A stretch of DNA of 64,000 nucleotides from Adineta ricciae (Eukaryota > Rotifera > Eurotatoria > Adinetida > Adinetidae). Shown here piece by piece: positions 1 through 64,000 of the stretch. The position numbers and the translations under genes are program-made. The notes under the pieces are model-generated. The model was given only the letters and a program-made list of their open reading frames with translations. It was not told the DNA's origin and searched no databases. Location: positions 18,370 through 82,369 of the forward strand of contig CAJNOJ010000394.1 of assembly GCA_905250025.1 (NCBI GenBank). Reading direction: 5' to 3'. The first letter of the stretch is position 1; each line of letters begins with the position of its first letter.

Positions 1-22
1 ACGAAATCAAAGACAGGAGATA

Positions 23-475
23 TTATTTAAGAAAAGAAGTAATAAATTCATTAAATGAATTACGAATCAATTCCAGAATACCGATGATTGTTCGCGCCAT
101 GTCGTTGATCCATTCAACGATATTTTTGATGACATCGATGATCTTTTTGAATATACGATTGACCCATGTTGTCACTTGATTAATACCGGTTGATGACAGC
201 GATACATATTGTTTGTATTGATTCATTCGCTCTGCATAGTCTGGACTTCGATCATCGGTCGGCCGTCGTGCCTTGATTTGGTCTCGTATTCCATTGACAC
301 GTGCAGTAACATCTTCAACGAAACGATCGGATTCACGATCGATCTGCTTTTCTAGTTCCACGACGTTGTTAGCATCGCGGTTTTGTGCTGCTGTTTCGAT
401 TGTATTTTGAAGAGTTCTTGCACGAGTTTCGATGAAAGTACGGAGAGGTTTTTCATGTGTATCTTGGAAGCTCAT
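23..475 (-). CDS. Small helical protein, family A (copy A1)
   Basis: A single coding exon of 150 aa; the start is the ATG at 475 (MSFQDTHE), which is shared by all three family members, although the frame stays open upstream. No signal peptide is seen. The protein reads as nearly continuous amphipathic helix. Residues about 50-125 hold the core shared with families B, C and D: a Val/Ile-rich helix, then IKARRPTD, then Y-x5-Y. The C-terminal ~50 residues (IIDVIKNIVEWIND and following) are strongly amphipathic. It lies head to head with the family B gene at 963. I do not recognise the family and assign no function. Confidence 0.7.
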   Translation of the reverse strand: MSFQDTHEKPLRTFIETRARTLQNTIETAAQNRDANNVVELEKQIDRESDRFVEDVTARVNGIRDQIKARRPTDDRSPDYAERMNQYKQYVSLSSTGINQVTTWVNRIFKKIIDVIKNIVEWINDMARTIIGILELIRNSFNEFITSFLK

Positions 476-962
476 GCTTGAGGGGAGAAAATGCGATGGA
501 TTATCGAAAACGACGAGCACTAATAGAAATATGATCAATCTTTTTATAACGAAGTATTAATGTATTAAAAACATGATTTTTACCTGGTGCGCTGGTTGGT
601 TTCTTTTTCGATATTATGTTGCCGAATACGATATGTTTTTGTCGACATATATATTCAATCTTTCGTGAGTACTGGGATTTTTACCTTTTTTTTCGTCCTA
701 ATTGACTATTAAACTATGCAGTCTCTCTTTGCTATTAGTTATAAAAATGTGTATTTGTACAGAAAATAGTCTAGGTGAGAAACATAAAAAGGAGCGCATG
801 GTCTGTTTTTATGATGATTTCATACGTTTTGATAATATTTCAGGTGATCAACAATATCTTTTCAAAGTAAGAATGGCTGGAATTCGATATGAATACATGC
901 GGTATAGATTACATTGTATGCAATGTACTGTTTTCCTTGTAGATTGAAATTCTGTCAAAATA
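476..962. promoter_or_regulatory. Divergent spacer between family A and family B genes
   Basis: This 487-nt gap separates two small-protein genes that face away from each other, so it must hold both promoters. A TATA-like run (catatatattc) lies near 646-656. The equivalent spacers at 4527-5009 and 32499-32968 are clearly related to each other and only weakly to this one. No other feature is seen. Confidence 0.4.
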
Positions 963-1400
963 ATGGCAAATTTCTCGTCATTCGATGAACAGTATCGACC
1001 GGCATTCCACAATAAACTAGATCAAAATGTTGTTGATTTCATGCAGCAGAAAATAGATCGTGCTCAACTTTTGAATGATGCTGACGAAGCAGAGAAATTC
1101 CTGGAGGATGCATGTGATCAATGTATTAACACAGTTACTGATCATGTAAAAGAAATCAAGGAATCGGCCAAACAGAAACGTGCAAGTTGTAAGACTCCTG
1201 CAGATGAGCAGAAATATACAGCATTCATTCAAGGAGTCGCAGCAGGTATTCAAGCAGCTCAATCGAAAATCGATCATATCTTCTGCCGCATCCATGATCT
1301 TATTACAACTGTGGTCGGTTGGATTCGAAAGGGCACTCAGTGGATCGCGAATGCTATCTCGGACGCTTTTACTTTCATTCGCTCTATTTTTATCAAATAA
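963..1400 (+). CDS. Small helical protein, family B (copy B1)
   Basis: A single coding exon of 145 aa starting MANFSSFD at a true ATG. It has no signal peptide and predicted helix throughout. The core (about residues 55-115) follows the pattern of the neighbouring families: V-x2-HV-x2-I-(K)-x5-K-R, a Cys-containing turn, a Tyr, then a second helix. The C-terminal segment TVVGWIRKGTQWIANAI is Trp-rich and amphipathic, as expected of a peptide lying on a membrane or packing in a helical bundle. Homologues are at 5010 and 32969. Family unrecognised. Confidence 0.7.
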   Translation: MANFSSFDEQYRPAFHNKLDQNVVDFMQQKIDRAQLLNDADEAEKFLEDACDQCINTVTDHVKEIKESAKQKRASCKTPADEQKYTAFIQGVAAGIQAAQSKIDHIFCRIHDLITTVVGWIRKGTQWIANAISDAFTFIRSIFIK

Positions 1401-1511
1401 ATTATCGGGCAATTCTTTTCAAAAGCTCATTGTAGACTGTGGCATGAACCGTTTTCGTTATTTCTCTTATTAATATTTTAGAAATAATTCTTCCTTTGAC
1501 TGAGTACTGGT

Positions 1512-2514
1512 ATGGCTTCAAATTGTGATTGTATCGAACCAATATTGGATGCAGTCGATGTCGTTAAATCTGATGCCAATGAAACAACAACTGAAGTAGC
1601 TATAGACGAATCGGCATCCAACGATGCTCCAAACGTACCGGATACTATCGATATTGTTAAATTCGATACTAATGAAACAACAACTGCCGTAGCTGTCGAC
1701 GAATCGACATCCAACAATACTCCAAACACGTCGGATACTATTTCTCAGGTAAAAGTAGACGAGGATCATTATCAGTTAAATATGGCTTTCTTTCGCGTGC
1801 ATGTGATTAGATCAAAAAGCAAGTCACAGACGAGTATTCAACAGCACCGAAAAATCACTCACGTGTAAGCTATGTCTATAGTCAATTATGATCTTATTAC
1901 CTTTTCTTGATTGATTTCTAGGGACAGAATACACACAGATACACGAGCCTAGCTAACAATCTTGCAAGTGTAAATATCTTGATAACTTTTGTATATATCA
2001 TATCATGATCCTACTTTTTCAGAGTACAATGACACTTGTTATTCAAAGATCGAAGCCACTAATTCTCAAATTACGTAATCCAGAGTATACTTGGTCGTGT
2101 AATGCCATTAAACCTCAAGGTAATATCGAATCGACGACCAATTCACTGGGTAATGAACTAGTTGCTCATGTTACAGCGACTGTGAACAGTATTCGGAATG
2201 AAGTCAAAAGTGCTCGTCCCCAACCAGACGAAGAAAACTATGAGCTAAAAATGGCTGCCTATCTAGAATTTGTGAAGTGTATCACACATATGATAAATAG
2301 CTTAACCGGAGTTTTTGACGATTTCCTAACCGAATATCGCAGACTTATTGATCAACTATGGGATCATCTTCAACAGTGTGCGCACCCAGATACCGACCGC
2401 TTTATTCAACAATTTCTAAGTCAAGTAGAAAAAATATTTCGTGATGCCGTGACAAATAAGATTGAGCTATTGTTCAAAGCGATCGATTCTAAATTTAACC
2501 CATCGGAACAATGA
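1512..2514 (+). CDS. Small helical protein, family C, four exons (copy C1)
   Basis: Proposed CDS is join(1512..1748, 1811..1864, 1922..1969, 2023..2514), 276 aa. All introns are GT..AG and phase 0, and the same model works in the copies at 5558 and 33516. Exon 1 is acidic and Ser/Thr/Asn-rich, exons 2 and 3 are tiny (18 and 16 codons), and exon 4 holds the conserved part: TLVIQRSKPLILKLRNP, then the shared helical core with VKSARPQPDEENY. Exon 1 is longer here than in the sister copies because of an internal duplication. The end is TGA after SKFNPSEQ. No known family is recognised. Confidence 0.7.
1557..1742 (+). repeat. Two 93-nt direct repeats inside exon 1 of copy C1
   Basis: Units 1557-1649 and 1650-1742 each encode 31 residues around a D-x-NETTT-x-VA-x-DES core. 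The sister genes at 5558 and 33516 have no duplicate and an exon 1 of 39 codons against 79 here. Unit length is a multiple of three, so the frame is kept. Confidence 0.85.
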
Positions 2515-3305
2515 CTGGGGTTTTGTTGAAATAGATCTATTTGTTTGTTTTGTATCTTTCGCACTCAAATAAACTGGAGGAGAGGCCTATCATATTTGAA
2601 CATGTACAAGCGATGGCAAATGTAGGTTCGTCATTGAAGTCCATTATTCCATGGAATTGCGCAAATCACAGTTTGTCACTATCAGATGCATGTTTCTGTT
2701 TCTTCTCTGATGAAATACGACGGTGAGATAAAAGAGACTCTCGACTAATCAGACATTCTCTGCGGATCCATGGTACATACTCGAATTTATGGTAGCTCCA
2801 ATTTTCTCTCACTTTCTCATTCGTAAATGACTTCAACAGCTTTGTTTTTGTTATTACGGATTTCACGTATTGGTTTCACGATCTGACGCTCAGATCATCC
2901 ATCGTGAAGTGTGTCGCCAGACCATTTGAGCTCAACAGATGTTGTTTTCTCTGAATGTCAACATTGGTACAACCGATCCGGCTCATCACTAAAGTCGACT
3001 GAGATACGAGATGGCGTTGTGTCAAAATTTCGGCTCAATCTATATCGAAAATTATTATGTACATGGACGGTCGGTAAGACTGGATGATCCTAATCGTGTA
3101 ATCACTTTTCAGTACATAAAAACGAATGCTATCAGCGACCCATGGAAACAATACAATCGCATCATTTATCTATTACATACTTTTAGCTCACACTTACATC
3201 TCATACCATGTTTAAAAGTAATACTTTTTCAACCGTTTATTATGAATATCTCGATTTGCACTGGAAAAAGGGCATCATGCAAGGTTATCAATGTTTCATT
3301 CACGT
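2515..3305. other. Gene-free spacer
   Basis: The first ~60 nt resemble the 3' flank of the sister family C genes (AATAAACTGGAGA block). The rest is not coding: open frames are short, lack ATG context and are not conserved in the sister unit. Nothing else recognised. Confidence 0.5.
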
Positions 3306-3981
3306 TCAATGACGAGATTGGTTTTGTTTAATTTGACTCAGCTTTTCTTCCAGAACATCGAACGGTTCGAGAAAAGTCTTTTTGACTTTTTCCTCCGTTC
3401 TACGAGCATGATTATCAAGCAATTGATCGACTCCTCGTGCATTGTTCTTGCAAATATCATCCCATAGTTGATTCATAAGTGCTTGTAGATCACTTAATAT
3501 GTCATCAGCGAGACTTTGAACTTTTTGAATGACTGGAACCATGGTATTCAATAGCTCTTGATAGATTTGCATCTTGGTAGTGTAGTCAGGATCTGACGGA
3601 TCAGGTCGTGCGCTTTTTATTCGTGTACGCAAGTCATTGATATTGGTCGTAAATGTGTTTTGAAGATCGCCAATCATTTCATCAACAAATGCGTCAAGTT
3701 GTTTGGAGTCTAGCGATGATAGATCAGGTTGTCGACTACCAGGCTTTAATTTCAGTACTAATGTTTTCAGCTTTTTATAGTTTTTACGAACTGATTCTGT
3801 GACCGTGTGCTAAACACAGAAATATGTGTACCAAAAGAAACTCCAAGAAATTTTTACCGTTAAAGGTATAGATGAAGGTGCACCTGCATTATTGTTATTA
3901 AATGACTATATTTGAAAAGAGGAGAGAAAATTAGTTTCCAAAGTCCTGAGTACATACCCCGAAGTGATCGAAATTCGACAT
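3306..3981 (-). CDS. Small helical protein, family D, three exons
   Basis: Proposed CDS is complement(join(3306..3809, 3858..3905, 3958..3981)), 191 aa, with phase-0 GT..AG introns. Exon 1 encodes only MSNFDHFG, exon 2 is 16 codons with an Asn run, and exon 3 begins TVTESVRKNYKKLKTLVLKL. Exon 3 aligns with exon 4 of family C (TVT..., LKL motif, IKSARPDPSDPDY, Y-x-E, LWDDI), so C and D are paralogues on opposite strands, and the 16-codon exon ahead of it is also shared. The truncated counterpart in copy B is at 31496-31953. Function unknown. Confidence 0.65.
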
Positions 3982-4073
3982 TTGTGATAATCTAATCTGA
4001 AATGGAAGAGTTCATAAAATATTAATAAAAACTTTGTCTGAGTCTTTCTTGCGAAGGAAAAAGGTATAAACAA

Positions 4074-4526
4074 TCATTCAAGAAAAGCTTTAACAAAATC
4101 ATTGAATGAATTACGAATCAGTTCCAGAATATTGATGACTGTTCGCGCCGTGTCGTTGATCCATTCAACGATATCTTTGATGACATCGATGATCTTTTTG
4201 AATATACGATTGACCCATGTTGTCACTTGATTAATACCGATGGATGACAGCGATACATATTGTTTGTATTGATTCATTCGCTCTGCATAGTCTGGACTCT
4301 GCTCGTCGGTCGGTCGTCGTGCCTTGATTTGGTCTCGTATTCCATTGACACGTGCAGTAACATCTTCAACGAAACGATCGGACTCACGATCGATCTGCTT
4401 TTCTAGCTCGGCGACATTGTTTGCTGTGCGATTGCGTGCAGCTGCTTCAATTGATTGTTGGAGAGTTCTTGCACGAGTGTCGATGTAAGAACGTAAGGCT
4501 GTTTCGTGTGTGTCCTGGAAACTCAT
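4074..4526 (-). CDS. Small helical protein, family A (copy A2)
   Basis: 150 aa, single coding exon from the ATG at 4526 (MSFQDTHETALRSYIDT). It is very close to the gene at 32046 in copy B and a little less close to 23-475. The core carries IKARRPTDEQSPDY followed by YKQYV. A 5' UTR intron is possible: reading the minus strand, a gag/gttata donor-like site and an attgcag acceptor just precede the ATG. It shares the 4527-5009 spacer with a divergent family B gene. Function unknown. Confidence 0.7.
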   Translation of the reverse strand: MSFQDTHETALRSYIDTRARTLQQSIEAAARNRTANNVAELEKQIDRESDRFVEDVTARVNGIRDQIKARRPTDEQSPDYAERMNQYKQYVSLSSIGINQVTTWVNRIFKKIIDVIKDIVEWINDTARTVINILELIRNSFNDFVKAFLE

Positions 4527-5009
4527 AACTGCAATAAGTAATATAACGATACTCTAGAAAAAAATCGATGATTAAATATAACCTCAATCTTTTATGGTGC
4601 AATAACGGTTTAATCCTAGTATGATGTTTATTCAGAAAAATATTTTTTCCCGATGTTTGCTGTTGAATTCGGCACTCCTATATATATGACACACATGCTT
4701 TTTTTATATAAGTGTGGATTTTTCCTTTCCTTTCCTTTCCTTTCTTTATCTTATTTTAGTGTGTTCTCTTACTCTTGATGTTGGTTTTTACCACACGTAT
4801 TTGCATTAACAATAATCTTTGCTGGAAGAGTGGGGAATATAAAAACAGACACGCGGTGATTGTCGGGACTTCGCAGTTTTTATTTACAGTTGTATGTAAT
4901 GACCAATACTTGTCTGATGAAAAACTTCCTTGAATAAGATATGAGTATATTTCTGAGACTATTTACATATTGCTCTATTTCAGTTATAGATTGAAGTTTT
5001 AATAACACG
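4527..5009. promoter_or_regulatory. Divergent promoter spacer (A2/B2)
   Basis: A block at about 4808-4880 (cttTGCTGGAAGAGTGGGG, then aatataaaaacagac) is almost unchanged at 32770-32840 in copy B, standing out from more variable flanks. A TATA-like tatatatatgac lies near 4680. A short (TTTCC)n run at 4721-4743 is interrupted in copy B. Shared control of the divergent pair is inferred. Confidence 0.45.
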
Positions 5010-5438
5010 ATGGCAAACTTTTCATCGTTTGAACAACAGTATCAATCAGCGCTGCATGACAAATTAAGTGAAAATGTCAATATAATGCAGCAAAAAGTGA
5101 ACCAAGCACAGAGTATGAGTGACGCCGATGCAGCAGAAAGAGCTCTTGACGAGGCGTGCGATGGATGTCTTAATCGAGTCGCTAATCATGTGAAAGAAAT
5201 TAAGGAATCAGCCAGACAAAAGCGCGCAAGTTGTAAGACACCTGCAGATGAACAAAGATATACAACATTCATCCAAGGAGTCGCATCCGGCATTCAAGCA
5301 ACTCAATCGTTAATTGACACGATCTTTACCCAAATCCGTAATCTTGTGGTAACTGTGGTCAGCTGGATTCGCATGGGCATATCTTGGATGGCAAGCACCA
5401 TAACAGACGTTTTCAATAGTATTCGTGCTTTTCTCTAA
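5010..5438 (+). CDS. Small helical protein, family B (copy B2)
   Basis: 142 aa, one coding exon starting MANFSSFEQQYQSALHD. It has the family B core (CDGCLNRVANHVKEIKESA, then KRASCKTPADEQRY) and the Trp-bearing amphipathic C-terminus (VVTVVSWIRMGISWMAS). Three Cys residues in the central part are shared with the copy at 963, which could allow metal or disulphide chemistry, but no known motif fits. Closest relative is 32969 in copy B. Confidence 0.7.
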   Translation: MANFSSFEQQYQSALHDKLSENVNIMQQKVNQAQSMSDADAAERALDEACDGCLNRVANHVKEIKESARQKRASCKTPADEQRYTTFIQGVASGIQATQSLIDTIFTQIRNLVVTVVSWIRMGISWMASTITDVFNSIRAFL

Positions 5439-5557
5439 TAATCTCTGTTACTCTTTTTTTATAAGAAAAGGAATCTTGCACGAAGTCACGTAAATTACTC
5501 TAGATATTTTTCTTTTAGTAATTTCAGATATACTTTTTCATTTCATTGGATATCGTT

Positions 5558-6501
5558 ATGGCTTCAAATGATGATTGTATTAATTCAGAATCAAACGCTA
5601 TGGACAATACAACACCCGCTATTAATGGATCAACAGTTGATAGTGATCAAAATGGTTTGAACGATGTTTCTAGGGTAATAAAACGCTATGAGAGATACTA
5701 TAGTTGGATAGTTTTCGAACTGAGAAGGAGACAGTTATAACTATATTCTTTCTAATCATTTTTGTTATGATCAGGTTGAAACGCAAGTCACAAACGAGCA
5801 TTCGACAGCACCGAAAACTCACTCGCATGTAAGCTATGCCTATAGTCTATTATGATCTTATCACCTATTCTTGATTGATTTCTAGGGACAGAATACACAC
5901 AGATATACGGATCTGACCACTAATCTTGCAAGTGTAAGTATACAATTTCCGATAAATGTGTGAATTACATCGCAGATCATTTTTTCAGAGCACAGTGACA
6001 CTTATTATTCAAAGATCGAAGCCACTAATTCTCAAACTACGAAATCCAAGCCACGCCTGGGGTGGATTAGGCAGTGCAGTCAAACCTCAAAATGATATCG
6101 AATCGACGATCAATTCACTGGGTGATGAACTAGTTGCTCATATCACAGCGACTGTGAACAGTATTCGGAATGAAGTCAAAAGTGCTCGTCCCCAACCAGA
6201 CGAAGAAAACTATGAGCTGAAAACGGCCGCTTATCAAGAATTAGTTAAGTCTATTACACATATCATGAATAACTTAACAGCAACCTTGGATGATTTCTTC
6301 ATCGAATATCGCAAACTTATTGATCGATTCTGGGATCATATTCGGAACTGTGCGGACTCAGATGTACCCGACTCTGTTCAACAATTTGAAAATCAAACAG
6401 AAAAAATATTTCGTGATGCCGTGACAAATAAGATTGAGCCATTGTTTAAAGCGATCGATTCTAAACTTAACCCATCGGAACAATCACTGGGGTTTTGTTG
6501 A
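5558..6501 (+). CDS. Small helical protein, family C (copy C2), extended C-terminus
   Basis: Proposed CDS is join(5558..5674, 5775..5828, 5886..5933, 5989..6501), 243 aa, with phase-0 introns. The start is the ATG at 5558 (MASNDDC). Exon 4 carries TLIIQRSKPLILKL, VKSARPQPDEENY and LIDRFWDHI. The sister genes stop with TGA right after NPSEQ; here that codon is TCA, so translation runs five residues further to a TGA ending at 6501. Function unknown. Confidence 0.7.
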
Positions 6502-6779
6502 AATAGATTGATTTGTGTTTTTGTATCTTTCGCATTCAAATAAACTGGAGAGCCCTATCATATCGTCATCGAAGTCCGTTATTTCATGTAATTGCGCAAA
6601 TCACAGTTTAGCCCTATAATGCAAAAAAGATATGCCGACTAAATCGTATGAATCATGAGATAGAACTACAATAACAGAAGGAAAGAAAAAACTCAATTGA
6701 CAGACGGTGCGAACACACATATATATAGCAGTTGTTTTGTTTTTCTTCTACGTAAAGTATCATTCAAGAAAGAAAATCA

Positions 6780-7451
6780 ATGATTTCCGATGAATATACA
6801 TATGAATTAATCGATAATGAAGATGACGCGCGCATATGTGCTCAATTAATCGCTGACGAATTCGTCGCGGTTAATTCAATGGTTATTCTCGATCGGTTAA
6901 ATTCGCAAAGTATGTTTGACGAAGACACATGGCCGACAATGCTTGAAATGTTTCATGAACGATTATCATTCCTTGCACGGCATCGTCAATCAGGTGAAAT
7001 TGTTGCTGCTATCAGCGCATGCGATCTTTATTTAGCACAAAAACGACATCCCTACGATCCATCAAGTGCTCCTTCGACGATTCCATACTTCGATTTATTG
7101 GAAGATTTGGATAATATGTTTATTCATCATGATTTTCAACAAGAACTTAAACCAAACATGGTTTTACAGATTGTTGTCGGTGCCACTCGAGTGGAACACT
7201 CAGGCAAAGGTATAGCGACTCGATTGCGAACGATTCTATGCGAATATGCTCGCGACAAACGAGAATTTCAATATGCATTAGCGCAAACTACAAACGAAGC
7301 AACCCGTCATATATATGTGGATAAAATGGGTGGAATACCACTAACAACCATCGATCCGAAAACATGGATATGGAAGAAGAAAGGTGATCAAGTATGTCCT
7401 TATAAAGACCATACAGGTATACCTATTCCGAATATTTTAATAAAGTTATGA
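6780..7451 (+). CDS. GNAT-family N-acetyltransferase-like protein
   Basis: 223 aa, intronless, starting MISDEYTYELIDNEDDA. The central part gives a GNAT fold signature: a beta-strand VLQIVVGATRVEHSGKGIATRLR resembling motif A (the R/Q-x2-G-x-G/A acetyl-CoA pyrophosphate loop, here EHSGKGIA) followed by a helix, then ALAQTTNEATRHIYVDKMGG resembling motif B. Such enzymes move acetyl from acetyl-CoA to an amine; the substrate cannot be told. Similar animal proteins are arylalkylamine or glycine-type acetyltransferases. It is convergent with the sHSP gene, with a 137-nt gap. The copy B partner at 34778 differs at about ten residues. Confidence 0.75.
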   Translation: MISDEYTYELIDNEDDARICAQLIADEFVAVNSMVILDRLNSQSMFDEDTWPTMLEMFHERLSFLARHRQSGEIVAAISACDLYLAQKRHPYDPSSAPSTIPYFDLLEDLDNMFIHHDFQQELKPNMVLQIVVGATRVEHSGKGIATRLRTILCEYARDKREFQYALAQTTNEATRHIYVDKMGGIPLTTIDPKTWIWKKKGDQVCPYKDHTGIPIPNILIKL

Positions 7452-7588
7452 TCAACTGATTGCAATAATAAATTGACAGAAAAAAAATGAAAGACTTGAA
7501 GATCTTTTTTATTCAAGGTGTCGAAACTCGAATGTAAAAAACGCTGAATTAACGATATGATATGAAAGTGTTTATGTGAGAAATATCT

Positions 7589-8457
7589 TCATTTGTTTTG
7601 ACTGTGTTCAGTATATGGTACTTCGATTGTAAGATGTCCATCATCAGTTAAATATGATTGTAAATGATCTGTTTGCGTGCCTGGTGGAAGAGTAATTGAT
7701 CTGTAAAAGTAGCTTTTCTCCAAAGTTCGATCAGTGAGTGACATATGTTCGCCTTGGACGATCAAATCATTGTTTCTCACGGAGACTTTGATCTGATCTG
7801 GGCGGTAGTTTTTCATTGGTAAAGACATTTCCAGTTTCTTCTTTTTTTCTTCGCCATTGACAACTTTCGGTGTAAACGAAGACGTGTGAAAATGATGATA
7901 ATCGAACGATTGTTCACGATTTTGACCATACGGAAGTAAATGTTGGTGATCAGCATCTGTTGCCGATTCGAGGTAACGTTGTTTGTGTTCGTGATTATGC
8001 AGTGGGATATCGACAATTAATAAATTATTTGGTGTTACATACGATACCAAATGATCAGCATCTAGATCATCAAAGTTAGAAATTTTGACGAAGTTCTCTT
8101 GATCTTACCAGCATGTTCATAAACAGGCTCGGGTAGATCGTACATTTTTCGTTCTTTTTCACTTTGACCATTCTGTTTCGCTTCAATGAGCAGAAGACGA
8201 CCTTCGATCGTGGTTTGGATACTCTCGGGATCATATCCCGAGATGTCCAGTTTGACACGATATTTGTCTCCATACGGTTGTGATTCTAATGCAGGTGCTA
8301 CTATTTCTTCATATTCTTGTCGTCGTTTCGGTCGATTGATCCAACGAAGTGATGCGAATGTATTCGACTTTGAATCTCTCCATGGATCAAACAGTTCGAA
8401 ATCATTTCCGAAGTCACTCGAACGACGACGATCTCGATTTACTGGTAACGATGACAT
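7589..8457 (-). CDS. Small heat-shock protein with two alpha-crystallin domains
   Basis: Proposed CDS is complement(join(7589..8061, 8109..8457)), 273 aa, start ATG at 8457 (MSSLPVNRDRRRSSDF). The 47-nt intron (8062-8108, GT..AG, phase 1) lies inside the first alpha-crystallin domain; splicing joins YEHA to DADHLVSYVTPNNLLIVDIPL, restoring the last strands of that domain. Domain 1 covers about residues 60-145 (YRVKLDISGYDPESI). Domain 2 covers about 185-270 (LEMSLPMKNYRPDQIKVSVRNNDLIVQGEH and LTIEVPY). Small HSPs are ATP-independent chaperones that hold unfolding proteins; a role in drying or heat tolerance is plausible here but inferred. Confidence 0.85.
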
Positions 8458-8982
8458 TGTCAATTGAATATTGATGTATGCGTTTGTCTCAATAAACAAA
8501 ACGAATGGCGATGCAATGGATCAACCAATCGAAAGTACATAAATGACGGAGGCAATCATCGTGACGAATTCTTTTTTTCAAAATAATGAACATTTAGAGT
8601 TAGATGTCGCTTCGATATGTATTTCTTTATCATCATCACATCAATATAAAAGAATGAGATCGTATATAATTTTGTCGTTCGCTCAATTAATCACTACTAC
8701 ACCTCTGCAAAGGTAAGCACGAATGAAAATATATTTTTTTCGTAGCAGTCTAATGTTCCGCGAGTGGCGTGAAAGAAGAAAAAGAGAAAAACACATAAAC
8801 TATTAGTTGTCACTATAGCGTACACATATGTACACATAGCTAATCGAATGTTTGGGTGAATTGCATCATCCTTTTGACAACCAAATAGAAACACGGCTTC
8901 TGATTTGATGATTCATTTTCTGATGAAATCGATAAAGACGACGGCTAAATATTGATTTTCATTCACATTTCAGATACATAAA
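8458..8982. promoter_or_regulatory. Divergent spacer between sHSP and TDO
   Basis: 525 nt hold the promoters of the sHSP (-) and TDO (+) genes and probably a 5' UTR intron of TDO (ttcacatttcag just before the ATG). I looked for heat-shock elements (repeated nGAAn) and found only weak partial matches near 8565-8580. It is conserved in copy B at 36457-36979. Confidence 0.4.
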
Positions 8983-10488
8983 ATGACTTGTCCGTACGCA
9001 AGCTCGAGTCTTCATGATTCGAAAGTCAATCATCAACCAGAAACATTGGATTATTCGACATATTTACGAACAGATCTGCTTCTATCTGCATTGAAATGCC
9101 ATAGCCATACGGATCCATCGGATAACAACAGCCCGCCTATTCATGACGAACACTTCTTTATTCTGGTTCATCAGGGTAAGAAAATTGTAATTGAATCTCC
9201 GATACGAAATGATTTGCTTCAGTGTTTGAATTGTGGTTTAAGCAAATTCTGTTCGAACTCGATTCGATTCGAGACATGTTCAATGAGTGTGATCACGTAG
9301 TTTCGTCGATGTTTAATATTAATTTACGATTGAAACGAATAGTTAATGTTTTTCAAGTATTAAATCAACAATTTCAATTGTTAGAAACGATGACACCGAT
9401 TGAATTTCTCGAATTTCGAATGTATTTAACATCTGGCAGTGGATTTCAAAGTCTGCAGTTTCGTATGATCGAGATTAAACTCGGCCTAACCGATGCGTTC
9501 CGAAATTTTTACAAAACGAAGTATTTCGTTCATACAATGTTCAAAGGTGAACAATCGACTCAACTGAAACAAGTTATCAATCAAGACTCGTTATTAATTC
9601 GACTGGAAGTAAGTTCTTGTTTTAGCGTTTTCACGTCTCTATCGTTGTCTTCGTGTCATAGAAATGGTTAGAACATATCTACGATACGACATCATTTAAT
9701 TTTCTGGAGGTATTCACTTCGTCCGTCGAACGTTTTATTGAACATGAAAGAAAAGAAAAAACAAGTAAGGCGGATGATATGAACACGGAGACAGTTGAAG
9801 GGCAAATCGAAGCATTGAAGCGGAAGTTTTCAACTATGACCGATTCGATAGAATACGAGAAGTTATTGAATACTAATGAACGTCGAATAAGTCACAAGGC
9901 GATGCTCAGTGCATTGATGATTTCATTGTACCATCAAGAACCGTGTTTTCAACAAGCTTATCAGATGCTTCATTTACTCATGGATATCGATTCTCAGATG
10001 ATCGATTGGCGTCGTATGTGTTTGAACATCTCGTATCTATGATAAAATTGTACTTTGATTATAGAGAAACATATTCTACTGGTGCAACGTCAAATTGGTC
10101 GTAAACCAGGCACAGCGGGCACGGATGGAATCTTTTATCTTCAGAAAACAATGACGTATGTATCTGAAAAACGAGAAGAATGTTACACACATTGGTTTTC
10201 TTCTTATGTAGTGAAAAATACCAAGTCTTCGTTGATTTGTTCAATATTTCGACCTATTTAATTCCTCAGAGATACTTACCGAAGTTTACCAGTAAACCGA
10301 TTGAATCAAATTCATCGTTGTCTTCGTCGACAATTGAACCGCTACGAGAGGTGCCAATCATCACTCAGCGTCAGTTGTCAATAAAAGAAGAAGAAATGGA
10401 AGTGATCTCTGTGGAGTATGATCAGATCATTTATTTGTTTGTGTTCGTGACAGGATGTATCTTTGCGACGTTTTCAGCGTTTTTTTAA
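8983..10488 (+). CDS. TDO2: Tryptophan 2,3-dioxygenase with C-terminal hydrophobic tail
   Basis: Proposed CDS is join(8983..9175, 9223..9608, 9662..10013, 10065..10155, 10212..10488), 432 aa; all introns are GT..AG and phases match. The enzyme opens the tryptophan indole ring to N-formylkynurenine, the first kynurenine-pathway step. Visible hallmarks: HDEHFFILVHQ (distal His54), FELWFKQILFELDSIRDMF, SGSGFQSLQFRMIE (substrate-binding Arg region), WRQKHILLVQR (proximal haem His313), and VFVDLFNISTYLIPQRYLPKF. Two oddities: the normally GTGGS/T-x-G loop reads GTAGTDG, and the protein ends in a ~20-residue hydrophobic segment (IIYLFVFVTGCIFATFSAFF), absent from typical cytosolic TDO, that would make a tail anchor. 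Confidence 0.9.
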
Positions 10489-10812
10489 ACTATTCAATTA
10501 AAAGTATTTTGTCATTTTTAGGATCGTTCCACACTATTTGTTGAAACTTTATATTTTCCTAATAAAAATGATAAAATGAGAACTTGTTATTAATGAATAT
10601 ATCGAGAATTCTCCCTGTGTGCTAATTGGAATAAAAGCTAGTAGATTTCGATCCTGACATTATTTTTGGAGGTGCCCGCATCTTGACTCTCGAAAGATAA
10701 TGAACGCAAAGAGAACGAAAGTTTTTGATAAGAAGTTATCTATGTAAAAAAAGGGGCTGAGGTGAGAGTTGTGTTTATCGTTTTTTGTTACCATTTGATA
10801 AAACTAAAAACA
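10489..10812. other. Spacer between TDO and GH36-like gene
   Basis: 324 nt, AT-rich, with AATAAA-like signals near 10559. The frame upstream of the next gene stays open from 10762, but the first ATG with a signal peptide is at 10813. Nothing else seen. Confidence 0.5.
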
Positions 10813-13263
10813 ATGAAAGTTTCACTTGATCTACAGGTCATAATATTTTCTTTCTTATTTTGTACATGTGCACAAGCTGGGAATAACGATCGTGTCTTTC
10901 ATACATATGATAATATTCTTACTCTCCATTGGAATTACGATGCATTAGAATACGTGATTATTCGCGATAATCAGATATGGTTTGAAAGTGGTCCGTTTTT
11001 CGTCTATTTTAATAAGACGTATTATTCATCTGCTCCTCAGCAAGAATCGTTAGCCATGTCGGCATTGTATTTGATGGAACAGTATCAAACTAATGGAACA
11101 GATGTTGTTTTTGGTTCGTTCGACAAACTCTCACTTCGTTGGTCTTCGAAAAGCAATTTGAATGTGACCATATGGGAAACATCCTTTAAAATCTTTCGCG
11201 ACCAGCCGATCATTCTATTTGAACAATATTTTCCTGTTGATCTCGATGGAATGTCCATGGGTAATGTGCGCGATACATTCAAGCATGTTTCAACTGCATT
11301 TCCGAGATTCAAAGTGTCATTCAATCAATCAAATCAGTATATTATTGATCAGTTAGGTCACTTCACATTTCTTGATGCTTGGGATTTACATATGCGAGGT
11401 GTCGGTTTAAAGAATGTCTACAACGGTGGCCTCTACAGCGGAAATCCTCTGTTGTTGTATAATTTAACAAAATTAGATTCAAATGTTGTCCTATCAAGTT
11501 TAACAAATTTTATGATCAACTTTCAAACACGTTCACCATCATTAAACTACCACCTCTCCTGTGGTTTGCATGGACGTCTCCATCAAATCGATCAGTCACT
11601 GTCGTTATCAACGATTTTACTAGCGTCACAATCAAAACAAGGTATTAATCGAATAATTAACCTCTGGGGTAAATTGATGCTGCAATACTATGGCAAACAG
11701 CATATCAAAGATCAAAAGACGTTTCGTAATGATTTTTATGTATCGAAATTAGGTTATTATACTGATACGGGTGCATATTATTGGTACAATAAGGAAGGAA
11801 ATCTAACGTATGAGCAAACATTCATTAAGCTAAAAGAGTATCATTTACAAGAGAAGATTCCAATTCGATATTATGAGCTAGATTCCTATTGGTATTATAA
11901 ACAGAATAACAACACTGGTGAACATGGAGGAATTAAGTTGTACGAGCCACGACCGGATGTATTTTCGCATGGTATTCAAGTTTTACAACGCGATGTTTTA
12001 CAAACACCGATAATTGTCCATCATAAGTATTATTCAACTGATAATTTATATCAAGCAAAGTATCTATTCAAAAACGGCACTGATGGCAAAGTTTCTTTGC
12101 CATTAGATCAACGATTTTTCAATAAAATCTTCTCACAAATCAAACAATGGGGTGTGGAAATTCTTATCCAAGACTGGCTTTCATCCGTTTATGAGGATAT
12201 GCCCGATGCGTCCTATGATGTTTACACCGCTCGTGAATATCATTTACATTTGGCTGAAGCTGCAAAACAAGCTGGAATAAAACTCATCTATTGTATGCCA
12301 TTGAATCCTGATATATTGGAAACACTGGAAAACACGCAAGTTCATTATATGCGAATTAGTGATGATTATTCAACGAATATTAATCAATGGAATATCGGTC
12401 GAGCATCGATGGTAACATGGGCAATTGGTGTTATACCATTCAAAGATACATTTTGGACAAATTCAATACAACCACAGTCGCCATACGGACAGTTCACCGA
12501 ACCTAATATTGAACTGAATGCACTAGTCGCACTAATGAGTTTAGGTGGTGTTGCGATATCGGATAAAATAGGTAACACAGATTTTCGGGTTGTAAATCGA
12601 TTGTGTCGATTAGATGGTGTTCTACTTCGTCCAGAACGACCTGCAACTGCAATGGACTCGACATTTTTAGGTATTGGTGGTCCACAAGGTGAAATGTGGC
12701 ATACATATGCGTCTGACGAACGTCATTCGTTCTTTGTTGAATATGTCATGATAACCAACTTAACTGAATCGTACCAATTCACTTGGAATGAATTGTTCAA
12801 TACATTGGATGGTGACGGTGAACCAAATCGAGAGATTTCGGATAATTATGTTGTTTTCGATATGATTGCTCCAAGTAATTATTATTGGCTTTCATCCGCA
12901 AATACTTCGTCCGTCCGAATGCCAGAATGTTCACAGAATTTAACTACATTCTATTCACCATTTCATCTCTTCGTATTCGTTCCTTTTCCCACTCAATCGA
13001 ACTGGCTTCTATTCGGTGAACTGACTAAGCAATTACCAATAACAAGACAACGATTCGCATTCATATCATACGAAACAAATCGCCTTGACGTGCATGTCAT
13101 TGGAGTAGCTGGCGAACAAGTATCGATCACAGCTGGAAAGATTGCATCTATAGGAGGGAAAATCGATATTTATACGGTTGAATGCCCTTTTCCACCAGAA
13201 GAAGGTGTATTAAGAATGATGTTAACGTGTCAAACATCAGCAGGATGTAGCTGTTCATCATAA
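10813..13263 (+). CDS. Secreted GH36/raffinose-synthase-like TIM-barrel protein
   Basis: 816 aa, intronless, start ATG at 10813 followed by a signal peptide (MKVSLDLQVIIFSFLFCTCAQA). A beta-sandwich-like N-terminal part is followed by a barrel from about residue 310 (KLGYYTDTGAYYWYNKEG, PIRYYELDSYWYY). GVEILIQDW places a candidate nucleophile at Asp454, and LIYCMPLNPDILE with MRISDDYS places a candidate acid/base in Asp517/Asp518; this spacing of CM-x2-N and R-x-SDD(F/Y) recalls clan GH-D (GH36, alpha-galactosidase and raffinose synthase). The many N-x-S/T sites suit an extracellular protein. The Cys-rich tail ends CQTSAGCSCSS. The substrate is unknown, and a distant clan member cannot be excluded. 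Copy B's partner lacks the Asp454 segment. Confidence 0.7.
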   Translation: MKVSLDLQVIIFSFLFCTCAQAGNNDRVFHTYDNILTLHWNYDALEYVIIRDNQIWFESGPFFVYFNKTYYSSAPQQESLAMSALYLMEQYQTNGTDVVFGSFDKLSLRWSSKSNLNVTIWETSFKIFRDQPIILFEQYFPVDLDGMSMGNVRDTFKHVSTAFPRFKVSFNQSNQYIIDQLGHFTFLDAWDLHMRGVGLKNVYNGGLYSGNPLLLYNLTKLDSNVVLSSLTNFMINFQTRSPSLNYHLSCGLHGRLHQIDQSLSLSTILLASQSKQGINRIINLWGKLMLQYYGKQHIKDQKTFRNDFYVSKLGYYTDTGAYYWYNKEGNLTYEQTFIKLKEYHLQEKIPIRYYELDSYWYYKQNNNTGEHGGIKLYEPRPDVFSHGIQVLQRDVLQTPIIVHHKYYSTDNLYQAKYLFKNGTDGKVSLPLDQRFFNKIFSQIKQWGVEILIQDWLSSVYEDMPDASYDVYTAREYHLHLAEAAKQAGIKLIYCMPLNPDILETLENTQVHYMRISDDYSTNINQWNIGRASMVTWAIGVIPFKDTFWTNSIQPQSPYGQFTEPNIELNALVALMSLGGVAISDKIGNTDFRVVNRLCRLDGVLLRPERPATAMDSTFLGIGGPQGEMWHTYASDERHSFFVEYVMITNLTESYQFTWNELFNTLDGDGEPNREISDNYVVFDMIAPSNYYWLSSANTSSVRMPECSQNLTTFYSPFHLFVFVPFPTQSNWLLFGELTKQLPITRQRFAFISYETNRLDVHVIGVAGEQVSITAGKIASIGGKIDIYTVECPFPPEEGVLRMMLTCQTSAGCSCSS

Positions 13264-13826
13264 ATAAATCGAAGACAGGGACGCTGTGGTGTGCATGAGC
13301 GATGAAAACTTCATGTACATGTTTTCGATCTCGTATCTTCACAAGTGATGAAAAAGAGGGAGTGACGAATAGAAAGGAGAAGAAAAATACGACAGTGTAA
13401 GTGTTGAAAATGAATTTACCCACGCGTTATGCATGATTGAACTGTTAGTTAACTGACAAACGATAGGCACAGAACTGAAAAGAAAATTGAATAAGATCAG
13501 AGTCTCAAGTATCAATAGAAAAAGGTGGTCGAACACGTGTCTGAAATGCTGTTCATACAATATGCAGTAAGATCAGAACGAATTTGGTACAGTTATATGC
13601 GCAGAATGCACATGATGGCAATAGGTATGTACATATGCTCAAGACCATATATGACGGCTTAGGAAATAGATGAGTAATGAACTGCTGATATCTTGAGTTC
13701 GTGCACGAACTGGATAGTTCTTTGTAAAATAGTCACAAATTTCATCATTTATCTTTTTTCGCAAATAATTTAACGGCTATAACACATTTCTTTTGATGCA
13801 AAAATCTAGGTCTCAACAATTTTATC
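13264..13826. other. Gene-free spacer
   Basis: 563 nt between the GH36-like and glycosyltransferase genes. Open frames on both strands are short and not conserved in copy B (41222-41788), although the nucleotide sequence is. Probably UTRs and promoter. Confidence 0.5.
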
Positions 13827-15074
13827 ATGAAACTGTTATATCTGGTCGATTCGCGAAAACAATCTTGCTTTATTTGCATACGCTATTGCTGTTTTATTTT
13901 AACGATATGTCTTTTGTTTTCATACTATATATTTGTATATACAACACCTCCTTGTGCTTTTATATGTCCTTACAAAAGGAGTCTTACGTCCCAAGAATTA
14001 ATATTTGATCAATCCCACGATGTAAAACATTTCTCGGAATTCATTTGCCCGCAGAATTTCCGCAATTTGGCTGATTGGGTGTTTGGTTGGCCAGATTGGG
14101 CTTTCGCCGAACAAACTCAATCGATTATGAATGGCCGTTATCTCGCACCGTGTCTACCGTCTGGTAGTATCCTTTATGTGAAAGCAGATTTTTTGAATCA
14201 GTTCTTTGGTGAAATTTATCCAAATTTACGTAACAAATTCGTTCTTATTACGTCGCAAGGAGATCTATCAGTGCCACAAGAGCATCTCGCTTATCTTCAT
14301 GATAAAGAATCCAAGATTATTCATTGGTTTGGCCAAAATGCTAATATTCAATCATCCCAGAGTTTACGATTCACTCCTATTCCTATTGGTATCAATTGTT
14401 TCGAAATGGCGAATAGTCTCCAAGAAGTCTATCGACAAATTCCGAATAATACCGTACCAGCAACATATGGCGATGCAGATGAACCACATAATTATACACA
14501 TCTCGTCGATCTAACACAACGACTGTCGAATGGATATTCTCCTGAAAAACTGCTTCTCATCAATTTTGAACCGGCAACAGATCCAACTGGACTCCGTCGT
14601 CGAATTTGGAAAAGCTATTGTCCACAACAATCAATGTCTAATATGACATTTATTAAATGCATTGAAAAGCCTCGCCCATCTGAACATATATCTCTTTCAC
14701 AGGTCTATATTCGTAATCGTCAATATCCAATGTGGTTGTCTCCTCGTGGTAACGGACTTGATTGTCATCGCACATGGGAAGCATTTTATCTCGATGTAAT
14801 ACCTATCGTATGGAATTCAACATTGAATCCTCTGTTTCATATGTTACCTGCTGTCATCATCAATGATATGAGTGAACTTACGGAAGAGTTTCTTCGTACG
14901 AAATTGACAGAAATAGTAAGGAATAAGATTGAACGGCCAAATATGTATCAATTCGCAAAATTAAGATTTAGTTATTGGAGACGGTTAATTTTAAGCACAT
15001 CGCGATATGCAATATCGGACACAAAACGGGACAAAATTTGTTGGCGCGCCAGAACTCTGAACAAAAATCATTAA
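13827..15074 (+). CDS. Type II membrane glycosyltransferase, exostosin (GT47)-like
   Basis: 415 aa, intronless, true ATG at 13827. A short basic N-terminus is followed by one transmembrane helix (about residues 14-38, Cys/Ile/Leu-rich), the usual Golgi type II layout. The luminal part has RFTPIPIGINCF and, near the C-terminus, LSPRGNGLDCHRTWEAFYLDVIPIVW, the arrangement seen at the nucleotide-sugar-binding end of exostosin-like transferases (SPRGNG-x2-CHRTWEA). N-glycosylation sites are present. Donor and acceptor sugars cannot be predicted. The partner at 41789 is equally intact. Confidence 0.7.
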   Translation: MKLLYLVDSRKQSCFICIRYCCFILTICLLFSYYIFVYTTPPCAFICPYKRSLTSQELIFDQSHDVKHFSEFICPQNFRNLADWVFGWPDWAFAEQTQSIMNGRYLAPCLPSGSILYVKADFLNQFFGEIYPNLRNKFVLITSQGDLSVPQEHLAYLHDKESKIIHWFGQNANIQSSQSLRFTPIPIGINCFEMANSLQEVYRQIPNNTVPATYGDADEPHNYTHLVDLTQRLSNGYSPEKLLLINFEPATDPTGLRRRIWKSYCPQQSMSNMTFIKCIEKPRPSEHISLSQVYIRNRQYPMWLSPRGNGLDCHRTWEAFYLDVIPIVWNSTLNPLFHMLPAVIINDMSELTEEFLRTKLTEIVRNKIERPNMYQFAKLRFSYWRRLILSTSRYAISDTKRDKICWRARTLNKNH

Positions 15075-16516
15075 TTGTTATCATTGGCGAGGACGATATC
15101 TCTCTAAAATATATCCTGAAATTTTATGAGTTTGTAAAGGCATCATTGATACATCTCTCTGTGAATTAGGATAGTACAGCTCACTTGCATATAAGGTTTT
15201 GTATGAAAATGTTTTCAAAACTATTAGTAGAATTAAGGCACATCTGATTTATTGTAATATCGTTACTTTCGGTGGTGCCTTGACAAATCGAAGAAAGTCG
15301 GATGCATGTTCTAAAGAGAGGCAGGTATGCCGTCCCCTCAAACACAAGTTTTCCGTTTACATACAATGCAATAATAAAGGAAATGAAAAATATGTTGTTC
15401 GTATAGTAATGAATTAACGGCAGACATATGCGAAGTTTGAAAACACAGTAGCTATTTCAGTTTTCTTTTGTTAACACGTGGGTAAATACGACGTCTGATT
15501 AGACATAAAGTATCTGTCGTATAGTGTAATAACAACTTATAAGAGAGGCATTATATCGTTGACATTCAAGTTTTAAAAGAATATTTCGTGAATAGTGCGG
15601 CAAAACACAATATTGATCCTTCTTTGTTCTGTTCAGCTAGATAAGTATTAAAGAAGCTTTTCTTTTGATAGGAAGATTTCTGTTCGTATAAAACAAATTA
15701 TTGCATTATGCCGTTCCATCGTGTGAAAAGATTTCGATTTTCTGATTAAACTGAACTGGTCTGTACTGGTTGCCCATATAAACAAGGTAGTAGATGTTCG
15801 GACTCGACACATACCAAGCATTTATATAGTCTCATTTCTAGTACAACTCGCAGTAACAAAGATTATCCTGACTTTGAATCTCATGTAAAACGCAATATCT
15901 GCTATTACGAAGGAAAATGCTACTATGATGCATGTATTAACAATGACGAATTATAAAAGAATTATAACCTAGACGTTTCCAACAAAAAGAATATTTTTCA
16001 ATGTCTATATTTAGTTCCAATGATTAAATAAAAAAATTAGAATAGAGAAAAACGACACAGGTCAAAGCAAATCCACTGAATGCATCAATATGACTTTTGT
16101 AGTCTTTGATTCATACGCTAAAAATCGGATTTTAAGCTAAAATTTCTGTCGGATATAAACAAAATAGTCGTCGAACACGGTCGGGACACGCTACTGCACA
16201 AGTAATTAGAATGTACAACTAAACGTTATGCACGTATAACGACTGAAATCACAGGTATTTTCATGTGGTCGCCATACTAAACATCCTGCATGTTTTTCGA
16301 TACCATACAGTGTTCATTCATTATAACTAAGTAATTGTTTATGTGACAAAAGAAGATGATATTGAACAATTTGAACGATCGGTGTCAAAAATACTGGTAC
16401 TAATGTTCGAATCAAGATTTTTTCCAGGTTGTACTATGAGGGTTTCACTTGTTAAAAAACTGATAATTAAACAAACGCTTTAAATATAGTCTTACAGTTA
16501 TGTAAATATTCCACAG
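15075..16516. other. Gene-free spacer, 1.4 kb
   Basis: Downstream of the glycosyltransferase (+) and of the receptor (-), so this is a convergent 3' region. It is AT-rich, with no open frame conserved in copy B (43037-44549). Nucleotide similarity to copy B persists over the whole length with indels. No RNA gene recognised. Confidence 0.5.
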
Positions 16517-17530
16517 TTAGACAATAGTAGTCTTTTGTACATGTCCTGTTAGTCTGCTCCCAGGAATCAATTTGCGTGTTTGATTCCGTGTATTTACTTT
16601 TAACTTTTGAACGTTAATCAGCACTATCTTCTTGACTTCGTTACGAAATGATTTCGATGTGGCTGCGTAAACATAGAATGTTGTGCTATAATTCAAGTAC
16701 AACAGTAACGATTGTGCAAGAAAATTCAGAAACGCCTCGACCTGTTTTTGTTGGGTAGACTTGCTCGACGTCATACTTGCTGTCGTCTGAGAATAGATTT
16801 GCATTATTGGAGACATGAAAGTACAAATAATGTGGACTAACACTTCCGTTAACACGAGTCTCCGTAACGAAGCGTCTCGATTGTTTAACCGATAACCATT
16901 GGCATTATTGGGAGTTGGTTGAACCTGCGTGCGCGATTGACGTAGATTTTTCATCAACAGAATACCCAAGATAATCATAAAGCAGAGAGGCGTTACGGCG
17001 GCAAAAACTATAACATAAATCGCGAATACCTGACCAAAAAGTCCATAGATGCCACATCGTCCAGCTTCGATGGATTCCCAGATGAGAAGCTGAGCTGAAA
17101 GCACACCCCAAATGATCGCAGTGATTGCAATCGCCAAATATGCTATTCGTGGTCGGCTGAATGCTCGGATGGAAACATGCGCACTGGATAAAACGTAACG
17201 ATCGACACATCTTAACACGAGAAAATATCGAATACACTGCGCCGAGACCTGTAAGAGATAACCACGAATACGGCAAAATGCCAATGATTTGTTCACTAAA
17301 TCGTAATCGCTGAGTGCAGCCACGAGTGGAATGATACTCCAATTCACACTGAGTAGACAGCAAAACGATGACGCTATCAGATAGATTGCGAAGGAGTTGG
17401 TTCGAAACTTTTTCTGCATATAAACAGCAATCATACACAAGTTGCCAACATTACCAAATACGACAATAATAGGCAGGACGTACCGAGTAATAGCTGTTTG
17501 AATTAGAGGTAGCACAGAAGCTGCCGACAT
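16517..17530 (-). CDS. Rhodopsin-like 7TM receptor 1
   Basis: 337 aa, intronless, start at the ATG at 17530 (MSAASVLPLIQTAITRYVLPIIVVFGNVGNL); a TTG three codons upstream is in frame but unlikely. Seven hydrophobic segments are visible. Class A marks: GN in TM1 (FGNVGNL), a Cys at the TM3 top (LAFCRIRGYLL), CVDRY at the TM3 end (DRY motif), and a TM7 of the form LNYSTTFYVYAATSKSFR in place of NP-x2-Y, followed by helix 8. This pattern is typical of the large lophotrochozoan orphan peptide-receptor expansions. The ligand is unknown. A tttcag acceptor just 5' suggests an untranslated first exon. Confidence 0.85.
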   Translation of the reverse strand: MSAASVLPLIQTAITRYVLPIIVVFGNVGNLCMIAVYMQKKFRTNSFAIYLIASSFCCLLSVNWSIIPLVAALSDYDLVNKSLAFCRIRGYLLQVSAQCIRYFLVLRCVDRYVLSSAHVSIRAFSRPRIAYLAIAITAIIWGVLSAQLLIWESIEAGRCGIYGLFGQVFAIYVIVFAAVTPLCFMIILGILLMKNLRQSRTQVQPTPNNANGYRLNNRDASLRRLVLTEVLVHIICTFMSPIMQIYSQTTASMTSSKSTQQKQVEAFLNFLAQSLLLYLNYSTTFYVYAATSKSFRNEVKKIVLINVQKLKVNTRNQTRKLIPGSRLTGHVQKTTIV

Positions 17531-19776
17531 GTTGTTCAATGTGTAGGAAAAGTGTATCTGAAATAATAATCGATGTATTTATAAACAAGAAGAAATGACA
17601 AATTCTGAGATAAATCTGAGGATTTCCGTTCTCTGTCTCAACAAAAATCATCCTTGGTGCTGACATATAGAAAAACAAGAATGGCGTAGTTTCTATAGGA
17701 TTGAGGAGATGAATTCTCAAGAGTAATTAAAGTTCAAACTTTGCGAATGTACGTGAAACCGCAGTCAAACTCGCAATCACATTCTGACAAATATCTCAAC
17801 AGCGGCGTAATAAGTAAGCGGAGAGAGAATCGTTGCGGTATATTATCGCGGCTTATTTTTCCATCAGATACGAGTCAAGTGTCATTTTAATGTGCTAAAA
17901 TATTGAACACCTTTTTTTGTTTCTATTGAAAATAGGAATCTTTTAAAGAGAGAATACCTTTAATACATTAGTTCAAAATTTACAGATTCACTGTGTGAAT
18001 ACTTTACTTACCTTTTCTCGCAGCCCAATGATTGTCAAAGATATTGCTTGATGTTGTCAAACATCTGATGCTAAGACTCGATACTATTATGTGCTTTTGC
18101 AACGCGACAGGAAAAAGAAGTTGTATTTGCTTTTACGAAGAGAAAAGAATTCTCTAGTGCTAATCAAAATTCTTTCGGCCTCAGTTCCTAATAATTGAAA
18201 ACACTCGCTTCTTAACAATACATAACCTATTAATCAGTGGATCGTGTATTGTTGACTTCTTTTCCGCATGGCAAGAGAATGGTTTTGAAACAAAAGAACA
18301 ATTTTTAACAGCACGAGCATCTCGTTGAATTCTTTGTCAGTGGATTTCTTGAAGATCACTCCGAGAAAGTGAGAATTTCGATACCAGCTTCTTCCACAAA
18401 ACAGCGTTTCATCATAGATAAACTTGCGTGAGAGATCGCAGCTGCTTGATGCGAAGCCATAGATATGTTTGCGAATCTCTGCTAATGATCATATGCACTC
18501 GGAAATTTTACTTGAAATAGTATGAATAAAAAAGGGCAAGATTTAGAAAGAACAAAGATGTGCGCCCGCGAATGGTGTCAAACGATTCGATGTTATTTAC
18601 GCGTGTTCTCATCAAACATTAATTTTTCAAAGTAATTATTCATTGTAATCTTTATTTGGCATATTTTATTTTTTATTTAAATACCTTATTAAATGTTATC
18701 CCCGAGTAAACGATCATAGTGTAAAAAGCACATTTCAAGCGTGAAACAATACCAAAAGCCGATAATCTTTTCTCTAGAGAAGAGTCTCAGGAATCTGACT
18801 TCGGCTCTTCTTTTTCGCAATCGCCTGTGGATAAATATGTTCTTTTGGTCAGCGATCCATTTGCTGATCCAATGAACTACGCTTTTGACCTGTCTGCGAA
18901 TCAATTTAACTTATTTCTAGTGGTAAAACTTTGCTCAAGTATATAATCTAAGCTTTCCTGTGTGCAGAGAATGAATAAATATAAGTGCTGTCTTCATAGA
19001 TGATGATTATCTTTGACGAAGACAAAAATCGGGCGTATCTAGTGTCACATGTTTTCCTTCTCACAACAACAATTTGGTAACTATATACTATATTTATAAT
19101 GACCCTTTTTAGCTGGCTGTCTTTCACAAACTTTCAAAAAGCGTCTGGGCCGACATGCTGTTCATGAAAACAACTCATGTAAAGTCTATTTTCGGATATT
19201 CATTAACATTTTTAACAAAGAGACTCGTATAGAACGCAAAAGAGAATACTTTTCAAAAACCGTTGAACTTTTTCTTTGGGGAAAGTATGGTAAAATACAA
19301 AATAATATGCATAAAACCTTGGCAAATCGTATTTAGCTCATGAACGTTTCACCTTCTCTTCGACAATCTTATAATTGACTTGGAAATATATGACACAACA
19401 TAATACCGTTTGATGCCGATGATCCTTGAATATTTTCAACATTGACTTTTATGTCTTTCGTATGTCCTACATTAAGGAATCTACGTCTTAATCAGTTAAC
19501 GACAAGCTTGAAGGAGAATAGTTGTGACATTTCCGAGAGAGATAATAAGAATAAGAAAGAGTGCAAATGAAGCCAGTCAAATAGCTAAGAAGGGAAATTC
19601 CGGCATGTTGATAAGATGTAAGAGAAATGAACACTGACTGCAAATAGAATTGTTGAACACAAGTTAAAGAGTGAGTTTTATTTATGCTTTGTGAGAGTGT
19701 TTATATAAATTGGGAGAACTATCATGTCGATTTTTTACATTTCAGAAAATCAGTGCAATTATTAATTTGAAACAGA
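17531..19776. other. Long spacer between divergent 7TM receptor genes
   Basis: 2.2 kb between two receptor genes facing away from each other. I find no coding frame conserved with copy B (45549-47822), though the DNA aligns along its length. A 71-codon minus frame at 18689-18904 is open only in copy A and is not considered real. Regulatory sequence or an unrecognised ncRNA is possible. Confidence 0.5.
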
Positions 19777-20691
19777 ATGGTTGTTACAATTGTCGTCAAT
19801 CGAATTTTTTTATCTATTTGTATTATCAATTGCTTCGTGTCATCAGTTTTTCTCATCACCGTTCTCGTCAATCGCCATCGTTATTTTAGTTTTCTTACTC
19901 TACTAGTGTGTAATACTGTTCTCGGTATTCTTCTTTATTCGTCGGTAAACATTGCGTCAGTTTGTTATATGTTCATTTGGGACGAACAAGTATTGCCAGT
20001 TGTAGATCCGCTATGTTCCATACGCGCTTATTTTTATCATTCGACGATTGCATGGATTCACCATTCCTTAGTTCTTCAGGCTATTGAACGATATTTCAAG
20101 ATTCGAAGAATTCTATTTTTCCGTACGCGTACACGCCAACTAGGCTTCATTCTCATTCAATGGTTATTTGATTTTCTCTTTGGTTTACCTGTGCTTTTGA
20201 CAGGGAACATGAAAAAGTTGATGATAGATAATCTATGTTTTGTCTCGCTCAACGCTCTCCCGTGCGTGCTTTATTTAGCTGGGGTGTCATTCATTCTGTC
20301 AGATATCACGTTGAGTGTAATCTATCGCTTGCTAGTGCGTCATGTGCGCGAGATTTCCTCACGATTGAATGGCAATCGACTCATTAATATGCAGCGGGAT
20401 TTGACAATAGTACATCGTATTGTTTTATTAAATATTCAACTGGTAATTGTTGGCTTCCCTGTGGTCATTGTTGTTGTATTTGTAACCATTCGTACTGATT
20501 TATTACCGAACAATACTGTTCGCGTTCTGATCATGATCATGAATATAGCGTTGTTATTTATGCTCTTAGTTCTCTTTTGGATCACTCCAAATCTACGAAA
20601 AAGTCTTATCGACATTCGAGATCGAGTCAAAGCACTTCTATCGAGAAAAAATAACTGTGTGCGCCCAATAATAAGTAATCACCAATATTAA
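19777..20691 (+). CDS. Rhodopsin-like 7TM receptor 2
   Basis: 304 aa, intronless, ATG at 19777 directly after a ttttacatttcag splice-acceptor-like site, so the 5' UTR is probably spliced. Seven hydrophobic helices are seen. A Cys ends the first extracellular loop (DPLCSIRAYFYH), the DRY position reads ERY (LQAIERYFK), intracellular loop 3 is short and basic, and TM7 ends LFWITPNLRKSL, a degenerate form of the usual NP-x2-Y. It is not closely similar to the receptor at 16517. Ligand unknown. The partner is at 47823. Confidence 0.8.
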   Translation: MVVTIVVNRIFLSICIINCFVSSVFLITVLVNRHRYFSFLTLLVCNTVLGILLYSSVNIASVCYMFIWDEQVLPVVDPLCSIRAYFYHSTIAWIHHSLVLQAIERYFKIRRILFFRTRTRQLGFILIQWLFDFLFGLPVLLTGNMKKLMIDNLCFVSLNALPCVLYLAGVSFILSDITLSVIYRLLVRHVREISSRLNGNRLINMQRDLTIVHRIVLLNIQLVIVGFPVVIVVVFVTIRTDLLPNNTVRVLIMIMNIALLFMLLVLFWITPNLRKSLIDIRDRVKALLSRKNNCVRPIISNHQY

Positions 20692-21029
20692 CGAAACATA
20701 TTCCTTGTGAATGGTCACCGTTTTCATCAAACAGCAAACAGTGATTATAGACAATATCGGCGTGGAGCAGATCTCAGTGTGGTGAAAGTATTCTTGTTTT
20801 TTTTCATTTGCACTGAATAAACTGACGAGAGAGCATATTCAAGTGTTCAAACAGTTTATATCCCATCTTTTGGTAGTAATCAGACAGCTTCAAAGCGCAT
20901 TTTCATACCAAATGGCAATAGGTATAACTTAAAAGAAAAGAACAGCAAGATGACGTTTAGTTATATTCTTTTCTACTTGCCCCCATAGAAGCCATTAAAT
21001 CATACTGTCTTCATCGATCCAACGAGCGC
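20692..21029. other. Short spacer before amidase pseudogene
   Basis: AT-rich; may include decayed 5' parts of the amidase. Nothing else seen. Confidence 0.4.
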
Positions 21030-21830
21030 TTGAACTTAGAGATGAGCCGATTACCAAAGAAAGTTTACTTGGACAATCAATACCTGATACCTATGCGAGG
21101 TCGAAGGAATTATTCAGGTTGGATGAAATGGATCAATCGAATTGTTGAAGATGATGAACTTGTGTTGAAAATTCTCTGTGAAGCAGCAGTTATCTTCTAC
21201 GTTCGCACTAATTAGCCACAAACCAAACGCTGATGCATACCGAATGTGACAGTGTTATTTATGGTACTACGGTCAATCCTTTCAATCGAAATTTATCGTC
21301 TGATGAAAGTTCCGATGGAGAAGAGGCACTGCTTGATTGAAAAATTAGTGTAATGAAAGTGGGACCTGGCATTGGTGAAGTATACATGCTCCAGCCGCAA
21401 ATAATGGAGTTTATCGATTACGACCGACTACTTCTCGAGTCCCATTGCAAGGTTTCGCAGCGTCACAAATGGGAAGAGAAAGTATCATTGCTGTCACCGG
21501 TCCACTTGCGCGATTGAGAGAAGACCTACATCTTTCCACGAAAGCAATGTTTTATGCTGAGCCGTGGGTAAGAGATCCATCTCTTGTACCCGCACCATGT
21601 AGACTAGTCAAAATTGTGAGGGACGACGACGTTGTGCATCCTCATTTGCCAATGACTGCATTGGTTCACAATCAATCAAATGTTAAGAAACGCACTTGAA
21701 AAGAAAGGCATCAACTGATTTCTGCAAGAGAAACATATCATGCTCGTTATGCACAAAAATGGAATCTTCTTGACTATCCGACAGGGATATTTCCTGTCAC
21801 TACAGTTGAGCTTATGAAAGATTAAGTGTA
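21030..21830 (+). pseudogene. Amidase-signature (acetamidase-like) pseudogene, copy A
   Basis: Pieces in several frames match the amidase-signature family, enzymes that hydrolyse amide bonds with a Ser-cisSer-Lys triad. Recognisable pieces: VEDDELVLKILCEAAVIFYV; IYGTTVNPFNRNLSS; a decayed GGSSGGE motif reading SDESSDGEE; and GFAASQMGRESIIAVTGPLAR with EPWVRDPSLVP. Damage: TGA at 21338-21340, a 1-nt loss at about 21375 in the GGS(I/M)R cis-Ser motif that is also present in copy B, and a deletion of about 100 nt near 21690 relative to copy B. The closest relatives by memory are fungal acetamidases, so horizontal acquisition followed by decay is likely but inferred. Confidence 0.8.
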
Positions 21831-22241
21831 AGTTGTATATATCGCCGGAAGACTATTTTAATACTCCGGTTGGACTACAAGTTACTTGTCGACGATAAAA
21901 TGGCGAAAAAGTATTGAAATGTCTTAAAGTAATCGAACATGCAATGGGCAGAGATCCATAAAAGAAAGGGTACTGTACATTTTTTGCTCGATTACTTATA
22001 GTAGCCTATGCTTTTCAGAAATAAATCTCGCTACTTTCCTCTTGATTAGGCGGCTAACGAAAAGACATTGGATACGATCTGTCAGGTGATTTATATTGCC
22101 ATCTATTTTTACAAAGTTACTTTCTCATTGGAGTATGAGCAATGCACGTCTCTCATGATTATTTGTTTTTTATGAATGAGTCAAGCGCAGTAAAAAAAAG
22201 TCATTGCTATTATTATCAAATACAGCACAAGCAACATATCC
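21831..22241. other. Spacer before F-box/LRR gene
   Basis: About 410 nt, AT-rich. Similar to copy B 49973-50446 with indels (a ~40-nt block near 50180 is missing in copy A). No gene seen. Confidence 0.4.
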
Positions 22242-23398
22242 ATGACAAATCATATTCCGTCGCCTATCTTGACGTTACCTACTAACATTATCCATCGTAT
22301 TTTGGATAATCTTGACGTGTTCGCTGTACTATATTCCGTTCGCAATGTATGCAAACGATTGAATACGGTCGTGGATGAATATAATCGATATCAGGTAGCT
22401 GACAAATTTGAGGCGATGTTAAAATGAAGATCTTTGCGAACTTTTTTTCGTAGACACTTATTTCATTAGATCTGTCTGATCGTCTAATCGGAGATCTCCG
22501 AGCACAACGTTTAGCATATGCATTATACAGTAACACAGTAAATCTCATTATGTTCTCAATCTCCTTTTTGTGTCAGCATGTTCTATGAACAGACTCTGAA
22601 AGAATTCAATCTCACTTCAAATCGAATCGAGGTTAACGGCGCACGATGTCTGGCGAATATATTGCGACAGAATACGGTAAATCTGATCGTCTTGTTATGT
22701 ACGTATATCAAATAGTTTCTCAGTACTTTTTGTCGTATAGGTACTCACCACACTCAATCTTTATAACAATGAAGTTGGCGATGAGAGAGTACAATATTTA
22801 GCGGATGCATTACGAAGTAACACGGTAATTAGTATTCTTCTCCGTATATTGACTTGTGTTTATTTATGCAGACACTTATTACATTGGATCTCTCGTCTAA
22901 CGAAATGGGAGATGATGGAGCGCAGTACTTAGCTCGTGCATTACGAAAAAATACAGTAAGGATTATTTTGTAGGTAAATTGCTCGATCTTACACCAAGTT
23001 CTTTAGATACTTACCACATTGATACTCTCGAATAACCTAATTAGAGCTCAAGGAGCAGGTTACTTAGCAGATGCTTTACGTACCAACACTGTGAGTCTCA
23101 TTCTTGGTTCCTACCATTGGTATTCATAATTTGACACTTTTACGTAGACACTGACGACATTAGATCTTTATAACAACGAAATCAAAGATACGGGTGCACA
23201 GCATCTGATCGATGCATTACAAAACAATACAGTGATTACTCTTTCTTTGTTTTTCTAACGCTTTGATATGAGGATTTGGGTGTGTTTTAGACTCTCACTA
23301 CATTGGATGTTACGTGGAATCAAATTGGCAGCGATCTGGAAGATTTTCTGGATGATTTGATCGAGCACAACCAGCAAAGAACAATAGAGGAGTGCTAA
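22242..23398 (+). CDS. F-box protein with seven LRRs, one exon per repeat
   Basis: Proposed CDS is join(22242..22394, 22454..22537, 22593..22676, 22741..22824, 22872..22955, 23007..23090, 23148..23231, 23291..23398), 254 aa. Exon 1 encodes an F-box (ILTLPTNIIHRILDNLDVF, ..VCKRLN), which docks to Skp1 in SCF ubiquitin ligases. Each of the six middle exons is exactly 84 nt, phase 0, and encodes one 28-residue ribonuclease-inhibitor-type LRR of the form TL-x2-LDL-x2-N-x-I-x2-GAQ-x-LA-x-AL-x-NT. The last exon carries a seventh repeat and the tail. Every boundary is repeated in copy B. The likely role is substrate recognition; the target is unknown. Confidence 0.85.
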
Positions 23399-24338
23399 TG
23401 AGGGTGGATGTGGATGATGTTGAGATCGTAGTTAGACCTATTTTGAACAAAAACTAAATTACACAAATTAGGAAGATTAGAAATGATGTTGAGTTTATAG
23501 CTAACTAAAGCAGATATCCACTGCGAAAGGAATGTAATTCATGATTCTCATCTTTAACAATGCTTTCCTTGTCATACAAAACATTGCGATTGTGTTTACC
23601 CATTGTGCTTCAGGTAGCGTTTTCCATCAAGAAATAGCCATGTTATCTCTACAGATGTTTTCTTAGTGCGTGTTAGACACTTTTCACTGCTATATACATG
23701 AAGTATTTGCCACAGGCGTATTTCCGTCATCTATTATCATACGTCTATAGACCTCTACTGGTCGTGCTTGAAGTGTTTCTCCCATACTTTCTCTCTTCGG
23801 AACTGTAACTTATAAATCGGTTTTAGTAGTACATAAGGATGCTCGAAGAGGAAGATCTGTAGACAAGGCAACAAGTGGAACTATTAGAAAACCTAACTGT
23901 GAGCCATATTGGGTTCTAGATAATCCTAAACGTTCTTCAATGATCATAATGACATGATAAGTGTTCATGCGAGCTAGATAAGCTGATATTGATAAAATTT
24001 AAATAGGAAGCTCATCTTTGTGTAATGACGTATTCACCAAAGTGAAAGGTTAAAATAGACAAATTTAGTTCGAGTATCGATTTGGTTTCTCCAAAGTGGA
24101 TTTCTGATAACGAAATGGGAACCGGTTGTAAGGGGTTATAGTACACTATTTCGATAATGAAACACGTGTACTCTTGTCCCGTCGCATTGTGAAACATTGC
24201 ATAATGCAAAGAAAGAAAAAAAATATGAATTACATATAATGCCTATGACTTTTCCGATCGAAAATGATCAAAACATTCGTAATATCTCAATTGTTTTCAC
24301 AATAGCTTCAAACACTATTATGAAAACGAAAAAGGAGT
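23399..24338. other. Spacer between F-box/LRR gene and tRNA
   Basis: 0.94 kb, AT-rich, no coding frame conserved in copy B. Copy B (51680-52689) has extra segments here, one of about 100 nt near 52030-52140. Confidence 0.5.
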
Positions 24339-24412
24339 CGCTCCCGAATGGATTCGAACCATCTGTCTTCCGGTTAACGGCCGGATGCATTTACCACTTA
24401 CGCTACAGAAGC
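24339..24412 (-). tRNA. tRNA-Asn (anticodon GTT)
   Basis: 74 nt fold as a full cloverleaf: 7-bp acceptor stem (GCTTCTG with CGGGAGC, two G-T pairs), D stem GCGT/ATGC with GG in the loop, anticodon stem TCCGG/CCGGA, loop CCGTTAA giving anticodon GTT, 5-nt variable loop, T arm GATGG/CCATT with loop TTCGAAT, discriminator G. Position 33 is C, not the near-universal T. No intron. The copy at 52690 differs by one acceptor base that makes a better pair. Confidence 0.85.
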
Positions 24413-26665
24413 ATATCAAGTACGATTTACAGCCAAACTGTTTCTTTTTTTCCACTATGTTATGACAAAATATGCATTGTCGAGATCTAATGATTAACAG
24501 GAAAGAATATTTGTTTAAAAATAAATCGTTGATGACATTATTTGTAATTAATGAAAAAAAGACATATCAACATACAATCATTCTTCGATCAATTAATTAG
24601 ATAACATGTTTTAACGCAACGCGAACTAATCATTTGTTTTTGTTCTCAAGACTATGATAAAAACGATGTGAAAAAAAGCCCAGATATTTATGTGAAAAGA
24701 CTTCTCCAATATGATCAAAATCACATAAAAAGTTCAAGAAAGCCAGACACAAAAGGAAACTAAGAAGGATAAGAATTCAAAAAAATACAAACTTGAACTG
24801 GAAAAGAATGGAGCAAAATCCTCGATTAGTGTGGTGTTACCTGTAACTCTAATTAGCTATCAGAGACTGTTTTCTTTTAGAGAAGTAAATTACATATTCT
24901 GCGTATTCTTTAGCTGGATCATATACTTATTTGATGTAATCTATTGTTGGGTATATTCTTTTCTATCTATGAGAAAATAAAATTTTCACTGTTCAGGCAG
25001 TTCTGGGACACATCCATGTTTTTACTGATCCGGGCGAACTGATGGAAAGTAGAACATCTATATTTTAAAGTTCAAGGAAGTACATGAATGTAGTCAATTT
25101 ATCTTGAGAAATTCATGATCTTTCCTGTTCTAATTTAAATACTTTTATTATCTGTGTTCAAATGTAATCCTCTTTCATCTTTGATGTCTGACATTTTGAT
25201 GTCATTTGAACATTATTTATGCTAAGCAAAGATAATTCCAAGGTACTAACGTCACTAAAGTACAAACAATCTCATCGGAGTATAGTAGACTGACTTTTCT
25301 CTCTTCAGACCAATACATTCTTTTAATTGAAACTCCATGTGAAAATATTGTCTCATTATTTTGATATTTTCCACTTATTTGCTCGATGGAAAGGGTACTT
25401 TGCAACAGATCACTTCCTCGTGGCTGTTGTGGGATCGGATTGAACTCAACAGTTGAAAAATACAAAAAAAAAGTCATTTTCTTATTCTCACTCATCCCAT
25501 CTAATCTATGCGAACTTACGAGGATTCTTACATGATAGCAGAGCTCATGCTTCAGGCTTTCTGGACGTATTACAATAAAATATCGTCTCACAAAAAAATA
25601 TTCCTCTTAAGTCAGTATCCTAAAAGTACGTCGATATGAGCGATCGACTCTATAAATAAGCATATCAAAGATTTTCCATATCAGACGATAATTTCCTTAA
25701 GCCCCTCTTTTTTCATCTTTATGAAGTAAACAGTAAAAACCCAGTTCCGTTATGACACTTAAACTGCTCGTACATTAGACTTGAATTTGTGCCAGATAAT
25801 AGGAATCATGAGCGTAAGTACAAACATATTAATGGCACAATAAGATCATTCTAAAAATATTTTGGAAGCAACAAACTGCAACTTTAGCGTGATGATATCT
25901 ATATGACCCACTTGAGATTTATACAAGGAATGCGATAGATCAACACTGACTTATAGATTAGACATAGAGTTTGATCTGCCACAGGAGATTTGTGAAATGC
26001 ACTGTATAGATTGATGATTTGCTAATGATTATAATGTACAAATACTTATTTTTGTCGATGGAAAGGCGAATCACGCAACAAAATGAAAATGCACTTTTTT
26101 GTCATATCATAGTTATGTGCTGTACTACTGGAGTATCAGGATCTTAAGCGCTAGGTCAGTATGACATTAGATGTGATCGAAAAGATATATGACCAGTTGG
26201 TTAACTTCATTACGAAAAGAAGTGCGCTTCCTCGGGGAGAAATGATTGACCTTCAGCGTTGAATATTCGTACATTCTACGGGCATCGATTTGTTCTCGAT
26301 CTGAAAAATGTCCGATCAGTTTCGTTTGCACTCAGTTTTGTTTCTTTTGTTTGAATTAGTATGAAATGAATCCTTTTAAAAAAAAGCACTCATCGTCTAC
26401 AGAGTAGTGTCTGCTTTCGCAAAAGAATTGTTACACTATTTGCGGATATCTTTCAAGTGATTTCATATACATGTTGATCTGTGGGTGGCTTTCTTGTTTC
26501 TTTTCAATAAAAAAATTTCATCTCTTCTGTGATCGTCCTACTTCATTAACTACGTAATCAATATTTGGAAACCTTTGATGACAAAAAAAAAACAGCTCGT
26601 ATAAGAAAGCAATCCAGTAGGAAAAGTTTGTTCATTACTTCTTCAGCATAACCTATACTGAAATT
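24413..26665. other. Gene-free spacer, 2.25 kb
   Basis: AT-rich. It aligns with copy B 52764-54674 but contains two blocks of roughly 180 nt (about 25595-25775 and 25980-26150) that copy B lacks. No conserved frame or RNA gene recognised. Confidence 0.5.
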
Positions 26666-28461
26666 ATGCTCGTAAGCCGAACTCATCGATCGAAAACTAT
26701 CAATCATCGTCGTAATCGTCATCGAAAACACAGTACTAACATGTCAAAATCTACGAGAATCATTCATGTATCGATACGACCACCACGCCGAACTTCTCCT
26801 ACGAATACAACCATAACGAGGTCGCAAAAGAATGCACAACCAATGAGACCTCTTACTAATCAACATCTTCAAGTCCATCCTTATTCACACTCCCCAATTG
26901 GATCACAATGCTCTTCAGAATCAACTGATATTCAACAATATGTTCACCCTGTTTTAAAAGTAAATTCTTCTTTGAACTGATGCACGACTATTTTTTATGA
27001 TCCACCATAGAAAAATCGATACAATTCGAATCGAATATCACCTGATTTCGACGATCGTTCAGCGACAACAAACAGCAGTTCGAAAGTAACAGAAGCAAAA
27101 GTGAGTCCAGTCCATTCGATTAGAATAGATTCTGATTCGCAATATTAGATGTTTCATTCACATTCAAGTCGTCTTGGTATTACAAAGGATCAGCATGGCT
27201 ATTTGGAGCACAAGAGAAAAGCAAAGTATACAAATTTTCTTCAGCAAGTGATGAATCATCAACGAATATACTTTAGACGTAAGAAAATATGCGTGGCTGC
27301 AATACTGGTGATCAGCTTCTTGTTACTATTGCCGATCATTATTATTCCTTCGGTTATTTTGACACAAAGAAAAACAAAAACAGTTTATCGTAAGCGACAT
27401 ACGTATTTATGTAAACTTGATGACTGAAACGTGGTAGTCCTTCTTGTGAATAGCTGCCGAGGCTAGATTGCGTTGGAATGCAACTGGTATAACTGTCGCT
27501 GGTATTCTCGGGCTTAGCGGCGCAGCTAGTGATCGCCTAAACACGCCAATCCATCTGGCTGTCGACTATCTTAATACTATGTATATTGCTGACTATGGGT
27601 GTCATCGAATTCAGCGTTGGTTTAGAAACGCATCGTCGGGTACTACAGTCGCTGGAAATATGAACTGCTCTGCAGGAGCAAATTTGAATTCATTAAATTA
27701 TCCGATACATATCCTTCTTGATCCTGATAACAACATGTATATATTAGAACATAGTAACTCAAGAGCTCTGTTCTGGCCGAATAGTGCCTCGTCAGGAGAA
27801 ATGATTGCAGGCACTGGTAAGTGAATGAGACATCTTCTTCAATTTTAGGCAAATAATGAACTTATATTGTTTAGGTATTTCCGGTAATGCGAGCGATCAG
27901 TTGTATTTACCATTCGGTATGTCAAGAGATATGAATGACGGTACAATTTATATAGCAGATACTTATAATAGCCGCATAATGCGTTATTTGTATAACGCAA
28001 GTTCAGGAACAGTAGTTGCCGGAGGAAATGGAAGCGGAAACAATATTTCACAGTTGAATTTTCCTACTAGTGTGTATTTCGAATCATCGTCGAACAGTCT
28101 TGTAATCGTTAATTATAATGAAAACAATATTCTACGTTGGAAAATAGGTGATAGCGGATGGACATTGATCGCTGGTGGTATAAATGGGTCCAGGGGTTCG
28201 ACATCGACACTTCTCAGTTCACCAGTTAAGACGACATTTGATCCCATGGGAAATATGTACGTTGCAGATCTACTCAATCATCGTATTCAATTATTTTTAT
28301 CGGGTGAAGCAAATGGAACAACTGTTGCCGGTGTTTCTGCGATGTTTGGTAACGATGCGACGCATCTGAATAGTCCATATGGCGTAGCTTTAGATAACCA
28401 ACTTAATTTGTATGTCGCTGACAGCGGCAATCAGCGTATTCAAAAATTTCTTCGATATTGA
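26666..28461 (+). CDS. Type II membrane protein with extracellular NHL repeats
   Basis: Proposed CDS is join(26666..26959, 27011..27100, 27149..27389, 27454..27816, 27875..28461), 524 aa, with all phases matching and the same sites in copy B. The first ~180 residues are basic and Ser/Thr-rich and would be cytoplasmic; a single membrane helix follows (AAILVISFLLLLPIIIIPSVIL). After it come five to six NHL blades with the recurring YIADYGCHRIQRW, SGTTVAG, YVADSGNQRIQKF pattern, forming a beta-propeller. N-glycosylation sites fit an outside location. NHL propellers bind proteins or RNA; a receptor or adhesion role is only a guess. Confidence 0.8.
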
Positions 28462-29831
28462 TTGTTTTGCTTAGAAAGACTGAAAGAACTAGATCGCATA
28501 AACATCAGGCAGTGTTTTTTATTTATACCAGAATTGTGATGATCATCATTAAAATAAAGCGAAAATCGAGAAAAGACGTCATGCATGTGCTCTTTTATTC
28601 TATGCACTCATCACCTTCACGCTCGCCATACTCATAAAGGAGAAAGATGGTTCTATTTGATACACAGATCAATTCGGTTTAGAAATATCATTGATATGTT
28701 CGTAGCGAATTTTGTCTGCCAGTAACAACGACTACTGCTGTGAGAGTTGGTTCAATCGAAATAAGTTTGGTTGCTGTTTCAATACAAAGAGATATTTGTG
28801 AAGAATGTCCTCACTATAAACGATAAAGGACCAAGTAATGAGTAATATCATACATTAAGTTTTTTTGTCATGAGATGTTTAGCATCAGTGAGAGTTTGGA
28901 TAGATGTAAGCTTAGGCGAGAGTGAAGGTCTAAGTAAATGTGAATAGATGCTATGTTACTTGTCTTTCACACTTATCCATAAATGACTTCATTATTCATG
29001 TTTTTTGACATGCTTCAGTTAAGTTTTATTGATTAAAAAGAGAAAATAGATTGTGTATAGGTCCAAGATCAAAGAGATCTTGTTCAACCAATCAGAACTT
29101 GTGTTCTACTTTATTTTCTAAAAGTTGTCTTACAGCTTCCTATGCCTTTAAAACATCTCAGACAATTCATACTTTATATAAAATACATTTCTATGGATAA
29201 CATCCATTCTATCACGAAAATTCAAACAACTCGTCTTCACATAACCTCAGTGATAATAAGAAAAATGAACATCGTTCCTTAACTATTATGAAAGACTCGG
29301 TATAATGAATATCTAGTCCGAGTGTAACTCAATATATGATAATAAACTACTAGTGAAATATTAATCTTGCGTATTTTAACTCTTTTTGGTTCCGGAAGAC
29401 AGAAAAAGAGTTTTCCAAAGTATTGAATCATGAAAATGAAAGCGACACAGACAATAATCTCCATGACTCATGACATTGATGATCAATTACAAGATGTAGT
29501 TCTTCACTTAGTCAGCTTTTTGACAAATATTATCGTAAGCTTCTTCCTCTGGCATGTATATTTTCTGTGTAATATTAAATGTCTCGGAAAATAAATCTTA
29601 GAAGTTTTCTGGTTCTATTCGATAAACTCTGCAAGTAATGAGATCATTAGATTTGATTTTTCCAAAATAACCTGTTACTGTCACTTCCAGAGTAGAGCAT
29701 TGCTTTTCTGTTATTCCAAGACTTTCATCTAATAGGTTGAAAGAAATTTAAACATTGTTTAGAATATTAGTACTCTCGAATAGTTCTGAAGTAAAATTTG
29801 CCAAACGATTTTTATGTTCACCTTGTTGTTG
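28462..29831. other. Gene-free spacer
   Basis: 1.4 kb, AT-rich, aligned with copy B 56471-57897. Copy B has an extra ~165 nt near 56705-56870. No gene recognised. Confidence 0.5.
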
Positions 29832-30355
29832 CTAAATGAATGCCACGGCCGTGGAAAGCCTTTACGATAATTGTTTTTCAGTCTTTTCAATTTCTCTTGC
29901 ACACGTATTTTCCGCAATTGAATGAGTAATTGTTTGGTCAATATAATCTTCCAGCATTTTCACCGTTTAATTGTTAGTCTTTCGAATATTGTTCTTTTTC
30001 ATAAACTCCCCGATACACTCAGCAAATATCCGTCCAACTATCGAATAAAGAACCAAATTTCGATTGCTCACTCGACACAGTTCACCACATTGATTTTGAA
30101 CTGATGAACATCTTATTCCAGACGTTGTCTAACAGCCTTTATATGATCTTCGAAACTCTCCAGGCCAGATTGGATTTATTCGATGCTGCCTATAGCTACA
30201 CCGAGGATTTTGTGCGCCGCTGCATCTACCACACATCTTTGTTTTTTTCGAAAACACTTTTTATATCGGATGCTTCCAAGATCTTTCCAATTGTGGACAC
30301 TACTTCGGGCATGTACACTTGGCTTCTAACTTGACGTTGATCTTGCACAAAGTAA
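29832..30355 (-). pseudogene. Decayed copy of an unrecognised gene
   Basis: Matches the open 173-codon exon at 57898-58433 but is broken: near its 3' end a CAA codon has become TAA (QLS then stop), there is a loss of about 24 nt near 30110, and further frame changes occur. It retains pieces of the unknown protein such as the NNNQTMKMLDDCIDQ region in altered form. Sequence up to about 30650 is the decayed remainder of its upstream exon. Confidence 0.6.
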
Positions 30356-31262
30356 TAAACATCTGCAAGACAAAGTGATTCAATTTTTTACCAAAATGTT
30401 AAAGTGTACACTAGAACAACAGCTTTTCATCGCCGTTGAGTGCTGGTTTCATTTCTTCCACTCGTGCAGGAACTTGTTGAACAGCGTCAATCACTTTTTG
30501 TTTATTGATACCGACAATATCGAGCGCTTGAACTACAATCGGAGTTACATACTCTGCGCACTAAAATCATTTTTCGAGAAATTTTCGATCGTATCTATTC
30601 CAACACCGATCATTTTAACAGCTTTATATATTTCTTGTTCGAAATAACTTCTTAGTTGCTTGAAGTAAAGAATGACAAGTGTTGGACTATCTCGAGCTAA
30701 TTCTTAAAGAAGAATATGAACTGATTTTTTTTCCAATTCATTCATCCACTGTAATGTGATGAGATGTGATCTTTGAATAATGGACTCAACAACCTGCGAT
30801 ACTGTTTGAAGTGCACTCGGTGAATAATTCATTTAAATAGTACATGTTCCTCGTACATTTATTGGGCGATGCTGAAAATTTGGATGTGTCTTGCCAATCG
30901 ACGATCAAATTGGGAAGAACTGCTTATGTTGTTCGCACGTCTAAGAATCAACTGGGAACAATCATTTACATAAAAGAGTAGAACAGTTTATCGACATGTT
31001 TTCAATGAACATTCAACAGCTCTCAACTGTGTTTTATACACACGAATTAAACAGTTTTCTTCAGCTTACTCAATGCAACAGAACGCTTTTCAAAAAAGAT
31101 TTAAATCATTGCATTTAAATGTTACCGAAAATAGACTGTGTGGATAATGTTCTCACTAACTTTGTGTGCAGCACACATGCGTATATTCTCAAGCTTCTCT
31201 TTTCTGATAAATAAAACAATTGAGATTACTGCTGTTCTCATTGATAAATAAAAAGTAAAACG
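30356..31262. other. Remnant exon and spacer before the legumain gene
   Basis: About 30420-30650 aligns with the presumed upstream exon of the unknown gene in copy B (58493-58700) and is broken by stops. 30651-31262 has no match in copy B and no gene. Confidence 0.4.
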
Positions 31263-31494
31263 ATGCATCGACACTTACTTGTCTCAGTTGTAAGTATAAT
31301 ATTCCTTGGTATTAGTAGCAGTTGGGCAGCAAATTGGGCTGTTCTTGTTGCTGGCTCTTATGAATGGACGAACTACCGTCATCAAGCGGATGTTTGCCAC
31401 GCTTATCAAATTCTACATGAAAATGGTATTCCTGATTCAAATATTATTGTTATGATGTACGATGACTTAGCTCATCATTGGAGGTATCGATTTC
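31263..31494 (+). CDS. Legumain-like C13 cysteine protease, first exon only
   Basis: Starts at the ATG at 31263 with a signal peptide ([22 protein letters not shown]), then the mature legumain N-terminus: [20 protein letters not shown] and [20 protein letters not shown], then MMYDDLAH. Legumain is a lysosomal Asn-specific endopeptidase. A donor-like GAG/gtatcg at 31483/31484 probably ends the exon. The catalytic His and Cys lie in later exons, which are missing because the sequence jumps at the N at 31495. So this is a gene cut by the join, not a decayed gene. Confidence 0.85.
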
Positions 31495-31495
31495 N
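31495..31495. other. Single N at the copy A / copy B junction
   Basis: One undetermined base separates a legumain first exon or intron from the interior of a family D coding exon. Neither side continues across it, so it is a join between two contigs or haplotypes with unknown true distance. Confidence 0.9.
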
Positions 31496-31953
31496 TTTTG
31501 AATGACTGGAACCATGGTATTCAATAGCTCTTGATAGATTTGCATCTTGGTAGTGTAGTCAGGATCTGACGGATCAGGTCGTGCGCTTTTTATTCGTGCA
31601 CGCAAATCATTGATATTAGTCGTAAATGTGTTTTGAAGATCGCCAATCATTTCATCAACGAATGCGTCAAGTTGTTTGAAGTCTAGCGATGATAGCTCAA
31701 CTTGTCGACTACCAGGCTTTAATCTCAGTACTAATGTTTTCAGCTTTTTATAGTTTTTACGAACTGATTCTGTGACCGTGTGCTAAACAGATAAATATGT
31801 GTACGAAAAGAAACTCAAAAAATGTTTACCGTTAAAGATATAGAAGAAGACGCACCTGCATTATTGTTATTAAATGACTATATTTGAAAAGATGAGGGAA
31901 AATTAGTTTCCGAAGTCCTCAGTACATACCCCGAAATTATCGAAATTTGACAT
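31496..31953 (-). CDS. Family D small helical protein, 3' end cut by junction
   Basis: Partial CDS complement(join(<31496..31782, 31830..31877, 31930..31953)). It starts MSNFDNFG at the ATG at 31953, with the same two phase-0 introns as the gene at 3306-3981. The coding sequence is lost at the N after the PVIQ position, so the last ~70 residues are missing. What remains is intact and nearly identical to copy A. Confidence 0.65.
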
Positions 31954-32045
31954 TTGTGATATTCTAATCTGAAATAAAAGATTTCATAAAATATTGATAA
32001 AAACTTTGTCTGAGTCTTTCTCGCGAAAGAAAAAGGTATAAACTA

Positions 32046-32498
32046 TTATTCAAGAAAGGTTTTAACAAGATCATTAAATGAATCACGAATCAGTTCCAGA
32101 ATACTAATGACTGTTCGTGCCGTGTCGTTGATCCATTCAACGATATCTTTGATGACATCGATGATCTTTTTGAATATACGATTGACCCATGTTGTCACTT
32201 GATTAATGCCGATTGATGACAGCGATACATATTGTTTGTATTGATTCATTCGCTCTGCATAGTCTGGACTTTGATCGTCGGTCGGTCGTCGTGCCTTGAT
32301 TTGCTCTCGTATTCCATTGACACGTGCAGTAACATCTTCAATGAAACGATCGGACTCACGATCGATCTGCTTTTCTAACTCAACGACATTGTTTGCCGTG
32401 CGATTGCGTGCAGCTGTTTCAATTGTTTGTTGGAGAGTTCTTGCACGAGTGTCGATGTAAGAACGTAAAGCTGTTTCGTGTGTGTCCTGGAAACTCAT
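32046..32498 (-). CDS. Small helical protein, family A (copy B)
   Basis: 150 aa from the ATG at 32498 (MSFQDTHETALRSYIDT). It is the direct counterpart of 4074-4526, with scattered conservative changes (for example REQIKARRPTDDQ against RDQIKARRPTDEQ). The frame stays open upstream through a hydrophobic stretch to a TTG at 32573, but no ATG exists there and copy A does not conserve it. Confidence 0.7.
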   Translation of the reverse strand: MSFQDTHETALRSYIDTRARTLQQTIETAARNRTANNVVELEKQIDRESDRFIEDVTARVNGIREQIKARRPTDDQSPDYAERMNQYKQYVSLSSIGINQVTTWVNRIFKKIIDVIKDIVEWINDTARTVISILELIRDSFNDLVKTFLE

Positions 32499-32968
32499 AA
32501 CTGCAATAAGTAATATAATAATACTCTCGAAAAAAACGATGATTAAATATAACCTCAATCTTTTATGGTGCAATAACGGTTTAATCCTACTATGATATTT
32601 ATTCAGAAAAAGTTTCTTTTCTCGGTGTTTGTCTTTGAATTCGACACTTCTATATATGACACAAATGCTTATTAATATAAGTATGGATTTTTCCTTTCAT
32701 TTCCTTGTCTTATTTCTGTATGTTCTTTTGCTCTTGATGTTGGTTTTTACCACACATATTCACATTAATAATAATCTTTGCTGGAAGAGTGGGGAATATA
32801 AAAACAGACACACAGTGATTGTCGGGACTTCACAGTTTTTGTTTACAGTTGTAGGTAATGACCAATACTTGTCTGATGAAAAACTTCCTTGAACAAAATA
32901 CGAATATATTTCTTAGACTATTTACATATTGCTCTATTTTAGTTATAGATTGAACTATAAATAACACG
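32499..32968. promoter_or_regulatory. Divergent promoter spacer, copy B
   Basis: Counterpart of 4527-5009. The block at about 32770-32840 (CTTTGCTGGAAGAGTGGGG, then AATATAAAAACAGAC) is nearly unchanged and is the best-conserved part of the spacer. Confidence 0.4.
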
Positions 32969-33400
32969 ATGGCAAACTTTTCGTCGTTTGATCAACAGTA
33001 TCAATCAGCGTTGCATGACAAATTAACTGAAAATGTCAATATAATGCAGCAAAAAGTGAACCAAGCGCAGAGTATGAGTGATGCAGATGCAGCAGAAAGA
33101 GCTCTTGACGAGGCGTGTGACGGATGTCTTAATCGAGTCGCTAATCATGTGAAAGAAATTAAGGAATCAGCCAGACAAAAACGCGCAAGTTGTAAAACAC
33201 CTGCAGATGAACAAAGATATACGACATTCATCCAAGGAGTCGCATCCGGCATTCAAGCAACTCAATCATTAATTGACAAGATCTTTAACCAAATCCGTAA
33301 TCTTGTGGTAACTGTGGTCGGCTGGATTCGCATGGGCACATCTTGGATGGCAAGCACCATAGCAGACTTTTTCGATAGTATTCGTGCTTTTTTCTTATAA
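32969..33400 (+). CDS. Small helical protein, family B (copy B)
   Basis: 143 aa, one coding exon starting MANFSSFDQQYQSALHD. Counterpart of 5010-5438, with the same Cys positions and the C-terminal VVTVVGWIRMGTSWMAS helix. Start and stop contexts are conserved, supporting a real gene. Confidence 0.7.
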   Translation: MANFSSFDQQYQSALHDKLTENVNIMQQKVNQAQSMSDADAAERALDEACDGCLNRVANHVKEIKESARQKRASCKTPADEQRYTTFIQGVASGIQATQSLIDKIFNQIRNLVVTVVGWIRMGTSWMASTIADFFDSIRAFFL

Positions 33401-33515
33401 TCTCTGATACTCTTTTTTATAAGAAAAACAATCTTGCACGAAGTAACGTAAATTACTCTAGATATTTTTCTTTTAGTCATTTCAGATCTACTTTTTCATT
33501 TCATTGGATATCGTT

Positions 33516-34447
33516 ATGGCTTCAAATGATGATTGTATCAATTCAGAATTAAACACTATGGACAGTACGACACCAGCTGTTAATGGATCAACAGTTGATA
33601 GTACTCAATATGGTTTGAACGATGTTTCCAAGGTAATAAAACGCTATGAGAGATAATGTAGTTAAATAGTTTTCGAACCGAGAAGAAGAGAAATATAACT
33701 GTATTCTTTCTAATTATTTTTGTTATGATCAGGTTGAAACACAAGTTACAAACGAGCATTCAACAGCACCGAACACTCACTCACATGTAAACTATGTCTA
33801 TATAGTCAATTATGATCTTATCATCTATCCTTGATTGATTTCTAGAGGCAGAATACACGCAGATATACGGATCTGGCCAATAACCTTGCAAGTGTAAGTA
33901 TATAATTCCCGATAAACGTGTGAATTATATCACAAATCATTTTTTTCAGAGCACAGTGACACTTGTTATGGAAAGATCGAAGCCACTAATTCTCAAATTA
34001 CGAAATCCAAGCCATGCCTGGGCAGGATTGGGCAGTGCAATTAAACCTCAAGATGATATCGAATCGACGATCAATTCACTAGGTGATGAACTGGTTGCTC
34101 ATGTTACAGCGACTGTGAACAGTATCCGTGATGAAGTCAAAAGTGCTCGTCCCCAACCAGACGAAGAAAACTATGAACTGAAAACGGCCGCTTATCAAGA
34201 ATTAGTTAAGTCCGCTGCACATATCATAAATAACTTAACAGAAGCTTTGGATGACTTCTTCATTGAGTATCGCAAACTTATTGATCAATTCTGGGACCAT
34301 ATTCAAAACTGTGCAAACTCAGATGTACCCGACTCTGTTCGACAATTTGAAAATCAAACAGAAAAAATATTTCGTGATGCGGTGACAAATAAGATTGAAC
34401 CATTGTTCAAAGCGATCGATTCTAAACTTAACCCATCGGAACAATGA
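33516..34447 (+). CDS. Small helical protein, family C (copy B)
   Basis: Proposed CDS is join(33516..33632, 33733..33786, 33846..33893, 33950..34447), 238 aa, with the same four-exon phase-0 structure as the genes at 1512 and 5558. Conserved parts are TLVMERSKPLILKL, VKSARPQPDEENYELK and LIDQFWDHI. It stops with TGA after NPSEQ, the ancestral-looking end that 5558-6501 has lost. Confidence 0.7.
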
Positions 34448-34777
34448 CTGGAGCTTTATTGAAATAGATCGATTTGTGTTTTTTTACCCTTTGTATTCAA
34501 ATAAACTGGAGAAGCTTATCCTAATTGAGCATTGGTACACGCGATGGCAAATGTGAGTTCGTCACCGAAGTTGGTTATTTCATGTAATTGCGTAAATAAC
34601 GGTTTGGCCTTATAATGCAAAAAAGGTATGCCGACTAAATCCTGTGAGTCATGAGATACAACTACAATAACAGAAGGAAGGAAAAAACTGAATTGACATA
34701 CGGTGCGAACACACACACACAGATAGCAGTTGTTTTGTTTTTCTTCTACGTACAGTATCATTCAAGAAAGAAAATCA
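34448..34777. other. Spacer between family C and acetyltransferase
   Basis: 330 nt, counterpart of 6502-6779, with an AATAAA-type signal (aaataaactgg) at about 34499 and a short CA run near 34712-34722. No gene. Confidence 0.5.
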
Positions 34778-35449
34778 ATGAATTCCGATGAATATACATA
34801 TGAATTAATCGATAATGAAGATGATGCACGCACGTGTGCTCAATTAGTCGCTGACGAATTCGTTGCGGTTAATTCAATGGTTATTCTCGATCGATTAAAT
34901 CCACAAAGTATGTTTGACGAAGATACATGGCCGACAATGCTTGAAATGTTTCATGAGCGATTATCATTCCTTGCACGGCATCGTCAATCAGGTGAAATTG
35001 TTGCTGCTATCAGCGCATGCGATCTTTATTTAGCACAAAAACGACATCCCTACGATCCATCAAGTGCTCCTTCGGCGATTCCATACTTCGATTTATTGGA
35101 AGATTTGGATAATATATTTATTCATCATGATTTTCAACAAGAACTCAAACCAAATATGGTTTTACAGATTGTTATCGGTGCCACTCGAGTGGAACACTCA
35201 GGCAAAGGTATAGCGACTCGATTACGAACGGTTCTATGTGAATATGCTCGAGATAAACGAGGATTTCAATATGCATTAGCGCAAACTACCAACGAAGCAA
35301 CCCGTCATATATATGTGGATAAAATGGGTGGAATACCACTAACAACCATCGATCCGAAAACATGGATATGGAAGAAGAAAGGCGACCAAGTACGTCCTTA
35401 TAAAGACCATACAGGTATACCTATTCCGAATATTTTAATAAAGTTATGA
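34778..35449 (+). CDS. GNAT acetyltransferase-like protein (copy B)
   Basis: 223 aa from the ATG at 34778 (MNSDEYTYELIDNEDDA). It keeps the acetyl-CoA loop EHSGKGIATRLR and the C-terminal ALAQTTNEATRHIYVDKMGG. Most differences from 6780-7451 are conservative, so both copies appear under constraint. Confidence 0.75.
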   Translation: MNSDEYTYELIDNEDDARTCAQLVADEFVAVNSMVILDRLNPQSMFDEDTWPTMLEMFHERLSFLARHRQSGEIVAAISACDLYLAQKRHPYDPSSAPSAIPYFDLLEDLDNIFIHHDFQQELKPNMVLQIVIGATRVEHSGKGIATRLRTVLCEYARDKRGFQYALAQTTNEATRHIYVDKMGGIPLTTIDPKTWIWKKKGDQVRPYKDHTGIPIPNILIKL

Positions 35450-35587
35450 TCAACTGTTTGCAATAATAAATCGACAAGAAAAAAAATGAAAGACTTGAAG
35501 ATCTTTTTTATTCAATATATCGAAATTCAAATGTAAAAATTGCTGAATTAACGAAATGATATGAAAGTGTTTATTTGAGAAATATCT

Positions 35588-36456
35588 TCATTTGTTTTGA
35601 TCGTGTTCAGTATATGGTACTTCGATTGTGAGATGTCCATCATCAGTTAAATGTGATTGTAAATGATCTGTTTGCGTACCTGGTGGAAGAGTAATTGATT
35701 TGTAAAAGTAGCTTTTCTCCAAAGTTCGATCAGTGAGTGTGATATGTTCGCCTTGGATGATCAAATCATTGTTTTTCACGGAGACTTTGATCTGATCTGG
35801 ACGGTAGTTTTCCATTGGCAAAGACATTTCCAGTTTCTTCTTTTGTTCTTCACCATTGACAACTTTCGGTGTGAACGAAGACGTGTGAAAATGATGATAA
35901 TCGAACGATTGATCACGATTTTGACCATACGGAAGCAAATGTTGGTGATCAGCATCTGTTGCCGATTCGAGGTAACGTTGTTTGTGCTCATGATTATGCA
36001 GTGGGATGTCGACAATTAATAAATTATTTGGTGTTACATACGATACCAAATGATCAGCATCTAGATCATCAAAGTTAGAAATTTGGAAGAAGTTCTCTTG
36101 ATCTTACCAGCATGTTCATAAACAGGCTCGGGTAGATCGTACATTTTTCGTTCTTTTTCACTTTGGCCACTCTTTTTCGCTTCAATGAGCAAAAGACGAC
36201 CTTCGATCGTGGTTTGGATACTCTCGGGATCATATCCCGTGATGTCCAATTTGACACGATATTTGTCGCCGTAGGGTTGTGATTCTAACGCAGGTGCTAC
36301 TTTTTCTTCGTATTCTTGTCGTCGTTTTGGTCGATTGATCCAACGAAGTGATGCGAATGTATTCGACTTTGAATCTCTCCATGGATCAAATAGTTCGAAA
36401 TCATTTCCGAAATCACTCGAACGACGACGATCTCGATTTACTGGTAACGATGACAT
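35588..36456 (-). CDS. Two-domain small heat-shock protein (copy B)
   Basis: Proposed CDS is complement(join(35588..36060, 36108..36456)), 273 aa, with the 47-nt phase-1 intron at the same place as in 7589-8457. Both alpha-crystallin domains are intact. Changes are few (for example SVKNNDLIIQGEHITL against SVRNNDLIVQGEHMSL). Confidence 0.85.
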
Positions 36457-36979
36457 TGTCAACTGAATATTGATGTATGTGTTTGTCTCAATAAACAAAA
36501 TGAATGGCGATGTAACGGATCAACCAATCGAAAGAACATGAATGACGGAGGCAATCATTGTGACGAATTCTTTTTTTTTTAAATAATGAACAGTTCGAGT
36601 TAGATGTCGCTTCGATATGTATTTCTTTATCATCATCACATCAATATAGAAGAATAATATCGTATATAACTTCGTCGTTCGCTCAATTAATCACTACTAC
36701 ACCTCTCCAAAGGTGAGCACGAATGAAAATTTTTCTTTTTCGCATCAGTCTAATGTTTCTCGAGTGATGTGAAAGAAGGAAAAGTGAAAAACACATAAAC
36801 TATTAGTCGTCACTATAGCGTACACATATGTACACATAGCTAATCGAATGTTTTGAATTGCATCATCTTTTTGACAACCGAATAGAAACACGGCTTCTGA
36901 TTTGATGATTCATTTTCTGATGAAATCGATAAAAACGACGGCTAAATATTGATTTTCATTCACATTTCAGATACATAAA
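36457..36979. promoter_or_regulatory. Divergent sHSP/TDO spacer, copy B
   Basis: Counterpart of 8458-8982, strongly similar over its whole length with a few small indels. No clear heat-shock element. Confidence 0.4.
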
Positions 36980-38485
36980 ATGACTTGTCCGTACGCACAC
37001 TCGAGTCTTGATGATTCGAAAGTCAATCATCAACTAGAAACATTGGATTATTCGACATATTTACGAACAGATCTGCTTCTATCTGCATTGAAATGCCATA
37101 GCCATACCGATCCGTTGGATAACAACAGTCCGCCTATTCATGACGAACATTTCTTTATTCTGGTTCATCAGGGTAAGAAAATTGTAATTAAATCTTCGAT
37201 ACGAAATGATTTGCTTCAGTGTTTGAATTGTGGTTTAAGCAAATTCTGTTCGAACTCGATTCGATTCGAGATATGTTCAATCAGTGTGATCACGTAGTTT
37301 CGTCGATGTTTAATATTAATTTACGATTGAAACGAATAGTTAATGTTTTTCAAGTATTAAATCAACAATTTCAATTGTTAGAAACGATGACACCGATTGA
37401 ATTTCTCGAATTTCGAATGTATTTAACATCCGGCAGTGGATTTCAAAGTCTGCAGTTTCGTATGATCGAAATTAAACTCGGCCTAACCGATGCGTTCCGA
37501 AATTTTTACAAAACGAAGTATTTCGTTCACACAATGTTCAAAGATGAACAATCAACTCAACTGAAACAAGTCATCAATCAAGACTCGTTATTAATTCGAC
37601 TGGAAGTAAGTTCTTGTTTGAGCGTTTCCACACCTCTATCGTTGTCTTCTTGTCATAGAAATGGTTAGAACATATCTACGATACGACATCGTTTAATTTT
37701 CTGGAGGTATTCACTTCGTCCGTCGAACGTTTTATCGAACATGAAAGACAGGAAAAAACAAGTAAGGCGGATGATATGGACATGGAGACAGTTGAAGGGC
37801 AAATTGAAGCATTGAAGCGAAAGTTTTCAACTATGACCGATTCGATAGAATACGAAAAATTATTGAATACTAATGAACGTCGAATAAGTCACAAGGCGAT
37901 GCTAAGTGCATTGATGATTTCATTGTATCATCAAGAACCGTGTTTCCAACAAGCTTATCAGATGCTTCATTTACTCATGGATATCGATTCTCAGATGATC
38001 GATTGGCGTCGTATGTGTTTGAACATTTCCTATCTATGACAAAATTGTGCTTTGATTATAGAGAAACATATTCTACTGGTGCAACGTCAAATCGGTCGTA
38101 AACCGGGCACAGCGGGCACGGATGGAATCTTTTATCTTCAGAAAACAATGACGTATGTATCTGAAAAACGAGAAGAATGTTACACACATTGGTTTTCTTC
38201 TTATGTAGTGAAAAATACCAAGTCTTCGTTGATTTGTTCAATATTTCGACCTATTTGATTCCTCAGAGGTACTTACCGAAGTTTACCAGTAAACCGATTG
38301 AATCAAATTCATCGTTGTCTTCGTTGACGATTGAAACGCTGCGAGAGGTACCAATCATCACTCAGCGTCAGTTGTCAATAAAAGAAGAAGAAATGGAAGT
38401 GATCTCTGTGAAGTATGATCAGATCATTTATTTGTTTGTGTTCGTGACAGGATGTATCTTTGTGACGTTTTCAGCGTTTTTTTAA
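36980..38485 (+). CDS. TDO2: Tryptophan 2,3-dioxygenase (copy B)
   Basis: Proposed CDS is join(36980..37172, 37220..37605, 37659..38010, 38062..38152, 38209..38485), 432 aa. All five exons and phases match copy A at 8983-10488. HDEHFFILVHQ, the haem-His segment WRQKHILLVQR, the unusual GTAGTDG loop and the C-terminal hydrophobic tail are all kept, so these oddities are not errors in one copy. Confidence 0.9.
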
Positions 38486-38812
38486 ACTATTTAATTAAAA
38501 GTATTTTGTCATTTTTAGGATCGTTCCACACTATTTGTTATAACTTTATATTTTCCTAATAAAAATGATAAAATGAGAACATATTATTAATGGATTTATG
38601 GAAAATTCTCTCTGTCTGCTAACTAGAATAAAAGCGAGTGGATTTTGATCCTGATATTATTTTTCGAGGTGCCCAAATCTTGTCTCTCGAAAGATAATGA
38701 ACGCAAAGAGAACGAAAGTTTTTGATAAGAATTTATCTATGTAAAAAAAAAGGGGGCTGAGGTGAGAGTTGTGTTTATCGTTCTCTGTTACCATTTGATA
38801 AAACTAAAAACA
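38486..38812. other. Spacer between TDO and GH36-like gene, copy B
   Basis: Counterpart of 10489-10812. No gene. Confidence 0.5.
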
Positions 38813-41221
38813 ATGAAAGTTTCACTTAATCTACACGTCATAATATTTTCTTTCTTATTTTGTACATGTGTACAAGCTGTGAATAACAATCGTGTCTTTC
38901 ATGCATATGATAATATTCTTACTCTCCATTGGAATTCCGATGCATTAGAATACGTGATTATTCGTGATAATCAGATATGGTTTGAAAGTGGTCCGTTTTT
39001 CATCTATTTTAATCAGACATATTATTCATCTGCTCCTCAGCAAGAATCGTTAGCCATGTCGGCATTGTATTTGATTGAACAGTATCAAACTAATGGAACA
39101 GATGTTGTTTTTGGTTCGTTCGATAAACTCTCACTTCGTTGGTCTTCGAAAAGCAATTTGAATGTGACCATATGGGAAACATCCTTTAAAATCTTTCGCG
39201 ATCAACCGATCATTCTATTTGAACAATATTTTCCTGTTGATCTCGATGGAATGTCCATGGGAAATGTGCGTGATACATTTAAGCATGTTTCAACGGCATT
39301 TCCGAGATTCAAAGTGTCATTCAATCAATCAAATCAGTATATTATCGATCAGTTAGGTCATTTCACATTTCTTGATGCTTGGGATTTACATATGCGAGGT
39401 GTTGGTTTAAAGAACGTCTACAACGGTGGTCTCTACAGCGGAAATCCTCTGTTGTTGTATAATTTAACAAAATTGGATTCAAATGTTGTCCTATCAAGTT
39501 TAACGAATTTTATGATCAACTTTCAAACACGTTCACCATCATTAAACTACCACCTATCCTGTGGTTTACATGGACGTCTCCATCAAATCGACCAGTCACT
39601 GTCGTTATCAACGATTTTACTAGCGTCACAATCAAAACAAGGTATCAATCGAATAATTAACCTCTGGGGTAAATTGATGCTGCAATACTACGGCAAACAG
39701 CATATCAAAGATCAAAAAACGTTTCGTAATGATTTTTATGTATCGAAATTAGGTTATTATACTGACACGGGTGCATATTATTGGTACAATAAGGAAGGAA
39801 ATCTAACGTATGAGCAAACATTCATTAAGCTAAAAGAGTATCATTTACAAGAGAAGATTCCAATTCGATATTATGAACTAGATTCCTATTGGTACTATAA
39901 ACAGAATAACAACACGGGTGAACATGGAGGAATTAAGTTGTACGAGCCACGACCGGATGTATTTCCGCGTGGTATTCAAGTTTTACAACACGATGTTTTA
40001 CAAACACCGATAATTGTTCATCATAAGTATTATTCAACTGATAATTTATATCAAACAAAGTATCTATTCAAAAACGGCACTGATGGCAAAGTTTCTTTGC
40101 CATTAGATCAACGATTTTTCAATAAAATCTTCTCACAAATCAAACAATGGGGTGTGGAAATTNATCCTTCTTATAATCATTACACCCCTCGCCAATATCA
40201 TTTACATTTAGCTGAAGGTGCAAAACAAGCTGGAATAAAACTCATCTATTGTATGCCTTTGAATCCTGATATATTAGAAACACTAGAAAACACACAAGTT
40301 CATTATATGCGAATCAGTGATGATTATTCAACGAATATTAATCAATGGAATATCGGTCGAGCATCGATGGTAACATGGGCGATTGGTGTTATACCATTCA
40401 AAGATACATTTTGGACAAATTCAATACAACCACAGTCGCCATACGGACAGTTCACCGAACCTAATATTGAACTGAATGCATTAGTCGCACTAATGAGTTT
40501 AGGTGGCGTTGCGATATCGGATAAAATAGGTAACACAGACTCTCGAATTGTAAATCGATTGTGTCGATTAGATGGTGTTCTACTTCGTCCAGAACGGCCT
40601 GCAACTGCAATGGACTCGACATTTTTAGGTATTGGTGGTCCACAAGGTGAAATGTGGCATACATATGCGTCTGACGAACGTCATACGTTCTTTGTTGAAT
40701 ATGTCATGATAACAAATTTAACTGAATCGTACCGATTCACTTGGAATGAATTGTTCGATACATTGGATGGTGATGATGAACCAAATCGAAAGATTTCGGA
40801 TAATTATGTTGTTTTCGATACGATTGCTCCAAGTAATTATTATTGGTTTTCATCCGCAAATACTTCGTTCGTCCGAATGCCGGAATGTTCACAGAATTTA
40901 ACGACATTCTATTCACCATTTCATCTCTTCGTATTCGTTCCCTTTTGCACTCAATCGAACTGGTTTCTATTCGGTGAATTAACTAAGCAATTACCAATAA
41001 CAAGACAACGATTCGCCTTCATGTCATACGAAACGAATCGCCTTGACGTGCATGTCATTGGAGTAGCTGACGAACAAGTATCGATCACAACTGGAGAGAC
41101 TGCATCTATAGGAGGGAAAATCGATATTTATACGGTTGAATGCCCTTTTCCCCCAGGAGAAGGTGTATTAAGGATGATGTTAACGTGTCAAACTTCAATA
41201 GGATGTAGCTGTTCATCATAA
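38813..41221 (+). CDS. GH36-like secreted protein (copy B), interrupted by N
   Basis: Reads as 802 aa from the ATG at 38813, with one unknown residue at the N at 40163. Against copy A, 42 nt are missing right at the N: GVEI is followed directly by PSYNHYTPRQYH, while copy A has LIQDWLSSVYEDMPDASYD in between. That removes the candidate nucleophile (Asp454 of copy A). The ~35 nt after the N are also more divergent than the rest. The frame is kept, but a compressed assembly gap is more likely than a genuine in-frame deletion. The signal peptide, the SDDYS motif and the Cys-rich tail are present. Confidence 0.7.
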   Translation: MKVSLNLHVIIFSFLFCTCVQAVNNNRVFHAYDNILTLHWNSDALEYVIIRDNQIWFESGPFFIYFNQTYYSSAPQQESLAMSALYLIEQYQTNGTDVVFGSFDKLSLRWSSKSNLNVTIWETSFKIFRDQPIILFEQYFPVDLDGMSMGNVRDTFKHVSTAFPRFKVSFNQSNQYIIDQLGHFTFLDAWDLHMRGVGLKNVYNGGLYSGNPLLLYNLTKLDSNVVLSSLTNFMINFQTRSPSLNYHLSCGLHGRLHQIDQSLSLSTILLASQSKQGINRIINLWGKLMLQYYGKQHIKDQKTFRNDFYVSKLGYYTDTGAYYWYNKEGNLTYEQTFIKLKEYHLQEKIPIRYYELDSYWYYKQNNNTGEHGGIKLYEPRPDVFPRGIQVLQHDVLQTPIIVHHKYYSTDNLYQTKYLFKNGTDGKVSLPLDQRFFNKIFSQIKQWGVEIXPSYNHYTPRQYHLHLAEGAKQAGIKLIYCMPLNPDILETLENTQVHYMRISDDYSTNINQWNIGRASMVTWAIGVIPFKDTFWTNSIQPQSPYGQFTEPNIELNALVALMSLGGVAISDKIGNTDSRIVNRLCRLDGVLLRPERPATAMDSTFLGIGGPQGEMWHTYASDERHTFFVEYVMITNLTESYRFTWNELFDTLDGDDEPNRKISDNYVVFDTIAPSNYYWFSSANTSFVRMPECSQNLTTFYSPFHLFVFVPFCTQSNWFLFGELTKQLPITRQRFAFMSYETNRLDVHVIGVADEQVSITTGETASIGGKIDIYTVECPFPPGEGVLRMMLTCQTSIGCSCSS

Positions 41222-41788
41222 ATAAATCAAAGACAGGGACGCTGTAGTGTGCATGAGCGATGACAATTTCATGTGTATGTTTTCGATCTCGTATCTTCAC
41301 AAGTGATGAAAAAGAAGAAGTGAAGAATAGAAAGGAGAAAAAAGAATACGATAGTGTAAGCGTTGAAAGTAAATATACCCGCGCGTTATGCATGATTGAA
41401 CTGTTATTTCACTGTCAAATGATAGACACAGAATTGAAAAGAAAATTTAATAATATCAGTCTCAGGTATCAATCAAAAAGGTGGTCGAACACATGTCTGA
41501 AATGGTATTGATACAATATGCAGTAAGATTAGAACGAATTTGGTGCGGATATATGCGCAGAATGCAGATGATGGCAATAGGTATGTAACTTACATATGCT
41601 CAAGGCAATGTATGTCGGCTGAGGAAATAGATGAGTAATGGACTGCTGATATCTTGAGTTCGTGCTCGAACTAGATAGTTCTTTGTAAAATAGTCACAAA
41701 TTTCATCATCTGTCTCTTTCCGCAAAGAACTTAATGGCTATAACATACTTATTTTGATGCAAAAAATCTAGGTCTCAACAATTTTATC
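41222..41788. other. Spacer, copy B
   Basis: Counterpart of 13264-13826. No gene. Confidence 0.5.
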
Positions 41789-43036
41789 ATGAAACTGTTA
41801 TATCTACTCGATTCGCGAAAGCAATCCTGCTTTGTTTGCATACGCTATTGCTGTTTTATTTTAACGATATGTCTATTGGTTTCATATTATATATTTGTAT
41901 ATAGAACACCTCCTTGTGCTTTTACATGTCCTTACAAAAGGAGTCTTACGTCTAAAAAATTAATATTTGATCAATCCCACTATGTAAAACATTTCTCAGA
42001 ATTCGTTTGCCCACAGAATTTCCGTAATTTGGCTGATTGGGTGTTTGGCTGGCCAGATTGGGCTTTCGCCGAACAAACTCAATCGGTTATAAATGGCCGT
42101 TATCTCGCACCTTGTCTACCGTCTGGTAGTATCCTTTATGTGAAAGCAGATTTTTTGAATCAGTTCTTTGGTGGAATTTATCCATATTTGCGTAATCAAT
42201 TCGTTCTTATTACGTCGCAAGGAGATCTATCAGTACCACAAGAGCATCTCGCTTATCTTCATGATAAAAAATCCAAGATTATCCATTGGTTTGGTCAAAA
42301 TGCTAATATTCAACCATCCCAGAGTTTACGATTCACTCCTATTCCTATTGGTATCAATTGTTTCGAAATGGCGAATAGTCTCCAAGAAGTCTATCGACAA
42401 ATCCCGAATAATACCGTACCAGCAATATATGGCGATGCAGATGAACCACATAATTATACATATCTGGTCGATTTAACACAACGACTGTCGAATGGATATT
42501 CTCCTGAGAAACTTCTTCTCATCAATTTTGAACCGACGACAGATCCAACTGGACTCCGTCGTCAAATTTGGAAAAGCTATTGTTCACAACAATCAATGTC
42601 TAACATGACATCTATTACATGCGTTGAAAAGCCTCGGCCATCTGAACATATATCTCTTTCACAGATCTATATTCGTAATCGACAATATCCAATGTGGTTG
42701 TCTCCTCGTGGTAATGGACTTGATTGTCATCGTACATGGGAAGCATTTTATCTCGATGCAATACCTATCGTATGGAATTCAACACTGAATCCTCTGTTTC
42801 ATATGCTACCTGCTGTCATCATTAATGATATGAGTGAACTTACGGAAGAGTTTCTTCGTACGAAATTGAAAGAAATAGTAAGGAATAAGATTGAACGGCC
42901 AAATATGTATCAATTTGCAAAATTAAGATTTAGTTATTGGAGACGGTTAATTTTAAGCACATCGCGATATGCAATATCGGAGACAAAACGGGACAATATT
43001 TGCTGGCGTGCCAGGACTTTGAACAAAAATCATTAA
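41789..43036 (+). CDS. Exostosin-like type II membrane glycosyltransferase (copy B)
   Basis: 415 aa, same length as 13827-15074. The N-terminal membrane helix, RFTPIPIGINCF and the SPRGNGLDCHRTWEAFYLDA segment are conserved. No frame damage. Confidence 0.7.
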   Translation: MKLLYLLDSRKQSCFVCIRYCCFILTICLLVSYYIFVYRTPPCAFTCPYKRSLTSKKLIFDQSHYVKHFSEFVCPQNFRNLADWVFGWPDWAFAEQTQSVINGRYLAPCLPSGSILYVKADFLNQFFGGIYPYLRNQFVLITSQGDLSVPQEHLAYLHDKKSKIIHWFGQNANIQPSQSLRFTPIPIGINCFEMANSLQEVYRQIPNNTVPAIYGDADEPHNYTYLVDLTQRLSNGYSPEKLLLINFEPTTDPTGLRRQIWKSYCSQQSMSNMTSITCVEKPRPSEHISLSQIYIRNRQYPMWLSPRGNGLDCHRTWEAFYLDAIPIVWNSTLNPLFHMLPAVIINDMSELTEEFLRTKLKEIVRNKIERPNMYQFAKLRFSYWRRLILSTSRYAISETKRDNICWRARTLNKNH

Positions 43037-44549
43037 TTTGTTAATTGTTATAATTGGCGAGAGCGATGTCTCCCTAAAATATATCCTGAAATTGTTTGAA
43101 TTTGTAAAGGCATCATCGATGCATCTCTCTGTGAATTAAGATAGTACAGCTCATTTGCATATAAGGTTTTTTTGAAGCGTCTGTTTAAAACTATTTTATT
43201 CCGCATAGAGAAATGTTTTGAAAACTATTGGTAGAATTAAGGCACGCCTGATCTATTGTAATATCGTTACTTTCGGTATGTGCCTAGACAAACCGGAGAA
43301 ATTCAGATTCATGTTCTAAAAAGAGACAGGTATGCCGTTCCCTCGAACGCAAGTTTTTCGTTTATATTCAATGCGATAATAAAGGAAATGAAACATATGT
43401 TGATCGTATAGTATAATGAATTGACGGCAGACGTGTGCGAAGTTTGAAAACATAGTAGCTATTTCAATATTTTTTGTTAACATGTGGGTAAATACAACAT
43501 CTGATTAGACATAAAGTATTTGTATAATGTAATAACAATTTATAGGAGAGACATTATCGTTGACATTCAAGTTTTAGAGGAATATTTTGTGAATAGTGAG
43601 ACAAAACACAATATTGATTCTTTTTTGTTCTGTGTTCAGCTAGGTAAGTGTTAAAGAAGCTTTTCTTTTGATAGGAAAATTTCTGTTCGTATAGAACAAA
43701 TTATTGCATTATGCCGTTCAATCGTGTGAAAAGACTTCGATTTTTTGATTAAACTGAACTCATCTATGCTGATCGCCCATATAAACAATGTAGTAGATGT
43801 TCTGACTAGTTTAACATATCAAGCATTTATATAGTCTCGTTTCTGGTACAGCTCGCAGTAACAAAGATTATCTTGATTTTGAATCTCATGTAAAACGCAA
43901 TATCTGCTATTGTGAAGGAAAATGCTAGTATGATGCATGTATTAACAATGACGAATATGAAAAAATTATAATCTAGACTTTTCCAACAAAAAGAATACTT
44001 TTCAATATCTATATTTGGTTTCAAAAGTTAAATAAAACAATTAGAAAAGAGAAAAAATACAACAGAGAAAAATGACGCAGGTCAAAGTAAATCCAGTGAA
44101 TGCATTAATATGACTTTTGTAGTCTTTGATGCATACGTTAAAAATCGGATTTTAAGCTAAAATCTTTTGACGGATATACACAAAATAATCGTCGAACACG
44201 GTCGGGCACACTACTGGACAAGTAATTAGAATATACAACTAAACGTTATGAACGCATAAAGATTGAAATCACAGCTATTTTTATGTGGTCGCCATACTAA
44301 TCATCCTGCATGTTTTTCGATACCATACACTGTTCATTCATTATAACTAAGTAATTGTTTATGTGACAAAAGAAGATGAAATTGAAGAGTTTGAACGATC
44401 GATGTCAAGAATACTGGTACTAACGTTCGGATGAAGATTTTTTTCTGGTAGTACTAGGAGAGTTTCACTTGGTAACAAGCCGATAATTGAACAAGTGCTA
44501 AATATAGTCTTATAGTTATGTAAATATTCCACAATTAGACGACAGTAGT
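43037..44549. other. Spacer, copy B
   Basis: Counterpart of 15075-16516; AT-rich, convergent 3' region, no gene recognised. Confidence 0.5.
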
Positions 44550-45548
44550 CTATCGAACATGTCCTGTTAGTCTGCTCCCATGAATCAATCTGCGTGTTTG
44601 ATCCTGCGTATTTACTTTTAACTTTTGAACATTAATCAACACTATCTTCTTGACTTCGTTACGAAACGATTTCGATACGGCTACGTAAATATAGAATGTT
44701 GTGCTATAATTCAAGTACAACAGTAACGATTGTGCAAAAAAATTCAGAAACGCCTCGATCTGCTTTTGTTGGGTAGACTTGTTCGACGTCATACTTGCTG
44801 TCGCCTGGGCATAGATTTGCACTATTGGAAACATAAAAGTACAAATAATGTAGACTAATGCTTCCGTTAATACAAGTCTCCGTAACGAAGCGTCTCGTTG
44901 GTTTAATCGATTACCATTGGCATTATTGTGAGTTGGTCGAACCTGCGTACGCGATTGACGCAGATTTTTCATCAGCAGAATACCCAAGATAATCATAAAA
45001 CAGAGAGGCAATAGGGCGACAAAAACTATAACATAAATTGTGAATATCTGACCAAAAAGTCCATAGATGCCACATCGTCCAGCTTCGATGGATTCCCAAA
45101 TGAGAAGCTGAGCTGAAAGCACACTCCAAATGATCACAGTGATTGCAACCACCAAATATGCTATTCGTGGCCGGCTGAATGCTCGAATGGAAACGTGTGC
45201 ACTGGACAAAACGTAACGGTCAACACATCTTAACACGAGAAAATATCGAATACATTGCCCCGAGACCTGTAAGAGATAACCACGAATACGGCAAAATGCC
45301 AATGATTTGTTCACTAAATCGTAATCGTTGATTGCAGTCACGAGGGGAATGATACTCCAATTCACACTGATTAAACAGCAAAACGATGATGCTATCAGAT
45401 AGATTGCACAAGAGTTGGTTCGAAACTTTTTCTGCATATAAACAGCAATCATACACAAGTTGCCAAAATTACCAAATACGACAATAATAGGAAAGACGTA
45501 CTGAGTAATAGCTGTTTGAATTAGAGCTGGTGCAGAAGCTGCCGACAT
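44550..45548 (-). CDS. Rhodopsin-like 7TM receptor 1 (copy B)
   Basis: 332 aa from the ATG at 45548 (MSAASAPALIQTAITQYVF). It keeps CVDRY and the NYSTTFYIYVA TM7 variant. It ends at RLTGHVR, five residues earlier than copy A (GHVQKTTIV), because of an early TAG in the extreme C-terminus. Otherwise intact. Confidence 0.85.
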   Translation of the reverse strand: MSAASAPALIQTAITQYVFPIIVVFGNFGNLCMIAVYMQKKFRTNSCAIYLIASSFCCLISVNWSIIPLVTAINDYDLVNKSLAFCRIRGYLLQVSGQCIRYFLVLRCVDRYVLSSAHVSIRAFSRPRIAYLVVAITVIIWSVLSAQLLIWESIEAGRCGIYGLFGQIFTIYVIVFVALLPLCFMIILGILLMKNLRQSRTQVRPTHNNANGNRLNQRDASLRRLVLTEALVYIICTFMFPIVQIYAQATASMTSNKSTQQKQIEAFLNFFAQSLLLYLNYSTTFYIYVAVSKSFRNEVKKIVLINVQKLKVNTQDQTRRLIHGSRLTGHVR

Positions 45549-47822
45549 GTTATTCAATGTGTAGGGAAAGTGTATCTGAAATGATAATCGATGTATTTAT
45601 AAACAAGAAGAAATGACAAACTCGGAGGTAAATCTGAGGATTTTTATTCTCTGTCTCAACAAAAATCATCCTTGGTGTTGACATATAGAAAAGCAAGAAT
45701 GTCGTAGTTTCTATAGGATTGACGAGATGAATTCTCAGAAATAATTAACGTTCAAACTTTGCAGATGTACCTGAAACCGCAGTCAATCCAACAATCACAC
45801 TCTGACAAGTATCTGAACAACGGAGTAATAAGTAGGCGGAGAGAGAATCGTTGCAATATATTATTACAGCTTATTTTTCCATCAGGTACTAGTCAAGTAT
45901 CATTTTAATGCGCTAAAATATAGAAAACCTTTTTTGTTTCTATTGAAACTATAGGAATATTTTAAAAAGAAGATATCTTTAATACATTAGTTCAAAACTT
46001 ACAAATTCACCGTGTGAATACTTTACTTACTTTTTCTTGGAAACCTCTGATTGTGAAAGATATTGTCTGATGTTGTCAAATATCTGATGTTTGGACTCGA
46101 TACTATTATGTACTTTTGAAATGCGACAGGAAGAAGAAGTTATCTTGGCTTTTACGAAGGAAAAAGAATATTCTGATGTTAATTAAAATTCTTTCGGCCT
46201 CAGTTCCTGATAATTGAAAACAAAGGCTTCTTAACGCTACATAACCTATTAACCAGTAGATCATGTATTGTTAATCTGTTTTCTGCATGACAAGAGAATC
46301 GTTTTGAAACACAAGGACCAATTTTTACAGCACGAGCATCTTGTTGAATTGTTTGTTTGTAAAATTCTTAAAGGCCACTCTGCAAAAGTGACAATTGTGA
46401 TAATATCTTCTTCAACAAAACAGTGTTTCATCAGAAATGAAGTTGCGTGAGAGGTCGAAGCTGTTTGATGCGAAGGCATAAATATGTTTGCGAATCTCTG
46501 CTAATGATCATATGCACATGGAAATTTTACTTGAAATAGTATGAATAGAAAAAGATAAGATTTAAAAAGAACAACGATGTGCGTCTGCGAATGACGTCAA
46601 ACGATTCGATGTTATTTACGCGTGTTCTCATCGAACATTAATTTTTCAAAGTAATTATTCATTGTAATCTTTATTTGGCATATTTTACTTTTTTTTAAAA
46701 TACCTTCTTAAATGTTATGCTCGGGTCAACGATCATAGTATAAAAAGCGCTTTTAAAGTGTGAAACAACATCAAAAGCCGATCATCTTTTCTCTAGACAA
46801 GAGTCTCAAGAATATGACTTCTGCTCTTCTTTTTCACAATTGCCTGTAGATAAGTTTTGTTTTTTTGGCCAACGATCCATTTGCTGATCCAATGAACTAC
46901 GCGTTTGAACTGCTCGCGAATCAATTTGAATTATTTCTAGTGATAAAAATTTGCTCTAGTATATAATCTAGGCTTTCCTGTGTACAGAGAATGAATAAAT
47001 ATAAACTCTGTCTTCATAGATGATAATTATCTTTGGCAAAGACCAAAATCTGGCATATCTAGTGTCACATGTTTTTCTTTTCACAGCAACCATTTGGTGA
47101 CTATATGCTATATTTATAATGACACTTTTTAGCTATGCTGTCTTTCACAAACTTTCAAAGAGCGTCTGGGACGGTGTGCCGTTTATGAAAACCCCTCATG
47201 TATGAAGGCTATTTCGGATATTCATGAACTTTTTTAACAAAAATACTCATATAGAACGCAAAAGAGAATAATCTTAAAAAACTGTTGAACTTTTTCTTTG
47301 GGGAAAGTATGATAAAATACAAAATAATATGCATAAAATCTTGGCAAATCGTATGCAGCTCATGAACGTTTTGCCTTCTCTTCGATAACTGAATAAGTTT
47401 TCAATTATATTTGAGCGTTGGATTATAATTGACTTGGAAACATATCACACAACATAAGACCGTCTGATGCTGATAATCCTTGAGTGTTTTCAACATTGAC
47501 AAACTACTAGGGTGGTTATTTTATGTCTTCCGTGTGTTCTACACTAAAGTATATATGTCTTAATCAGCTAACGACAAGCTTGAAGGCGAACAGGTGTGAT
47601 ATTTCCTGGAGAGATAATAAGAATAAGAAAAAGTGCAGATGAAGCCAGTCAAATATCTAAGAAGGGAAATTCCGGCACGTTAATAAGATGTAAGAGGAAT
47701 GAGCACAAGTTAAAGAGTGAGTTATACTTATGGTTTGTAAGGATGTTTATATAAATTGAGAGAGCTATCATGTGGATCTTTTACATTTCAGAAAATCAGT
47801 GCAATTATTAATTTGAAACACG
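45549..47822. other. Long receptor-receptor spacer, copy B
   Basis: Counterpart of 17531-19776, aligned over its length with indels (about 50 extra nt near 47390-47440, and about 40 nt less near 47705). No gene seen. Confidence 0.5.
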
Positions 47823-48737
47823 ATGGTTGTGACAATCGTCGTCAATCGAATTTTTCTATCTATTTGTATTATTAATTGTTTCGTGGCATCAGTTTTTCTC
47901 ATCATCGTTCTCGTCAATCACCATCGTTATTCTAGTTTTCTCACTCTACTAGTGTGTAATACTGTTCTCGGTATTCTCCTTTATTCGTCTGTAAACTTTG
48001 CGTCGGTGTGTTATATGTTCATTTGGGACGAACAAGTATTGCCAGTTGTAGATCCGTTATGTTCCATACGCGCTTATTTTTATCATTCGACGATTGCATG
48101 GATTCATCATTCTTTAGTTCTTCAAGCTCTTGAACGATATTTCAAGGTTCGAAGAATTCTATTTTTCCGTACGCATACACGCCAACTAGGCTTTATTCTC
48201 ATTCAATGGTTATTTGATTTTCTCTTTGGTTTACCTGTGCTTTTGACAGGGAACATGAAGAAGTTGATGATAGATAATCTATGTTTTGTCTCGCTCAACG
48301 CACTTCCGTGCGTATTTTATTTAGCTGGAGTATCGTTCATTCTGTCAGATATCACTTTGAGTGTAATCTATCGCTTGCTCGTGCGTCATGTGCGCGAGAT
48401 TTCATCACGATTGAATGGGAATCGACTCATTAATATGCAGCGGGATTTAACAATAGTACATCGTATTGTTTTATTAAATATTCTACTGGTAATTGTTGGC
48501 TTCCCTGTGCTCATTGTTGTTATATGTGTAACCATTCGTGCTGATTTATTACCGAATAATACTGTTCGCGTTCTGATCATGATCATGAATATAGCGTTGC
48601 TATTGATGCTCTTAGTTCTCTTTTGGATCACTCCAGATCTACGACAAAGTCTTATCAACATTCGGGATCGAATCAAACCGCTTCTATCGAGAAAAAATAA
48701 TCGTGTGCACCCAATAATTAGTAATCACCGATATTAA
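47823..48737 (+). CDS. Rhodopsin-like 7TM receptor 2 (copy B)
   Basis: 304 aa, same length as 19777-20691. LQALERYFK keeps the ERY form of the DRY motif, and TM7 ends LFWITPDLRQSL. Intact. Confidence 0.8.
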   Translation: MVVTIVVNRIFLSICIINCFVASVFLIIVLVNHHRYSSFLTLLVCNTVLGILLYSSVNFASVCYMFIWDEQVLPVVDPLCSIRAYFYHSTIAWIHHSLVLQALERYFKVRRILFFRTHTRQLGFILIQWLFDFLFGLPVLLTGNMKKLMIDNLCFVSLNALPCVFYLAGVSFILSDITLSVIYRLLVRHVREISSRLNGNRLINMQRDLTIVHRIVLLNILLVIVGFPVLIVVICVTIRADLLPNNTVRVLIMIMNIALLLMLLVLFWITPDLRQSLINIRDRIKPLLSRKNNRVHPIISNHRY

Positions 48738-49090
48738 TGAGACATATTACTTGTGAATGGTTACAGTTTTCATCAAATAGCAAGTATCGATTACAAACAA
48801 TATCAGCATGGAGCGGATTTCAGTGTAGTGAAAATAGTCTTGTTCCCTTTCATTTGCACTGAATAAACTGACGAGAGAACATACTTGAGCGTTCAAACAG
48901 TTTAGGTTCCACCTTGCGGTAGTAGGTAGACAACTTCAGTGCGCGTTATCATACCAAAGGGCAAAAGATATGACTTAAAAGAAAAGAACAGTCAGATGAC
49001 GTTTAGTTATATTATTTTCACCTTGACCATAGAAGTCATTAAATCATGTTGTCTCCATCCATCCAACGAGCGCTTGAACTTAGAGATGAA
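48738..49090. other. Spacer, copy B
   Basis: Counterpart of 20692-21029. No gene. Confidence 0.4.
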
Positions 49091-49972
49091 CCGATTCCCA
49101 TAGAAAGTTTACTTGGACAATCAATACCTAATACCTATGCAAGGTCGAAGAAATGCTTCAGGCTGGATGAAATGGATCGATCGAATCGCTGAAGACGATG
49201 CACTCATGTTAAAAATTCTCTATGAAGTAGCAACTGTCTTCTACGTTCGTACCAGTCAGCCACAAACGCTGGTGCATACCGAATGTGACAGTGCTATTTA
49301 TGGTACTCTGGTCAATTCTTTTAATCGAAATTTATCGTCTGATGGAAGTTCCGATGGAGAAGGGACACTACTTGATCGAAAAGGTAGTGTAATGGAAGTG
49401 GGAGCTGGTATTGGTGAAGTATACGTGCTCCAGCTGCGAATAATGGAGTTTATGGACTACGGCCGACTACTTTTCGAGTGTCATTGCAAGGTTTCGCAGT
49501 ATCACAAATGTGAAGAGAAAGTATCATTGTTGTCATCGGTCCACTTGCGCGATCGAGAGAAGACCTACATCTTTCCACGAAAGCAATATTAGATGCTGAA
49601 TCGGGGGTAAGAGATCCATCTCTTGTATCCTTACCATGTAGATCAGTCGAAATTATGAGGGAGGATAATATTGTGCATCCTCATTCACCAATCACTCGAG
49701 CTCTTCATGAAGTTGTCGGGCAATGTGAAAAATGCAAATTTAATCTTGTCGGCTAGAAACCGATCGATCATCAGAAGGGCAGGAATTTGGTTAGCGCATT
49801 GTTTTATTATGATAGAGCGGAAGAAGAGCGAAATCTTTCGGCAGCTGGCGATGAACTGATTTCTGCAAGAGAAACATATCATGCTCGTTATGCACAAATA
49901 TGCAATCTTCTTGGCTATCCGACAGCGATATTTCCTGTCATTACAGTTGATCTTGTGAAGGATGAAGTATAA
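49091..49972 (+). pseudogene. Amidase-signature pseudogene, copy B
   Basis: Less decayed than copy A. One frame gives AEDDALMLKILYEVATVFYV, QPQTLVHTECDSAIYGTLVN and SSDGSSDGEGTLL, a decayed GGSSGGE with the catalytic Ser still present. The 1-nt loss near 49415 in the GGSIR region is the same as in copy A. Downstream pieces, in another frame, read REDLHLSTKA, HPHSPITRALHEVVGQ, then AAGDELISARETYHARYAQ and GYPTAIFPVITVDLVKDEV. A TGA at about 49510 replaces a Gly codon that copy A retains. Probably once a fungal-type acetamidase. Confidence 0.8.
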
Positions 49973-50446
49973 GTTGTATACATCGCCGGAAAACTAATTG
50001 TGCTAATGCTCCGGTTGGGCTATACAAGTTATTTGCCGCCAATACAATGACGAAAAAAGTATTGAAATGTCTTGAAATAATCGAACATGTAATGGGCAGA
50101 GATCCATAAAAGAAAGGGTACTGTAAATTATCGGCTCGATTACTTATAGTAGCCTATGCTTTTCCTAAATAAATTTTCAGAGGACATGTTCGATAGGTAC
50201 GATGAAACTATGATTAAATCTCGCTACTTTCCTCTTGATTAGGCAACTGTGTGCGGCTCACGAATAAGCATTCAACAATCTTTCAGTTGATTTATATTGC
50301 CATCTATTTTTACAAAGTTACTTTCTCATTGGAGTATGAGCAATGTACGTCTCTCATGATTGTTTGTTTTTTTTTCTATGAATAAGTAAAGCACAGTAAA
50401 AAAAGACGCCGCTATTATAATCAAATACAGAACAAACAACATATCC
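49973..50446. other. Spacer, copy B
   Basis: Counterpart of 21831-22241, slightly longer. No gene. Confidence 0.4.
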
Positions 50447-51679
50447 ATGACAAATCATATTCCTTCGCCCATCTTGACGTTACCTACTAACATTATCCAT
50501 CGTATTTTGGACAATCTTGACGAGTTCGCTATACTATATTCCGGTCGCAACGTATGCAAACGATTGAATATGGTTGTGGATGAATATAATCGATATCAGG
50601 TAGCTTATAAATTTGAGGCGATATCAAAATTAAAATGTTTGCGAATCTTTTCATAGACACTTATTTCATTAGATCTGTCTGATCATCTAATCGGAGATCT
50701 CCGAGCACAACATTTAGCATATGCATTATGCAGTAACACAGTAAATCTTACTATGTTCTCAATCTTCTTTTTGTGTCGAACATGTTCTATGAACAGACTC
50801 TGAAAGAATTCAATCTCACCTCAAATCGAATCGAAGTAAACGGTGCACGGTGTCTGGCGAATATATTGCGACAGAATACGGTATATCTAATCGTCTTGTT
50901 ATGTACATATCTCAAATAGTTTCTCAATACTTTTTGACGTATAGGTACTCACTACACTCAATCTTTATAACAATGAAGTTGGTGATGAGGGAGTACAATA
51001 TTTAGCAGATGCATTGCGAACTAACACGGTATAATTAGTATTCTTCTCCGTATATTGACTTGTGTTTGTTTATACAGGCACTTATTACATTGGATCTCTC
51101 GTCTAACGAGATGGGAGATGACGGAGCGCAGTACTTAGCTCGTGGATTACGAAAAAATACAGTAAGTATTATTTTATAGATGAATGGCTCGATCTCAAAC
51201 CACTTCTTTAGATACTCACTACATTGATACTCTCTAATAACCTAATTAGAGCTCAAGGAGCAGAATACTTAGCAGATGCTTTACGTACCAACACTGTGAG
51301 TTTCATTCTTTGTTCCTACCATTGGTATTCATAATTTGACACTTTTACACAGACACTGACGACATTAGATCTTTATAATAACGAAATCAAAGACATGGGC
51401 GCACAGCATCTGATCGATGCACTACGAAACAATACAGTGATTACTCTTTCTTTGTTTTTCTAACGCTGTGATATGAATGTTCGTGTCTTTTAGACTCTCA
51501 CTACATTGGATGTTACGTGGAATCAAATTAGCAGCGATCTGGAAGATTTTTTAGATGACTTGATCGAGCACAACCAACAAAGAACAATAAAAGAGTGCAT
51601 CTTGAGGGTGGATGTGGGTGATGGCGTTGCAGTTGATGGTGTTGAGATCGTAGTTAGACCTGTTTTGAACAAAAAATAA
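50447..51679 (+). CDS. F-box/LRR protein (copy B) with longer C-terminus
   Basis: Proposed CDS is join(50447..50599, 50657..50740, 50797..50880, 50945..51028, 51078..51161, 51212..51295, 51353..51436, 51494..51679), about 280 aa. Same F-box exon and six 84-nt LRR exons as copy A. In the last exon the copy A stop (TAA after EEC) is ATC here, so the frame runs about 26 residues further through a Val/Asp/Gly-rich tail to a TAA at 51677-51679. Either end could be ancestral. Confidence 0.85.
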
Positions 51680-52689
51680 ATTACACAAATTAGGAAGATT
51701 AGAAATAATGTTGAGTTTATAGCTAACTAAAGGAGATATCCACTGCGAAAGGAATGTAATTCATGATTCCCAGCCTTAACAATGCTTTCCTTGTTACACA
51801 AAACAGTGCGATTGCGTTTATCCATTGTACATCTGGTAGCATTTCCATTCGCGTTTCTCATAAAGAAATAGGCACGTTATTTCTACAGATGTTTTCTTGG
51901 TGTATGTTAGACACTTTTCACTGCCGTATACAGGAAGCAATTGTCACAGGCGTATTTCCGTCACCCATTATCATACATCTATAGACCTCTTCTGGCCATA
52001 CTTGAAGTGTTTCTTCCATACTTCCTCTCTTCAAGCTTTGTTTATTACCTATTAGACCTCTCCTATATCAAAGATCTTCTTTAAGTCTACAACAAGTGGA
52101 TTTAGGTAAATACTTCATCACCCAAAAATGATCTGTCTCTTCGGGAGCTGTAACTTATAAATCGGTTTTAGTAGTACGTAAGGATGCTCGAAAAGTGAGA
52201 TCTGTAAACAAGGAAACAAGTGGAAATATTAGAAAACCTAACTGTGACCCATACTGGGTTCTAGATAGTCCTAAACATTCCTCAATGGCCATAATAACAT
52301 AATAAGTGCTCATGCTAGGTAGATATTAACTGCAAAATCGCTACAGTTTTCCTGAGAGCTAGATAAGTTGACGTTGACGACATTTAAATAGGAAGCTCAT
52401 CTTTGGGTAATGACGTAATCATCCAAGCGAAGGGTTAAAATAGACAAATTTCGTTCGAACATCGGCTTGGTTTCTCCAAAGTCGATTTCTGGTAATGAAA
52501 TGTAACGCGGATGTAAGAGATTATAGTATTATTTCGATAATGAAACATTGCATAACGCAAAGAAAGAAAAAAGATAGGATTCACATATAATGCCTATGAC
52601 TTTTTCGATCGAAAATGATCAAAACTTTCGTAATATCTCAATTATTTTCACAATAGTTTCAAATACTATTATGAAAACGAAAAAGAAGT
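51680..52689. other. Spacer, copy B
   Basis: Counterpart of 23399-24338 with extra blocks (about 52030-52140 is absent from copy A). No gene. Confidence 0.5.
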
Positions 52690-52763
52690 CGCTCCCGAAT
52701 GGATTCGAACCATCTGTCTTCCGGTTAACGGCCGGATGCATTTACCACTTACGCTACAGGAGC
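52690..52763 (-). tRNA. tRNA-Asn (GTT), copy B
   Basis: 74-nt cloverleaf as at 24339-24412. The acceptor 5' strand is GCTCCTG here, giving a C-G pair where copy A has T-G. Anticodon GTT; C at position 33 also in this copy. Confidence 0.85.
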
Positions 52764-54674
52764 ATATCAGGTACGATTTACAAGCGAATTGTTTCTTTCT
52801 TTTTCCACTATGTTATGATAAAATATGCATTGTGAAGATCTAATAATTTACAAGAAAGAATATGTTTTAAAAAACAAATCCTTGACGATGTTATTTGTAT
52901 TTAATGGAAAAAAGACATATGAACAATTTATACAATCATTCTTCCATCAATTAATTAGATAACATTGTTTAACGAAACGCGAACTAATCATTTGGTTTTG
53001 TTCTCAAGTCTATAAGAAAAACGATGTGAAAGAAAAAGCAGATATTTATTTGGAAAGACTTTTTCAAGATGATCAAAATCATATAAAAAGTTCAAGAAAG
53101 TCAGACACAAAAGGAAACTAAGAAGCATAAGAATTAGAAAAAATACAAACTTGAACTGGAAAAGAACGGAGCAAGGTCCTATCGATTAGTGTCGTGTTAC
53201 CTGTAATTCTAATTAGATTTTCTTCGTAATATTTGTTTCTTATATTAACATAAAGTACCAATTGTGAAAAACCAAACAACTAATGAGTAATTGTATTCCG
53301 CGTATTCTTCAGTTGGATAATATACTTATGGGATGAAATATATTGTTGGGTATATTCTTTTCTATCTATGAGAAAATAAAATTTCGCTGTTGAGATAATC
53401 CTGGTACACATCCATGTTTTTATCGATCCGGGCGAACTGATAGACAGTAGAACATCTATATTCTAAAGTTCAAGAAAGTGCATGAACGTAGTCAATTTAT
53501 CTCGAAAGATTCATGATCTTCCCTGATCTAATTTAAATGATTTTAATATCTGTGTTCAAACGTAATCCTCTTTCATCTATTATGTCTGACATATTGATGT
53601 CATTTGAACATTGTTTATACCAAGCAAAGATAATTTCAAGGTATTTATGTCACTAAAGTACAAACAATCTCATCGAAGTATAGTAGAATGACTTTTCTCT
53701 CTTCTTGAAATTCCATATCAAAATATAACCTCATTATTTTGATATTTTCCATTCATTTGCTCGATGGAAAGGTACTTTGCGAAAGATCACTCCCTCGTGA
53801 CTGTTATGGGATCAACTTGGACTGAACAGCTGAAAAATGCCAAAAAAGTCATTTTCTCTTTTCTCACTCATCCCATCTGATCTATGTGAACTAACGAGCA
53901 TTCTCACACAATAATAGAGCTCATGCTTCAGGCTTTCTGGAAGTATTACAATAAAATATCGTGTCACGAATAGACTTGAATTTTTGCCAGATCATAGGAA
54001 CCATGAGTGTAATTACAAACATATTAATGGCACAATAAGATCATTCTAAAGATAGCTTGGAAGCAACAAATCGTAACTTTATAGCGTGGTGGTATATATA
54101 TGACCTATTTGAGATTTATAAAAGGAATGCGATAGATCAACACTGAGTTTAGAGATTAGACATAGGATTCGATCTCGCTGGATCAGTATGACATTAGATG
54201 TGATCGAAAATATATATAGCCAGTTGGTTAACTTCATTACGAAAAGAAATGAGTGACCTTCAACGTTGAATATTCTTACATTCTACCGGCATTGATTTGT
54301 TCTAGAACTGAAAAATGTCGAATCAGTTTCGTTTGCACTCAGTTTTATTGCCTTTGTTTGAATTAGTATGGAATGAATCTTTTGAAAAAAAAAAGCACTC
54401 ATCGTCTACATAATAGTGTCTGCTTTCGCAAAGGAATTGTTACACTGTTTGCGGACATCTTTCAAGTGAGTTCATATACATGTTGATCTGTGGGTGGCTT
54501 TGTTGTTTCTTTTCAATAAAAAAATTTCATCTTTTCTGTGATCGTCCTACTTCATTAACTATGTAATCAATATTTGGAAACCTTTGATGACAAAAAAAAC
54601 CAGCTCGTATAAGAAAGCAACCCAGCAGAAAAAAGTTTGTTCATTACTTCGTCAGCATAACCTATACTGAAATT
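52764..54674. other. Spacer, copy B
   Basis: Counterpart of 24413-26665, about 340 nt shorter because of two indels. No gene recognised. Confidence 0.5.
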
Positions 54675-56470
54675 ATGCTCGTAAACGGAACTCATCGATC
54701 GAAAATTATCCAACATCGTCGTAATCGTCATCGAAAACACAGTACTAACATGTCAAAATCTACGAGAATCATTCATGTATCGATACGACCACCGCGCCGA
54801 ACTTCTCCTACGAATACAACCACAACAAGGTCGCAAAAGAATACACAACCAATGGGACCTCGCACTAATCAACATTTTGAAGTCCATCCTTATTCGCACT
54901 CCCTAATTGGATCACAATGCTCTTCAGAATCAACTGATATTCAACAATATATCCACCCTGTTTTCAAAGTAAATTCACCTTCGAACTAACGCACGACTAT
55001 TTTTTATGATTCACCATAGAGAAATCGATACACTTCGAATCGAATATCACCTGATTTCGACGATCGTTCAGCGACAACAAACAGCAGCTCGAAAGTAACA
55101 GAAGCAAAAGTAAGTCCAGTCCATTCGATTAGAATAGATTTTGATTCGCAATATTAGATGTTTCATTCACATTCAAGTCGTCTTGGTATTACAAAGGATC
55201 ATCATGGCTATTTGGAGCACAAGAGAAAAGCAAAGTATACAAATTTTCTTCAGCAAGCGACGAATCATCAATGAATATACTTTAGACGCAAGAAAATATG
55301 CGCAGCTGCAATACTGGTGATCAGCTTCTTGTTACTATTGCCGATCATTATCATTCCTTCGGTTATTTTAACACAAAGAAAAACAAAAACAGTTTATCGT
55401 AAGCGACATACGTATTTATGTAAACTTGATGACTGAAACGTGGTAGTCCTTCTTGTGAATAGCTGCCGAGGCTAGATTGCGTTGGAATTCAACTGGTATA
55501 ACTGTCGCTGGTACTCTCGGGCTTAGCGGTGCAGCTAATGATCGCCTAAACACGCCAATCCATCTGGCTGTCGACTATCTTAATACTATGTATATTGCTG
55601 ACTATTCGTGTCATCGAATTCAGCGTTGGTTTAGAAACGCATCATCCGGTACTACAGTCGCTGGAAATACGAACTGTTCTTCAGGAACAAATTTGAATTC
55701 ATTAAATTACCCGTTACATATCCTTCTTGATTCTGATAACAACATGTATATAACAGAATATATTAACTCAAGAATTCTGTTCTGGCCGAATAATGCTTCG
55801 TCAGGAAAAATGATTGCAGGCACTGGTAAGTGAATGAGACATATTCTTCAATTTTAGGTAAATAAAGAACTTGTATTGTTTAGGTATTTCCGGTAATGCG
55901 AGCAATCAGTTGTATACACCATTCGGTATGTCAAGAGATATGAATGACGGTACAGTTTATGTAGCAGATACTTCTAATAACCGCATAATGCGTTATTTGT
56001 ATAACGCAAGTTCAGGAACAGTAGTTGCCGGAGGAAATGGAAACGGAAACAATATTTCACAGTTGAATTTTCCTACCAGTGTGTATTTCGAATCATCGTC
56101 GAACAGTCTTGTAATTGTTAATTACAATGGAAACAATATTCTTCGTTGGAAAATAGGTGATAGCGGATGGACATTGGTTGCTGGTAGTATAAATGGGACC
56201 AGGGGTTCGACATCGACACTTCTCAGTTCACCAATTAAGACGACATTTGATCCCATGGGAAATATGTACGTTGCAGATCTACTTAATCATCGTATTCAAT
56301 TATTCTTATCGGGTGAAGCAAATGGAACAACTATTGCCGGTGTTACTGCAATGTCTGGTAACGATGCAACGCATCTGAATACTCCGTATGGCGTAGCTTT
56401 AGATAATCAGCTTAATTTGTATGTCGCTGACAGCGGCAATCAGCGTATTCAAAAATTTCTTCGATATTGA
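54675..56470 (+). CDS. Type II membrane NHL-repeat protein (copy B)
   Basis: Proposed CDS is join(54675..54968, 55020..55109, 55158..55398, 55463..55825, 55884..56470), 524 aa, exon for exon as in 26666-28461. The membrane helix and all NHL blades are intact. Confidence 0.8.
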
Positions 56471-57897
56471 TTGTTTTGCTTAGAAAGACTGAACGAACTA
56501 GATCGCATAAATATCAGACAATGTTTTTTTATCTATACCAGAATTGTGATGATCATCATTAATAAAGCGAAAATCGAGAAAAGACGTCATGCATATGCAC
56601 TCATCGCTTTCACCCTCATTGTTCACCATATTTATAAAGGAGAAAGATGGATTTATTGGATACACTGATGAATTCGGTTTAGAAATATCATTGATATGTT
56701 CGTCATTAGAAGAAACATGATCTTCTATTTAATTATGCAAACATCTGTATAAAAGGGTCGATTGAACTGTTTGTTTGTGTGCTGTACAAATAGAAAATTG
56801 AAAAAGTTGTTTACAAGCAGCGAAATCTTTCAGATATAAAAGGAAAGATATGAATATAGAAACGAATTTTGTCTGCCAGTGACAACGATTGCTGCTGTGA
56901 GAGTTGGTTCAGTCGAAATAAGTTTGGTTGATGTTTCTAAACAAAGAGATATTTATGAAGAATGTCCTCTCTGTAAAAGATAACGGATCAACTAATGAGT
57001 AATATCATACATTAAGTTTTTTTATCATGAGATGTTTAGCATCAGTGAAAGTGAAAGTCTAAGTAAATGTGAATAGATGCTGTTACTTGTCTTTCACACT
57101 CATCCATGAATTACTTCATTATCCACGTTTTTTGACATGCTTCATTGAAGTTTTATTGATTAAAAAAAGAAAATATATTCTGTATAGGTCAAAGATTAAA
57201 GAGGTCTCGTTCAACCAATCAGAACTTGTGTTCTACTTTATTTTCCAAAACTTGTCTAACGATTTCCTATGCCGTGAAAACATCTCAGACAATTCATACT
57301 TTATAAAATTCATTTCTATTGATAATATCCATTCTATCACGAAAATTTAAACAGCTCGTCTTCACATAACCTCAGTGACAACAAGAAAAATGAACGTCGT
57401 TCCTTAACTATTATGAAAGATTCGAAATCACGAAAGAGCAAAACGATATTTCTTTTCTAATTACGTAGTGTAACACAATATATGATAATAAACTATTAGT
57501 GAAATATTACATTTTGCGTATTTTAACTTTTTCTGGTTCCGGAAGATTAAAAAAGAGTTTTAAAAAGTATTGAATCATGAAAATGAAAGCAACACACACA
57601 CACACAATAATCTCCATGATTCATGACATTGATGATCAATCATAAAATGTACTTCTTCATTTAGTCAGATTTTGACAAATATTATCGCTAGCTTCTTTCT
57701 CTGGCATGTATAATTTCTGTGTAATATTAAATAACCTGTTACTGTCATTCCCAGAGTAGAGCATTGCCTTTTCTGTTATTCCAAGACTTTCATCTAATAA
57801 GCTGAAAGAAAGTTAAACATTGTTTAGAATATAAATACTCTCGGTTAGTTCTGAAATAAAATTTGTCAAACAATTTTTATGTTTACGTTTGTTGTTG
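56471..57897. other. Spacer, copy B
   Basis: Counterpart of 28462-29831, with ~165 extra nt at about 56705-56870 and a (CA)n microsatellite near 57592-57607. No gene recognised. Confidence 0.5.
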
Positions 57898-58433
57898 CTA
57901 AATGAATGCTATGGCTGTGAGAAACTTTTGCGATAATTGTTTTTCAGTCTTTCCAATTTCTCTTGCACACATATTTTCCGCAATTGGATGAGTAATTGTT
58001 TGATCAATACAATCGTCGAGCATTTTCATCGTTTGATTGTTATTCTTTTTCATAAACTTTCCGATACACTCAGCAAAGATCCGTCCAACTATCAAATTAC
58101 CAGCCAAATTTCGATTGCTCACTCGATGCAGTTCACCACATTGGTTTTCAACTGATCCAAAGCTTAACTTCGACTGATGAATATTTTCTTCCAGACATTG
58201 TCTAACAGCCTGTATATGATCTTCGAAACTATCCAGACCAGATTTGATTGATTCGATGCTGCCTATAGCTGGACCGAGGATTTTATACGCAGCTGCATCT
58301 AACACATCTTTGTTTTTTTCGAAAACATTTTTTATATCGGATGCTTTCAAGATCTTTCTAATTGTGGACGCTGGATCGGGCATGTACATTTGGATTCTAG
58401 CTTGACGTTGATTTTGCACAAAGTTATAAACAT
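57898..58433 (-). CDS. Unrecognised gene, last coding exon
   Basis: An open exon of about 178 codons, entered through an acceptor (cttgcag) at 58434. The protein piece (MPDPASTIRKILKASD onwards) looks helical, with four or five Cys residues and no known motif. A likely upstream exon at about 58493-58700 encodes EHVTPIVRQVLDAIGIDKQK and similar, but the only donor I see there (gaaaag/gtattg) is out of phase with this exon. So the model is incomplete, or the gene is also starting to decay. The copy A counterpart is clearly broken. Confidence 0.4.
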
Positions 58434-58735
58434 CTGCAAGACAAATTGATTCAAGTTTTCACCAAAATGTTAAAGCGAACACTAGCCAATACCTTTTCAT
58501 CGCCGTTGAGTGCTGGTTTCACTTCTTCCATTCGTGCAGGAATTTGTTGAACAGCGACAATCACTTTTTGTTTATCGATACCGATAGCATCGAGGACTTG
58601 ACGTACAATCGGGGTTACATGCTCTGCACACCAAAGGCATTTTACGAGAAATTTTTGATCGTACCTATTCCAACGCCGACCATTTCAACAGCTTTATATA
58701 TGTCGTATCGAAGTTATTTCTAGCAATTAAAGAGA
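58434..58735 (-). other. Probable upstream exon of the unknown gene
   Basis: The stretch about 58493-58640 reads open on the minus strand (VRQVLDAIGIDKQKVIVAVQ, then PARMEEVKPALNGDEK). It aligns with broken DNA in copy A (about 30420-30600). Similarity to copy A ends close to 58735. Confidence 0.35.
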
Positions 58736-59322
58736 TAAGTAAAGTTGTATTTCAATAAATGATCATCATTTATTATCGCAAGTTAAAGAATTGCCCAGGT
58801 CGAAGAATCCAGCTCGGAACTGACTAGTTCCACGACCTTCCGGGGATTTCATGGAAGCAGTATTCCGGCTACCGAATCCTTTCATCGCATTTAAAAGGTT
58901 TTATCGGGAACCAGCAAGAACCCACCATAACTATTAGTCGGATACGGTTACTGGTTCCTTCAGTGGGATTCCAAGTATTTTCTCGTGGTTTCCAGCGCGG
59001 ATACTATAGATATCCTGCGGGTTTTCACGGGAAATAAGCGGAATACCGCTTCCAGGAACGATCGTCCTGGGTGTGACAACGAGAACCACATAATACTTGT
59101 GCTTGTTCCCTTTTCTGAAAGAAAGGGATATAGCGTCATAAATCTGGTCGTTGAAATACAAAAAGTTTGCTTGTTTGCATAATCCTATCAGATAGCAGCA
59201 TTCAATAAATGAATGAAAACTTAACCATGGTCATTAGCAAACGATTGATGAAGTTTTCGGGATCGAGGATCACGAATTCGTGATTAGTTTTTCGAGAAAG
59301 CGTTTTGTTTCGTTTTTTTGGG
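58736..59322. other. GC-richer non-coding block, not in copy A
   Basis: Follows the end of homology and ends at an N at 59323. It is unusually rich in short CCGG, GGTTCC and GGATAC words compared with the AT-rich rest. A 75-codon minus frame (58934-59161) has no recognisable motif. Probably part of a dispersed repeat family. Confidence 0.4.
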
Positions 59323-59326
59323 NAAC

Positions 59327-59391
59327 AATTCGATGTGAATCAGGTGAAAATAATTATTGTGATGAGTGTTTGAAGGAGATTTATAAACATT
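59327..59391 (+). pseudogene. B-box zinc-finger-like remnant, part 1
   Basis: Frame reads RCESGENNYCDECLKEIYKH then stop. The Cys/His spacing (C..., C-x2-C-x5-H) resembles half of a TRIM-type B-box. It begins just after the N at 59323 and ends where a palindrome starts. Weak evidence. Confidence 0.3.
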
Positions 59392-59394
59392 GAG

Positions 59395-59589
59395 ATCGGT
59401 GTGAAGCTAGCACCAGATAACGAAAAATCATAAAAATCTTATGTTCAAATGAATTCCCATCCGTAGAAACAGATTCTTTCGATGCAGAATTTAATTCTAC
59501 ATCAAATGGTGTCGTTTTTATGGACGGGAAAACGACTGAGAAGATTCTATTTAGATTTTTCGCTATCTGGTGCTAGCTTTACACCGATA
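59395..59589. repeat. Imperfect palindrome, ~195 bp
   Basis: The sequence reads as its own reverse complement around about 59492. The outer arms (ATCGGTGTGAAGCTAGCACC at 59395 and its complement ending at 59588) match at 19 of 20 positions; inner blocks (gatgcagaatt/aattctacatc and cccatccgtagaaac/gtttttatggacggg) also pair. It is flanked on both sides by B-box-like coding remnants, so it may be a fold-back insertion. Confidence 0.75.
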
Positions 59590-59599
59590 CATCGAGCAT

Positions 59600-59740
59600 T
59601 GTTCAGACATTGTTTCATCTTCATCAATGAAACAATTGGAATTTCTCTGTCATCATTGTGTTTTTGTTCAATGTGGAGATTGTTTTTTATCAACACACAA
59701 AGAACATTATTTCAATCCGACCAGTTCCGATAGCAGTCAA
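59600..59740 (+). pseudogene. B-box zinc-finger-like remnant, part 2
   Basis: Frame reads MKQLEFLCHHCVFVQCGDCF then STHKEHYFNPTS. The C-x2-C-x4-C-x2-C-x4-H-x2-H spacing is that of the distal part of a B-box2 zinc-binding domain (TRIM proteins). The expected leading C-x2-H is missing, and after HYF the frame runs into repeat-like DNA. Likely a broken TRIM-type gene. Confidence 0.45.
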
Positions 59741-60120
59741 TGGTCGGTTTTATCATGGAATCCTGTCGATGTGAACGTGCCAATTCCGATCATTTCTGAT
59801 GATCGGACTACGTGGAATAAGATCGGAAATCGTCAGATCCAATCATCGGATATCAAAGGCAAACTGCGGATTACATTGGAATCCGACAAGGAATATCCGA
59901 CTGAATCCGATCATCCAGATGACATCGGATTTTTGCGTCCGGCCAGTAGGATTCGATGTACCCGTTTCGATGGGGAATTCGCCGGAAATTGTCGAAATAA
60001 CTAGGATCCTGTCGGAGCCTCTGAGAATCTGACACTTTTCGACATCCGGAACCGCATGTCGGAATTCTGTTGCCAAGATTTCGGCAACTTCCGGTGAATT
60101 CCCATCGGATCCGATAGAAT
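59741..60120. repeat. GGATCC/CCGGAAT-word-rich block
   Basis: Dense in cggatc, ccgatca, ccggaa and gaattccg words on both strands, like 58800-59100 and 62570-62905. Both strands have open frames here, but composition, not coding, explains them. Confidence 0.45.
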
Positions 60121-60552
60121 GAGTTCGACCTGGATCATTTCAACATCATTGTATCATCGTGATTTTATACGATTTATTTTATGTTCGCATAATCGAAACG
60201 GACACATTAATCGTATTGGAGCACGAATAAGAGAGGAAGTTAAAATGAATACAGGTTCTTTAACAAAACATGCACTACGATCTGCTCTGCCAACAATAAA
60301 TTAAACTTGAAATACATTAATTAAAATAACAGAAATTTCTTTTCTTGACAGTCGTAGAATAAAAAAAGAAAAAACGTTTCTCTTATTTTTCGATGAATAT
60401 CATATTCTAAACAGAATCAATAATCATCTAATAGTTGATATTAGAAGGGTTAATAAAACAAATGAAATATTCTTCTCTTCTGATTATAAGTGAATTTAAT
60501 ATTTTTAAACAAAAGTCTCTCTTCATTTTCTTTTTTATTTTAAAAGTTCATT
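60121..60552. other. AT-rich spacer
   Basis: No gene recognised; 3' flank of the minus-strand caspase-NHL gene. Confidence 0.4.
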
Positions 60553-61874
60553 TCAATCAATTTTATCAAATCGAATGATTCGATGATTTCTACTATCTGA
60601 AACATAAAGATTTTCTTCATTATCAAATGATAAACCTTGAGGGAAACTCAATTGATTTAATTCGTTTCCATCAACAATGATTTCACCTTCTCGATCTCCT
60701 TCACACCATCGCATTATTCGATTGTTTCCCCAATCTGCTACATAGATTTGACTAAATTCATTAACAAAACAATCCTGTAGGAGAAGACAATTGATTGAGA
60801 TTGTTTCCTTGACCATTTCCTCCAGCTACAACAATTCCTTCTTTTGTATCTTTCACCCATTTGATCACACGATTATTTCTGGAATCTGAGACATAAAGAG
60901 ATTGATCTTTATCAACAAAGATAAAAGTAGGTTCATTCAGTTGATATCTTTTTCCATTTGCATCTGCAACTAATATTCCTTCTTTATTTTCATTAATCTT
61001 ATCTAAATTCCATTTTCTCACTTCATTCTTCTTTCGATCAGAAACATGAAGAAATCTCTTTTGATCCATTGTTAAACCTTGACAATCAATATTTTGAATG
61101 AGAATATCTTGTTTTTGATTTGTTGACCATCTCACCACTCGTCTATTCCCATAATCAGCAATGATAATCGAATGATTTTGTTGATCAATAATCATATCTA
61201 TTGGTCTATTTAATTGATTCAATTTCTTTCCTTCTTTATTTCCTCCAGCAATGATTTGTCCTTGTATTTGATTAGATTTCCATTGAATAATACAATGATT
61301 TTTCCGATCAACAAAGATTCCTGTGGGATCATCGAGTTGATTTAATTGATTTCCTACCGCAACAATTTTTCCAATTTGATTCCATCTAATAAATTTTATT
61401 TCTAAAGATAAATAAGAAAGATTTTCTCTATTAAATTGAATAAGGAAAAATCAAATATTTTATGATATGAGAAGTTTTGAAATCTCGTTAACACTTTCGT
61501 ATATAAAATCGATTTATATAAAGAAAATTTTCTGAGATATTATTTACTTTTTTGTCCATTAAATAAACAAATATATTTGTGTCTTAAACAAAGAGTAACA
61601 TGTGGAATTTGTTGATTATTTGATTGTTGAATAACATCATTTGTAATATCACTTAAAATCATTCGAATATCTTCATTTGGTGTTGAAAGATATTTTGTAA
61701 ATAATCCATTTTTATCTTTATTATTTCCATCATCTGCAGTTGTACCTGGTGCACATGCAAATACAATTAATGAACCAGCATTCTTTGTAGGTATTAAACT
61801 TGATCCTTTGAAATTATTATTTGAAATATTTCTTGTTGAATTTTGTAAATAATAATTTAGGGGTGCAACAAATC
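60553..61874 (-). pseudogene. Caspase C-terminal half joined to NHL repeats, 5' truncated, one frameshift
   Basis: Two exons: 61548-61874 and 60553-61401, joined by a GT..AG intron with matching phase 1. The first encodes the C-terminal half of a caspase-like (C14) domain: GSLIVFACAPGTTADDGNNK with a catalytic-type Cys, NGLFTKYLSTPNEDIRMIL, then VTLCLRHKYICLFN. The second encodes at least six NHL blades (SIIIADYGNRRVVRW, SLYVSDSRNNRVIKW, IYVADWGNNRIMRW, LYVSDSRNHRIIRF). One extra T near 60761-60772 breaks the frame between the fourth and fifth blades. The exon carrying the caspase His is not found upstream; a GATTTG minisatellite lies there instead. It could be a pseudogene, or a real gene with a sequencing error and a distant 5' exon. 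Confidence 0.6.
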
Positions 61875-62040
61875 CTAGTGAAGATTTGGATTTGGTACTT
61901 AAATCTGTGGATTTGGTTTGGGTTTGGGTCTGTTGTGTGGATTTGGATTTGGTCTTTAGATTTGGATTTGGATTTGCATTTGATCTTTAGGTTTGAGATT
62001 TGAGGATGAGATTTGGATTTTACACTTGAGTCAAAAAACA
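61875..62040 (+). repeat. Degenerate GATTTG/GGATTT minisatellite
   Basis: About 160 nt of imperfect hexamer (gatttg, ggtttg, ggattt). It starts right at the acceptor (cttcactag) of the caspase exon on the minus strand. Confidence 0.8.
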
Positions 62041-62560
62041 GTGATGAATTATGGTTGATGCGAGAGAAGTTTCCTATCCTCTACAAACCATATAGTTCAT
62101 TCAAGAACATGTTATGACTGATGTAAATTTACGTGAGTTCTTTTAAAAAAAGTCTTAATAGAGATTGAGATTCTCTGATTTCTGTATAGTTCTATAACTT
62201 ATCTGCCATTTAGACTCTCGTACTAACATTCGAAAACGTCACATATGGTTTTAAATACATATCAGTAAATGTATCTATCGTTAGCCAAGTAATTCTTATA
62301 TGGCCATAAACAGTTAGAATATATTACTTCGCATGTATTGATTGAAGATTAGAGATGAACATTTCTCATATACACTTATTCGTACCAACTGTATTCCGAG
62401 AAAAAGATTGGGTTGTAGAATAAAGATAAATGTGTTGCAGTCTTTTAGAATTGTAATCATCAATCATTACCAACTTTTCCAATGTTGGCAAGAAAGTATC
62501 TTGTCACTCCTGTCACCGGTGTACCGTCGGAAAGCACATTTAGTAAAAGCGCCTATTATC
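62041..62560. other. Gene-free stretch
   Basis: AT-rich, short frames only. Nothing recognised. Confidence 0.4.
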
Positions 62561-62905
62561 CCAGGTCGAACAATCCCATACTCGGATCCCACCGGATCCC
62601 ATCGGATCCCATCGGATCCAGTACAGAATTTTATCGGATCCTACAGGAATTCGACGGATCCGATGAAATCCTGGTGACGGAATTGCATTGGATTCCGACG
62701 GTCTCGGATCCGATCGGATCCCACGTCGGATCTCGTCGGACCCGAAACATGGATTTCCTGGATTTTCTAAGGATCATCATAGAATATAGCTAGAAAGATC
62801 GCTCATAAAATTTGCAACAACCGACGGGATTTTTCTAGTCGGATTCCAATGCAATTCCGTTTCCAGGAATCCGATCGGATTTTGTCGGATGGTCGGATCC
62901 GGTAA
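62561..62905. repeat. GGATCC-rich block ending at an N
   Basis: Contains more than ten near-repeats of (t)CGGATCC(ca), closely spaced at 62583-62725 and again to 62900, with no coding sign. Ends at the N at 62906. Related in word content to 59741-60120. Confidence 0.6.
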
Positions 62906-62933
62906 NTATACTCTGAAAAAAAAGGAGTTTTGC

Positions 62934-62991
62934 AGAACCTTTTTAGGGGTTCGGCCCGCTGGTAAAATTCAGAACCCCTAGAAAAGGTTCT
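62934..62991. repeat. Hairpin with ~19-bp stem
   Basis: AGAACCTTTTTAGGGGTTC at 62934-62952 pairs with 62972-62991, with a 19-nt loop and one bulge. More copies of the ggttctgtg word follow up to 63060, suggesting the end of a repeat element. Confidence 0.6.
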
Positions 62992-63063
62992 GTGAGATAC
63001 ATGGTTCTGTGCAAAACCGGCAAAACCTTTTAGTTTCTAGATAAGAAAATGGTTCTGTGGAAA

Positions 63064-63347
63064 ACTTCATAAAACTATTTCAACATCTTCCTTCTAGAAG
63101 CTTTCATTGCACACAAAAACCACCACATTCAAATGGTTTTTAGAAACGCCACCCTTTCATAAAGTAACAGCTTCTATATCTCACAAACTATTAAATCTTT
63201 GGAAGTTATACTCCTTTCAACAGTTTGTGAGATAAAGAAGCTATTACTTTATGAGAGGGTGGTGTTTCTGAAAACCATTTGAATGTGGTGGTTTGGGTGT
63301 GCAACGAAAGCTTCTAGAAGGAAGATGTTGAAATAGTTTCATGAAGT
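63064..63347. repeat. 284-bp fold-back palindrome
   Basis: Arms of about 125-135 nt (63064-63190 and 63212-63347) are inverted copies with roughly a dozen mismatches. Both arms hold CAACATCTTCCTTCTAGAAG, the ACCACCACATTCAAATGG block and TATCTCACAAACT. The spacer is about 20 nt. No coding frame or clear target-site duplication is seen. Fits a MITE-like or fold-back element. Confidence 0.85.
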
Positions 63348-63364
63348 CTTCTATTAAAACATTT

Positions 63365-63868
63365 TTTAAATATTCGATGATGATCAATCTAAATGAAAGA
63401 AGAATAAGTATTAATCTTGCCGATTTTGAAAGTGGAAAACTTACCATCGGTGTTCGACGATGAACGATCTAAATGAAAGAAAAAAAAGATTAATTCATAT
63501 GGCTTTAAAATTGAGAATCTTACCATTGGTGTTCGACGAAGATCAATCTAAATAGAAGGAGGAAAAGTATTAAGACTCTACTTGAAAATAGATCTCACCG
63601 TTGATACTGGACGATGTTGAAGCTAAACAGAAACAGAACGTAGTAATTCATTTTGTTTTTGGAAGAATAAAAACGTACCGCTGATATTCGATGATGATGA
63701 CAATGAACCTAAATAGAAAAAGAAAAAGCAATAAGACGTTTTTATTTGAAGGATAAAAACTTATTGTTAGTATTCGATAATGACGATCCTAAATAGAAAA
63801 CGAAAAAGTGCTGATTTGCTCGGCTTTGGAAACACAAAACTCACCGTTGATAATTGGAGATAATCAGT
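63365..63868 (-). repeat. ~80-nt tandem array of micro-exon-like units
   Basis: Units on the minus strand at 63365-63388, 63445-63468, 63524-63547, 63599-63622, 63679-63708, 63765-63788 and 63845-63868. Each is preceded by tttag, and most are followed by a GT donor (gtaag, gtgag, gtacg; the unit at 63765 has ataag, and the first has none). Exon-like pieces are 24 nt (one of 30), all multiples of three, and open in phase 0, giving IVHRRTPM, IDLRRTPM, LQHRPVST, VHCHHHRISA, DRHYRILT and TDYLQLST. Degenerate units appear to continue past 63868. It is either a run of micro-exons or a minisatellite derived from one exon-intron unit. Confidence 0.55.
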
Positions 63869-64000
63869 CTAAATATAAAGCATAACATGTTAAAGTTTCA
63901 TTTGAGATGTATAAGTTATTATATGAGCACCTCCGAATATTATAAAAAGTAAATACGTACATCTGATTTTCTGTTACATAACTTATCATTATCATCGACA

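What the first reader, a model, noticed from the sequence alone, without database searches (positions are those of the whole stretch)
1..6501. Undescribed cluster: four families of small helical proteins sharing one core
Families A (150 aa), B (142-145 aa), C (238-276 aa, four exons) and D (191 aa, three exons) differ in N-terminus and exon layout. They share a core: Val/Ile-rich helix, I-(R/K)-x2-(I/V/A)-K-x2-R(P), a short acidic turn with Tyr, Y-x5-Y, then a second amphipathic helix with a conserved Trp in three of the four. C and D also share the TVT...LKL lead-in and a 16-codon exon. They sit as a D-, A-, B+, C+ unit. This looks like diversification by tandem duplication into a functional set (perhaps subunits of one helical assembly, or lipid/membrane-active proteins), with no family I recognise.
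Basis: partly seen in the sequence, partly recalled or inferred. Interest (0 to 1): 0.8.

Follow-up and report, generated by a model that had tools for sequence, protein, structure and literature searches.

The report
Rotifer family of paired helical proteins
A rotifer genome carries an undescribed family of small helical proteins of two ancient types, a short one with a hydrophobic tail and a longer one, usually encoded side by side like two genes read from one transcript; what they do is untested.

Summary
Families A, B, C and D look like real genes under purifying selection and share a homologous two-helix core: profile comparison 98.4%, E 6.6e-15, against 31.6% for the best of 30 shuffled controls. 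No library match is convincing. The host is a rotifer: 41 one-mismatch copies of the published rotifer spliced leader.

What changes is the grouping. There are two ancient classes: SHORT (A, B; one exon; hydrophobic C-terminus) and LONG (C, D; several exons; polar C-terminus), split with 100/99 support and found together at three of four loci. In the window cluster SHORT and LONG lie on one strand, 96-125 bases from stop to ATG, with an acceptor-like site 14-29 bases before the LONG ATG. So 'D- A- B+ C+' is best read as two divergent SHORT-LONG dicistrons, probably resolved by trans-splicing. The copy at 31.5-34.4 kb is the other haplotype, mis-joined at one N.

Best mechanism, inferred: SHORT binds membrane or lipid and LONG is its soluble helical partner. 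No expression or binding data exist here, and other eukaryotes could not be searched.

The parts
26..475 (-). A1, SHORT class, 150 aa, one exon
   Evidence: A1-A2 dN/dS 0.324
963..1397 (+). B1, SHORT class, 145 aa, one exon
   Evidence: B1-B2 dN/dS 0.156 with dS 1.48
1512..2514 (+). C1, LONG class, 276 aa, exons 1512-1748, 1811-1864, 1922-1969, 2023-2514
3306..3981 (-). D2, LONG class, 191 aa, exons 3958-3981, 3858-3905, 3306-3809 (stop included)
4077..4526 (-). A2, SHORT class, 150 aa, one exon
   Evidence: structure model
5010..5435 (+). B2, SHORT class, 142 aa, one exon
5558..6501 (+). C2, LONG class, 243 aa, exons 5558-5674, 5775-5828, 5886-5933, 5989-6501
3979..4076 (-). A2 stop to D2 ATG, 98 bases with both codons, acceptor-like site 14 bases before the ATG, no AATAAA
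5436..5560 (+). B2 stop to C2 ATG, 125 bases with both codons, acceptor-like site 29 bases before the ATG, no AATAAA
1398..1514 (+). B1 stop to C1 ATG, 117 bases with both codons, acceptor-like site 29 bases before the ATG, no AATAAA
31496..31782 (-). Second-haplotype copy of D2, part of the core exon, cut at the mis-join
32049..32498 (-). Second-haplotype copy of A2
32969..33397 (+). Second-haplotype copy of B2, 143 aa
33516..34447 (+). Second-haplotype copy of C2, 238 aa, exons 33516-33632, 33733-33786, 33846-33893, 33950-34447

Best explanation
One rotifer protein family with two ancient paralogous classes, whose working unit is a SHORT-LONG pair. Shown here: common descent of the classes; a predicted core of two long helices joined by a turn of the type RP...P-x-Y; purifying selection; SHORT and LONG genes 96-125 bases apart on one strand in the window cluster, with an acceptor-like site close before the LONG ATG; a rotifer spliced leader in the genome. 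Inferred: each pair is transcribed together and cut into two mRNAs by spliced-leader trans-splicing, so that the two proteins are made together. Inferred and less sure: both are cytosolic helical-bundle proteins; SHORT lays its hydrophobic, Trp-containing C-terminal amphipathic helices on a membrane or lipid surface; LONG, with the same core, a polar C-terminus and a low-complexity N-terminal tail, packs against SHORT through the shared core and keeps it soluble or recruits other factors. The array holds two such dicistrons head to head per unit and two units per haplotype.
For: Homology with controls. Classes on two sides of a 100/99 branch in a 23-row tree; both at C394/C395, C357 and C63, only SHORT at C561. 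Six measured SHORT-to-LONG gaps in the window cluster and on C395 of 96, 97, 98, 117, 117 and 125 bases; C357 d-e 142; acceptor-like site 14 or 29 bases before the LONG ATG in those six and 19 in C357e. TTYYAG within 38 bases before the ATG at 6 of 9 window gene starts, against 4.3% of 2773 window ATGs. Spliced leader: 46 matches with at most 3 mismatches, 41 with one, control 0. Strongest C-terminal amphipathic 18-mer has net charge 0 to +2 in 13 of 13 SHORT rows and -5 to 0 in 10 of 10 LONG rows; mean hydrophobicity of the last 50 residues is 0.38-0.80 in SHORT and 0.07-0.45 in LONG. Predicted helices agree over the core.
Against: No RNA, binding or localisation data. The other acceptor pattern in the same script, YYYNYAG, is found at only 2 of 9 gene starts against 8.4% background, and the nine include haplotype copies. 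Acceptors also precede SHORT genes, so they mark trans-splicing or 5' introns in general, not dicistrons. Typical gene spacing in this genome was not measured. C63 has the order LONG then SHORT at 489 bases, C561 has SHORT alone, and AATAAA lies between A1 and D1 in both haplotypes. The exact published leader is absent. The hydrophobicity ranges of the classes overlap and LONG helices are amphipathic too. Amphipathic helices can also pack in a bundle. Models are of medium confidence: pLDDT 77.7 and 80.5, pTM 0.55 and 0.65.
Confidence: 0.4

Rival explanations
1. A soluble structural or cytoskeletal set: SHORT and LONG form hetero-oligomeric helical bundles or filaments, with the hydrophobic SHORT C-terminus buried in the assembly and no membrane involved.
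For: Long helices in both models; PDB sequence hits at E below 0.01 are designed helical bundles or scaffolds apart from one apolipoprotein A-IV.
Against: SHORT C-termini are strongly hydrophobic, with net charge 0 to +2 and an invariant Trp.
Confidence: 0.2
2. Exchangeable apolipoprotein-like lipid carriers: amphipathic helices that open on lipid.
For: Weak Pfam matches to PF01442 in 7 of 23 members (best E 0.0028) and to PF07464 in 4 of 23 (best 0.0067) at E <= 0.1; apolipoprotein chains among weak PDB hits.
Against: No member reached PF01442's 90-bit cut-off where bits were shown. PF01442 in the own genome gave 11 weak matches, none on this family's contigs, and rang in 13 of 14 control genomes, so it is not specific. 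No conserved signal peptide was seen by eye.
Confidence: 0.12
3. Two-component helical pore-forming effectors used against microbes or prey.
For: Two classes encoded together; hydrophobic helices in one class; a weak Pfam match of A1 to Bacillus_HBL, E 0.14 over 25 residues.
Against: No signal peptide seen by eye; no pore former among the 50 listed of 281 Foldseek matches at E <= 10, none at E <= 0.001.
Confidence: 0.1
4. Desiccation protectants comparable to LEA proteins.
For: Rotifer host. PMC10809525 (passages seen) reports LEA and heat-shock genes and genes of unknown function over-expressed on rehydration in Adineta vaga.
Against: That paper gave nothing that could be matched to these sequences. 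The models predict ordered helices with a conserved Trp and Pro-Tyr turn.
Confidence: 0.08

Closest known systems
Apolipoprotein A1/A4/E domain (PF01442) and apolipophorin-III (PF07464)
   Same: Amphipathic helices; weak scores in 7 and 4 of 23 members
   Different: No score near PF01442's cut-off, the profile is not specific in this genome, and the conserved turn and two-class pairing are not features of those families (recalled)
Trans-spliced animal operons (nematode type; recalled)
   Same: Close gene spacing, acceptor-like site before the downstream ATG, spliced-leader genes in the genome
   Different: No transcript evidence here; the two partners are paralogues of each other
DUF3053 (PF11254)
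   Same: B2 scores 24.7 bits against a cut-off of 23.9
   Different: Only 2 of 23 members match at E <= 0.1
Designed helical bundles in the PDB (e.g. 9r1o, 9ugr, 1p68, 4tql)
   Same: Binary hydrophobic-polar helix pattern; best E 0.0007 to 0.0048
   Different: Artificial proteins, so the likeness is of pattern, not descent

Membership tests
Apolipoprotein PF01442 | Score over the curated cut-off of 90 bits | tested here: not met
   13.4-16.8 bits in the members where bits were printed; 0 matches over cut-off in the genome
Apolipophorin-III PF07464 | Score over the curated cut-off of 36.3 bits | tested here: not met
   14.8 bits for C2; 4 of 23 members at E <= 0.1, best 0.0067, bits not printed
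DUF3053 PF11254 | Score over cut-off across the family | tested here: not met
   B2 24.7 bits, cut-off 23.9, but 2 of 23 members
Helical pore-forming toxins (HBL/ClyA type) | Fold match to solved members | tested here: not met
   A2 model: 0 matches at E <= 0.001, none in the 50 rows shown; D2 model never compared because the queue was full
Trans-spliced dicistron | Close same-strand spacing with an acceptor before the downstream ATG | tested here: met
   Six pairs at 96-125 bases; background spacing not measured
Trans-spliced dicistron | Spliced leader on the downstream mRNA and a shared precursor | not testable with these tools
   No RNA data
Horizontally acquired gene | Relatives in bacteria, archaea or viruses | tested here: not met
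   None with A2 in viral contigs, nor with the LONG alignment and D2 in genome contigs; SHORT was not scanned in genome contigs, and these scans favour close relatives
LEA-type protectant | Disorder in solution and induction on drying | not testable with these tools
   No biochemical or expression data

The most novel reading that the evidence does not exclude
A rotifer-specific two-subunit membrane system: a membrane-binding SHORT protein and its paralogous LONG partner, made together from trans-spliced dicistrons and multiplied as head-to-head dicistron pairs, that coats or reshapes membranes or lipid stores, perhaps on drying.
Probability: 0.2. Interest if true: 0.65.

Novelty: new variant of a known kind. 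Interest (0 to 1): 0.4.

Why it matters
An animal operon whose two genes are ancient paralogues of each other would be an unusual arrangement (recalled, not tested here), and it gives two proteins of unknown function a clear prediction: SHORT and LONG bind each other. Rotifers have many lineage-specific genes of unknown function, some stress-induced (PMC10809525, passages). A family with a defined core, two classes and a short member list can be assayed.

Tried and rejected
Profile libraries. Pfam, 6 proteins: the only match over a curated cut-off is B2 to DUF3053, rejected because 2 of 23 members match. One search lists 25 of 64 weak families; it includes one member matching Fzo_mitofusin at E 2.3e-4, not followed up. 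NCBIfam, 6 proteins: nothing over cut-off. PHROGs: best E 6.9e-4, a tape-measure protein in one member. PADLOC was not searched. PDB by sequence: designed bundles and apolipoproteins, read as generic amphipathic helix. PDB by fold, A2 model only: 281 matches at E <= 10, none at E <= 0.001, best 0.48. The apolipoprotein lead was demoted. The likeness of the turn to type III needle proteins (PF09392, E 2.3) was rejected as chance. Transfer from bacteria or viruses has no support. A third tandem unit at 31.5-34.4 kb was rejected as the second haplotype. Paper searches listed nothing that names this family; of papers I saw listings, abstract starts, and passages of PMC3795323, PMC5916493, PMC10809525, PMC10665377 and PMC11258130. 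None was read in full.
Full report
Setting. The window is C394:18370-82369 of a 130.5-Mb genome in 1033 contigs. The rotifer spliced leader printed in PMC3795323 Table 1 (passage) occurs 46 times with at most 3 mismatches, 41 of them with one, against 0 for the backwards control; it occurs 0 times exactly. The host is therefore taken to be a rotifer. Synonymous divergence between haplotypes is 0.118-0.164 in 5 of 7 allele pairs, 0.239 for C2 and 0.269 for D1. PMC5916493 gives a mean homologue KS of 0.135 and 35.6% GC for Adineta ricciae (passages); 31 of 32 window bins lie at 33-40% GC and one at 30%. A relative of that species is plausible, not shown.

Assembly. Window 3523-30652 and 31496-58721 are a direct repeat in seven aligned pieces, 82-93% identical. 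Base 31495 is N, and the last 94 bases of contig C395 are 100% identical to window 31496-31589; the last 3000 bases of C395 also match window 433-2712 and 2944-3616 at 91.3% and 92.9%. So the window from 31496 continues C395, the second haplotype, mis-joined to the first. Each haplotype has two tandem units, not three.

Genes. The core exon of D1, unit 1's missing D, is at C394:17596-18099. Further members: C357 with three SHORT and two LONG, C63 with one of each, C561 with one SHORT. The seven protein queries of the own genome found no match outside contigs C394, C395, C357, C63 and C561 (E <= 0.001, E <= 0.1); the tool calls its counts lower bounds. Counting haplotype copies once, there are 16 loci: 9 SHORT and 7 LONG. 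No second copy of the C357 genes appeared when 3471 bases of that cluster were searched (40 of 187 candidates scored).

Homology and classes. SHORT against LONG: 98.4%, E 6.6e-15, 88 columns. Controls: reversed rows 27.0%, best of 30 heptad-block shuffles 31.6%. B against C (1.8%) and B against D (25.4%) are not convincing alone; B belongs through A (95.7%) and the other SHORT members (97.3%). A tree of 23 rows puts SHORT and LONG on either side of a 100/99 branch; inside SHORT the forks between loci are open, the root is arbitrary and the program warns of long branches. The split most simply predates the spread over loci.

Arrangement. By strand the unit is A then D on minus and B then C on plus. 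Distances from stop to ATG, both codons counted, are 98 (A2-D2), 96 (A1-D1), 125 (B2-C2), 117 (B1-C1), and 97 and 117 for the two pairs on C395. The script failed on the second-haplotype B2-C2 pair; coordinates give 121. C357 runs b-c-d-e with 150, 190 and 142; the C357 a-b gap is far longer and holds a repeat; C63 is LONG then SHORT at 489. An acceptor-like site lies 14 or 29 bases before the LONG ATG in the six measured pairs and 19 before C357e. TTYYAG within 38 bases upstream stands at 6 of 9 window gene starts against 4.3% of 2773 window ATGs; the pattern YYYNYAG stands at 2 of 9 against 8.4%; the nine include two haplotype copies. AATAAA or ATTAAA follows 5 of the 6 cluster-end or LONG genes checked (not C357b); between genes AATAAA is present only in A1-D1 of both haplotypes among the tight pairs. 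I read this as SHORT-LONG dicistrons resolved by trans-splicing. Only RNA can show it.

History. Between unit 1 and unit 2, bins of about 100 bases are 74-97% identical in A, 50-61% between A and B, 64-83% in B, 78-94% in the last exon of C and 73-97% in that of D. dS is 0.27 for A, 0.26 for C, 0.34 for D, but 1.48 for B. An old duplication with later gene conversion of A, C and D fits. dN/dS is 0.108-0.622 in the 12 of 14 pairs where it is defined (C and D by their last exon only).

Protein anatomy. The A2 model has helices 3-31, 35-69 and 80-149 (pLDDT 77.7, pTM 0.55); the D2 core exon has 2-21, 35-66, 76-120 and 124-165 (80.5, 0.65). The common part is the second helix, the RP...P-x-Y turn and the next helix. 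Mean hydrophobicity of the last 50 residues is 0.38-0.80 in SHORT and 0.07-0.45 in LONG; the strongest C-terminal amphipathic 18-mer carries 0 to +2 in 13 of 13 SHORT rows and -5 to 0 in 10 of 10 LONG rows; against shuffles its moment has z 1.7-4.1 in SHORT and 1.4-3.2 in LONG, so both are amphipathic. With a lipid-helix score recalled from HeliQuest (0.944 x moment + 0.33 x charge), 11 of 13 SHORT rows and 1 of 10 LONG rows exceed 0.68; formula and threshold come from memory, so this is a guide only. LONG genes carry short low-complexity exons before the core exon, with an intron directly before the TxT..LxLxL start. Signal peptides were judged by eye: the haplotype copy of A1 has a hydrophobic stretch and a Met upstream in frame, not shared by A1, A2 or its copy.

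Known families. In the libraries searched nothing survives scrutiny, and no relatives were found in bacterial, archaeal or viral contigs with the queries used. Apolipoprotein likeness is weak and non-specific. Other eukaryotes could not be searched, so 'rotifer-only' is unproven.

Verdict. Real, homologous, constrained, and not assignable to a known family with these tools. The most useful new reading is the SHORT-LONG pair as the unit; function remains inferred.

Noticed in passing
window 31495: Single N joins the two haplotypes in one contig; the last 94 bases of C395 equal window 31496-31589. A peptidase C13 gene start (31254-31493) is cut by the join.
   Followed up: yes
window 26-475 against 4077-4526; D1 copies on C394 and C395: A, C and D of units 1 and 2 are far closer (dS 0.26-0.34) than B (1.48), and D1 of haplotype 2 is closer to D2 (91.6% aa) than to D1 of haplotype 1 (86.3%), which suggests gene conversion.
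   Followed up: partly
G000:C357:2934-3704: Between C357 genes a and b lie inverted repeats of about 100 bases (2934-3036 and 3601-3704) with related copies on many contigs, like a small terminal-inverted-repeat element.
   Followed up: no
G000 contigs C6, C8, C43, C77, C79, C99, C146: Spliced-leader copies often stand as divergent pairs about 150 bases apart (about 370-470 on C79 and C146); all 41 one-mismatch copies begin with T where the published leader has G.
   Followed up: no
window 1512-1748: The first exon of C1 is twice as long as that of C2 (237 against 117 bases) and holds an internal repeat of about 30 residues (seen by eye).
   Followed up: no
window 6783-7448 and 36064-36519: Neighbouring genes look like a GNAT acetyltransferase (19.7 bits, cut-off 20.7) and a small heat-shock protein exon (20.4 bits, cut-off 20.8), both just under the Pfam cut-off.
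   Followed up: no
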